Positions 1 through 36,600 of a stretch of DNA of 36,600 nt are shown here, in pieces. The notes under the pieces were generated by a model. The model was given only the letters and a program-made list of their open reading frames with translations, made no database searches and had not been told where the DNA came from. This stretch comes from a virus: positions 1 to 36,600 of the IMG/VR virus record IMGVR_UViG_3300023171_000006, one strand, 5' to 3'. A program made the translations under genes and the position numbers. The number at the start of each line of letters is the position of its first letter. The stretch's first letter is position 1.

Positions 1-127
1 AACCAAGAGCAAGCCGAAGCTTTAATTGACTTTGAGAACAGTACCTACAAAATCACGACTAGATTTGGAAACCCAATGGGAAAACCAGAGAAAAACTGGT
101 CACCGATTGAAGAACAACCGCACATGT
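1..127. repeat. Terminal direct repeat, left copy (circular-contig overlap)
   Basis: Bases 1-127 are identical to 36474-36600. The repeat lies inside one open reading frame that runs through the junction without a break. It is therefore best read as the overlap of a circular assembly, with a unit length of 36,473 bp. The length 127 is also a common maximum k-mer of short-read assemblers. Genuine short terminal repeats in a virion are the alternative but less likely. Confidence 0.95.
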
Positions 128-570
128 ATCTTCATTCTATCGGAACAATAGCCAAAGATGGTTGGATTAAAGCAGTTGACAACAGGACAGATGCGATTGA
201 ATCAGTTCACAACGGAACGCCTCTTGTAAAAACTAAGTATGGTTATATCGGAGTCTTTCACCAACGTACGCGCCTTGGTGTAGACCACAGGTATGGGAAT
301 ATATTTATCAAGTTTGACGACGATTTAAAGCCCATTGAACAATCTGAGTGGTTTATATTCGGAGACGAGGGACACCAAGAGGTACAGTTTATGTCCGGTG
401 CTGTGTTACTTGACGATGATACACTCGCTATCACACTAGGTATTGACCGTATCTCAGCTCGAACACCAGCCGACTATAAGGGATTGCTATACAAAGTAAA
501 GCTAGACGATATAGAGTTCCACGCATTTGATTACGATAACTTAGTTATCAGGAGAGGTAGGCTAGAATGA
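1..570 (+). CDS. Beta-propeller (GH43/GH130-like) protein A, 3' part
   Basis: This is the C-terminal 189 codons of a 319-aa protein that starts at 36084 and crosses the circle junction; base 1 is in frame. The ATG at 76 is internal and not the start. Visible features are repeated blade-like segments with the pattern 'KNWSP', 'HNGTPLV', 'GYIGVFHQR' and 'VQFMSGAVLLDDDTLAITLG'. The last resembles the strand motif at the end of five-bladed propellers of GH43/GH130-like proteins. No catalytic residue can be assigned with confidence. It overlaps the related propeller protein B at 567 by an ATGA junction. A role in recognising or trimming a glycan is inferred from fold and neighbours (glycosyltransferase upstream, GDP-mannose dehydratase downstream). 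Confidence 0.6.
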   Translation, partial: NQEQAEALIDFENSTYKITTRFGNPMGKPEKNWSPIEEQPHMYLHSIGTIAKDGWIKAVDNRTDAIESVHNGTPLVKTKYGYIGVFHQRTRLGVDHRYGNIFIKFDDDLKPIEQSEWFIFGDEGHQEVQFMSGAVLLDDDTLAITLGIDRISARTPADYKGLLYKVKLDDIEFHAFDYDNLVIRRGRLE

Positions 571-1580
571 CCGAGTTACTAATACACAAATTTGATTATC
601 CCGTGACCGTGTGGGACTTAAACGAGAACGAATGGCATCACAACCCTAGCATTGCTAAAGATAAACAGGGTAAGATTTGGGTATCAACAAGACACCACGA
701 GGAAGAAACGATTGTTCGTTACACTAACGAGCATCCATACACTCACCCACCATCTCGCCTGATGGTTGGGGTGCTTGATGAGAACACTTTAGAAGTAAGT
801 GGTGTAAAGCGTATATTCCCCGAAGAAGGCTCACCACGGTACCTCGTTGAAAAAGAGATTGAAGATTGCCGCATCTTTTTTAGGGAAGATGGTTTGCATG
901 GCATTGGCGTAGCTATCAACGAATATGACTTTCCTAACGAAACAAGAGTTTATCAGATTGAGATTTTGATTGACTACGAAAAAGGCACGTACAAGCTGTT
1001 AAAAGATTGGGGCTATAGTGTCGCTGGTCACATGGAAAAGAACTGGTCACCAGCAACTGAATATACCGATAAGTTTGACTTCATTTATTCAGCTAGTGAA
1101 AAGCTTAAGAACGACCACTTATTCGGAGAGAAGTACCTAGGTAAAACACACGGCGGCAGCCAGCTACTTCCTTACAAGGATGGGTATATTCGGTTCGCAC
1201 ATAGATGTATTCCTATTGAGGGTGTAACCCATAGATGGTACGTTTCGATCGCACAGTTAGTCGATAAAGATGGTTATGTAACGCACGACAGCCAGCTATT
1301 TGATTTCTGTACTGGATGGCGACCGAACATTCAAGAGAGTGTGGAGTTTATAAGTGGTGCTGTATGGAGCGGTGACGACATCATTCTAAGCTATGGGCTA
1401 AGGGATGAAACCTGTGCTTTTGTTAAGATCAACCCCTCAGTATTCGAGTGGGGTCCGTTTGAAAATAGTGACACAGAATATGAATACAAGTTTGCCGATG
1501 GAGTTGTACCGACAGATGAAAAGTATTGGATTGGTGAGAAGTTTCCGGGTTCGTTTTTACTAAAAGAAGGAGACAGGTAA
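567..1580 (+). CDS. Beta-propeller (GH43/GH130-like) protein B
   Basis: 337 aa. It resembles propeller protein A immediately upstream: both have 'HNPSI/NPSI' near the N-terminus, a central 'KNWSP' and a late 'F(M/I)SGAV..DD..L..(L/Y)G' strand. The two look like a tandem duplication that has diverged. Other blade-like segments are 'HGGSQLLPYKDGYIRFAHR' and 'EFISGAVWSGDDIILSYGL'. The family fold is used by GH43, GH130 and related glycan-binding or phosphorolysing proteins. I cannot identify the catalytic acids, so an enzymatic role is not claimed. The start overlaps the previous stop (ATGA), so the two are probably translationally coupled. Confidence 0.6.
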   Translation: MTELLIHKFDYPVTVWDLNENEWHHNPSIAKDKQGKIWVSTRHHEEETIVRYTNEHPYTHPPSRLMVGVLDENTLEVSGVKRIFPEEGSPRYLVEKEIEDCRIFFREDGLHGIGVAINEYDFPNETRVYQIEILIDYEKGTYKLLKDWGYSVAGHMEKNWSPATEYTDKFDFIYSASEKLKNDHLFGEKYLGKTHGGSQLLPYKDGYIRFAHRCIPIEGVTHRWYVSIAQLVDKDGYVTHDSQLFDFCTGWRPNIQESVEFISGAVWSGDDIILSYGLRDETCAFVKINPSVFEWGPFENSDTEYEYKFADGVVPTDEKYWIGEKFPGSFLLKEGDR

Positions 1581-1723
1581 TGTTCACGGTTTACTTTACA
1601 TTAATCGCAAACGACTCTGAATACTTTTATGATTTCGGTAATAAAAAAGACGCGCAAGAGTTCTTAGATTTTACCTCTAACTCTGCACTATGTCACAAAG
1701 AAAGGATGGAGGAACAAAAATGA
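1580..1723 (+). CDS. Small hypothetical protein, 47 aa
   Basis: The ORF starts at an ATG that overlaps the stop of propeller B (TAATG) and ends in an ATGA overlap with the dehydratase gene at 1720. It is a soluble, acidic-aromatic peptide beginning MFTVYFTLIANDSEYFYDF. The tight junctions on both sides are the main evidence that it is real. An AAGGAG-like site lies just upstream (1563-1572). Function unknown. Confidence 0.6.
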   Translation: MFTVYFTLIANDSEYFYDFGNKKDAQEFLDFTSNSALCHKERMEEQK

Positions 1724-2724
1724 AAGCACTAATCAGCGGATTTTCAGGGCAAGACGGAACACACCTAACTAAGCTTTTGTTAGAAAAGGGCTACACAGTT
1801 ATCGGACTTGTACGCCGTGTGTCTACTGAACCACCACACCGTATGCGTAAGGGATATGACTTCACCGAAGCGTTGAACTCTGGTCAACTTATTCTTGAAA
1901 CAGGCGACCTTCTCGACCCATCTAGCCTACGCCGAATCGTAAAACAGTATCAACCAGACGAAATATACAACCTCGCGGCACAAAGCCACGTAGGACAAAG
2001 CTTCAAACAACCTGAACTGACGACACAGATTGACTACATCGGTGTGATGAATCTTATCTCAGCTCTTGAAACGTGTCACGAAGGTAAGTGGAAGATGTAC
2101 CAAGCCTCTACAAGTGAGATGTACGGAGCTAAAGAGCAAGGCTCAGTCCTTAACGAAAAGAGCGAACTTAACCCTAACTCACCATATGCTATCGCTAAGA
2201 CAGCTGCACACTATTACTGTAGAAGTAAACGCGATCAAGGACTGTTCATTTCAAACGGTATTCTCTTCAACCATGAGGGAGAATTACGTGGTGCTGACTT
2301 TGTGACCATGAAGATTGCAAAAGGTGTGAACGCTTGGATTGCAGACCCAACTCAAGTCCTAGAGCTTGGCAACATGAACTCAATACGTGATTGGGGATAC
2401 GCAGGTGATTTTGTAGAGGGTATGCACCTCATGCTACAACAAGATGAACCAGACGAATACGTTATTGCTACAGGAGAGATTCACACAGTCAGAAACTTTG
2501 TTGGAGCAGCCTTTGCCGCTAAAGGGCTTGAAGTTGAGTGGGAAGGCGAGGATGGAGATGAGAAGGGTTACGTTAACGGACACCTCGCAGTAAGAGTAAA
2601 CCCTGAGTTCTACCGACCGAATGAAGTAGGATACCTCTTGGGAGATGCAAGCAAGATTAAGGCTATTGGTTGGGAGCGTAAGACATCGTTTGATGAATTG
2701 GTAAACTTAATGATGAAAGGATAG
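1720..2724 (+). CDS. gmd: GDP-mannose 4,6-dehydratase
   Basis: 334 aa, slightly shorter than most bacterial enzymes (about 345-375). It is an extended short-chain dehydrogenase that converts GDP-mannose to GDP-4-keto-6-deoxymannose, the precursor of GDP-fucose, GDP-rhamnose or GDP-perosamine. The N-terminal NAD(P) loop is GFSGQDG. The characteristic STSEMYG catalytic segment and the YAIAK (YxxxK) motif are present, with the RRVS segment of GMD enzymes. ATG 1720 is preferred over the in-frame ATG at 1690 because GGAGG (1708-1712) lies 7 nt upstream and it overlaps the previous stop. No reductase or epimerase follows, so the host must supply the last step or the 4-keto sugar is used directly. 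Confidence 0.93.
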   Translation: MKALISGFSGQDGTHLTKLLLEKGYTVIGLVRRVSTEPPHRMRKGYDFTEALNSGQLILETGDLLDPSSLRRIVKQYQPDEIYNLAAQSHVGQSFKQPELTTQIDYIGVMNLISALETCHEGKWKMYQASTSEMYGAKEQGSVLNEKSELNPNSPYAIAKTAAHYYCRSKRDQGLFISNGILFNHEGELRGADFVTMKIAKGVNAWIADPTQVLELGNMNSIRDWGYAGDFVEGMHLMLQQDEPDEYVIATGEIHTVRNFVGAAFAAKGLEVEWEGEDGDEKGYVNGHLAVRVNPEFYRPNEVGYLLGDASKIKAIGWERKTSFDELVNLMMKG

Positions 2725-2728
2725 TTGC

Positions 2729-2977
2729 ATGAGCGCAAATAACTTCTACTTCGCACAACAGATTGGAAATAAGTGGTACGGTTGGGACGAGATGGCTGAA
2801 ACTTGGCAAGATGAAGGAAAGCCAGTTAAGCTACACCTAGTTAATGCTGTTGAGGCTGAGTCATTACAAGAGTTGGAAGATAAGCTTCAAGCGGGTGGTT
2901 TGGGATATGCGGAGTATGGGATAACAACACAGCCGTTTTTACCAAAAGACGGAACACCAATAGAGATAGTGGTATAA
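2729..2977 (+). CDS. Hypothetical protein, 82 aa
   Basis: Soluble 82-aa protein with an aromatic N-terminus (MSANNFYFAQQIGNKWYGW). It starts 4 nt after the dehydratase stop, with AAAGGA upstream at 2716-2721. It lies in the glycan cassette operon. I do not recognise the family. Confidence 0.65.
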   Translation: MSANNFYFAQQIGNKWYGWDEMAETWQDEGKPVKLHLVNAVEAESLQELEDKLQAGGLGYAEYGITTQPFLPKDGTPIEIVV

Positions 2978-3072
2978 TGAGACCAACGCCACGCAGTACT
3001 GACAGTGTTAAGCCGGTGAGTGTTACACAATTCAACAAAGCTAAAGCGCGTTCTTGCGCTGTTTTGCGTTAG
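2977..3072 (+). CDS. Possible 31-aa basic peptide
   Basis: The ATG overlaps the preceding stop (TAATG) and the frame runs 31 codons to TAG 3070-3072. The peptide is short, basic (MRPTPRSTDSV...) and ends inside the terminase promoter. There is no Shine-Dalgarno beyond the coupled stop. It may be spurious. Confidence 0.25.
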   Translation: MRPTPRSTDSVKPVSVTQFNKAKARSCAVLR

Positions 3073-3081
3073 TGGTATACT
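3054..3081 (+). promoter_or_regulatory. Promoter for terminase small subunit; transcript nearly leaderless
   Basis: Extended -10 TGG-TATACT (TATACT at 3076-3081), with TTGCGC at 3054-3059 (16-nt spacer) as a weak -35. An AGCGC/GCGCT hairpin (about 3044-3060) overlaps the -35. The start codon is at 3088, about where transcription should begin, so the mRNA would have almost no leader and no room for a Shine-Dalgarno. The core resembles the promoter-like elements before the portal, capsid and tail blocks. Confidence 0.55.
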
Positions 3082-3087
3082 GAGTTT

Positions 3088-3591
3088 ATGACACTAGGAC
3101 GACCACCAGAACCATTTGATGAGATAGTAGCTGAAGCTATATGTGAACTTCTCATGCAAGGATGGTCACTCAGGAAAGTACTTAAAGACGGAAGTGATGT
3201 TCTTGAGGATGCAGAGGGCAAGCTGATTCAGATGCCTAGCACACGAGTTTTCTTTAGGTGGATACGTGAGAACGAAGAATTCCGCAAACAATACGCGTAT
3301 GCCAAGCAAGAGGCGGCAGATGCTCAGTATGAGGAGTTAAGCGACATTGCAGACCAAGCGATTAGTATGGCAATGAAGGTTGACCCGAAGGCTTCTGGTG
3401 CGGTTGTACAGGCACACAGGCTCAAGGCAGACAACCTTAAATGGCAGATGTCCAAGATGAAGCCAAAGAAGTACGGTGAAAAGCTTGACCTCACAAGCGA
3501 TGGTAAACGACTCATTCAACAACCTATGTACATAAGCGATATCAAGAGCCGTAATGCTGAAACTGAAACCGAAACAACGCCTAGCAGTTGA
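3088..3591 (+). CDS. terS: Terminase small subunit
   Basis: 167 aa. It binds the packaging site and recruits the large subunit. The N-terminal half carries a helix-turn-helix-like segment ('ICELLMQGWSLRKVL...TRVFFRWIRENEEFRKQYAYAKQ') typical of phage terminase small subunits. The C-terminal part has 'KWQMSKMKPKKYGEKLDL', also typical. The 3' end overlaps the large subunit by 38 nt in another frame. Identification rests on this motif pattern and the adjacent large subunit. Confidence 0.85.
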   Translation: MTLGRPPEPFDEIVAEAICELLMQGWSLRKVLKDGSDVLEDAEGKLIQMPSTRVFFRWIRENEEFRKQYAYAKQEAADAQYEELSDIADQAISMAMKVDPKASGAVVQAHRLKADNLKWQMSKMKPKKYGEKLDLTSDGKRLIQQPMYISDIKSRNAETETETTPSS

Positions 3592-4960
3592 GTCAGTCAA
3601 CGACCCTACTGTTGATACACTAATTCTTTTTGGTACTGTCGGTACGGGTAAGACTGATGTTGCAGCACATATCGTTATTTCTATTTGTCAGACGTTCCCT
3701 AAAACTTACTGGCCTGTATTCCGTCAGAACCTCACAACTGCTAAAAAGACAGTCATACCTTCTTACGAGGTAATGCTTGAGAGAATGAACCTCATTGAGG
3801 GTGAGGACTTTAGTTTCAACCGAACTGACTACGTTATCAAGTTCAAGAATGGCTCAGTCATTGCATTTACAGAAGCAGACATCACGAAGGATCGCCAAGG
3901 TCGTAAGATTAAAGGTATCAACTCATCCGGTAACCATATTGACGAGGGTGACGAACTAAATGAGACAATGCTTGTAACTGCTACGTCCCGTAAAGGTAGG
4001 CGAAACGAACAGGGACAACCAAGCTTGTCCATTCATACTCTTAACCCAACAGACCATCCTTATTACACCGCTCTATACAACTCGTTCAAGTTTGAAGGTG
4101 AAAAAGACGAGTCAGGACGTATCATTCCACCACTACCTAAAGGCGTAAGGTGTATTGAGTTTACGGTTGAGGACTCTTGGCAGACGCAGCAAGACATTGA
4201 TGCTCTTATGACCAACCCGAAGTGGTGGGTTGAACGCTACATGAATAACAACTGGAAGTATAAGGACGAAGAAAAAACTATCTTTAAATCCCACCTCTTT
4301 GCGAAGGCACGAACTGATAAACTTATATCGGGTAGACGTACAGCTGGTTACGACGTTGCTGACGAAGGACGCGACAGAGCGGGAGTTGCCGATTGGGAGA
4401 ACTTCACATTGTTTGATATTCAGATAACGAAAGAGGCTGACCAAAAGGTAAAGACTGAGGATCAAGCAGATTGGTTAATCAAACACTCCGACGACTTGGA
4501 GATTGGCTATGAGAATGTGGCTGTAGACGGTGTGGGCGTTGGTGTTGGTTTGCTATCTTCGGCAAGAGTGAAGGGTGTTGACTTTGCCGTATTTAAGTCA
4601 GGCTACTCGCCAGACCCATACCTGACATTCGAGGATAGGCCGCTCTCAAGAGACGATGCTGAACGCAATAGTGAGATTGTATCTTTCAATAACCTCCGGT
4701 CACAAGTGGCATATCTATTAGCTATGGGTATGGAGAAGGGCGTTGTGAAGATTCTTGAGAGTTGCCCTTACTTGGATGACTTTACCAGTGAGGCTCAACA
4801 GCACCACAACGAGACAAACGACAAAGTATTCAAGCTAGAGTCGAAAGATAAGATTAAAGAACGCACCGGTAAGTCGCCAGACATATTCGATATGGTTCTC
4901 ATGGGATTCTATAAGCAACTCAAGAAGGAACATGTTATTGCATATGGTGGCTTGATGTAG
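3554..4960 (+). CDS. terL: Terminase large subunit
   Basis: 468 aa. ATP-driven DNA translocase and nuclease of the packaging motor. The Walker A is GTVGTGKT at residues 27-34. The acidic segment 'NHIDEGDEL' (about residues 127-135) fits Walker B. The C-terminal RNase H-like nuclease starts with 'AGYDVADEGRDRAG' (about residue 265) and continues with 'VAVDGVGVGVGL'. Length is normal for phages of this size. The start overlaps the small subunit; the nearest Shine-Dalgarno-like stretch is weak, which fits coupled translation. Confidence 0.95.
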   Translation: MLKLKPKQRLAVESVNDPTVDTLILFGTVGTGKTDVAAHIVISICQTFPKTYWPVFRQNLTTAKKTVIPSYEVMLERMNLIEGEDFSFNRTDYVIKFKNGSVIAFTEADITKDRQGRKIKGINSSGNHIDEGDELNETMLVTATSRKGRRNEQGQPSLSIHTLNPTDHPYYTALYNSFKFEGEKDESGRIIPPLPKGVRCIEFTVEDSWQTQQDIDALMTNPKWWVERYMNNNWKYKDEEKTIFKSHLFAKARTDKLISGRRTAGYDVADEGRDRAGVADWENFTLFDIQITKEADQKVKTEDQADWLIKHSDDLEIGYENVAVDGVGVGVGLLSSARVKGVDFAVFKSGYSPDPYLTFEDRPLSRDDAERNSEIVSFNNLRSQVAYLLAMGMEKGVVKILESCPYLDDFTSEAQQHHNETNDKVFKLESKDKIKERTGKSPDIFDMVLMGFYKQLKKEHVIAYGGLM

Positions 4961-4978
4961 CCCCAGCGTTGGTATACT
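4952..4978 (+). promoter_or_regulatory. Extended -10 promoter before portal block
   Basis: CCCAGCGTTGGTATACTAA contains extended -10 TGG-TATACT (4973-4978). The only -35-like hexamer is TTGATG at 4952 with a short 15-nt spacer. It resembles the tail-operon element at 11380-11394 (CCAACGCTGGTAAACTAA). Confidence 0.5.
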
Positions 4979-5002
4979 AAAATAAGATAAAGGAATAAAC
5001 GC

Positions 5003-5188
5003 GTGAATAGCCTAAAAAAGTTCATTAAGAACATAAAAGACAACTTCGCAGAGTACTACACTCTCCTCATGATAGCGGTAGCCACCCCTTTAGCGGTTGG
5101 GTTACTCTTTGGTTTTGTATGGGGACTTTTGCTTTCATTCGTACTTCAAGCTTTGATTGGTGTTTTCTACATCCGAGGTAGCAAGTGA
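5003..5188 (+). CDS. Small membrane protein between terminase and portal
   Basis: 61 aa starting at GTG 5003, with AAAGGA upstream (4989-4994). A basic N-terminus (MNSLKKFIKNIKDN) is followed by two hydrophobic segments (about residues 20-37 and 40-57) that can form a helical hairpin in the membrane. It overlaps the portal start by 4 nt. A membrane protein at this position is unusual. Holin-like or superinfection-exclusion roles are possible but nothing in the sequence decides. Confidence 0.7.
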   Translation: MNSLKKFIKNIKDNFAEYYTLLMIAVATPLAVGLLFGFVWGLLLSFVLQALIGVFYIRGSK

Positions 5189-6633
5189 TTCTCGGTATAG
5201 CACTAAAAGGCGCAAAGGCTCAGATTAACTTAGTCGGTGCTCCTTCTTTTGCTCAAGTTAATCCATACGGACTTTACAATCACTTCAAGTCTGACGAGTA
5301 CGCAAGTCACTATCCTAACGTCCGACCTATTACTAACGAGTTCATGCAGATTCTTCCGTATGCGATTGATAAGAATGGTAAGCCAGTACCTCACGCAGTA
5401 ATCGACGCACTCTATCACCCTAACCGTCGTGACAGCCTACCAATGTTCCTTGAGAAGCTTGGGGTGTCTGTACTCGCATTGAACTATACGTACCTTCTTG
5501 TATGGCGACGTGAAGGCGGCAAGGCTATGCCGGGTGGAGACTTTGGTTTCAAGGGCACAAACGTGGCAGGGTTTACATTCCTCGAGCGTCCGGGTGTTGA
5601 ATACCGTGATGGTAAAATCTATTACAAGATTGGTGCTCAAGAGTTCTCCGAAGATGAAGTTATTGCTATTCCGGGCGGAGCAAAGCCTGATGACCTTTAT
5701 GCTGGTTACTCTCCGGCTCTATCGGCTGCTAAGTGGGCAACGCTTGATGGATACATTGCTGACTTCCAAAACGGATTCTTCCAAAACAATGCCATTCCTG
5801 CTGGTGTATTCAAGGTTGCCGCAACTACCCCAACCGAGTACACAGACATGGTGGAGAAACTCAAGGAACGTCACCAAGGCGCAGGAAACAATAACAACGT
5901 TTCTTACACCCACGTACCTATTGACCCACAAGGCAAGCTCGCACCGGCTCAAATCGAGTGGATTCCATTCGCACAGAGCAACAAAGAGATTGACTTTGAA
6001 CCACTCCTCAAGCATGTGGACGACCGATTGTCTGAGAGCTATGGTGTTTCAGGAATCATCAAGGGTGTTGACTCAAACGCAACCTACAATAATGCCGAAG
6101 TATCTGAGGCTGGCTTCGCCAAACGTGCAGTCAAGCCATTGGCACTTCGTATATACTCACAAATCACCCACGAACTTAACCGTATTACTGGTGGCTTTGG
6201 CGCTGCTATTGCTTTCAAGTACGAAATCCCTGCTGTTTCCGATGCCGAGTTAGTTAAGTCAAAGACAAAACGTGAAGAAGTACTCAGTATTAAAGAGTTA
6301 ATCGACCTAGGGTATAGTCTCGACTCTGCCGTTGATGCACTGCAACTGTCCCAAAGCTATAAGCTACTCAAGGCTGGCACAGCCCCAGCGGTCATTAAGA
6401 ACGACAAGCCAGAGGTGGATGAGGGGGAAGAGGTAGACAACTCACCCAACCCTGCACTTATTGATGGTGTTACTCCTGTGAACTCTGTAGAGTATGAACG
6501 CCATTGTAAGGAGTGCGATCGATTCCTAGGAATTACGAAAGACAAAAGCTACTCCGATATGGATAAGTGCTCAAATACCGCATGTAAAATACTAGACGTA
6601 CCTATTCTAAAGGAGATACAAAATGCCAACTAA
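5185..6633 (+). CDS. Portal protein (HK97-type)
   Basis: 482 aa, GTG start overlapping the previous stop (GTGA). It forms the dodecameric ring at the capsid vertex. Recognisable segments include 'HPNRRDSLPMFLEKLGVSVLALNYTYLL', 'AGYSPALSAAKWATLDGYIADFQNGFFQNNAIPAG' and 'LSESYGVSGIIKGVDSNATYNNAEVSEAGF', which match HK97-type portals. The C-terminal 45 residues are unusual: C-x2-C ('HCKEC') then C-x4-C ('KCSNTAC'), a possible zinc-binding knuckle added after the usual end. It is followed by an overlapping gene at 6623. Confidence 0.9.
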   Translation: MILGIALKGAKAQINLVGAPSFAQVNPYGLYNHFKSDEYASHYPNVRPITNEFMQILPYAIDKNGKPVPHAVIDALYHPNRRDSLPMFLEKLGVSVLALNYTYLLVWRREGGKAMPGGDFGFKGTNVAGFTFLERPGVEYRDGKIYYKIGAQEFSEDEVIAIPGGAKPDDLYAGYSPALSAAKWATLDGYIADFQNGFFQNNAIPAGVFKVAATTPTEYTDMVEKLKERHQGAGNNNNVSYTHVPIDPQGKLAPAQIEWIPFAQSNKEIDFEPLLKHVDDRLSESYGVSGIIKGVDSNATYNNAEVSEAGFAKRAVKPLALRIYSQITHELNRITGGFGAAIAFKYEIPAVSDAELVKSKTKREEVLSIKELIDLGYSLDSAVDALQLSQSYKLLKAGTAPAVIKNDKPEVDEGEEVDNSPNPALIDGVTPVNSVEYERHCKECDRFLGITKDKSYSDMDKCSNTACKILDVPILKEIQNAN

Positions 6634-7132
6634 TAACGAACTATTACAAGAAATAGCAGGTGGAGAATATAGCGACCTAACCAATAATCAACTGTTGCAA
6701 CTTATCGCTGCAAATGGTGGTGGAGGAGGCGGAAATGCCGAAACAGCGGGAGCAATTGACGTTCTCATATTGGATGAAACAAACTATGCAGCAACCTTTG
6801 TACTTCCTACTAACCGAAGTATCATCTATGCACTCCGTGAAGCTCGACGGCTCACACTCCCAGCAGACCACTTAACAGGTTATATTAAGATTTTCGCTGT
6901 AGGTAATAGCTTGCCGGGTGACAACCTCATGATGATTTATGATAGTGTTCGAGATGAGTTGAAGGATGTTGATACAGACCTAGAGCTTGTACACCTTACA
7001 CTTACTGCCGCTGAACTCGAGGCACTATTGTCAATCTCTGACCTACCGCAGGCTACATACACCGTATGGTGTGCTAGCGTAAGCTCTAGCCTCGTTGTTG
7101 TGTCTGTAGACGCTGGACAGGACTGGGTTTAG
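6623..7132 (+). CDS. Putative head decoration or fibre-like protein
   Basis: 169 aa. N-terminal repeat-like 'NNELLQEI/NNQLLQLI' segments, a six-glycine linker (about residues 33-38), then a beta-rich domain ('VLILDETNYAATFVLPTNRSIIYAL'). It sits between portal and protease/capsid and precedes a new promoter. The position and glycine hinge suggest a virion accessory protein such as a decoration protein. This is inference; I do not recognise the family. AAAGGAG precedes the ATG. Confidence 0.6.
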   Translation: MPTNNELLQEIAGGEYSDLTNNQLLQLIAANGGGGGGNAETAGAIDVLILDETNYAATFVLPTNRSIIYALREARRLTLPADHLTGYIKIFAVGNSLPGDNLMMIYDSVRDELKDVDTDLELVHLTLTAAELEALLSISDLPQATYTVWCASVSSSLVVVSVDAGQDWV

Positions 7133-7147
7133 ACCAAACCCCACGAC

Positions 7148-7229
7148 TGGTAATATAGATATAGAACCGAACAAGCAAAGTTCACAAGAACGCAAGGGAG
7201 TGTTCTAAAGTTTAACAGTAAGGAAACAC
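7148..7229 (+). promoter_or_regulatory. Capsid promoter (extended -10) and structured leader
   Basis: TGG-TAATAT (-10 at 7151-7156) follows 'CCACGAC', resembling the other late promoters. The leader has a stem AGAACGC/GTGTTCT (about 7188-7207, one G-U pair, 6-nt loop) before GTAAGGA and the ATG at 7230. A stable leader could raise capsid mRNA lifetime; that role is inferred. Confidence 0.45.
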
Positions 7230-9137
7230 ATGAGTAAACAATTCTGGAAATACGCGAAAGCCGAGTCCGGCAATGAGCTTATCCTAGAGGGTGTTATCGC
7301 TAGCGAGAGCTGGTGGGAAGATGAAGTTACCCCTAAGTTGTTTCGAGAGCAGTTAGCACAGCATTCAGGTGCGCTCACAGTACGGATTAATAGTCCGGGC
7401 GGTGACGTATCAGCTGGTGTAGCTATTTACAACATGCTCAACGAACACGAAGGCGAAGTGACTGTAAAGGTTGATGGCCTAGCAGCCTCGATCGCATCTC
7501 TCATCTCAATGGCCGGTGATAAGATTATCATGCTTCCCGGCTCAATGATGATGGTTCACCTACCTTGGACATTCGCCGCTGGTAACAGTGACGACATGGA
7601 ACAGGTGGTTGAGATGCTCAAAAAGACAGGCGAAAGTATGATTCCGATTTATGCGGCACGTACTGGACTATCTGAGGAGCGAGTCAACGAACTATTGAAG
7701 GCTGAAACTTGGATGACCGCTGCTGATGCAGTTGAACTAGGCTTTGCCGACGAAGCAGTTGAGGCGAAAACCTCACTTGCAGAGTCGCTTGCAAAGATTA
7801 GTGAACTGACATCAAGTATGCAGTCTGCCGTTATGCAGCCCGTCATGAGCATTAAAGCAAGGAAAGCAGAGGCAGCTAATGATGCCGATGAACCCAAAGA
7901 ACCTGCTGAGGTGGTTACTGAACAAGAAACCCCTGATGCAGAACCCGAAGCGGAAGCCGAGGAAACCAAAACGGAGGTAGTGACTGAAACTCCTGTTGCG
8001 GAAATTAAAGAACCAGTCAAGGAAAACGAAATGACAGAAAAAATCACAGACGTTGAAGCCGTTGCCGTTGCACAGGTTCTCGAACCTAGCGCACAAGCAC
8101 CAGTTGAAGCAACACCACAAGCTAACTTGAAAGACTACCTTAACAGCAAAGAATCAATGGAAGCGTTTGCACGTATCCTTGAAGACAACGCTGGTAAAAA
8201 GTCTACAGACGTACGCGCAGCATGGGCGAAGCACCTAGAAACTAAGGCTGGTGTTACCAACCCTGAAATCTTCTTGCCTACACCGCTTATCACAGAAATC
8301 GAAGATGCCTTCAAGCAAGGTGGAGAAATCTGGCAGCGTGTATCTAAGACAGGTATGGACTCGTTCAACGCTGCTTGGGACGCAAACGATGACCCAGACG
8401 CACAAGGTGGACGCGCACAAGGTTACCGCCGTGACGAGGAAGATGAGAAGCGCGAGCAGACTCTCACGTTCGCAAACCGTATCCTTCGCCCACAATTCGT
8501 CTACAAGTACATCACACTTAACCGTGAAGATGTTAAAGAACAACGAACAACTGGTGCATTGGTACGATTCGTACTTGCAGAACTTCCAAAGCGTATCATC
8601 CGTGAAATCGAGCGAGCAATCGTTATCGGTGACGGCCGTGCCTCTGGTGATGACTACAAGATTCTCGAAGGTACACCACGTGGATTCTTCCCAGTTAAGG
8701 CTGATGCTGAAGCTGAGAACGTATTCGCAACGGTTTACACACCAACCGCTGGTGAGACAGTTTACGAAACTCTCCGCCGCGCACGTTCACTCGTGAAGGC
8801 TGATGGTGGAGTTATCCTTGTCGCTAAAGAAGGACTCCTTCTTGACATGGAATTTGAGCAGAACGCTAACGGTGGATTCTTGTTCGCTCCCGGCTCAGAC
8901 CTCACACGCTACATCAAGGTTGATGCAGTTGTTGAACCTGACTGGATGGACAACGATGAGAACGACGCGTACATCTTCGCTTACGGTTACTACCGTATCG
9001 TTGGTGACCTCTCGATCGAAGCGTTCCAAAACTTCATTCTTAAGACTAACAAGAATGAATACCTACAGGAAATCTGGGCTGGTGGTGGTTTGACCGCACT
9101 CAACTCAGCTGTAGCAGTTGCCCCAGCCAGTTCTTAA
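7230..9137 (+). CDS. ClpP-type prohead protease fused to major capsid protein
   Basis: 635 aa. Residues about 15-190 form an S14/ClpP-like protease: 'INSPGGDV' oxyanion region, Ser87 in GLAASIAS and His110 in MMMVHLPW. Residues about 205-265 are a low-complexity Pro/Glu/Thr/Ala linker. Residues about 268-635 are an HK97-fold major capsid protein. ATG 8031 (residue 268) is preceded by AAGGA (8020-8024), so free capsid protein may come from internal initiation, from self-cleavage in the linker, or both. Protease and capsid genes are usually separate or overlapping. Fusions are known in some HK97-like phages. Confidence 0.9.
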   Translation: MSKQFWKYAKAESGNELILEGVIASESWWEDEVTPKLFREQLAQHSGALTVRINSPGGDVSAGVAIYNMLNEHEGEVTVKVDGLAASIASLISMAGDKIIMLPGSMMMVHLPWTFAAGNSDDMEQVVEMLKKTGESMIPIYAARTGLSEERVNELLKAETWMTAADAVELGFADEAVEAKTSLAESLAKISELTSSMQSAVMQPVMSIKARKAEAANDADEPKEPAEVVTEQETPDAEPEAEAEETKTEVVTETPVAEIKEPVKENEMTEKITDVEAVAVAQVLEPSAQAPVEATPQANLKDYLNSKESMEAFARILEDNAGKKSTDVRAAWAKHLETKAGVTNPEIFLPTPLITEIEDAFKQGGEIWQRVSKTGMDSFNAAWDANDDPDAQGGRAQGYRRDEEDEKREQTLTFANRILRPQFVYKYITLNREDVKEQRTTGALVRFVLAELPKRIIREIERAIVIGDGRASGDDYKILEGTPRGFFPVKADAEAENVFATVYTPTAGETVYETLRRARSLVKADGGVILVAKEGLLLDMEFEQNANGGFLFAPGSDLTRYIKVDAVVEPDWMDNDENDAYIFAYGYYRIVGDLSIEAFQNFILKTNKNEYLQEIWAGGGLTALNSAVAVAPASS

Positions 9138-9162
9138 TTAACGGAAAGGAGAACGCCCCACT

Positions 9163-9789
9163 ATGACACAAGCACAACTTGAAGCCCTATTGGGGCGAAC
9201 TCTCACCGCTAGAGAAGTAGCTAACCTAGACCTGTACCTTGACATCGCAATGGAAAATCTCGAAGAGTTACTCTGTATGCCCCTCGAGGAGCAGAACAAC
9301 TCAGGAGACGAACCTGAATTTGAAGAACGTGCATATACCACAAGGATTGGATATAGAACTTTGTTCATGGATATGTTCACAGAGGTAGAGAGCGTAACAG
9401 TGGATGGAAACGAAACCACTGCTTATACTCCCTACTTTTGGAACACGCCCAACAAAGGCTTTTTCAACTCATTGGTATTTGACGAACCTTTCAATAGAGA
9501 AGTTACTGTGGTTGTAAACGCCGCGTGGGGCTTCCTAGAGCTTCCTGACGACATCCAATTACTCTTAGCGCAGTTGTTTGCTATTACTTCCAAGAAGTAC
9601 AGCACAGGGAGCGTCAAGAGTAAGCGGGTCAGGAACTTCCAAGTTACATTTGGTGATGCTACGGATGAACAAGTGTTTGCAGATACAAATGCACTCACCA
9701 TTCGTAAATACAGCCTGTGTAACGTAGGGTATGTCCTTCACGGGGATGTCTGCAAGACTCACAGGAGTCGCTACTGTGAATGTGTTTGA
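9163..9789 (+). CDS. Head-tail connector (adaptor) protein
   Basis: 208 aa. A helical N-terminus ('TQAQLEALLGRTLTAREVANLDLYLDIAMENLEELLCMPLEE') matches gp6/gp15-type adaptors that dock under the portal. AAAGGAGAA (9145-9153) precedes the ATG. The C-terminal 25 residues are Cys-rich (CNVGYVLHGDVCKTHRSRYCEC) and overlap the next gene by 59 nt. Assignment rests on position and the helical adaptor-like start. Confidence 0.75.
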   Translation: MTQAQLEALLGRTLTAREVANLDLYLDIAMENLEELLCMPLEEQNNSGDEPEFEERAYTTRIGYRTLFMDMFTEVESVTVDGNETTAYTPYFWNTPNKGFFNSLVFDEPFNREVTVVVNAAWGFLELPDDIQLLLAQLFAITSKKYSTGSVKSKRVRNFQVTFGDATDEQVFADTNALTIRKYSLCNVGYVLHGDVCKTHRSRYCECV

Positions 9790-10141
9790 CCTATTCGACG
9801 AAGTAACTTACCAGTACCTAGTTATTTCTAGGGGTGGTGTCTACGGAAACGTGATTAACGAAACACACGATGCAGTTGGTGTAGCAGATATTGATGGTGG
9901 AATGGTGACCTCTAATAACCAAGAGACTCATCAATCCGACTCACTGCTCTACATTCACCCTGACGAAGCATTCATGCCTAGTAATCCGAAGAATTTAGTT
10001 GGTAACGGTATTCGTATCGACACTAACGACTATGAGATTATCGGGTTTGGAGTCGGTAAGAATCAGGATGAAGGCGAAATCGAACACTACGAATTGACTC
10101 TACAAGCGGCAGATTACTCAAAGTTTACGGGGGAATCGTAA
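9731..10141 (+). CDS. Putative head-closure (stopper) protein
   Basis: 136 aa if ATG 9731 is used; ATG 9746 and GTG 9776 are alternatives. It is beta-rich, with 'IHPDEAFMPSNPKNLVGNGIRIDTNDYEIIGFGVGKNQDEGEIEHYELTL', similar in layout to small head-closure proteins that seal the connector. It lies between the adaptor and the HK97 gp10-like gene, the usual place for a stopper. Overlap upstream is long, so the true start may be internal. Confidence 0.6.
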   Translation: MSFTGMSARLTGVATVNVFDLFDEVTYQYLVISRGGVYGNVINETHDAVGVADIDGGMVTSNNQETHQSDSLLYIHPDEAFMPSNPKNLVGNGIRIDTNDYEIIGFGVGKNQDEGEIEHYELTLQAADYSKFTGES

Positions 10142-10467
10142 TGGGAGGTTTCAAGTCTAACTCACAGGCATGGCTTGCTAACGAGGCTGTGGTGCTTGAA
10201 AGAGCAGAACAGTCTATGGCTCAAGTCATCCTCAATAGGGCTAAGATGCTTGCACCTGTAGCATCTGGTGACCTTGCGAGCGACGGTAGGGTTGAAAAGA
10301 ACCCTAATGGTGGACGTTCAGTAGTATTCGGTGGAGCATCTGTACCGTATGCGAGACGACGACACTTTGAGAACGATCGAAACCCACAGACCAAAGGCTA
10401 CCTAAAACGAGCCGGCGATTCTGTGGCAAAAGAGAACATTAAAAAGTTTGTTGAGATAAACCGATGA
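10141..10467 (+). CDS. HK97 gp10-like head-tail joining protein
   Basis: 108 aa. The pattern 'VILNRAKMLAPVASGDLASDGRVE...VPYARRRHFEN' is the signature of the HK97 gp10 family ('A...aP..tG.L..SI....YA...E.G'). It acts at the head-tail joint. It starts at the last base of the preceding stop (TAATG) and overlaps the next gene by ATGA. Confidence 0.85.
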   Translation: MGGFKSNSQAWLANEAVVLERAEQSMAQVILNRAKMLAPVASGDLASDGRVEKNPNGGRSVVFGGASVPYARRRHFENDRNPQTKGYLKRAGDSVAKENIKKFVEINR

Positions 10468-10853
10468 TAACATTGAGCTTTTTAAAGCTATTAGAAGATA
10501 ACGATTTTGGTGAGATAGACACTGACTTGTTCTTTCAGAAGCTAACTCTTGATAAAAAGGGACTCTATATTGCAGATATAGGTGATTCACTTACGAGGGG
10601 ACAGCGAAGGACACAAAGCTTTGAACTACTCGCTAGGGGCGACAACGATACTGACGGATATAAGATGTTGAGCGATATACTTGACTTCCTAAGAGAATGT
10701 TATTCTGACGTTTGTGAGCTGCCCGCTGTGCCACCTATTTCATCAACAGTGTATACAAACGTAACAATTTTACCAACATCGACCATTACCAATGTAGACT
10801 TAGACGGTAACAACCGGATAATCTACAGCATTACTGGCCAGATAATTTACTAA
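10464..10853 (+). CDS. Putative tail terminator protein
   Basis: 129 aa. Position directly before the tail-tube gene, a length near 130 aa and the fold-like pattern ('FFQKLTLDKKGLYIADIGDSLTRGQRRTQSFELLARG...GYKMLSDILDFL') fit gpU/minor-capsid-type tail terminators, which cap the tail tube. Strict motif support is lacking. Confidence 0.65.
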   Translation: MITLSFLKLLEDNDFGEIDTDLFFQKLTLDKKGLYIADIGDSLTRGQRRTQSFELLARGDNDTDGYKMLSDILDFLRECYSDVCELPAVPPISSTVYTNVTILPTSTITNVDLDGNNRIIYSITGQIIY

Positions 10854-10864
10854 GGAGAAATAAA

Positions 10865-11332
10865 ATGCCCCCTGTACCTACAAGCACAGACCCAATGGGT
10901 GGAAAACTCAGCATCGACATTAACGGAGTAACAATCCCAGCTTTCATGCTCGGTTCAATCTCTGCTAACGTCGCGCAGCTGCTACGAACAAGCGAACGCC
11001 TTTCAGGCACAACCACAACACCAAGCTCACAGTTGGACAATCCGTCATACGACGTTACGTTCTTCCCTAACAAGTGGAGTGATGTTGGTTACTTTATGCC
11101 TGATAACCTCGAAGGAACAGCCTTTGTGGTCGGTGGTGAAACGTGTACGCTTCCTGACGCAACAGAAGTAGTATTCCACTACGACTGTGCAGATGACGAA
11201 GATCGTGACATTAGTTTCATGGCTCGCGTCGCATTCGAGGACAGCAGCGAACGAAACGCTACTGATGACCTTTCGGTTATCATCCACCTCTACCCTGTAG
11301 GAGCAATCACCTACGGAACACCAGCAAGCTAA
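10865..11332 (+). CDS. Major tail tube protein
   Basis: 155 aa, preceded by AAGGAG (10853-10858). A beta-rich protein with 'GKLSIDINGVTIPAF' at the start, located between the tail terminator and the tail chaperones. A strong terminator follows, as expected for an abundant virion protein. Call is mainly positional. Confidence 0.75.
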   Translation: MPPVPTSTDPMGGKLSIDINGVTIPAFMLGSISANVAQLLRTSERLSGTTTTPSSQLDNPSYDVTFFPNKWSDVGYFMPDNLEGTAFVVGGETCTLPDATEVVFHYDCADDEDRDISFMARVAFEDSSERNATDDLSVIIHLYPVGAITYGTPAS

Positions 11333-11350
11333 TCCCTTACTAGTACAACT

Positions 11351-11377
11351 GAGCCTCTCCGGAGGCTCTTTTTGTTT
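11351..11377 (+). terminator. Intrinsic terminator after tail tube gene
   Basis: Perfect 7-bp stem GAGCCTC/GAGGCTC with TCCG tetraloop (11351-11368), followed by TTTTTGTTT. Confidence 0.93.
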
Positions 11378-11379
11378 CC

Positions 11380-11445
11380 CAACGCTGGTAAACTAATAGT
11401 AGACATAACGTCTGTTTGTCCCGAATGGGATTGTGCCAATGGCAT
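11380..11445 (+). promoter_or_regulatory. Tail-operon promoter and three-hairpin leader
   Basis: The extended -10 TGG-TAAACT (11389-11394) lies directly after the terminator. The leader then holds three short hairpins in a row: AGAC/GTCT (11401-11413), TCCC/GGGA with GAAT loop (about 11420-11431) and TGCC/GGCA with AAT loop (about 11435-11445). AAAGGAG follows at 11453-11459. Spacing is regular, about 3-7 nt between hairpins. Confidence 0.5.
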
Positions 11446-11464
11446 TTAAATTAAAGGAGTAGAG

Positions 11465-11914
11465 ATGGCAGATATAACAATATCACTAGGTAACATTCAG
11501 AATATCAAGACGGTAGAGATTGAGGGTTTAGGTATCCTTAAAATCCGTAAGCTTGGTTCTGGTGAAGATTTAGATTTATCTTTTAAACAGCGACGCATGA
11601 ATAAACTTATTGACGAGCTGACGAGTATTAGCTTTGTCGGACTCGACGCTAGGAAACCAAAAGATGTTAAGAAAATTGATAGTCTTGCCAAAAAGGCTGA
11701 TTCAATTCAAGAAGAAATCTCAGAGATTAAAAAGTCTGAGTTTGAACTATATAAGAGCCTTCTATCTGACGACAAGGGCGGCAAAGTTGTTGATGTAATT
11801 ATGAATACTCTAAACGACAAAGAACGTGCTGAAATTTTCAACATCGCATTTGGCGTGAAGAAACAGGTTGAAGCTACTGACATACAAACAGTAGAGAGTG
11901 AAAAAGATGCCTAA
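11465..11914 (+). CDS. Tail assembly chaperone (gpG-like)
   Basis: 149 aa. Charged and helical with a Lys/Glu-rich middle ('IDSLAKKADSIQEEISEIKKSEFELYKSLL'). It sits directly after the tail tube and before a short overlapping ORF and the tape measure, the invariant place of the gpG/gpGT chaperone pair. The next ORF is in the +1 frame relative to this one. Confidence 0.8.
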   Translation: MADITISLGNIQNIKTVEIEGLGILKIRKLGSGEDLDLSFKQRRMNKLIDELTSISFVGLDARKPKDVKKIDSLAKKADSIQEEISEIKKSEFELYKSLLSDDKGGKVVDVIMNTLNDKERAEIFNIAFGVKKQVEATDIQTVESEKDA

Positions 11915-12353
11915 ATCATTACTTGACTTAATGCCAAAGGAGGAGGCTGAGAAGGCTCTTGCTAACGCACAGAAGCGCCTAGAACGCCAGATGTCACGTA
12001 AGGGGCTGGATGTATCACCTGAAATATATCTCGTATCTGAAATGGGGTACTACTTCGACTGGGAAGCAATTTTAGCGATTCGTCGTGGGTATACAGTTAC
12101 ACCAAAGACGGATGAGGACTTAGCCGAGGACAGAAAGCTAGGTAAAAAACCAGAGTGGACATCGAAATATAAGAGGGAGATATTCACCCTTGAAGAAGCA
12201 CAAATTCTTTTGGAAGGTGCTCGTAAAGTCTGGCGCGGTAAGTTAGCGGAGCAAGCTCACGCTGGCATTATATCCAATAGTTTCAAAGTTGGTGCTACTA
12301 CATTTGAGAGTGCGGTTAAACCATTCACGGATGCTGCAGAGGTAAAGGTTTAG
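11907..12353 (+). CDS. Tail assembly chaperone, second frame (gpT-like)
   Basis: 148 aa from ATG 11907 (GTG 11898 is the alternative). 'EMGYYFDWEAILAIRRGY' resembles the conserved segment of gpGT-type extensions. In most siphophages this part is made by ribosomal frameshifting from the upstream chaperone. Here the frame is open upstream only to 11895, so a +1 (or -2) shift would have to fall within 11895-11914, which contains GTGAAAAAG and the stop GCC-TAA-A. AGAGAG at 11893-11897 could also serve independent initiation. Sequence alone does not decide. Confidence 0.7.
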   Translation: MPKSLLDLMPKEEAEKALANAQKRLERQMSRKGLDVSPEIYLVSEMGYYFDWEAILAIRRGYTVTPKTDEDLAEDRKLGKKPEWTSKYKREIFTLEEAQILLEGARKVWRGKLAEQAHAGIISNSFKVGATTFESAVKPFTDAAEVKV

Positions 12354-12354
12354 C

Positions 12355-14838
12355 ATGGCATCAGGGACGACTATTGTTGGTTCAGTAGAATATGAAGTTA
12401 AGAAAATAAACTTAGCTGAACTTAAAAAGTCCCTCACACAAGCAGATAAACTCGTAGAGCAATCATACAAAAAGCAATCAGAAGCTTCTAAAAAGGTATC
12501 TCGCACTACTACATCGAAAGCTGGTAGCTCCGGCTCGGGTACAACCGCATATGACGCACAGACGCGGGTAAATGCAATCAAACGCGAAGCTCAAGAGACA
12601 GCAAAAACACTCGCAACCTACACGCCACAGATTCAAAAGCAGTTCCTAACTGTTGAACGTGCAAACAACGCTGTCGCAGCAGCCACCACTAGAAGCTCTA
12701 ATGCTATTCAACGATACGGTGCTGGTTCTGCTCAAGCTACACAAGCAACTAACGCGTTAAATGTGGCCGTTCAGAATCAGTCTCAACAGCAAGCTCGGCT
12801 CACTTCTCAACTTAACGGAACATACAAGAGCCAAAACAGTTTCGCCGCATCAATGGGCGACTCTATCGTTGCTATTGGTGGTGTCGTTGCTGGACTAGCA
12901 ATTCTCAACAGCGCGTTCAACGGTGTACAAAAGAGCATTGGTATTGCTAATAACTTTGAAGCGTCGATCGCCGGACTATCACGACTAGCCGAACGGTTCG
13001 GTTATAGCGCGACAGAAGCAACTCAAGCAGCCGAGTCTTTGGCTAGTGATGGACTTGTCACCGTTGCGACCGCAGCAAGTGGCTTACAGAAGCTCCTGAC
13101 GGCTGGAGTGGGGCTTCCACAGGCCATAGAGTTGATGAAAGGCTACAAAGACCAAGCAGCATTTGGTAAGTCGTCTACAATCGACCTAGACACGGCCGTT
13201 GGAAATCTAGCGGAATCGTTCTACACAGAGAACTCAGCAATCGGTAACTTATCCGGTCAAACTGAAAACTGGGCGCAAATTCTTGAGTTCGGTGCTCGTG
13301 CATTGGGTAAGAATGTCTCCGCGCTTACCGATAAGGAGCGTATTCAGGCTAAAATTCTTGGTCAACAGCGTCTAAATAACCTAGTTGAAGGCGATGCTGG
13401 TGTACTTGCGGAGACAAATGCGGGTAAACAAGCCCGTCTAAATGCCACTTTGCTAGAGATTCAGACCACCATTGGACGCGTTACCAACCAAATTCAAGGT
13501 GGGTTTATTGGTGCATTGGGTGGGATGAACGACGAAGGACAGAAAACAGCCATCGCTTTTGGTGCTGGAGCTACTGCTTTTGTTGGGTTCTTGACCGTTG
13601 TACCTCTTGCAATCACGGCGTTTAGAACTATACGTACGGCTCTGTTGGCGGTTGGGGTTGCGAGTGCCTTCGCGAGCGGCGGTATTACGGCATTACTAGG
13701 AGGACTAGCAGCAGTTGGCGCTGGAATAGCGGTTGCTAACCTCATTGATGGACTCGAGACAACCGAAGAACTATCATCTAAGTTCGGTGAGAATGTGGAA
13801 GAGGCAGCGGGTGGATTTAGTGATGCAGCTAAGGGTGCAGCTGATACAGCAAAACAGATTGCGAAGATTAACGACCAAATGGAAGAAGCTCGCGAGGACT
13901 ACCGTTACTCGCTTGCCCAGCTGGTAGCTGAAAAGAACGAAAACATTGCAACACTCACCGACACGCTATCTGAGGAAGAGCGTGCTTATGATAGTGCCTA
14001 CAGGGAACGTCTCACAAGCTTTGAAAAGTCACAAAACGAGGAGGAACTTAGTCACTCTGAAAAGACCAAGCAGTTGCAGAACCAAATTGACTTCCTTAGT
14101 AAGTACAATACTACCGCAAACAAGAAGCAAGTCACTGACTTAAAGTTCTCCCTTGCTCAGGAAAACGCCGAGTACAAAAAGTCTACCCAACTACGCGCAA
14201 ATGAATTTGATGCAGAGACGCGTTCGGCATTTGAAGAGTACGAGAAGCGTCGTCAAGAGAACCAGAACAAGCTTAACCAAGAACTTGCTTTACTCAACAA
14301 ACACCGCGAGGATGTCTTGTCGGTACGTGGAGTAATACTGCGTGACGAAATTGAGAATCTCCGTTATAGTCGTGATGCTCAACTTGCCTCACTTGAGCAA
14401 CAGAAAAGGGATATTGTCGGAACACTTACGTCTGCTGGTGCTGAAGCTGGTAAGAACTCCGCTGCGGCGTTTAACAAGGCGTTTGGTGCTGAGGGTATTT
14501 ACTTCGACAGGGCTACAAAGTATAACGTACAGAATATCAACGGCAAGAAATATGTCGTTCCAGAGTTTGCCACTGGTGGTTTCACGGGTCGCGGTGCTAT
14601 GAATGAAGAGGCTGGTATTGTTCATAAGGGTGAATATGTTTTGCCGAAGGAACAGGTAAACCAAGCGACGGGACTCCCTAAGGCTGGAGCAACTGGTGGT
14701 CAGAATGTCACAGTAAACCTCTCAATGAACGGAGTGATGACATCAAGTCCAAGCGAGATGCGAGCTGTATCTGTGAAGATAGCTAAATACATAAACGAAG
14801 CAATAGCCGCTAAGGGCGGTCAACCAATAGGGGTTTAA
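12355..14838 (+). CDS. Tail tape measure protein
   Basis: 827 aa. It sets tail length; at about 0.15 nm per residue this predicts a tail near 120 nm. Residues 1-150 are charged, coiled-coil-like and Ala/Gln-rich. Hydrophobic segments lie near 165-185 ('SIVAIGGVVAGLAILNSAF') and 405-465 ('FVGFLTVVPLAIT', 'GGITALLGGLAAVGAGIAV'). Residues about 495-690 are a long charged coiled coil. The C-terminal 'FATGGFTGRGAMNEEAGIVHKGEYVLPKEQV' is a hallmark of tape measures. It starts 1 nt after the chaperone stop. Confidence 0.95.
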   Translation: MASGTTIVGSVEYEVKKINLAELKKSLTQADKLVEQSYKKQSEASKKVSRTTTSKAGSSGSGTTAYDAQTRVNAIKREAQETAKTLATYTPQIQKQFLTVERANNAVAAATTRSSNAIQRYGAGSAQATQATNALNVAVQNQSQQQARLTSQLNGTYKSQNSFAASMGDSIVAIGGVVAGLAILNSAFNGVQKSIGIANNFEASIAGLSRLAERFGYSATEATQAAESLASDGLVTVATAASGLQKLLTAGVGLPQAIELMKGYKDQAAFGKSSTIDLDTAVGNLAESFYTENSAIGNLSGQTENWAQILEFGARALGKNVSALTDKERIQAKILGQQRLNNLVEGDAGVLAETNAGKQARLNATLLEIQTTIGRVTNQIQGGFIGALGGMNDEGQKTAIAFGAGATAFVGFLTVVPLAITAFRTIRTALLAVGVASAFASGGITALLGGLAAVGAGIAVANLIDGLETTEELSSKFGENVEEAAGGFSDAAKGAADTAKQIAKINDQMEEAREDYRYSLAQLVAEKNENIATLTDTLSEEERAYDSAYRERLTSFEKSQNEEELSHSEKTKQLQNQIDFLSKYNTTANKKQVTDLKFSLAQENAEYKKSTQLRANEFDAETRSAFEEYEKRRQENQNKLNQELALLNKHREDVLSVRGVILRDEIENLRYSRDAQLASLEQQKRDIVGTLTSAGAEAGKNSAAAFNKAFGAEGIYFDRATKYNVQNINGKKYVVPEFATGGFTGRGAMNEEAGIVHKGEYVLPKEQVNQATGLPKAGATGGQNVTVNLSMNGVMTSSPSEMRAVSVKIAKYINEAIAAKGGQPIGV

Positions 14839-14840
14839 TT

Positions 14841-15221
14841 ATGCCATATAGAATTTTTCTCACTGACTCAGCCGGAACGCACGAGCTTCCACCGCTTGAA
14901 GTACCTCTGACACGTGTAAAAAACGAGAAAATGACCACTGTTGAGCCGTTAAGTGGTAATGTTTACAGAGATTACATTGCAACCAAAATTGGTTACGCTC
15001 ACACATGGGCTTATACGACCGAAGATGAATACAACTTAATGGATGAAATCTACGAGCGAATGAAGTCAGAGTGGACGTACCCGTTACTTACAATCGAAGG
15101 CACGGATATTGTAGATATGGTGGTCGACTACACTCTGTTTCAGCAGAATATCATCGACGACTGCGGAACTGTCAACGATGTATCGGTATCATTTAGAGAG
15201 ACGCGTCAGCTGGGGTCGTAA
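14841..15221 (+). CDS. Distal tail-like minor tail protein
   Basis: 126 aa. Beta-rich, immediately after the tape measure and abutting the next tail gene with no gap. The place normally holds the distal tail protein or a small adaptor, and the size is small for a full Dit. Family not recognised beyond position. Confidence 0.6.
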   Translation: MPYRIFLTDSAGTHELPPLEVPLTRVKNEKMTTVEPLSGNVYRDYIATKIGYAHTWAYTTEDEYNLMDEIYERMKSEWTYPLLTIEGTDIVDMVVDYTLFQQNIIDDCGTVNDVSVSFRETRQLGS

Positions 15222-16778
15222 ATGCAGTTAGTACCTACGTGGTTTAACGCACTCGCAGACGGTGACATACGCCCACTATCATGGGGGGCGTTGATTTCAT
15301 TTACAAAAGACTACGACGACGACATCATTTTCTTCACTTATAACGTTTCCGAATACAATGGTGCCGATGTTTATGCTCCTACAGGCGATAATCCGCTTCA
15401 ATCTTGGGACAAATATGAATACACGGACTACTCTGAGCGTATTATTTACCAATCTGTACAACGGGAACTAGAATTTCCATACTCGGTTGTTAGTGCAATT
15501 GCGGATTTCTCACTAAATAACTATGACGACTATTTTACACCCAACTCTGGTTCACCACTCAGCGACTACATAATCCCTAAACGTCCTGTGAGACTTCTAC
15601 AGGGCTTCTCTACCGCTCTTTTGCCGCAGTTCGTTGGACTTACTCAGGGTATGCCAGATATCGCACACGAAGAAGGAACAGCAACTTTTACGGCGATGGA
15701 CTTCCTTACACAAATCTACTCAATGCCTATACGTAACACCGAGGCTATGCAAAATGTGAGAACTGACGAAATCCTTGCTAATATATTTGCCCAATTTGGA
15801 CTTACGCCAGACCAATATGACCTAGGGCACGGAAGAAACGTTGTAAAGTTCCTTTTCTTTGAGAAAGACCAGCAAACAGCGGGTGATGTAATCCGTCCAC
15901 TTATGCAAGCAGAGGGTGGACTACTCTGGCTAAGTGAAGAGGGGATAATTAAGTTCCGTCCACGACTTGAACAGCCGACTACTTCAAGCTATACATTTGA
16001 TAGTGATAGTATCATTACTCTATCTGTTTCAAGTGACGACCAAATCATTAACCACGTTATTATCAACACTGACGTTAGGGAAGTTCAGGACTTTCAGACG
16101 GTCTACTCAAAAAAGACTAGTGACAATACTCTAAACGTTATACCCGCGGGTGAGTCTGCCGTGTTTGTTGCTGAACTACAAGACCCGGTACTGACTGTTG
16201 AAGAGCCTGTGTATGGTTCAAATGCCGACGTTTCGTGGTTCACTGCTGCAACTTATGATGGGACAGATGTAACATCGGGTGTCTCTATTACATCGGTGGA
16301 GTTAAAGACCAACACGTACGAGATGACCATAGAAAACACAAATGGGTTCGACGTGAACATTAACCAGATGAGCATATGGGCGCAACCAGCTAAAAGAATA
16401 TCTGTTGAGCCAATCATTTACGAGAATAAAGACCAAGATTCAATTGATAAATACGAGGATAAACCCCTCGAGATTAGCAATAACTTTATTCAAGACATAG
16501 ATACGGCACGATCCCTTGCCATAACCATTTTAGATGAGTATGCAGAGTACGCCGATATTATCGAGATGGAGGTAAAGGGTAACCCAGCAATTCAACTATC
16601 GGATATAAATACTGTCGATTACGACAGTTACTCGGGTCAGTATCGTCTTATCGGTACGAGCAATAAGCTACAAGACTCAAAGTATACACAAATTATTAAA
16701 GCTAGAGGCTATAACCCCCGTACATGGTTTCAGTACGACGTTAGCGAATACAATGGCCCGGATGTTTACGCTCCCTAG
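15222..16778 (+). CDS. Tail tip / baseplate hub-like protein
   Basis: 518 aa. The central part ('RTDEILANIFAQFGLTPDQYDL...GDVIRPLMQAEGGLLWLSEEGIIKFRPR') resembles the hub domain of gp27/Tal-type and gp37-like siphovirus tail proteins. Residues 39-52 read 'YNVSEYNGADVYAP' and the last residues read 'YDVSEYNGPDVYAP', so the protein begins and ends with the same motif. Such a repeat may mark assembly contacts between neighbouring subunits or partner proteins. The call is from pattern and position. Confidence 0.7.
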   Translation: MQLVPTWFNALADGDIRPLSWGALISFTKDYDDDIIFFTYNVSEYNGADVYAPTGDNPLQSWDKYEYTDYSERIIYQSVQRELEFPYSVVSAIADFSLNNYDDYFTPNSGSPLSDYIIPKRPVRLLQGFSTALLPQFVGLTQGMPDIAHEEGTATFTAMDFLTQIYSMPIRNTEAMQNVRTDEILANIFAQFGLTPDQYDLGHGRNVVKFLFFEKDQQTAGDVIRPLMQAEGGLLWLSEEGIIKFRPRLEQPTTSSYTFDSDSIITLSVSSDDQIINHVIINTDVREVQDFQTVYSKKTSDNTLNVIPAGESAVFVAELQDPVLTVEEPVYGSNADVSWFTAATYDGTDVTSGVSITSVELKTNTYEMTIENTNGFDVNINQMSIWAQPAKRISVEPIIYENKDQDSIDKYEDKPLEISNNFIQDIDTARSLAITILDEYAEYADIIEMEVKGNPAIQLSDINTVDYDSYSGQYRLIGTSNKLQDSKYTQIIKARGYNPRTWFQYDVSEYNGPDVYAP

Positions 16779-16790
16779 AAAGGATTTACT

Positions 16791-17387
16791 ATGGATTTAA
16801 TTGAAACAATATCTACACCGGGACAAGGACTAACGAATAGTCTAGATGGTTCGATTGAGATTGAAGAGGGACTAGGGCGCATAATCGCAAATCGCCGAAC
16901 ACTACTCGGGAGAAGCCCCGCGCTGGGTACTGAGGGGTTATTTGTTACTAAAGAAGGGTTTGACGTCCTTACTGAGGCAGACTTAGAAAACTATATCTTT
17001 AACAGTAATCAAAACGTGCTTAAGTTCGTAGATAGTCTTACAGTAACGCTTCCGACGTATAACATTTCAAACGTTTCAGGTTGGGGGCAATTCAATGTAG
17101 CGATACCACCTTCAGCTTCTATTGCTCACGGGGCGACAACGAACCCAATCATTTTCTGCTTTATTCTCGCCACTGGTGGTGGAGGTTTGACATCTGTTGC
17201 ATTACCATCTATTGACCAACAGGTTGTAAGTGGTGCATTCGTTTCACGGGTCATTGGATTTGACGTTGATACAACAAACGTGAACTTCTACGACAGAACT
17301 GTTGTTAATGGTGCTTACTCAACGCCCGCTGCGCCACTCAACATACGTATTCATGTGTTCCAAGAGTCCACAGATACAAGTAACTAA
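16791..17387 (+). CDS. Putative tail/receptor-binding protein
   Basis: 198 aa, AAAGGA upstream. After an N-terminal segment likely to attach to the tail ('MDLIETISTPGQGLTNSLDG') it is beta-rich with 'WGQFNVAIPPSASIAHGATTNPIIF' and a GGGG turn, typical of tip or fibre head domains. No enzymatic motif is seen. Confidence 0.55.
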   Translation: MDLIETISTPGQGLTNSLDGSIEIEEGLGRIIANRRTLLGRSPALGTEGLFVTKEGFDVLTEADLENYIFNSNQNVLKFVDSLTVTLPTYNISNVSGWGQFNVAIPPSASIAHGATTNPIIFCFILATGGGGLTSVALPSIDQQVVSGAFVSRVIGFDVDTTNVNFYDRTVVNGAYSTPAAPLNIRIHVFQESTDTSN

Positions 17388-17413
17388 TATCTCAAGGAGG
17401 CTATAATAGTAAT

Positions 17414-17761
17414 ATGAAGAAACAACCAATCTTAAATAGGTTATGCGTTTGGGCTAAAATCCCAACTGATGGCTTATATTCCAAAAAATACACATCGAAC
17501 CGTACATATTCAGTTGGTAGAGAACTTGGTGTTGCGAGCACTGACAAACCTGTGTATGCCTACGCCAAAAACTATAAGAAAAGTAAACTAGACTTTTCAC
17601 TATTCATGTACAGTGATTCGTCAGACGAAAAGGTCATTGAGGAATTCTTTGATAAGTCTATCTCTAAAGTTACTGCACAAGTCGTCGCAGATGCTCTAGT
17701 TATTGCTTCATCAAACAACTTTGAATATACAGAACTAGAGTTTAAGGAGAGTGTAGCATGA
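17414..17761 (+). CDS. Hypothetical tail-region protein
   Basis: 115 aa, basic N-terminus (MKKQPILNRLCVWAKIPTDG). AAGGAGG (17395-17401) lies 12 nt from the ATG, which is long; TATAAT overlaps this leader at 17403-17408 and could be a weak promoter. It overlaps the next gene by ATGA. Function unknown; perhaps a fibre chaperone, given the next gene. Confidence 0.55.
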   Translation: MKKQPILNRLCVWAKIPTDGLYSKKYTSNRTYSVGRELGVASTDKPVYAYAKNYKKSKLDFSLFMYSDSSDEKVIEEFFDKSISKVTAQVVADALVIASSNNFEYTELEFKESVA

Positions 17762-18318
17762 GTTTGCCGTACCCAACTAAGGTAGTGTTGCCATTTGATA
17801 TTGCCACCGCACAGGATATGAATGAACGCCACGCTAATGATGTAGCACTTGCGGCCGGAACAGGACTCAACGATGATGTTGTAACACTAGACAAGATGGA
17901 TTACTCATCGTTTCCCCGATTCTTTGCTTATAAGTCAGGGGCAGCGCAAGCGATCAATACGACAACTGCTGTTGTTGCACTTCAAACAACACTTTACAAT
18001 GTTGGTAGCGCCTTTAATACTGGTACGAGCAGGTTCACAGTTCCAGCCGGAAAAGGTGGAGTGTATAACATCGCAATGGCTGGTGGTTTTGGAAACGCAG
18101 GTTCGATTCGCGCAACATTTATCGCACGCGTAAACGGGACGACCTCCTACGTTGGAACGGCCGTTGAAAATACATTTGTTCGTGGTACTGTGGCCGTTGA
18201 CATTCCACTTGTAGCAGGGGACTACGTTGAGTTCATTATCACAACATCTGGTACAGCATCAACGTCAACCGGAGTCGGGAACGTTTACTTCTCTGGACAC
18301 GTAGTAGCTAAAGATTAG
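17758..18318 (+). CDS. Tail protein with C1q/TNF-like jelly-roll head
   Basis: 186 aa. Residues 1-50 are an attachment segment ('MSLPYPTKVVLPFDIATAQDMNERHANDV'). Residues about 60-186 have the strand pattern of C1q-like trimeric heads: 'TRFTVPAGKGGVYNIAMAGGF', 'SIRATFIARVNG' and 'VDIPLVAGDYVEFIITTSG'. Such heads form trimeric receptor-binding tips in phage tails. Good candidate for host-surface recognition. Confidence 0.7.
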   Translation: MSLPYPTKVVLPFDIATAQDMNERHANDVALAAGTGLNDDVVTLDKMDYSSFPRFFAYKSGAAQAINTTTAVVALQTTLYNVGSAFNTGTSRFTVPAGKGGVYNIAMAGGFGNAGSIRATFIARVNGTTSYVGTAVENTFVRGTVAVDIPLVAGDYVEFIITTSGTASTSTGVGNVYFSGHVVAKD

Positions 18319-18326
18319 GAGGAATC

Positions 18327-18425
18327 ATGGAAAATACAGAACAACGTGAAAAACAAGTCGAAGTAATTGATGGTGTCGAGCACTTCTACTATGCAGGCGA
18401 TACGCTATTGCAAATAGAAGGATAG
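18327..18425 (+). CDS. Small acidic protein, 32 aa
   Basis: Starts 4 nt after AGGAGGA (18318-18324 region), a strong Shine-Dalgarno, and ends 2 nt before the next ATG. The peptide is MENTEQREKQVEVIDGVEHF then YYAGDTLLQIEG. The strong ribosome site and packing between genes support it. Function unknown. Confidence 0.6.
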   Translation: MENTEQREKQVEVIDGVEHFYYAGDTLLQIEG

Positions 18426-18427
18426 AT

Positions 18428-18592
18428 ATGAACTGGTCATCCATAAAACAACGAGCACTAAGGTCAGGTCACCTCACAATCATACACTTGTGGTTGCTTG
18501 CCTCTATAGTCACGGCAGTTTGGGTTTATGGGTCGGTCATCAGGGAAGTATCTACGCCAGCGTCACAACTAACACCAAGCAGGAGTAAATAA
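18428..18592 (+). CDS. Small single-pass membrane protein, 54 aa
   Basis: Basic N-terminus followed by one hydrophobic segment (about residues 16-38, 'LTIIHLWLLASIVTAVWVYG') and a short polar tail. It lies 2 nt after the previous stop and 1 nt before the next gene. Could be part of the lysis set further downstream. Confidence 0.6.
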   Translation: MNWSSIKQRALRSGHLTIIHLWLLASIVTAVWVYGSVIREVSTPASQLTPSRSK

Positions 18593-18593
18593 C

Positions 18594-18968
18594 ATGAGTC
18601 ACGTAATCGGTACAGTAACACTCGGGAGTCCAACTGGTTTAACTACTGTTGTATTAGGATTTCAACCAATAGCATGTCGTCTCACCGTATCATCTAAGGG
18701 TGGTGAGGTATACGCACATATGTCGATAGGCGCAGCAGATGCAGCGAATACAGCTGTGTTTAACTCTATTATCCAAGACACTACGGGCGGTAAGAGTACC
18801 CAAGGTGCGGCGACTCAGGGTAGGGTTGTAAGCCTCTACGAGCGCGTAAGCGGAACTCTCACCGAAGTTCTTGGTGTCAACTTTGATTCGTTCGTATCTA
18901 ACGGTGTAAGGCTCAATATCGTTGTGCCTCACTCCGGCTATCAAGTAATGCTCGAAGCTTGGAACTAA
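18594..18968 (+). CDS. Putative structural (tail accessory) protein
   Basis: 124 aa, beta-rich and Gly/Ser/Thr/Val-rich with no membrane segment ('GTVTLGSPTGLTTVVLGFQ', 'GVRLNIVVPHSGYQVMLEAWN'). A jelly-roll-like accessory virion protein is plausible. AGCAGGAG upstream. Confidence 0.55.
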   Translation: MSHVIGTVTLGSPTGLTTVVLGFQPIACRLTVSSKGGEVYAHMSIGAADAANTAVFNSIIQDTTGGKSTQGAATQGRVVSLYERVSGTLTEVLGVNFDSFVSNGVRLNIVVPHSGYQVMLEAWN

Positions 18969-18969
18969 C

Positions 18970-19416
18970 ATGAGCTTACCAGACGACCACAACATGTTCG
19001 GCAAGAAACTGTTTTGGGTCGCGCTGGTTCTCTTAGCTTTAATCATTGGACTCGCGTTACTCGGAAGTGTACAGTACTCAAAGGTACAGAACGCGATTCA
19101 ATACATCGACTCGAAACCACAAAGAGAGGTTCTTCAAAATGTTTACACAACCATTGAACAAGTCGCCAAAAGCAACTACGACCTAGCTGTTGAGGGCGGT
19201 TTTACTGGTACTCAGCAAGAATACCTCGATAGTCTAAAGGGTGATGAAGGGAAAAAAGGTGAGGATTCTGTCTCAACCGTCACTATTATTGAAAAAGAAA
19301 CATCTAGACCTATAGAACTAGGCAAGGACTCCGAAGGTAATACAGTCTGGCGTGTAGCTGGAGATACATTCTATAGAGTTCTCCCTACAGTAAGTGAGGC
19401 GGAAATACTGCGATGA
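18970..19416 (+). CDS. Membrane-anchored protein with collagen-like linker
   Basis: 148 aa. A hydrophobic segment at about residues 14-36 ('FWVALVLLALIIGLALLGS') is followed by a helical stretch. The segment 'FTGTQQEYLDSLKGDEGKKG' (about 79-98) resembles the 'GYTGSEAEWLxSLKGxxG' motif that precedes collagen-like repeats in tail fibres. Such a motif on a membrane-anchored protein is unusual. It is the first gene of a membrane-protein run before the endolysin, so a spanin- or holin-related role is possible but unproven. Confidence 0.6.
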   Translation: MSLPDDHNMFGKKLFWVALVLLALIIGLALLGSVQYSKVQNAIQYIDSKPQREVLQNVYTTIEQVAKSNYDLAVEGGFTGTQQEYLDSLKGDEGKKGEDSVSTVTIIEKETSRPIELGKDSEGNTVWRVAGDTFYRVLPTVSEAEILR

Positions 19417-19697
19417 ACTTCCTTGAGTACTTCTCTGAAACTATTGTGAATAGCTCCGTAGAAGGCGAGTTTCTTAGATATGGTTTACTCGGTGCTGTAA
19501 CATTGATTGCTTTCGCGGTCATTATCTATCAGGAACGGCGCAACACCAAAAAAGACGAAAAGATCGAGTCACTTCTCACTAAGCTAGCCGATAACGCAAC
19601 ACAGGTTAACGACGGGCTGAAAGAGCCACTATCAAAACAGGCTGAACTAAGCCAAAGGATTTACGATGTCTTACTTAGTGGCAAGCGGAGTCAATAG
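19413..19697 (+). CDS. Small membrane protein with coiled coil (holin-like)
   Basis: 94 aa, ATGA overlap with the previous gene. One transmembrane segment at about residues 23-41 ('YGLLGAVTLIAFAVIIYQE'), then a charged helix ('RRNTKKDEKIESLLTKLADN'). The layout (short periplasmic N-terminus, one membrane span, cytoplasmic coiled coil) fits class III holin-like or antiholin proteins. Context supports a lysis role. Confidence 0.6.
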   Translation: MNFLEYFSETIVNSSVEGEFLRYGLLGAVTLIAFAVIIYQERRNTKKDEKIESLLTKLADNATQVNDGLKEPLSKQAELSQRIYDVLLSGKRSQ

Positions 19698-19698
19698 T

Positions 19699-19911
19699 AT
19701 GGGTTTCTTCGGACGTTTTAAACGTGAACAAAAGCCCGAGAAACTCGACGAGCGGGAGATTCTTGCTAATAAGTTGAATAGAGAACTACTCAAAGCTGCT
19801 AAAGACTCTGCCGATAATACGAAAAAACTTAATGCCCTATTGGAGGAAGATAACGATAGCGTTACGCTCAAGATATTCATTGCTACGGGCGGCGTAAGGA
19901 GAATGAAGTGA
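19699..19911 (+). CDS. Small charged helical protein
   Basis: 70 aa from ATG 19699, 1 nt after the previous stop; an upstream ATG at 19666 would overlap more and has no ribosome site. Lys/Glu-rich amphipathic helices (MGFFGRFKREQKPEKLDERE...) with no membrane segment. It resembles the cytoplasmic tail of the preceding protein in composition. Confidence 0.5.
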   Translation: MGFFGRFKREQKPEKLDEREILANKLNRELLKAAKDSADNTKKLNALLEEDNDSVTLKIFIATGGVRRMK

Positions 19912-20294
19912 TGGACATGTTCTGGCAAGTTATTAACTTTCTAGCTAACTCTGATGTAGCCATATTTTCACGGCTAGCATTAGTGATAGCTGGAGTACTA
20001 ATCTATTCGTGGACAGTACTAAAACAAGTCGTTGAGCTTGGTTACTACTGGAACAGAGACGATGGATTTAACCGACTCCGTGTCATCATCGCCTCGCTCG
20101 TTACAATCAACACCCTATCCGGTGTACCAGTCGCCGTCTACTTTGGACTTCGATGGAGTGGTGTTGCTGCAATCGAAATGCCTGAACTTCAAGACTTGAT
20201 AGTAGTTTTGGGTGGAGTTACCTACTTCGTCAGCTCGGTCATGACAGCCCTAATCTATGTGTATCAACGTAAACTACCGGAGGTAAGTAAATAA
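19911..20294 (+). CDS. Three-span membrane protein
   Basis: 127 aa from ATG 19911 (GTG 19908 possible). Hydrophobic segments at about residues 18-38, 58-80 and 90-115. AAGGAG (19896-19901) lies upstream. It directly precedes the endolysin with a TAATG junction, so holin or holin-accessory function is likely. Confidence 0.65.
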   Translation: MDMFWQVINFLANSDVAIFSRLALVIAGVLIYSWTVLKQVVELGYYWNRDDGFNRLRVIIASLVTINTLSGVPVAVYFGLRWSGVAAIEMPELQDLIVVLGGVTYFVSSVMTALIYVYQRKLPEVSK

Positions 20295-20956
20295 TGTGGA
20301 ATCAACTAGTAGTACCAAAGACTGATATACCTTACGTGGGTGGGCTTTGTGAGGGTTATGTAGAGGGTACGGTTGGGAAAGCCACGCTACCAACACCCGA
20401 TAATCCTATAACGTATGGAGTATACCCCACTGCGACGGCTGCATGGAACGACAACAAAGGTAATCATCCTAACGAGTTACCACCAGCGGGGTTATCGGTA
20501 GCTTTGTACTTCTCTCTCGGTTCTACCAAAGCAGGGCACACGGCCGTTATCCGTCCGAACGGGAAAGTGGTAACATCAGCAAAGTCAGGTTACAATGAAC
20601 ATGGATATGAATACCCTAATCTTGATGCCATGGTTTCGGATTACGCAAAGCACAATAAGGGTTGTACGTATCTTGGTTGGACTGAGTACATAGGAAAACT
20701 AAGAATAGTTGAATGGAAGGAAGAAAACATGTTAACTAGACCAATAGCAGAGATTCTGTACAGGTTCTATCTAAAACGCAAAATCAAGCAACATGAGTTG
20801 GATGCTTTGGTAGGAAAGTACACCGCCGACCAAGTTGCAAAAGACATCGTAAACTCCGACGAGTACAAAAAGATTGTCGAAGACACCAAAGCTACTGGCT
20901 CACCGTCACTCCGTCACCTACCTGAGGCAATTAGGGTTCTATTTAACCAGAAGTAA
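20294..20956 (+). CDS. Endolysin, CHAP/NlpC-P60-like amidase or endopeptidase
   Basis: 220 aa. Papain-like cell-wall hydrolase. The predicted nucleophile is Cys19 in GGLCEGYV and the general base His82 in KAGHTAVI, with 'ATAAWNDNKGNHPNELPPAGLSVALYFSLG' between them as in CHAP domains. Residues about 145-220 form a helical C-terminal domain of unknown binding target ('RPIAEILYRFYLKRKIKQHE'). There is no signal peptide, so export needs a holin; holin-like genes flank it. Cleaves a peptide bond in peptidoglycan; which one cannot be told. Confidence 0.8.
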   Translation: MWNQLVVPKTDIPYVGGLCEGYVEGTVGKATLPTPDNPITYGVYPTATAAWNDNKGNHPNELPPAGLSVALYFSLGSTKAGHTAVIRPNGKVVTSAKSGYNEHGYEYPNLDAMVSDYAKHNKGCTYLGWTEYIGKLRIVEWKEENMLTRPIAEILYRFYLKRKIKQHELDALVGKYTADQVAKDIVNSDEYKKIVEDTKATGSPSLRHLPEAIRVLFNQK

Positions 20957-21037
20957 CCTATGGTTGAAATAAGTTGAAGAGATAAGGCGTGGGTCACAAA
21001 GTTTTTAAAGAAAGCACGTAAATTAAGGAGAGATAAA

Positions 21038-21238
21038 ATGAAGAATAAATTGTATGACATCCTCAAGTGGGTAGCAATCACAGTACTACCAGCAGTTAAC
21101 GCCTTTTGGGTCACTGTAGCGAACGCGTGGGGGCTTAACTATGTTGAACCCGTATCGATTACTATCGCGGCTCTAAACGCGCTCCTAGGGCTTCTGGTGG
21201 GTGTTTCAGCCGTGAATTACGCCAAGAAAAACAAGTAG
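21038..21238 (+). CDS. Holin (two-span, Dp-1/r1t-like)
   Basis: 66 aa. Short basic N-terminus (MKNKLYDILKW), two hydrophobic segments (about 11-30 and 39-58) and a basic tail (KKNK), the normal layout of class II holins; 'YDILKWVAITVLPAVNAFW' matches Dp-1-type holins. AAGGAGAG (21024-21031) precedes the ATG. It is the last gene before a strong terminator. Confidence 0.8.
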   Translation: MKNKLYDILKWVAITVLPAVNAFWVTVANAWGLNYVEPVSITIAALNALLGLLVGVSAVNYAKKNK

Positions 21239-21252
21239 ACTACCTACACATA

Positions 21253-21288
21253 AAAATAATCCCCTTCCGGTTGGTTGGGGATTATTTT
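21253..21288. terminator. Bidirectional terminator after lysis genes
   Basis: 12-bp stem AAAATAATCCCC/GGGGATTATTTT with a 12-nt loop. It has T-rich 3' sides on both strands, so it can end the late + transcript and any minus-strand RNA arriving from the 21289-21960 region. Confidence 0.9.
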
Positions 21289-21751
21289 GGGTAGTGTGCC
21301 GATGCATTATCTTAAACACCGTCACACTTGGATTGTAGCATAGTATTCAAAACAGGGGAGAGGGCGATAGGTATTTACGGTACTACCCTATTTACGTCCT
21401 ATCGTTGGGTGCGTCAGCGCAGTAGTACATGTCGACTTTCACCTGCAATTTATCCCTCACATCTGTCTTCAATCTCTATATATACAAGGTACTAGTAGCG
21501 AAGGTGTTTACGCACCAGCTCCATCGAAGCCCGAAAGTATCACTACCAGTACCCTATATACATAGAGTGATTAAGCGTGGATGCTAGTAGCAAAACGGGC
21601 TAATAGGGGGACTTTTTAGATCTCTACCCGTGCCTTCTCGGTGCCTGGGTTTCATACCCGATTATCAAACTCTTTCTACTGGATTTTTACCAGAATTGCT
21701 CACTGCTAAATTACTACTAGCACTCACGCTTAATGTGTTACAGACAAGGAA

Positions 21752-21877
21752 GAGCGGGCAAGGATTTGACAGCAGCCGTAGCCAAACCTGTTTCAATCAC
21801 CTTGCATGATGCCAGACTCGCCGCTGTCGCACTGGTCATCTAAATACAGCTAGCGTCTACCTATTCCGCCACCGCTC
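21752..21877 (-). ncRNA. tRNA-Leu-like domain with enlarged loops (RNA2 head)
   Basis: Read on the minus strand, it opens with GAGCGG, then the canonical Leu D-arm segment GGCGGAATAGGTAGACGC, and closes with CCTTGCCCGCTC. GAGCGG pairs with CCGCTC. An anticodon-stem-like GCTGT/ACAGC encloses 18 nt instead of 7. The T-stem CAAGG/CCTTG encloses 36 nt, starting T and ending TCAAAT; joined, these would give the normal T-loop TTCAAAT. Flanks GTTACAGACAA (21892-21882) and TTGTCTGTAAC (21747-21737) pair over 11 bp. It is not a normal tRNA gene. It may be an intron-bearing tRNA, a degenerate tRNA or a tRNA mimic. Confidence 0.6.
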
Positions 21878-21932
21878 ATCTTTGTCTGTAACCTATATTG
21901 TAAAGGAACTATACAGCTTCGTAACTGGTTGT

Positions 21933-21960
21933 ATTATACCACAAGTTAAATAGGCTGCAA
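21933..21960 (-). promoter_or_regulatory. Minus-strand promoter for RNA2
   Basis: TTGCAG (21960-21955), 16-nt spacer, then extended -10 TGG-TATAAT (TATAAT 21938-21933). The -35 sits in the 3' arm of a GGCTGC/GCAGCC hairpin (21953-21976) that may end the upstream minus-strand RNA. Confidence 0.7.
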
Positions 21961-22549
21961 GTTTAAGTCGGCAGCCCACGACCCTTCTCACCTCGGAACG
22001 GGGAAGTGTTCTAAGGGGAGGCGCTATATACGCCATAGCAGCGAGATAATCTCACACTCCTTTCAACGGCGAATGGGGTGTTCTCCTTCCTAGAGTGGGA
22101 CTCTGGCTACAGTATACTCCTATTTTTAGACATGTTTAAACAACCCCTTTTCCCTGCTGTAAATAGTGGGGGAGTTATGTCAATCAAGCAATCCCTGAGT
22201 AAGTTCGGATAACAACTTCTTGCATTTTCTTGTGATTTAACAACAGAGAGAACAACAATGATTGTGAATTAAAGGTATGTAAGAGTACGCCATACTTTTC
22301 GTGGGTAGACACTAAACTACCGTATCACCTAGAAGCGGCCTAGGGCATGATTCTCTGCCACACGTCAATGACGCACTCACAGATACCTTCAATCGTTATA
22401 GACAGAAAAGAGAGCGTAGGACAGGCAGACTTGAACTGCAACCTGTTCGGTGATGCATCCTATAGCACTAACGAACTGTTCTCAAGCAATATTGAACTAC
22501 TGCGCCCTCATCACTATCTATAACGTTTGAACAAACTATTTGTTAAGGT
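21947..22549 (-). ncRNA. RNA1: large structured candidate ncRNA with tRNA-like head
   Basis: There is no protein gene in this stretch. A minus-strand promoter (22556-22584) would start RNA near 22549. First comes an AACAAA/TTTGTT hairpin, then a tRNA-like domain (22410-22509) closed by a 12-bp outer helix. Next is a three-armed fold (22322-22386: closing GTATC/GATAC, arms CCTAG/CTAGG, GGCA/TGCC and CGTC/GACG), and then several hairpins including GGCG/CGCC near 22020-22034 and a GAGA/TCTC stem near 22041-22055. The 3' end is uncertain; the GGCTGC/GCAGCC hairpin followed by TATTTAAC at 21953-21976 is my best guess. The overall plan matches RNA2. Confidence 0.5.
22410..22509 (-). ncRNA. tRNA-like domain with enlarged anticodon loop (RNA1 head)
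   Basis: Minus strand: GAGGGCGCAG pairs with CTACGCTCTC over 10 positions (one G-U, one C-A). TA then a D-stem GTTC/GAAC, an anticodon-stem-like GTTCG/CGAAC enclosing 22 nt rather than 7, and a T-arm GCAG-TTCAAGT-CTGC with a normal T-loop. Outer flanks CTATCTATAACG (22514-22525 on +) and CGTTATAGACAG (22394-22405 on +) form a 12-bp helix with one G-U. The flanks align base by base with those of the RNA2 domain, so the two precursors are homologous. No anticodon can be assigned. Confidence 0.55.
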
Positions 22550-22555
22550 ATCTAA

Positions 22556-22584
22556 ATAATATTCCATTCTACTCATCAGTACAA
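22556..22584 (-). promoter_or_regulatory. Minus-strand promoter for RNA1
   Basis: TTGTAC (22584-22579), 17-nt spacer, TATTAT (22561-22556). Spacing is ideal for a sigma-70-type promoter. Confidence 0.55.
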
Positions 22585-22681
22585 TGCGAGCTTTACGATA
22601 GCCTAAAACGTTGAGCCATAGGTCGCATCATTTCTTTATACTCGCATCTGCACCTTAATGGTCAACAGCTCCCCACGAGTG

Positions 22682-22709
22682 TTGCATAAATATACACCTG
22701 TGCTATACT
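22682..22709 (+). promoter_or_regulatory. Promoter of a ~40-nt + strand RNA
   Basis: TTGCAT (22682-22687), 16-nt spacer, extended -10 TGC-TATACT (TATACT 22704-22709). An intrinsic terminator follows within about 40 nt. Confidence 0.65.
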
Positions 22710-22715
22710 AAAGAC

Positions 22716-22756
22716 AGCAAGAAGGTCAGCCCGATTCGTAAAGAGTCGGGTTTTTC
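22716..22756 (+). ncRNA. Very short + strand RNA ending in intrinsic terminator
   Basis: The promoter at 22682-22709 and the terminator CCCGATTC/GAGTCGGG (22730-22750, loop GTAAA, then TTTTT) leave an RNA of about 40 nt. Its only unpaired part is AGCAAGAAGGTCA. The 12-mer GCAAGAAGGTCA recurs at 22783-22794 just downstream. It may be a small regulatory RNA, an abortive or attenuated transcript, or an anti-terminated leader for genes from 23181. Confidence 0.5.
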
Positions 22757-22760
22757 TATT
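22730..22760 (+). terminator. Intrinsic terminator
   Basis: 8-bp stem CCCGATTC/GAGTCGGG (one G-U), loop GTAAA, followed by TTTTTCTATTT. Confidence 0.85.
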
Positions 22761-22831
22761 TATACCGCCCTATTCAACTTTCGCAAGAAGGTCAAATAGT
22801 TATATTCATATTAGCACACGATCACCAAATA

Positions 22832-22861
22832 AAATAGCCCCATCCATACTTGGGGCTATTT
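22832..22861. terminator. Bidirectional terminator
   Basis: 10-bp stem AAATAGCCCC/GGGGCTATTT, 10-nt loop. The minus-strand side is followed by TTTATTTGG, so it is best suited to end the minus-strand RNA from 22996. Confidence 0.8.
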
Positions 22862-22996
22862 GAGTTCAGGTAGTTTATTGCCACCCTGCTCGTGAGAGCC
22901 GTAACCGAACTTAATTGAACGGTTACAAGGACTAGGTAGTGTAACCTAGTGATGTTTGCTATATTCCGTACGAGGTGCGATACACAAAGTGTATAT
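22832..22996 (-). ncRNA. ncRNA-B: ~165-nt hairpin-rich minus-strand RNA
   Basis: The promoter at 23003-23030 and the terminator at 22832-22861 define the unit. It contains in order ATACAC/GTGTAT (22980-22994), ACTAGGT/ACCTAGT (22931-22950), GTAACCG/CGGTTAC (22901-22926) and GCTC/GAGC (22888-22899). Four clean hairpins between a promoter and terminator, with no ORF, support a real structured RNA. Role unknown; a decoy or regulator are possibilities. Confidence 0.6.
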
Positions 22997-23002
22997 GCTT
23001 TG

Positions 23003-23030
23003 ATAATACCACTTGCAGGATTAAATACAA
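23003..23030 (-). promoter_or_regulatory. Minus-strand promoter for ncRNA-B
   Basis: TTGTAT (23030-23025), 16-nt spacer, extended -10 TGG-TATTAT (23008-23003). Confidence 0.6.
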
Positions 23031-23032
23031 GT

Positions 23033-23100
23033 ACAAAAGAAACAGCGTACCGGGTGAGTAGTACGCTGCTTGGTCACTAGTTAAGAAAGGCGAGTGACCT
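23033..23100 (-). ncRNA. ncRNA-A: ~70-nt minus-strand RNA, two hairpins
   Basis: Starts about 23100 from the divergent promoter. Hairpin 1 is GGTCACT/AGTGACC (23072-23099). Hairpin 2 is CAGCGTAC/GTACGCTG (23043-23068) followed on the minus strand by TTTCTTTTG, an intrinsic terminator. Hairpin 1 is also followed by TTTTG on the + strand, so it could stop + strand read-through just before the early promoter. Confidence 0.6.
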
Positions 23101-23105
23101 TTTGT

Positions 23106-23135
23106 AGTATAACACACGACACCCTTGCATCACAA
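23106..23135 (-). promoter_or_regulatory. Divergent minus-strand promoter for ncRNA-A
   Basis: TTGTGA (23135-23130), 18-nt spacer, extended -10 TGT-TATACT (23111-23106). The -35 overlaps both the -35 and the CACAAGC element of the opposing early promoter, so the two should compete or be co-regulated. Confidence 0.6.
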
Positions 23136-23153
23136 GCTAGATAGTGCTACAAT
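23125..23153 (+). promoter_or_regulatory. Early promoter with CACAAGCTAGATAG operator-like element
   Basis: TTGCAT (23125-23130), 17-nt spacer, extended -10 TGC-TACAAT (23148-23153). The spacer begins with CACAAGCTAGATAG (23131-23144). The same element is in the promoters at 27472 and (inverted) 28511. The leader AGCTAAAAGAAAGGC is nearly repeated after the 28511 promoter. Confidence 0.75.
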
Positions 23154-23180
23154 AGAAACAAGCTAAAAGAAAGGCAACAA

Positions 23181-23756
23181 ATGACAGAACAACTAACAAC
23201 CCAAGAACTTGCGGTCGTAAACAAGACGATTCAAAAGAAAAAGCTGACAGAGCTTACATACAAATCTGTTCTTAGTATGCAGCCACCAGCTAAAATTGTC
23301 AGACACCACGATTTTGGTAAATTCGACTACCTACCCATTACAGCAGTGGAACGTCTCCTAGACGGCTTATTTGACGGCTGGACACCAGAAATCCTGCGAG
23401 AAGGTTCAGTAGTTAATGGATTCTATGTTGTCGTTCGTTTGAAGGCAAAGATTCCGCAATCAGACAAGTACCTAGTAGCAGACGGAATCGGCTTTGCTGA
23501 GTTCCAAACCTCAAAAGGAGAGAGTCCTACTGACTTTACAAAACTAATGCCTAGTGCAGGAGTACTTGCCATACCTCGTGCAAAAACAGAGGCTATCAAG
23601 AACGCCGCTAAGTCGTTTGGTAACTTGTTCGGTCGTAACCTTGCACGTAACGACGATAACTTTATCGAAGAAGCCGAAGTAGTTGATGCTTCACGAAGCA
23701 AAATTGCCAACACGTTGAATCAGGCGGAGACACCAAGTGAACCAAAAGACTCCTAG
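23181..23756 (+). CDS. Single-strand annealing protein, Rad52/Sak-like
   Basis: 191 aa. It pairs complementary single strands in phage recombination with the neighbouring exonuclease. The conserved block is 'FDYLPITAVERLLDGLFDGWTPEIL', then 'YVVVRLKAKIP...DGIGF' and 'AIKNAAKSFGNLFGRNLARNDD', the pattern of phage Rad52-type annealing proteins; the last 30 residues are a disordered polar tail. AAAGGC precedes the ATG. It is first in the early operon. Confidence 0.8.
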   Translation: MTEQLTTQELAVVNKTIQKKKLTELTYKSVLSMQPPAKIVRHHDFGKFDYLPITAVERLLDGLFDGWTPEILREGSVVNGFYVVVRLKAKIPQSDKYLVADGIGFAEFQTSKGESPTDFTKLMPSAGVLAIPRAKTEAIKNAAKSFGNLFGRNLARNDDNFIEEAEVVDASRSKIANTLNQAETPSEPKDS

Positions 23757-23895
23757 CCAAAGATTGCGAGCAACACTGTTTATACTTCATGAAAAGAAGA
23801 ATATTGAGCAAGACTTTGAAGATTGGTATGCAGATAAAATAGAATACTTTATAAGTGCAGTTAAGAAAGCGATAAAAGACAATGAAAGCAATTAA
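23737..23895 (+). CDS. Small helical protein, 52 aa
   Basis: GTG start at 23737 with GGAG (23725-23728) 8 nt upstream. It overlaps the annealing protein by 20 nt and the exonuclease by 14 nt. Charged and amphipathic (MNQKTPSQRLRATLFILHEK, ...). It fills an otherwise empty 125-nt gap in the operon. Function unknown. Confidence 0.6.
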   Translation: MNQKTPSQRLRATLFILHEKKNIEQDFEDWYADKIEYFISAVKKAIKDNESN

Positions 23896-24625
23896 CCTAT
23901 CCCCTAGTTTCCTTACGAAGGTATACGAAAAAGGCTATGACTACGCCGTAGGTGAAAAGCTCGGGCTATTCAATACAGACACACAGGCAATGAGCGACGG
24001 TAGGTTATTGCATGCACTAATCTCAGAGCATCTCGGCGGTGAAAAAGCGAAAATTGCGATTAGCCCGTTCGACTCTTTCCGCACTAACAAAGCAAAGGCA
24101 TGGCGTGACTCACAACCAGACGATACTGCGATTGTGACAAAGGAAAAGATTGACGACCTGAACAAGATTATCGACCGACTCGTTGAACATCCAAAAGTCA
24201 AACCATTCCTAGAAGTTCCTTGTGCGACTGAATTGATCGTAGAAAAGCAAGTGAATGGCTACAACGTCAAAGGAATCCTCGACGTAGTATCAAGCGACAA
24301 CGAAGCCACAAATGTTATCGACTGGAAGTTTGTTTCAAGCCTTGTGTTCGACTCATTCGCTAAAAAGGCACTTTACATGCACTACGACCTACAGGCAGCC
24401 GTGTACGACTTTCTAAAGGACGCGACTAACGTGTACTTCTGTATCGTCGAGAGCGAAGCACCGCACCGCATTAAATTATTCCACTGTGACAGTTCATTCT
24501 TAGAAAGCGGAGCTGAGAAGTTCAGTAAAGCATTTAAGGTGTTGGATGAAGCGAAGTGGCGCGAGCCGAACTTTAACATTGAGGAGGTTGGAGAGCTTAT
24601 GAGTTGGGAGAATCATAATGGGTAG
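23882..24625 (+). CDS. PD-(D/E)XK exonuclease (phage recombination type)
   Basis: 247 aa. Motifs follow the RecE/lambda-Exo/Cas4-like order: 'GRLLHALISE' (helix with conserved His), 'VKGILDVVS' (metal Asp), 'VIDWKFV' (the D-x-K pair of the active site) and 'YDLQAAVY' (QxxxY-like helix). It probably resects 5' ends to expose single strands for the Rad52-like protein, forming a two-component recombination system. Early promoter at 23125. Confidence 0.85.
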   Translation: MKAINLSPSFLTKVYEKGYDYAVGEKLGLFNTDTQAMSDGRLLHALISEHLGGEKAKIAISPFDSFRTNKAKAWRDSQPDDTAIVTKEKIDDLNKIIDRLVEHPKVKPFLEVPCATELIVEKQVNGYNVKGILDVVSSDNEATNVIDWKFVSSLVFDSFAKKALYMHYDLQAAVYDFLKDATNVYFCIVESEAPHRIKLFHCDSSFLESGAEKFSKAFKVLDEAKWREPNFNIEEVGELMSWENHNG

Positions 24626-24911
24626 AAAGAAACCATCTTGGTACGCGCAAAACCTACCAAAGCTCGCCAAACTATGCGATGAACTTGGTTTGGAGTGGGA
24701 GTTCAAAGACCCAGACGAGTATCAAGTTAGGGTATATGGTGCAACGCACATCATAGACATATGGCCTAGTCGCATGGTATACCACAGGGTAAACGGAGAA
24801 AACATCAATGCAAACGAGAAATATCATCACTTACTCGATGAACAGTTCAACTACAGACAAGTAAAGAGGTTGTTGCTAACGGGGTTAACTGATGGGTTGG
24901 ATAAACTATGA
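24618..24911 (+). CDS. Hypothetical phage protein, 97 aa
   Basis: Basic-aromatic soluble protein ('PKLAKLCDELGLEWEFKDPDEYQVRVYGATHIIDIWPSRMVYHR'). This layout is common in phage early regions, but I do not know a function. It overlaps the exonuclease by 8 nt and the next gene by ATGA. Confidence 0.7.
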   Translation: MGRKKPSWYAQNLPKLAKLCDELGLEWEFKDPDEYQVRVYGATHIIDIWPSRMVYHRVNGENINANEKYHHLLDEQFNYRQVKRLLLTGLTDGLDKL

Positions 24912-25075
24912 GCAAACAAAAGTTTACTATACAGGTTGAAGCGTACTACTTAGTAACCTTCCCCGACGGTTCTCAAGAAATAATGCTTCTAGAAATAGGT
25001 AAAAAATACCAGTATACAAACGGCACTAAGCTTACCGCTGTATCTGCTAATAACGGATTGGATGATAAGGAATGA
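24908..25075 (+). CDS. Hypothetical small protein, 55 aa
   Basis: ATGA overlaps at both ends. Beta-rich (MSKQKFTIQVEAYYLVTFPD...). Function unknown. Confidence 0.65.
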   Translation: MSKQKFTIQVEAYYLVTFPDGSQEIMLLEIGKKYQYTNGTKLTAVSANNGLDDKE

Positions 25076-25251
25076 GTAAAAAGACGAAAACAATTTCTAG
25101 GCTAGTCTCTGCGGAGCAGTATGTCGTCATAACTATTAATGGACAAAACGTATATACAGATATTGAAATTAGTGAAATGAGTGTAGCCAAAGACTTTATA
25201 GATGAGCTGGAGAAGCAGGCAAAAACTATTAAGAAGTACCTTAAGTCATGA
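25072..25251 (+). CDS. Hypothetical small protein, 59 aa
   Basis: Starts in an ATGA overlap. A short beta segment, then a charged C-terminal helix ('MSVAKDFIDELEKQAKTIKK'). Function unknown. Confidence 0.65.
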   Translation: MSKKTKTISRLVSAEQYVVITINGQNVYTDIEISEMSVAKDFIDELEKQAKTIKKYLKS

Positions 25252-25286
25252 CCCCTCTATCTAATACAGAAACAAAGGAGTAAAAG

Positions 25287-25496
25287 ATGATATATAAAGT
25301 AGTTCAAGTGGGTGGTTACCCGAACAACGGCTCTACATATGAGCTTGAAAAAAGAGTTAAAGAGCTAATTGATGAGGGCTACAAGCCGATAGGTGGCGTA
25401 AGTTCATTTCAAGAGAACACAGGAGGTGGTATACACACTAAGTATTCTCAGGCCATGTTCAAGCCAGAAACTTTACTAGAAAAGATATTTAACTAA
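25287..25496 (+). CDS. DUF1737-like protein
   Basis: 69 aa. 'MIYKVVQVGG...LEKRVKELIDEGYKPIGGVSSFQ...YSQAMFK' is the whole-length pattern of DUF1737, a small alpha/beta protein common in phages and their hosts; function unknown. AAAGGAG at 25273-25279 precedes the ATG. Confidence 0.8.
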   Translation: MIYKVVQVGGYPNNGSTYELEKRVKELIDEGYKPIGGVSSFQENTGGGIHTKYSQAMFKPETLLEKIFN

Positions 25497-25535
25497 CAAA
25501 CGTAATCACTAAGTAGTATAAGGAGAACAGAAATA

Positions 25536-25703
25536 GTGAGCAAGAATCTATACAAAGTTCGATTTGTAAACCAACAGAATGGCGAAGAGGTATCTCGATA
25601 TGTACTTGCCACTGGACTACAGCAACTTGAGGACGAATACGGAGACATACTGATTATCAGACCCTTGTACTTTGAAGATTTAACCCAGCAGGAAGATATA
25701 TAA
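25536..25703 (+). CDS. Hypothetical small protein, 55 aa
   Basis: GTG start with AAGGAGA (25520-25526) upstream. Soluble and acidic at the C-terminus (MSKNLYKVRFVNQQNGEEVS...). Function unknown. Confidence 0.6.
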   Translation: MSKNLYKVRFVNQQNGEEVSRYVLATGLQQLEDEYGDILIIRPLYFEDLTQQEDI

Positions 25704-25704
25704 C

Positions 25705-25878
25705 ATGCCCGGCACAAAAATTGGAGCAGCAAAGTCTCGACAGAAACTAATAGAAAAGTTCGGCAAAGATGCCGCTAAAATCGTAGGTGCTAAAGGTGGA
25801 AGCAGACGTACAGACGCTAAGAAAGCTGCAGCACGACTACGGGAGCAAAAGAAACGGGAAGCTCGTGAAAATATTTAG
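25705..25878 (+). CDS. Small basic protein, 57 aa
   Basis: Starts 1 nt after the previous stop. Very Lys/Arg/Ala-rich with GAKGGSRR, similar to KGG-type or nucleic-acid-binding peptides. It overlaps the methyltransferase start by 14 nt. DNA binding is likely from composition only. Confidence 0.65.
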   Translation: MPGTKIGAAKSRQKLIEKFGKDAAKIVGAKGGSRRTDAKKAAARLREQKKREARENI

Positions 25879-26911
25879 TACATTTAGTGGAATTGGAGGG
25901 TTTGAAGTTGGAATCGAGAATGCATATCGCAGTAAATCACTTTCCGAGGTCAAGCAAGACAGGCAAGGGCGGGACGGGGTTGCTCTTAAAGGAAGAGATG
26001 ATGTTTTGTCTCGATACAAGCCCCCACTTTTTGTTGGTTATTCCGAAATCGACAAATACGCAAGCGCAGTCTATCAAAAACAGTTTGGAGGAAGAAACTA
26101 TGGAGACATTACAAAAATCAATGCCGAAGAACTACCCGACTTCGATTGTATTGTCGGCGGATTCCCATGCCAAGCTTTTTCGATCGCTGGAAAACGAAAA
26201 GGGTTTGAAGATACCAGAGGAACGTTATTCTTTGACCTTGCGAGAATACTGCGAGCAAAACGACCTAGACTATTCGTCTTTGAAAATGTTAAAGGGCTTC
26301 TCAGCCACAACAACGGAAACACTTTTACAACAATTATCGCCACGATTGATGAGTTGGGGTACGACGCACAATGGCAAGTTGTTAACAGCAAAAATCACGG
26401 CGTACCCCAAAACAGGGAGCGCATCATCATTGTCGGACATCTTAGAGGAACACCCCGACCCCAAATATTTCCTCTCGAAACAAATTACGCTCCGACTGAT
26501 GAGCTATCGGGACAACCGGCTAACACCCTTACCACTCGCTACTACCCCGGACAAGCAAATGGAACTTATGTCGTTGAACGTAAACTCGATGCACAAGGGA
26601 TTGAGCGTCTCAACAATCCAATTCATTCAACAGATCGCGTCTACTCACCAGACGGAATTAGCCCAGCACTTAGCACAATGCAAGGAGGAGGAAGGCAACC
26701 TTATGTGGCACTTGATAGAGATAGACTTGCTGAAAGTTCGTCGCCTGACACCGCTAGAGTGCGAGAGACTGCAAGGATTCCCCGATTACTGGACGGAGAA
26801 AAGTTTGTAAGCGACTCACAAAGGTACAAAATGGCTGGTAACGCTGTGACAACAAATGTAATTCAAGCGGTGTTTGAAAGGATATTTGAAAGTGAAGCAG
26901 CAAACCTGTAA
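25865..26911 (+). CDS. C5-cytosine DNA methyltransferase
   Basis: 348 aa from GTG 25865 (MKIFSTFSGIGGFEVG). In-frame ATG 25787 would add 26 residues that only overlap the previous gene. Transfers methyl from AdoMet to C5 of cytosine. Motif I is FSTFSGIGGFEVG, motif IV GGFPCQAFS (catalytic Cys), motif VI ENVKGLL, motif VIII QNRERIIIVG and motif X GNAVTTNVI. Anomaly: the conserved 'RRLTPLECERLQGFP' (motif IX region) is present at 26735-26790 but in the +1 frame; this frame reads 'AESSSPDTARVRETARIPRL' there. Two compensating frame changes about 60-90 bp apart would explain it. Probable roles are protection from host restriction or regulation. Confidence 0.85.
   Translation: MKIFSTFSGIGGFEVGIENAYRSKSLSEVKQDRQGRDGVALKGRDDVLSRYKPPLFVGYSEIDKYASAVYQKQFGGRNYGDITKINAEELPDFDCIVGGFPCQAFSIAGKRKGFEDTRGTLFFDLARILRAKRPRLFVFENVKGLLSHNNGNTFTTIIATIDELGYDAQWQVVNSKNHGVPQNRERIIIVGHLRGTPRPQIFPLETNYAPTDELSGQPANTLTTRYYPGQANGTYVVERKLDAQGIERLNNPIHSTDRVYSPDGISPALSTMQGGGRQPYVALDRDRLAESSSPDTARVRETARIPRLLDGEKFVSDSQRYKMAGNAVTTNVIQAVFERIFESEAANL
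25887..26810 (+). CDS. Overlapping ORF in +1 frame of the methyltransferase
   Basis: 307 codons, open throughout, entirely inside the methyltransferase gene. Openness alone means little, because the +1 frame is also open across portal and capsid. However, the translation contains 'GKLLTAKITAYPKTGSASSL' followed by 'SDILEEHPDPKYFLSKQ'. From memory this matches a common phage protein family with CSLSDVLE...YFLSPKA. It ends with 'VRRLTPLECERLQGFPDYW', the true C5-methyltransferase motif IX region. Conserved-looking protein in both frames suggests real double coding or a frame-switched product. No clear ribosome site is seen at 25887. Confidence 0.5.
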   Translation: MELEGLKLESRMHIAVNHFPRSSKTGKGGTGLLLKEEMMFCLDTSPHFLLVIPKSTNTQAQSIKNSLEEETMETLQKSMPKNYPTSIVLSADSHAKLFRSLENEKGLKIPEERYSLTLREYCEQNDLDYSSLKMLKGFSATTTETLLQQLSPRLMSWGTTHNGKLLTAKITAYPKTGSASSLSDILEEHPDPKYFLSKQITLRLMSYRDNRLTPLPLATTPDKQMELMSLNVNSMHKGLSVSTIQFIQQIASTHQTELAQHLAQCKEEEGNLMWHLIEIDLLKVRRLTPLECERLQGFPDYWTEKSL

Positions 26912-27494
26912 ATTTAAACTAGAGTCGGGCGAAGTGTGCGGCTCTATTTTTCATACGGCGATGTATCACAAACCGAAGGCACTTCTAAGGCGATCTGTTA
27001 TAAACAACTTAGAATCCGCTAGGGCTGAAAGAGGAATCAAACCAAAATCTCGCAAGAAAAAAACACCGCGAGCAATTGCCAAAGATAAGGCTTGGGCAGC
27101 TTTTAGCATGTATATTCGCATCAGGGATAGTCTGGCGACAACGGGAACGACCGATTTTTGTGTCTGCATTACGTGTGCAGTTAGAGGCCATACAAAGCCT
27201 AAAGAGTTCAGACATATACAAGCCGGTCACGCGGTAGGCGGTCGAGGAAACGCCGTTCTGTTCCACGAGGAAATCACAAATGGTCAGTGCGACTATTGTA
27301 ATAAACAAGGAAAGTTCGGTCTAAGTGGTGACTATGGAAACTACGCAATCGCGCTTATAAAACGATATGGATTAGAGCATACTGAGGAGCTTTTAAGGCT
27401 AAAGGGAAAAGATAAACAGTACAAAATCCACGATTTTATAGAGATAGCTGCAAAGTACAAGCAAATGACTATTGACTTAATAGCACAAGCCTGA
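26892..27494 (+). CDS. ninG: NinG-family recombination protein
   Basis: 200 aa from GTG 26892 (AAAGGATA upstream); TTG 26874 is the alternative. Lambda NinG/Rap-type HNH-like protein that acts on recombination branches. Diagnostic pattern: 'KDKAWAAFSMYIRIRDSL', 'CVCITCAVRGHTKPKEFRHIQAGHAVGGRGNAVLFHEE', 'NGQCDYCNKQGKFGLSGDYGNYAIALIKRYG'. Cys pairs form the zinc sites. It closes the recombination block. Confidence 0.88.
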   Translation: MKQQTCKFKLESGEVCGSIFHTAMYHKPKALLRRSVINNLESARAERGIKPKSRKKKTPRAIAKDKAWAAFSMYIRIRDSLATTGTTDFCVCITCAVRGHTKPKEFRHIQAGHAVGGRGNAVLFHEEITNGQCDYCNKQGKFGLSGDYGNYAIALIKRYGLEHTEELLRLKGKDKQYKIHDFIEIAAKYKQMTIDLIAQA

Positions 27495-27500
27495 TAGTAT
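27472..27500 (+). promoter_or_regulatory. Promoter for RNA3 with CACAAGC element
   Basis: TTGACT (27472-27477), 17-nt spacer, -10 TAGTAT (27495-27500). The spacer contains CACAAGCCTGATAG, differing at two positions from the element at 23131. The promoter lies inside the 3' end of ninG. Confidence 0.7.
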
Positions 27501-27506
27501 AGAGAC

Positions 27507-27838
27507 AGCCTAGAAAGGCGAAACGAACAACGAGCGGCACTCAAGTAGCGATAGCCAACGGCATCCAACCGCTCAGGTTCACAACAAACAAATAAAAAGG
27601 TTAGTGGCTTCCTAGAGGGAACACAAAGAATATCAAGCACTTAGCGCGCTTGTGCCGGTAACGGCTTCAACGGTTCTCACCACCCTCTCGAAAGCCACTA
27701 AGCGAAACAATTAAGCGTAGTAGTGCTGGTAGTAACTGAAACCTTGCACATCGTAAACCTGCGAGCATAAACAAGTGGAAGAACATAGCTATGAACCAAG
27801 CTCTTTCTGACTTACTACTAGCACCATACGCTTAATAG
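27507..27838 (+). ncRNA. RNA3: ~330-nt structured + strand RNA
   Basis: No ORF in the gap between ninG and 27854. Ordered helices: GCC/GGC (27508-27519); GAGCGG/CCGCTC (27532-27574) enclosing GCC-AAC-GGC; a 10-bp perfect helix TTAGTGGCTT/AAGCCACTAA (27601-27610 with 27692-27701) closing AGAGGG/CCCTCT and a junction with CAAGC/GCTTG and GCCG-GTAA-CGGC; then ATTAAGCGTA...GTGCTGGTAGTAA (from 27710) with its complement ending TACGCTTAAT (27836). The last helix has the same sequence on both sides as the central helix of RNA2. It could be an independent RNA or a long leader of the lysozyme gene. Confidence 0.65.
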
Positions 27839-27853
27839 AAAGAATAGGGCATC

Positions 27854-28057
27854 ATGACAAAGGTAAAAGAACAGACACAACCTATCGAGGAACTTCTCGC
27901 TAAGGAAAAGCGAAAGAACCAAATCAAGACAACAGGAATCCTCGTAGCATTGGCATTAGTTGTCGGGCTTATCGGCGGATACTTCCTTAGCCTTGAGGTT
28001 ACGGCGAACGCAGCAAGCCGAGTTGTTAACTCAATCGAAGTATCAGTAAAAGAGTAG
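27854..28057 (+). CDS. Signal-anchor protein (frame 0 of membrane-anchored lysozyme)
   Basis: 67 aa. A charged cytoplasmic N-terminus (MTKVKEQTQPIEELLAKEKRKN) is followed by one membrane span (about residues 28-47, 'TGILVALALVVGLIGGYFLS') and a short external segment. As read it ends at TAG 28055-28057. The -1 frame is open without a break from 28030 and encodes a linker and lysozyme domain. A slip on the four A's at 28048-28051 would give a 205-aa anchored enzyme. Confidence 0.75.
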   Translation: MTKVKEQTQPIEELLAKEKRKNQIKTTGILVALALVVGLIGGYFLSLEVTANAASRVVNSIEVSVKE

Positions 28058-28470
28058 AGCCGCTTTTAAAGCCCTCTGAGGCGGTTAAAGTCCCCGAGGC
28101 AATAAGTGAACCAACCGCGGCTGTAGAGCGTACCAGCGAGGACGATATACAGCCACAGACACATTTAAATGACTGTCAAAGTCAAATAGGTAAGTACGAC
28201 TGGAATGTCGAACAAGCCACGGAGATTATGACGGTTGAAAGTCAGAACATACCGACGGTTGTGAACGATAACCCAAACACAGGTGACTACTCAGTTGGCT
28301 GCTTTCAAATCAATCTGATTGGTGAAATGCGTAACACGCGCCCACCCGAAGAATGGTTGAAAGTTGCCGAGAATAACGTACAATATGCTTACGAGATGTA
28401 TAAAGCGCAGGGTTCATTCTGCAAAACGTCTGGTTGGTATAATACCTGTAAGAAGTTGGGTTACATCTAA
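28051..28470 (+). CDS. Lysozyme/transglycosylase-like domain in the -1 frame
   Basis: About 139 codons. The first 35 are a Pro/Glu/Ala-rich linker ('EPLLKPSEAVKVPEAISE'), then the domain: 'YDWNVEQATEIMTVESQN' with the likely catalytic Glu in TVES, 'DYSVGCFQINL', 'NNVQYAYEMYKAQGSFC' and a C-terminal 'GWYNTCKKLGYI'. It is an SLT/lysozyme-like fold that cuts glycan strands of peptidoglycan. No ATG, GTG or TTG occurs in frame before ATG 28228, which falls inside the domain and would remove its first helix. Expression therefore needs a -1 shift from the anchor ORF, or the locus carries a frameshift mutation. Confidence 0.7.
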   Translation, partial: RVEPLLKPSEAVKVPEAISEPTAAVERTSEDDIQPQTHLNDCQSQIGKYDWNVEQATEIMTVESQNIPTVVNDNPNTGDYSVGCFQINLIGEMRNTRPPEEWLKVAENNVQYAYEMYKAQGSFCKTSGWYNTCKKLGYI

Positions 28471-28472
28471 CA

Positions 28473-28500
28473 AAAGCTCCGGCACGATCGGAGCTTTTTT
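28473..28500 (+). terminator. Intrinsic terminator after lysozyme
   Basis: 9-bp stem AAAGCTCCG/CGGAGCTTT with a GCACGAT loop, followed by six T. Confidence 0.93.
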
Positions 28501-28510
28501 GTGTAGACTA

Positions 28511-28539
28511 TTGCAATGCTATCTAGCTTGTGATATACT
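28511..28539 (+). promoter_or_regulatory. Early promoter of the small-gene operon with inverted operator-like element
   Basis: TTGCAA (28511-28516), 17-nt spacer, extended -10 TGA-TATACT (28534-28539). The spacer carries ATCTAGCTTGTG (28521-28532), the exact reverse complement of the element at 23131-23142. Leader AGCTAAAGAAAGGC matches the leader after 23153. Confidence 0.78.
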
Positions 28540-28566
28540 CAAGGTAAGCTAAAGAAAGGCGGAATC

Positions 28567-28734
28567 ATGAAACTATATACACTCAAGGTAACAGTTAATA
28601 AAGAGATAGTAGAACACGCAAACCTAAGTTGGATTGAACTTAGTGACCTATTGGTTCAAGCACGAGCAACTGTATTTGACAGTGAACCTGTAAAAGTACT
28701 CGACATACTAAGCGAAGATGAAGGTGCTAAGTAG
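28567..28734 (+). CDS. Hypothetical small protein, 55 aa
   Basis: First gene after the 28511 promoter, AAAGGCGGA upstream. A beta strand pair then an acidic helix (MKLYTLKVTVNKEIVEHANL...). Function unknown. Confidence 0.7.
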   Translation: MKLYTLKVTVNKEIVEHANLSWIELSDLLVQARATVFDSEPVKVLDILSEDEGAK

Positions 28735-28744
28735 GAGTACTGCA

Positions 28745-29029
28745 ATGACAACCATAGACGTAATCAACAAACCAAAGTACTTCGGAAGTACCATAGGAGT
28801 GCTTGAAAAGGCACAGCGCGACATGCTGCTTGCAGGAAACCACACCAAGATTCAGGTTACACACATGCGTAGGGCGTACCACACAATCAACGGTGACCCT
28901 AACAACCTATTATGGGGCATGGAATATGGTCGCGGTGACGACGAACAAGTAGAATCAGTCGAAGAAATTCTTGAACTCCTCGACTGGTCAGGTGCAGACG
29001 GTAACTCTAACCACGCGGCGGATAGGTAG
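28745..29029 (+). CDS. Hypothetical early protein, 94 aa
   Basis: ATG 28745 preferred over ATG 28718 because AGGAG (28733-28737) is 7 nt upstream and the overlap disappears. 'MTTIDVINKPKYFGSTIGVLEKAQRDMLLAGNHTKI' looks like a helix-turn-helix start and the C-terminus is acidic. It could bind DNA; not certain. Confidence 0.65.
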   Translation: MTTIDVINKPKYFGSTIGVLEKAQRDMLLAGNHTKIQVTHMRRAYHTINGDPNNLLWGMEYGRGDDEQVESVEEILELLDWSGADGNSNHAADR

Positions 29030-29032
29030 TAT

Positions 29033-29320
29033 ATGAATACTGAACTAAGCTCACTAGACGCTCGCTTTTGGGCGTTTCACGAACAGAACCCACAAGTATT
29101 CGCCAAGCTTGAGGAACTAGCCTCACAAGCCTTTACACGCGGTCGTAAAAAGATTGGCATTGGTATGATATTTGAGGTACTACGCTGGAACTCACACATG
29201 GCGACGACGGGTGACACGTATAAACTAAATAATAGCTACCGCAGCCGGTACGTTCGTATCTTAATCGACAAGCACCCCGAATATAAAGACCTATTTGAGG
29301 TCAGAAGGATTCATTCATGA
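29033..29320 (+). CDS. Conserved phage protein, 95 aa
   Basis: The pattern 'DARFWAFHEQNPQVFAKLEELASQAFTRGRKKIGIGMIFEVLRW' then 'LNNSYRSRYVRILIDKHPEYKDLFEVR' is a small family I recognise from many phage early regions; function unknown. Tightly packed in the operon. Confidence 0.75.
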   Translation: MNTELSSLDARFWAFHEQNPQVFAKLEELASQAFTRGRKKIGIGMIFEVLRWNSHMATTGDTYKLNNSYRSRYVRILIDKHPEYKDLFEVRRIHS

Positions 29321-29403
29321 ACTATTTAAAGAAACTATGGGCTTGGTGGACACTTGAAACAGAACGACTTATGATCGCGTTGTTCGGTAAGGACGACAAA
29401 TGA
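29317..29403 (+). CDS. Microprotein, 28 aa (paralogue of 30160)
   Basis: MNYLKKLWAWWTLETERLMI then ALFGKDDK. ATGA overlaps on both sides. It closely resembles the 27-aa product at 30160 (MNYLSKLLDFWIDTTGELLL...), sharing MNYL.KL...W...T..L..ALF. This strongly suggests both are real. Amphipathic and Trp-rich, likely membrane-surface active. Confidence 0.65.
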   Translation: MNYLKKLWAWWTLETERLMIALFGKDDK

Positions 29404-29495
29404 AAGCGGCAGAGCTAATTCTTATTGGTGTGTTCGCTGGAATCTACTTTCTCGTCAACCTTGGAGCTGCCCTGTTAGTGGAGGCGCTGCTATGA
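29400..29495 (+). CDS. Membrane microprotein, 31 aa
   Basis: Almost entirely one transmembrane helix (MKAAELILIGVFAGIYFLVN...), with ATGA overlaps upstream and downstream. Function unknown. Confidence 0.6.
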   Translation: MKAAELILIGVFAGIYFLVNLGAALLVEALL

Positions 29496-29644
29496 AGGTA
29501 ACTATACCCGTAGAAGTACACGAACTTGTTAAGAAGGAGGGTGACACCCTTTTGTTGCGAGGCAATCACCAAGTCATCTGGAAAATGAGAAATGGAGTCC
29601 TGAAAGCATTTAAGGTAACAGTTATAGGAGGTGAGCAGTTATGA
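29492..29644 (+). CDS. Hypothetical small protein, 50 aa
   Basis: ATGA overlaps on both sides. Basic, beta-rich (MKVTIPVEVHELVKKEGDTL...). Function unknown. Confidence 0.65.
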   Translation: MKVTIPVEVHELVKKEGDTLLLRGNHQVIWKMRNGVLKAFKVTVIGGEQL

Positions 29645-30012
29645 GTAGGGAACTAAAGTTTAGAGCTTTAAATAAAAATGGTCTGGTTTCAAGGTCAGTA
29701 ACACTTAAAGAACTCGTAGACAGAGCAGCCGAGGACGGTCTAGACTTTGATTGGTGGTTCAGTTCTGGTGCTGTCATGCAGTTCACAGGACTCCTCGACA
29801 AGAATGGTAAGGAGATATACGAGGGGGATGTCATTACTTTTGTGTATGGTTATGAAACAGTATACAAAGAAGAAGTACGGTGGGATGATTTCACTGTGGG
29901 CTATCTACCATTCAGTGGTTACGACTCAGATTGTTCTGACTTTGTTAAAAAAGAATCAGTAGAAATTATCGGCAACGTATGGGAAAACCCAGAACTACTG
30001 GCGAAATCGTGA
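29641..30012 (+). CDS. YopX-family protein
   Basis: 123 aa. 'SRELKFRALN', 'MQFTGLLDKNGKEIYEGDVI', 'EEVRWDDFTVGY' and the ending 'EIIGNVWENPELL' are the complete YopX domain signature. Common in Gram-positive phages; hexameric beta protein of unknown function. Confidence 0.9.
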   Translation: MSRELKFRALNKNGLVSRSVTLKELVDRAAEDGLDFDWWFSSGAVMQFTGLLDKNGKEIYEGDVITFVYGYETVYKEEVRWDDFTVGYLPFSGYDSDCSDFVKKESVEIIGNVWENPELLAKS

Positions 30013-30176
30013 TTACCATTCAAGACAAAACCCTCAAGTCACTTCGCGCACAAATGGCACTCTTTGACGCTCAGGTTAAGAAGGCAAGTGGAGAGCTACT
30101 CTTTTACATGCAAGACCGAGTAGAGACTGAGATGCACTTACGAGCAGTAGGAGGCAACAATGAACTACCTAAGTAA
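30009..30176 (+). CDS. Hypothetical small helical protein, 55 aa
   Basis: GTG 30009 gives a GTGA overlap with YopX; ATG 29979 would add 10 residues and overlap 34 nt. Helical (MITIQDKTLKSLRAQMALFD...). Function unknown. Confidence 0.55.
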   Translation: MITIQDKTLKSLRAQMALFDAQVKKASGELLFYMQDRVETEMHLRAVGGNNELPK

Positions 30177-30243
30177 ACTACTAGACTTTTGGATTGATAC
30201 TACAGGGGAATTACTATTAGCGTTGTTTGAAAGGAAGAAGTGA
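30160..30243 (+). CDS. Microprotein, 27 aa (paralogue of 29317)
   Basis: MNYLSKLLDFWIDTTGELLL then ALFERKK, with GGAGG (30149-30153) upstream. Similar in full length to the product at 29317. It overlaps the previous gene by 17 nt and the next by TGATG. Confidence 0.65.
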   Translation: MNYLSKLLDFWIDTTGELLLALFERKK

Positions 30244-30590
30244 TGGACGAGGAATTGCTAGAGTTATCGAAAAAGGTATACGACCTTACTAAGTGGAATC
30301 CAAACAAGAATGGTGGGTTCAACAACTGGATGCGCGAGAACGTGGTGACTAAGAGTGATAAGTACAGTCAGGCTGTTTGTCCTAGGTATACGAGTGACTT
30401 CCTACTAGATAAGTTAAAAGAATACGAAGTCGAGTTGAGTTATGGGCAAGGAAACATTTCTAAAGTTTATGGATGGCGAGCTTTCTCATACCACCAAATA
30501 GATGAAGTAAGCTATATCAGAGAAAAAACACCCTTGTTGGCACTACTCAAGCTTACCTTAGAGTTGCACGAAGCAGGAGTGAAGCTATGA
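30243..30590 (+). CDS. Conserved hypothetical phage protein, 115 aa
   Basis: ATG 30243 with AAAGGAAG upstream. 'CPRYTSDFLLDKLKEYEVEL...EKTPLLALLKLTLELHEAG' resembles a widespread early-gene family ('P.YTSDYLLEKL...D.PADALAKLAIKL'). Function unknown. Confidence 0.7.
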   Translation: MDEELLELSKKVYDLTKWNPNKNGGFNNWMRENVVTKSDKYSQAVCPRYTSDFLLDKLKEYEVELSYGQGNISKVYGWRAFSYHQIDEVSYIREKTPLLALLKLTLELHEAGVKL

Positions 30591-30697
30591 AAATAACCTA
30601 CAAAGCAGAAGTAGTAATCGTAATTGTACTTTATATAGTAGTGATGCTACCTATTACACTGATATTTAACGCTATAACTAAGGAGATTAAGGGATGA
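30587..30697 (+). CDS. Membrane microprotein, 36 aa
   Basis: One hydrophobic helix (residues 9-29) with short charged ends (MKITYKAEVVIVIVLYIVVM...). ATGA overlaps both sides. Confidence 0.6.
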   Translation: MKITYKAEVVIVIVLYIVVMLPITLIFNAITKEIKG

Positions 30698-31083
30698 GCG
30701 TAGTAACCGTACACTCAAAAGAAGGTGAGCGAACTACGTACTCACGGACAGGTGAATTTTATACCCTTGGTTCAACTTATGGACTCGGGGAGCGTTCTAA
30801 TAAAGACCCTTGGCAAATCTTACTAGGCGATGTTGACGAGTTACAAAACAAGCCACGCCGTTTCTTCGACACACTACTTACTCTAATAGAAAAGGAGCGG
30901 AACAACGACCACATGATAGACGTTGGTAATCATAGGGAGTACTGGGACTATCTCGTGCAGGGGTGTGAACAGTGGCTCAGTGCCGTCGAGTCAGGTGTGT
31001 ACCATGATGTCATCGAAAGGGCAGAACCGCTTACAAAGGAAACTAAAAAGTTGAAGAAGGAGTGGTTGAATGACCTCACATAA
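30694..31083 (+). CDS. Hypothetical early protein, 129 aa
   Basis: AAGGAG upstream; soluble and charged ('KPRRFFDTLLTLIEKERNND', C-terminal Lys-rich). Overlaps the next gene by 14 nt. Family not recognised. Confidence 0.65.
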   Translation: MSVVTVHSKEGERTTYSRTGEFYTLGSTYGLGERSNKDPWQILLGDVDELQNKPRRFFDTLLTLIEKERNNDHMIDVGNHREYWDYLVQGCEQWLSAVESGVYHDVIERAEPLTKETKKLKKEWLNDLT

Positions 31084-31339
31084 CCCTAAGACACTACGAG
31101 AGCAGCTAGAGGGTGTTATTCTTTACGAAGAGTGGCACGGCAACGAACTGTTGGGTGAACCACTAGGCAACTACCCAGATGCCATCGAAGCAGTCCTCAA
31201 AGCCTTTGAATCCGTATTACCAGAGAAGCGAAACCTTACGGAGTACTTTGGTAAGTCACTAGGAACTAAGGGTCACGAAGATATTGGTTTCAACGAAGCT
31301 ATTGATCAAATCACTAAAGCGATTAGAGAAGAGAGGTAG
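31070..31339 (+). CDS. Small helical early protein, 89 aa
   Basis: 'LREQLEGVILYEEWHGN...AIEAVLKAFESVLPEKRN...FNEAIDQITKAIREER'. It shares the LREQL/LREKLD start with the 32634 product. The layout recalls small proteins of Patescibacteria (memory only). Function unknown. Confidence 0.65.
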   Translation: MTSHNPKTLREQLEGVILYEEWHGNELLGEPLGNYPDAIEAVLKAFESVLPEKRNLTEYFGKSLGTKGHEDIGFNEAIDQITKAIREER

Positions 31340-31342
31340 ACT

Positions 31343-31630
31343 ATGGGATTACAGGAAGATACAGAACTAGATAAGACCGTGTACAGGATTGTTGCCGCAG
31401 CTTCCCGCAGTGAGGCTAGCTCACTGGGCAGCTTGACAAAGGGCGAAGCAACCAACGAAATAGTAGATCTAGTCAAGTCTCGTGAACTACAAGCACGTTT
31501 GGAAGAGCTAAATGCTGTACCTATGAACGAGGTACGACGACTCTCAGACTACCGATTTGAACGGCGCGAAGAACTAGTAGCTGAACTTAACCAACTAAAA
31601 TCTAACGGTATAGAACAAGGAGAACAGTAA
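31343..31630 (+). CDS. Hypothetical helical protein, 95 aa
   Basis: Long charged helix in the second half ('LQARLEELNAVPMNEVRRLS', then 'ELVAELNQLKSNGIEQ'). GAGAGG upstream. Function unknown. Confidence 0.6.
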   Translation: MGLQEDTELDKTVYRIVAAASRSEASSLGSLTKGEATNEIVDLVKSRELQARLEELNAVPMNEVRRLSDYRFERREELVAELNQLKSNGIEQGEQ

Positions 31631-31728
31631 TGGATGAGCACACGCATGTTTACGACTCTACAACGATAACAGGATGGCCTAAGTGCTCTTGCGGTAAGCT
31701 GTACCCAGAGGGATTACCAAAATCATGA
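31630..31728 (+). CDS. Zinc-knuckle-like microprotein, 32 aa
   Basis: MDEHTHVYDSTTITGWPKCS then CGKLYPEGLPKS. H-x-H-x near the N-terminus plus C-x-C could bind a metal. AAGGAGAA upstream, TAATG and ATGA junctions. Confidence 0.55.
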   Translation: MDEHTHVYDSTTITGWPKCSCGKLYPEGLPKS

Positions 31729-31994
31729 GTCTTACTCCCTCTAATGAACGAGAGCTAAAAAAGCTTATCCGCAAGTACGACGCACATGAACTTGGCGAAA
31801 CAAACGATGACAACTTATACGGATTCATTGACGAATTGGCTGCTCTAATAGCCCAAGAGACTCAGAAAGGCTTTGATGCAGGAATCCGCAGCGAACGCCT
31901 TTGGTGGGCTAAGAACCGCAACAGCGTGTCATTTAGGAAGACTGGAGTGTTTGAGTCACGTATTGCAGCCCTAGAGCGAGAGGAGATACAGTAA
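31725..31994 (+). CDS. Hypothetical helical early protein, 89 aa
   Basis: Predicted helical with 'LAALIAQETQKGFDAGIRSE', resembling 'LAALIEEERVKAAYENTLV' in the 32634 product. ATGA/TAATG junctions. Confidence 0.62.
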   Translation: MSLTPSNERELKKLIRKYDAHELGETNDDNLYGFIDELAALIAQETQKGFDAGIRSERLWWAKNRNSVSFRKTGVFESRIAALEREEIQ

Positions 31995-32167
31995 TGAGTA
32001 AAGAACTGATATGGTTTGTTGTCCTGTGGGGTATTGCCATGATACTACTCATATCTTGGGGTGACATGAATCTATGGTCATGGGTGCGACTTTTCTTTGG
32101 CTCTATATTTGCAGCACTTGCAGGGGTGATGATTTACATAGACTTAGATAGTTGGTACAAATCATGA
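31994..32167 (+). CDS. Two-span membrane protein, 57 aa
   Basis: Hydrophobic segments at about residues 4-22 and 30-50 (MSKELIWFVVLWGIAMILLI...). Function unknown. Confidence 0.6.
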   Translation: MSKELIWFVVLWGIAMILLISWGDMNLWSWVRLFFGSIFAALAGVMIYIDLDSWYKS

Positions 32168-32262
32168 CTAACAAACAGAGAGTAACTACGACCAATCACG
32201 AGGGCGGTCACACAGAACTTGTAAACGTAAATGTTGTAGGTTTGGAGAGCAAGGATGAATAA
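32164..32262 (+). CDS. Microprotein, 32 aa
   Basis: MTNKQRVTTTNHEGGHTELV..., soluble, ATGA overlap upstream and 8-nt overlap downstream. Function unknown. Confidence 0.5.
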   Translation: MTNKQRVTTTNHEGGHTELVNVNVVGLESKDE

Positions 32263-32515
32263 CCCATTAATGACAGAAGCAGAGCTAAAGCAGGCTATCG
32301 AGGCACACGCAGAAGACTTATTGTCTTGGGGAGAAGCAAACGACGGTTCAATTGATGGAGATACTATAGACAGCTTACTCAAGCTTTTCACCGAGCAGTC
32401 ACGTGCATATGCGGAGACAATCGTTACAACCGCTCTCAAGAACCTTAAGTCGATTGAGTACCCACCAAGCGGTAAGGAATACCACTTTATAGACGGTTCA
32501 TGGAGTAACAGCTAA
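32255..32515 (+). CDS. Hypothetical early protein, 86 aa
   Basis: Acidic, helical ('AELKQAIEAHAEDLLSWGEA', 'EQSRAYAETIVTTALKNLKS'). GAGAGCAAGGA upstream. Related in layout to the neighbouring helical early proteins. Confidence 0.65.
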   Translation: MNNPLMTEAELKQAIEAHAEDLLSWGEANDGSIDGDTIDSLLKLFTEQSRAYAETIVTTALKNLKSIEYPPSGKEYHFIDGSWSNS

Positions 32516-32637
32516 CGAGCACAGTCAGTGATGTTTTTGAACGCCAACGTAACAAAGAAGGAGCTATTAAAGGTATGATTGATTCAACTCCCGAAGAAAA
32601 ACGGCTAATCAAAGATAACCTATTGGAGCTTCTATGA
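32515..32637 (+). CDS. Small protein with apparent ACG start, 40 aa
   Basis: The frame reads TSTVSDVFERQRNKEGAIKG then MIDSTPEEKRLIKDNLLELL and ends in an ATGA overlap at 32634. The only codon placed like the other starts is ACG at 32515, joined to the previous stop as TAACG where neighbours have TAATG; ACG-AGC mimics the usual ATG-AGC (Met-Ser) start. ATG 32575 would give only 20 residues. Either a rare ACG start or a start-codon mutation. Confidence 0.45.
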   Translation, partial: TSTVSDVFERQRNKEGAIKGMIDSTPEEKRLIKDNLLELL

Positions 32638-32960
32638 AACCAAGTAAAGACCTACGAGAGAAACTTGACCGCGTCTTTCCACCACCAGCCACCAGTTCTA
32701 GGGGACAAGGAGGAATACCACTTCACGGCACAATTCAAAGCTATTCCATGAACTATACGTCGGAAGGCAAAGAGTCTGTATACGAAAGACTTGCCGCCCT
32801 TATCGAAGAAGAGAGGGTTAAGGCAGCATACGAGAACACACTAGTCACGATGGAAGCATGGCATGGTACGGATGACGAGCAGTTTGCTGCAATAATGAAT
32901 GACAGGCTTGAAGCTTTAAAGGCAGAACTACAAACCACACTAACGGAGGGGAAGAAATGA
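32634..32960 (+). CDS. Hypothetical early protein, 108 aa
   Basis: 'KDLREKLDRVFPPPATSSRG' start, then 'YERLAALIEEERVKAAYENT' and a C-terminal helix. Similar layout to the 31070 and 31725 products, suggesting a diverged small family. Confidence 0.65.
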   Translation: MKPSKDLREKLDRVFPPPATSSRGQGGIPLHGTIQSYSMNYTSEGKESVYERLAALIEEERVKAAYENTLVTMEAWHGTDDEQFAAIMNDRLEALKAELQTTLTEGKK

Positions 32961-33154
32961 TTGAGATAGATGGAGAACAATACCAACTTCAAGAAGGTTT
33001 CACGATTGACCCGAACGATGTTGACACGAGATGGCGGCAAGATTGGGGCGAGGAAGATACATACGAGATTGATGTCGCACAGAAAGAAATAAGAGTGGTC
33101 AAGTGTTTTGTTTTGGTAAAAAAGGGGCAGTCATGAGTACTACCTCAGATACTA
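32957..33154 (+). CDS. Hypothetical acidic protein, 65 aa
   Basis: ATGA overlap upstream, GGAGGGGAAG ribosome site. MIEIDGEQYQLQEGFTIDPN...; it overlaps the next gene by 22 nt. Function unknown. Confidence 0.55.
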
Positions 33155-33411
33155 GTAGTGAGCGCCTAGTCGCGTTCTCAATTGAAGTACAAGAGCTACA
33201 GACGGAGCTTACCGATAAACAGTTTGTTGCAGTGATAGATGCAGCCAAACGACTTATCGAGTCCGCTACACTAGAAGCGCGTTACAAAGAGTCAGAAGCG
33301 GCGTGGTTAAACTCAGTTGACTTGCCTAACGCAAACGCAATCACACGCTCACTAGCAGGACGCAAACGACACCTAGAAGCCGAGCTACAAGCACTAAAAG
33401 GAGATAAGTAA
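33133..33411 (+). CDS. Hypothetical helical early protein, 92 aa
   Basis: Start at ATG 33133 (AAAAGGGG upstream) gives the MSTTSDTS start. Helical with 'FVAVIDAAKRLIESATLEAR'. TAATG junction downstream. Confidence 0.62.
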   Translation: MSTTSDTSSERLVAFSIEVQELQTELTDKQFVAVIDAAKRLIESATLEARYKESEAAWLNSVDLPNANAITRSLAGRKRHLEAELQALKGDK

Positions 33412-33740
33412 TGAGCAAGTACCAATACGACAACTTATACGCACTACAAATAGAGATACCTGGCTTTCCTGCTGGTACATTATTCCAACATAGGGAACAC
33501 GACGCCAAGCGTGACATTGGTGGTATTGCAAGTGGATACTTGACTAATATATGGGTTCAGGGTGATTGCCAGAAGGGAAATGGAGGGCACATAGGGTGGG
33601 CGGCAGAAACGCACATCTTCCCTGGTCAGCTCCGCGACGACCCCGAGTGGTTCAAGCCTGTCGAACTTCTGAGTAGCGACCCTGACAGTCCTAGGACATA
33701 CGAAGTGAAAGGGCTTACTTTCGTGGAGGTTGAGTCGTGA
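33411..33740 (+). CDS. Hypothetical soluble protein, 109 aa
   Basis: 'IPGFPAGTLFQHREHD...GCIASGYLT'-like beta-rich layout (the actual residues are GGIASGYLT) with Trp/His-rich 'GGHIGWAAETHIFPGQLRDD'. AAGGAG upstream. Family not recognised. Confidence 0.62.
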   Translation: MSKYQYDNLYALQIEIPGFPAGTLFQHREHDAKRDIGGIASGYLTNIWVQGDCQKGNGGHIGWAAETHIFPGQLRDDPEWFKPVELLSSDPDSPRTYEVKGLTFVEVES

Positions 33741-33769
33741 AACAACCCCTAAGACATAAAGGAGACGCA

Positions 33770-33916
33770 GTGAACCTACCCGAAAAACTACATATACCTT
33801 TTAGGTACGACAACAACGCGATGGTTATTGAAGAAGTGATTAACGAGATTATCGACTACCTAGCGAATCTACGGGACTCAACACCAGATGGAAGCCAAAA
33901 AGGAGACAAGCTATGA
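33770..33916 (+). CDS. Hypothetical small protein, 48 aa
   Basis: GTG 33770 preceded by AAAGGAGA (33758-33765 region); the GTG at 33737 overlapping the previous stop is an alternative adding 11 residues. MNLPEKLHIPFRYDNNAMVI... Function unknown. Confidence 0.55.
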   Translation: MNLPEKLHIPFRYDNNAMVIEEVINEIIDYLANLRDSTPDGSQKGDKL

Positions 33917-34200
33917 GCGATCAAACACCACAGTCTACATTTGATGAAAGGCTAACCGAAGCCCTCACAGTGTTTAAGGCACATGCCTATACCGCAAGAG
34001 ATAGTGGGGAAATGGACAAAGCCTATCAAGAAGCTAAGGCAGCAATCACATCACTTGTACTAGAAGATAGGTTTGAATACTTTGAGCGTGGTCATAATGC
34101 ACAGAAAGGCGAATATGAGCTGGTTCGTGAGCAGATTCTCAACGATATAAACACCCTCGACGTCCAACAACGTTCAATAATCACTAAGGAGAAAGTATAA
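33913..34200 (+). CDS. Hypothetical helical early protein, 95 aa
   Basis: ATGA overlap, AAAAGGAGA upstream. Charged helices ('FDERLTEALTVFKAHAYTAR', 'EYELVREQILNDINTLDVQQ'). Function unknown. Confidence 0.63.
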   Translation: MSDQTPQSTFDERLTEALTVFKAHAYTARDSGEMDKAYQEAKAAITSLVLEDRFEYFERGHNAQKGEYELVREQILNDINTLDVQQRSIITKEKV

Positions 34201-34394
34201 TGAGTAAAAGTAATATTGTGGGTTGGATTATACTTGTGCCGTTAGGACTGCTCGCGTTCTACTGGTACTTATGGATATTAGCGTATTGGGGTGATTACAA
34301 ACCTTTACTTAGCCTACCAGAGTTTTACGCAACACTCGGGTTTGGATTGTTCGTGCTAGGAATTGTTCTAGTTACTAAGCGAGGGAGTAAATAG
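34200..34394 (+). CDS. Two-span membrane protein, 64 aa
   Basis: Hydrophobic segments at about residues 6-28 and 41-58, basic C-terminus (TKRGSK). AAGGAG upstream, TAATG junction. Possibly envelope-acting; unknown. Confidence 0.65.
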   Translation: MSKSNIVGWIILVPLGLLAFYWYLWILAYWGDYKPLLSLPEFYATLGFGLFVLGIVLVTKRGSK

Positions 34395-34396
34395 TT

Positions 34397-34495
34397 ATGA
34401 GTAAGATAGGACGGTCAAAACTCTCACAATTTACCTTGTACTACGAATATGACCAATCTCTAGCACAGATGAAAAAACGCCGGAAGAACAAATAG
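34397..34495 (+). CDS. Basic microprotein, 32 aa
   Basis: MSKIGRSKLSQFTLYYEYDQ then SLAQMKKRRKNK. Two nt after the previous stop; last gene before a new promoter. Function unknown. Confidence 0.5.
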   Translation: MSKIGRSKLSQFTLYYEYDQSLAQMKKRRKNK

Positions 34496-34499
34496 ACTA

Positions 34500-34540
34500 T
34501 TGCAACTAATCCCGTTAATGCTATAATCCAAACATAACGG
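34500..34540 (+). promoter_or_regulatory. Promoter with flanking dyad before 34550
   Basis: TTGCAA (34500-34505), 16-nt spacer, extended -10 TGC-TATAAT (34522-34527). CCCGTTA (34511-34517) and TAACGGG (34534-34540) form an inverted repeat around the -10, suitable for an operator. The upstream GACTATTGCAA is shared with the 28511 promoter. Confidence 0.7.
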
Positions 34541-34549
34541 GGGCAACAT

Positions 34550-34855
34550 GTGAGCAACATTGACCAGTGCAAACAAAAACTCGAAGGAAGTGGCGTATGG
34601 ATATACGAAGCCTCACCGACTCTGATGTTTGCACTAACCGATGAAAAAGTATTTGTCATGACCAGCTTCCACACATTCTTTTTGAGGCACACTCACCGGA
34701 ACTACCTTCCGAGAATACGAAAGATACGTTCAATGATTGAATCCGAACAGATAAACAAACCGACTGAGTTGATTAGCGCACTAAAACTAAGAGTAGGTGA
34801 AGGAGTTGAAATGGTAGTTACTGATTTAAGCCGACACATAGGAGCAAGTAAATGA
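34550..34855 (+). CDS. Hypothetical protein, 101 aa
   Basis: GTG start with GGGGG (34539-34543) upstream. 'GSGVWIYEASPTLMFALTDE' then a basic stretch. First gene of its own transcription unit leading towards the glycan cassette. Function unknown. Confidence 0.65.
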   Translation: MSNIDQCKQKLEGSGVWIYEASPTLMFALTDEKVFVMTSFHTFFLRHTHRNYLPRIRKIRSMIESEQINKPTELISALKLRVGEGVEMVVTDLSRHIGASK

Positions 34856-35097
34856 ACTTTATTATCACAGCTCTAGCAGTCTACGGATTGGCGGCACTTG
34901 TAAGCTCATATGACGGCGCGTGGAGCGTCTTTGCACGACTAAGGAATAAGTTTCCCAACTCGGCACTACATTGTACAGTGTGCCTCTCTGTATGGCTTTC
35001 AATCCCTATCATTCTTTTAGGAACGTATATCGGACTATGGTTTATTGCACCGCTCGCTATTGTAGGAGTGGTTATTTTTTTGGAGAAAAACTCATGA
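34852..35097 (+). CDS. DUF1360-like membrane protein
   Basis: 81 aa, ATGA overlap. Three hydrophobic segments; the central 'ALHCTVCLSVWLSIP' matches the C-x2-C-LS-x-W signature of DUF1360, a small phage and host membrane family of unknown function. Confidence 0.72.
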   Translation: MNFIITALAVYGLAALVSSYDGAWSVFARLRNKFPNSALHCTVCLSVWLSIPIILLGTYIGLWFIAPLAIVGVVIFLEKNS

Positions 35098-35303
35098 TGA
35101 TTGTCTACAGTTCAAAGTGTTTAGCGTGTGCGAATAAGCCACTACACAGGCGTTTAAATGAGTATGCACTCGATAACAAGGTAAAGTATCAAGTACGCCG
35201 TACAAACCTCTCTAAAGACTTTCAGGCAGAGGCAGATAGCTATGGATTACAACTACCTTTCGTCGTGGTTGACGGAGTAGCTAAACGGATTGAGGACTTA
35301 TGA
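35094..35303 (+). CDS. Glutaredoxin/thioredoxin-fold protein
   Basis: 69 aa from ATG 35094 (ATGA junction); ATG 35097 is one codon on. 'IVYSSKCLACANKP' holds the CxxC active site at Cys9 and Cys12, and 'QLPFVVVDG' holds the cis-proline. Layout equals NrdH/glutaredoxin-like proteins. No ribonucleotide reductase is present, so it may reduce another partner. Confidence 0.72.
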   Translation: MMIVYSSKCLACANKPLHRRLNEYALDNKVKYQVRRTNLSKDFQAEADSYGLQLPFVVVDGVAKRIEDL

Positions 35304-35440
35304 TTATTCACTACGCTATAACAAAACAAGAACCATCTAAGTTAGACAGGTTTAAAATACGTATCTTGAGGTTTATTTTGCCTAAACAGATTATCGTTGA
35401 TTTTGATGATAACTTTCGCAAGAGACTGGATGAACTATAG
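35300..35440 (+). CDS. Hypothetical basic protein, 46 aa
   Basis: MIIHYAITKQEPSKLDRFKI..., with ATGA overlap upstream and one-base overlap with the glycosyltransferase start. Function unknown. Confidence 0.55.
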   Translation: MIIHYAITKQEPSKLDRFKIRILRFILPKQIIVDFDDNFRKRLDEL

Positions 35441-36084
35441 TGAGTAAGTACCCTGTCGTTTACTCCTACAAAAAATCACGGACAAGAGAGCTTGAACTTT
35501 CGATCGAGTCTCTCAAAAACTTGAAAGAATTTAATAACGAAGTATTTATCATCGGTGACAAGCCTGACTTACAGGGTGATTATACCCACCTCCCAATCCA
35601 ATACCCTTGGGGGAAAGACTCACGCGTAAAGTCAAACGACGAGATATGCGCTTACCTTACCGCAGCAGACTTTCTTGGCGACTTCATTATCATGGCTGAC
35701 GACATCTTTATTTTGCAGCCTTGGAGCTTAGAGTACCAAAATAGGGGAACACTTGACGAGCATATTACATCCCGTAGAAGGGGCGACAGCTACACCCGAC
35801 AACTTAAACAGACTCGAGACTTCTTACTTGAGAACGGTCAACCAACTTTATCGTATGAAATGCACATCCCTTTCCTTGTAAACTCTGAACAACTGCGGGA
35901 TGCAGCGGAACTTATCCGAACCTCAAACCCAATGTTTATACGGTCAATCATCGGAAATTGGTTTGAGATTCCATCTAAGCAATCTGTAGACCCTAAAAAC
36001 CAACCAATAACCGACGAGACTGTGTTATATTCTTCACAAGACAACACGTTCGATTACGAAAAAGTTAGGGAGTATCTTAAATAA
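35440..36084 (+). CDS. Glycosyltransferase-like (GT-A / Stealth-like) protein
   Basis: 214 aa, GTG start. 'VYSYKKSRTRELELSIESLK' and 'EVFIIGDKPD' followed by 'FIIMADDIFIL' match the nucleotide-sugar-binding pattern of small phage glycosyltransferases ('...lr.SLrSl...v.ivG..P...' and 'ddfilmnDDfFi'). The DD in MADD is the likely metal/nucleotide site. Transfers a sugar; donor unknown, though the neighbouring GMD suggests GDP-6-deoxyhexose. Overlaps propeller A by TAATG. Confidence 0.72.
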   Translation: MSKYPVVYSYKKSRTRELELSIESLKNLKEFNNEVFIIGDKPDLQGDYTHLPIQYPWGKDSRVKSNDEICAYLTAADFLGDFIIMADDIFILQPWSLEYQNRGTLDEHITSRRRGDSYTRQLKQTRDFLLENGQPTLSYEMHIPFLVNSEQLRDAAELIRTSNPMFIRSIIGNWFEIPSKQSVDPKNQPITDETVLYSSQDNTFDYEKVREYLK

Positions 36085-36600
36085 TGTACCGGTCACGCAG
36101 GGTAAACAGAATAGACAGAACTAATTACGGCTCACTTACCATCGTCAAGAAACGACCTGAATTAGGTATCGTTATTACTCCGCCACGAAAAGCTGTGGAT
36201 GAGTTCTACTGGAATCCTTCAATCACAAGGCACAAAGGCGAGCTGTACGTGAGTTTGAGGGGCTATACCGTAGACAGTACCATTTGGGGGCATTGGCGCA
36301 GCACACTCGCTGTAGGACGGCTTGTGGGCGATGAATTGGTAGACTTGCGCGTTCTGATACCTGAAGTAGCTGACGACGTTAACTCAAATCGACTTGAGGA
36401 CGTTCGTATATGGTCAGACGGTAAGGATTTGTGGGCTGTTGGGAATCATCTATCTAACGCAAAAGGCAGGATAAACCAAGAGCAAGCCGAAGCTTTAATT
36501 GACTTTGAGAACAGTACCTACAAAATCACGACTAGATTTGGAAACCCAATGGGAAAACCAGAGAAAAACTGGTCACCGATTGAAGAACAACCGCACATGT
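36084..36600 (+). CDS. Beta-propeller (GH43/GH130-like) protein A, 5' part
   Basis: Starts at ATG 36084 in a TAATG overlap with the glycosyltransferase and runs off the window end in frame; it continues at base 128 of the window and stops at 570, total 319 aa. Blade motifs here are 'FYWNPSITRHKGELYVSLRG' and 'LEDVRIWSDGKDLWAVG', again typical of five-bladed propellers. See the 1-570 entry for the remainder. Confidence 0.65.
   Translation, partial: MYRSRRVNRIDRTNYGSLTIVKKRPELGIVITPPRKAVDEFYWNPSITRHKGELYVSLRGYTVDSTIWGHWRSTLAVGRLVGDELVDLRVLIPEVADDVNSNRLEDVRIWSDGKDLWAVGNHLSNAKGRINQEQAEALIDFENSTYKITTRFGNPMGKPEKNWSPIEEQPHM
36474..36600. repeat. Terminal direct repeat, right copy (circular-contig overlap)
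   Basis: Exact copy of bases 1-127. Removing one copy closes the genome and restores the 319-codon gene 36084-(36473)-570. Confidence 0.95.

Follow-up and report, generated by a model that had tools for sequence, protein, structure and literature searches.

The DNA analysed here (the window) is a 36.6 kb stretch of an IMG/VR virus record in which terminase, portal and tail genes are followed by a holin (21038-21238), and then by a single-strand annealing protein (from 23181), an exonuclease, a DNA methyltransferase and NinG, all encoded on the + strand. A GDP-mannose 4,6-dehydratase-like protein is encoded immediately ahead of the terminase genes (1690-2724, +), and no helicase, primase, polymerase or RepA was recognised in the early region. 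Between the holin and annealing protein genes (21238-23181) there is no ORF of at least 60 aa on either strand, and Rfam at gathering scores and ARAGORN returned nothing there. An earlier note on this DNA had described 21289-23180 as lacking a credible protein gene and its minus strand as bearing large structured RNAs, and we agree on both counts. At relaxed thresholds Rfam gave chance-level matches alone in the gene-free region, and those to Xoo2, snoZ182 and rliE were discarded as far below their respective cut-offs; the Xoo2 sRNA match (26.6 bits, cut-off 45; 23036-23117, minus strand) lies over a terminator-like hairpin and is probably due to chance. GC skew gave no origin signal.

Two large RNAs, RNA1 and RNA2, are predicted on the minus strand of this region (Table 1). 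RNA2 extends farther 5' than the unit drawn previously and does not open with the tRNA-like head: its start is near 22800, where a leader hairpin precedes the pseudoknotted core. This core, which lies upstream of the tRNA-like domain and outside the coordinates of the earlier note, is what defines the RNA, and not the tRNA-like domain. The 5' end is placed by a -10 like element (TAATAT, 22813-22808) that is collinear with sense promoters located 154-173 nt upstream of the core in relatives, and the 3' end by the conserved 3' core. A strong terminator had been proposed at the 3' end, but no canonical U-rich terminator was found there. The folding energy of RNA2 is only modestly unusual (z = -2.4), which by itself would suit a chance structure or relic, and RNA2 is therefore established by comparison and not by its folding energy.

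Table 1. Features of the gene-free region and its divergent neighbour, in window coordinates.
Feature	Position	Strand	Basis
RNA1, ~672 nt	21254..21926	-	promoter, fold, signature, tRNA-Leu-like motif
P1 of RNA1, tRNA-Leu-like module, T-loop with insert	21737..21892	-	GTGGCGGAATAGGTAGACGC motif; tRNA model silent
RNA2, large structured RNA, ~670 nt	22135..22801	-	both ends inferred
3' core, TCAGGGATTGCTT...AACTCCCC...AAAAGGGG	22131..22202	-	conserved in 17 members; blastn with L002
P0 3' strand, within AACTCCCC	22174-22169	-	3' core
P2, long peripheral helix, GATTGAAGGTATCTGTGAG/CTCTTACATACCTTTAATT	22267..22394	-	conserved with L002; varied in L032, L041, L049, L050
P1, GTTATAGATAG/CTGTCTATAAC enclosing a cloverleaf-like fold (RNA2 head of the earlier note)	22395..22524	-	fold
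Conserved 5' core	22576..22680	-	R1 model match and covariation
P0 5' strand, GGGGAG	22669..22674	-	compensated variants in L044, L045
Promoter of small antisense RNA, TTGCAT-16-TATACT	22682..22709	+	conserved TTGCAT/TTGCAC-16/17-TATAAT-type sites in relatives
Predicted small antisense RNA, ~42 nt	22716..22757	+	promoter, terminator; same layout in 11 further members
5' seed of small RNA, GCAAGAAGGTCA (X2)	22717-22728	+	direct repeat
Intrinsic terminator of small RNA	22728-22752	+	sequence
X1, TGACCTTCTTGC in leader hairpin, inferred target of small RNA	22783..22794	-	direct repeat; hairpin fold
Promoter of Rad52-type gene, TTGCAT-17-TACAAT	23125-23153	+	sequence
Rad52-type single-strand annealing protein gene, divergent neighbour	23181..23756	+	Pfam PF04098, E 8e-5

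A search with the annealing protein yielded four closely related phages, one of which (L002) has four noncoding DNA blocks in common with 22136-22614 by blastn, and patterns taken from these blocks led stepwise to further contigs and then to genomes of bacteria (Antrihabitans, Cryobacterium algoricola, Arthrobacter cavernae and one MAG). The cultured strains Cryobacterium algoricola MDB2-B and Arthrobacter cavernae PO-11 carry loci L049 and L050, respectively. With chance matches removed, about 20 other phage or prophage loci have a real noncoding match; those hosts that can be named are Actinomycetota, and the host of the window itself is not among them. Pattern matches in L007, L014-L016, L018-L023, L025-L028, L047, L051 and L052 were rejected as lying in coding sequence or being unrelated. 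Rfam has no entry for any of the scanned loci, at gathering or at relaxed thresholds, blastn of six loci against INPHARED phages and PLSDB plasmids gave nothing relevant, the exonuclease gave no alignment against GTDB genomes, and we found no published description of the RNA family. A covariance model (R1) was also run over another set of some 1080 genomes, sampled evenly from the orders or phylum of the hosts; it met the known members alone, and the RNA is therefore sporadic. Transcripts across the class would range from roughly 300 to 1400 nt. Two divergent members, L042 (2880-2980) and L046, have the hairpin AGTTAT-TATCGTAA-AATAACT and are not found by R1.

The core has the same order on the RNA strand in every member: six bases forming the 5' side of helix alpha, GGGGAG, Pa, Pb, the 3' side of alpha within the Pb loop, UAUAAA, the closing strands of Pb and Pa, CUCAACGUUUU, Pc (a five-pair hairpin around AUCGUAA) and finally GUACUGA. 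The window has the alpha pseudoknot, the P0 strand GGGGAG, Pa, Pb, CUCAACGUUUU, the Pc hairpin with its AUCGUAA loop, and GUACUGA. Alpha crosses both Pa and Pb, and the core is therefore a pseudoknot, which is closed when the RNA 3' end, UCAGGGAAUGCUU...AACUCCCC, pairs back onto GGGGAG to form P0 (GGGGAG with CUCCCC). In all members the CUCCCC at the 3' end has up to three possible partner strands: GGGGAG on the 5' side, GGGAGU downstream and, in some members, also an internal GGGGAGUU. This choice of partners suggests a conformational switch or a domain swap.

The members, including the training sequences of R1, were gathered with motifs that include part of the core, and conservation of those motifs is therefore not independent evidence; the covarying positions, except within Pc, lie outside the search patterns. 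We segmented the core by hand in 17 members and tested alpha on 15 of them; we counted 13 different versions of it, in which 84 of 89 pairs are standard, compared with 58.5 in partner shuffles. In a MAFFT alignment of 12 sequences from which the window was left out, the four core helices, including the crossing helix alpha, are paired in 93.9% of cells, and 15 of the 21 core pairs have changes on both sides. Double-change cells number 61 (shuffled controls, 19.6; slid controls, 2-9), and covariation scores 0.686, compared with 0.250 shuffled and at most 0.102 slid. R1, built from the same 12 sequences, matches the window at 22680-22576 with 63.6 bits (E 8.3e-11). The closing helix P0 also covaries, with both strands changed in L044 (GGAGAG/CTCTCC) and L045 (GAGGAG/CTCCTC), and the earlier proposal that pairing is kept by compensating changes was right. 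This covariation refutes a chance structure or relic, which is further opposed by some 20 independent loci, conserved promoters and compensating changes in the seeds described below, and which we regard as extremely improbable. From these comparisons we take the RNA class, which is absent from Rfam, to be real and covariation-supported, and the anatomy of core, pseudoknot, P0 and linked small-RNA cassette to be near-certain.

That cassette, which the earlier note missed, consists of a small-RNA promoter and terminator upstream of the core, with the promoter -35 box adjoining helix alpha of the large RNA. The antisense promoter is present in 12 of the 17 members, each time with a terminator, and the arrangement predicts a small RNA of about 42 nt whose 5' end is free. 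The first 11-16 nt of this RNA are present twice, once in its own template (X2) and once in the leader hairpin (X1), about 65-80 nt farther upstream in the large-RNA leader. Such X1/X2 repeats of 11-16 nt occur in 11 of 17 members, compared with a maximum of 10 in swapped partners and shuffles, and in the window they are the sole direct repeat of at least 11 nt at a spacing of 60-95 nt. The X sequences are phage-specific and present in two copies only per genome in the nine of these 11 genomes that were searched, with no third copy in those genomes checkable with a specific repeat.

A second group (L031, L033, L034, L038, L039, L048 and L050) has a seed that is an inverted copy of X1, 14-15 nt long, and among near-identical members X1 and seed have changed together (GCATCTATCTTCA/TGAAGATAGATGC, GCATCTATGTTCA/TGAACATAGATGC, GCAACTATCTTCA/TGAAGATAGTTGC). 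In the three of these that were examined (L034, L048 and L050) there is no antisense promoter of the first-group type, and a terminator-like hairpin lies on the large-RNA strand directly before the core; L034 and L048 also have a promoter-like site upstream of the seed. Because two opposite arrangements keep complementarity, and because the changes compensate, seed-X1 pairing is taken to be a selected feature, and we infer that it acts between molecules. In L005 the leader and small-RNA cassette are kept and the core is absent; a weak R1 match in the L005 contig (E 0.15) was discarded as lying outside its RNA locus. By annealing protein the closest relatives of the window are L003 and L004. 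Both retain the cassette and the direct X repeats (18 nt in L003, 2711-2818; 16 nt in L004, 4538-4630), after which comes a large RNA that cannot be recognised as that of the other members. As L005, L003 and L004 are all without a recognisable core, the core is evidently not needed in all cases.

The tRNA-like domain emphasised previously lies within P1, which sits in the middle of RNA2, starts with GTTATAGAY...GTCTATAAC and is dispensable in relatives. In the window P1 contains a cloverleaf-like fold. At the same place L002 has a plain hairpin, L005 a 128-aa ORF (5032-5418, minus strand; the protein has no Pfam match), L031 a tRNA-like fold and L034 some 230 nt that are structured in another way; L017 has no insert. 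P2 is similarly variable: L034 and its relatives have a tRNA-Leu-like module (GTGGCGGAATAGGTAGACGC) there, and L041 has an 87-aa ORF (4396-4659, +). These ORFs within P1 and P2 of L005 and L041 recall self-splicing introns, which have ORFs in their loops. Given that the contents of P1 and P2 vary among relatives, we view the tRNA-like heads as interchangeable limbs. The case for tRNA-like domains is weak in the window and depends on relatives, in that L005 has a recognised tRNA fold (38.6 bits, on the same strand as its large RNA) and P1 of L031 scores 28.1 bits with the tRNA model, just under the cut-off of 29. In the window ARAGORN recognises no tRNA and the Rfam tRNA model (RF00005) is silent even at E<=10. 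The ARAGORN searches gave no tRNA genes, and tRNA modules are missing from most members.

RNA1 is flanked by a promoter (TTGCAG-16-TATAAT, 21960-21933, minus strand) and by a terminator hairpin of 12 bp with a U-run at its 3' end (21284-21254), and its fold is very stable (z = -10.4). It comprises the P1-adjacent signature (CTTTACAATATAGGTTACAGAC at 21905), P1 with a tRNA-Leu-like module, P2, a 28-pair P3, and P4, and the core is missing. The tRNA-Leu-like motif at 21872 is common to RNA1 and six other loci. The flanks of the RNA1 and RNA2 P1 helices are homologous (GTTACAGAC...GTCTGTAAC and GTTATAGAT...GTCTATAAC), confirming the earlier observation that the two units share a related helix with aligning flanks. 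Relatives repeat the signature of CTTNACAAWWTRG...GTTAYAGAY followed by GTCTATAAC, for which a Markov simulation expects 0.0 occurrences per window. We read RNA1 as a core-less paralogue of RNA2, like the RNA of L005.

The size, pseudoknots, phage context and modular tRNA-like inserts would all fit a trans-acting scaffold of the GOLLD/ROOL type, that is, an abundant late RNA that multimerises and carries peripheral tRNA-like cargo or modules. GOLLD is reported with tRNAs in a linker, and GOLLD and ROOL both form cages (PMC12286853); the partners available to CUCCCC would make domain swapping possible. However, the best GOLLD match (RF02032, a model that covers the conserved 3' region) is 5.4 bits, far from the cut-off of 150 and on the wrong strand. 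ROOL (RF03087) gives no match at E<=10 in 18 contigs, a result to be read from the model alone as the control genomes were silent too. The core is a different one, most members lack tRNA modules, and we found no description of dedicated antisense control for GOLLD or ROOL to set beside the cassette present here. We therefore consider a scaffold role rather unlikely. The earlier view that the RNA is neither GOLLD nor ROOL is sustained, and a new RNA class is likely, with the Rfam scans negative and no match of the GOLLD, ROOL and tRNA models to the window.

In lytic-type contigs the RNA is nearly the sole element on the opposite strand, positioned where the late genes have ended and the early genes are about to begin. 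The gene that diverges from it encodes a single-strand annealing protein, the superfamily of which differs among phages (ERF, RecT or Rad52); other members lie near a Replic_Relax gene. The early regions of G004 and G006 have no ORF of at least 250 aa. In the early regions of the two RecT phages (L083, 6526-8529; L085, 10853-12940) a PD-(D/E)XK nuclease is fused to an FtsK/HerA-type ATPase (667-695 aa), and a gene for a Cpn60-type chaperonin (L086, 5526-7076) lies on one of the phage contigs that carry the RNA (L040). Genes follow the RNA in the same direction in L030, L043/L049, L044 (including terminase) and L050, as expected of a cis-acting leader or antiterminator RNA for a same-strand downstream operon. 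The RNA has its own 3' core, however, and there is no such operon in the window, where RNA2 is followed by RNA1 alone and then by convergent lysis genes, or in most lytic-type contigs, and we find a cis-acting leader improbable.

Integration is probable for some of the prophage members (L048, whose contig is 1.7 Mb long, and G015, which has a serine recombinase). Such locations would suit an RNA-based immunity or early-gene switch: in lysogens, or when a cell is superinfected, the leader of the large transcript would be silenced by the small RNA, and the large RNA would be needed for lytic development and not as an origin. The P4 CI and P1/P7 C4 RNAs are short phage RNAs of this kind, with a seed complementary to a leader target and a specificity that differs between phages. 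Here too the phage-specific seeds diversify with X1 complementarity kept, and the small-RNA promoter looks constitutive. The target is nonetheless a large noncoding RNA, and the small RNA ends at a terminator and is not a processed leader. In the window no gene follows RNA2, and no repressor-type genes were recognised. We regard an immunity switch as rather unlikely.

We favour replication control ahead of both an immunity switch and a scaffold, and propose, tentatively and as close to an even call, that RNA2 is an antisense-controlled structured RNA for phage replication control, analogous to that of ColE1. The layout fits ColE1 logic and the position fits the origins of cluster A mycobacteriophages, and it is for these reasons that we prefer it. 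RNA2 belongs to a new, widely scattered class of noncoding actinophage RNAs read against the neighbouring operons, with a pseudoknotted core closed by P0 and with P1 and P2 tolerating tRNA-like, hairpin or ORF inserts. The small RNA, a 5' seed plus terminator, would pair with X1 in the nascent leader, so that the large RNA is either not made or misfolds; control would then depend on dosage and be specific to the strain. Once folded, the large RNA would act positively on replication of the phage (or prophage) DNA, and the simplest form of this would be an origin or primer transcript like those of ColE1 (RNA II/RNA I) and the cluster A origins. Against replication control, small proteins with no assigned function could initiate replication, the core is not detectably related to the mycobacteriophage origin RNAs, which lack the X repeats, ParA is missing from the contigs, deletion of the Alma origin spared lytic growth (PMC7157519), L005, L003 and L004 have no recognisable core, and some of the prophages are probably integrated.

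Slightly more tentatively, the class may be viewed as an entirely new kind of phage RNA machine in which a pseudoknotted core with interchangeable tRNA-like, hairpin or ORF limbs, gated by a small RNA with a fast-diversifying, phage-specific seed, forms an RNA-only determinant of replication or immunity, paired with the phage's ERF, RecT or Rad52 protein. A covariation-supported structured RNA class outside Rfam joins a very short list of large phage RNAs, and the exchange of limbs around a fixed core is relevant to the way in which large RNAs acquire domains. The class differs from GOLLD and ROOL in apparently bringing its own regulator; as the target of this regulator is evident from the sequence, seed swaps can test the function directly. 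If replication control is correct, RNA-only control would extend from one mycobacteriophage cluster to other phages of Actinomycetota, and new plasmid origins may become available.

The origins of cluster A mycobacteriophages with RNA-based replication (RedRock, Alma, Gladiator, LadyBird and Et2Brutus) occupy a region of roughly 600 bp that expresses a reverse-strand noncoding RNA. The region is both required and enough for replication, stable lysogeny depends on it, and it causes incompatibility; deletion of the Alma origin left lytic growth normal (PMC7157519). The likeness lies in an actinophage RNA that comes from a gene-free region where the late genes end and is read against its neighbours, and in the window a reverse-strand noncoding RNA is indeed found at the junction after the late genes, with no Rep protein recognised; incompatibility is known for the mycobacteriophages. 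The differences are that R1 gives nothing above 10 bits with the RedRock, Alma and Gladiator origins with filters off, that the X repeats are absent from the mycobacteriophage origin RNAs, and that the parABS system of that group is absent here (no ParA, PF13614, in 21 of 21 contigs, with controls positive). In the Gladiator origin (L098, 1715-1790, minus strand) the stretch CCAACGCGGTCGTCGCCGGTTAGAGCGGCAGCAGTACTCATG loosely resembles CTCAACGTTTTAGACTATCGTAAAGTCTGCATTGTACTGATG of Pc, a lead to remote kinship without model support.

With ColE1 RNA II and RNA I the system shares a long structured transcript and a short divergent antisense RNA, which by sequence has its own promoter and terminator and is directed against the 5' leader of the long RNA, with specificity residing in a short loop sequence. 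The two have no sequence relation, and the small RNA is about 42 nt here compared with about 108 nt, one group here encodes it on the large-RNA strand, the pseudoknotted core with modular inserts is particular to the phage RNA, and its primer role is our proposal. As an RNA family it has no known relatives, and as a system it is a variant of antisense-controlled RNA.
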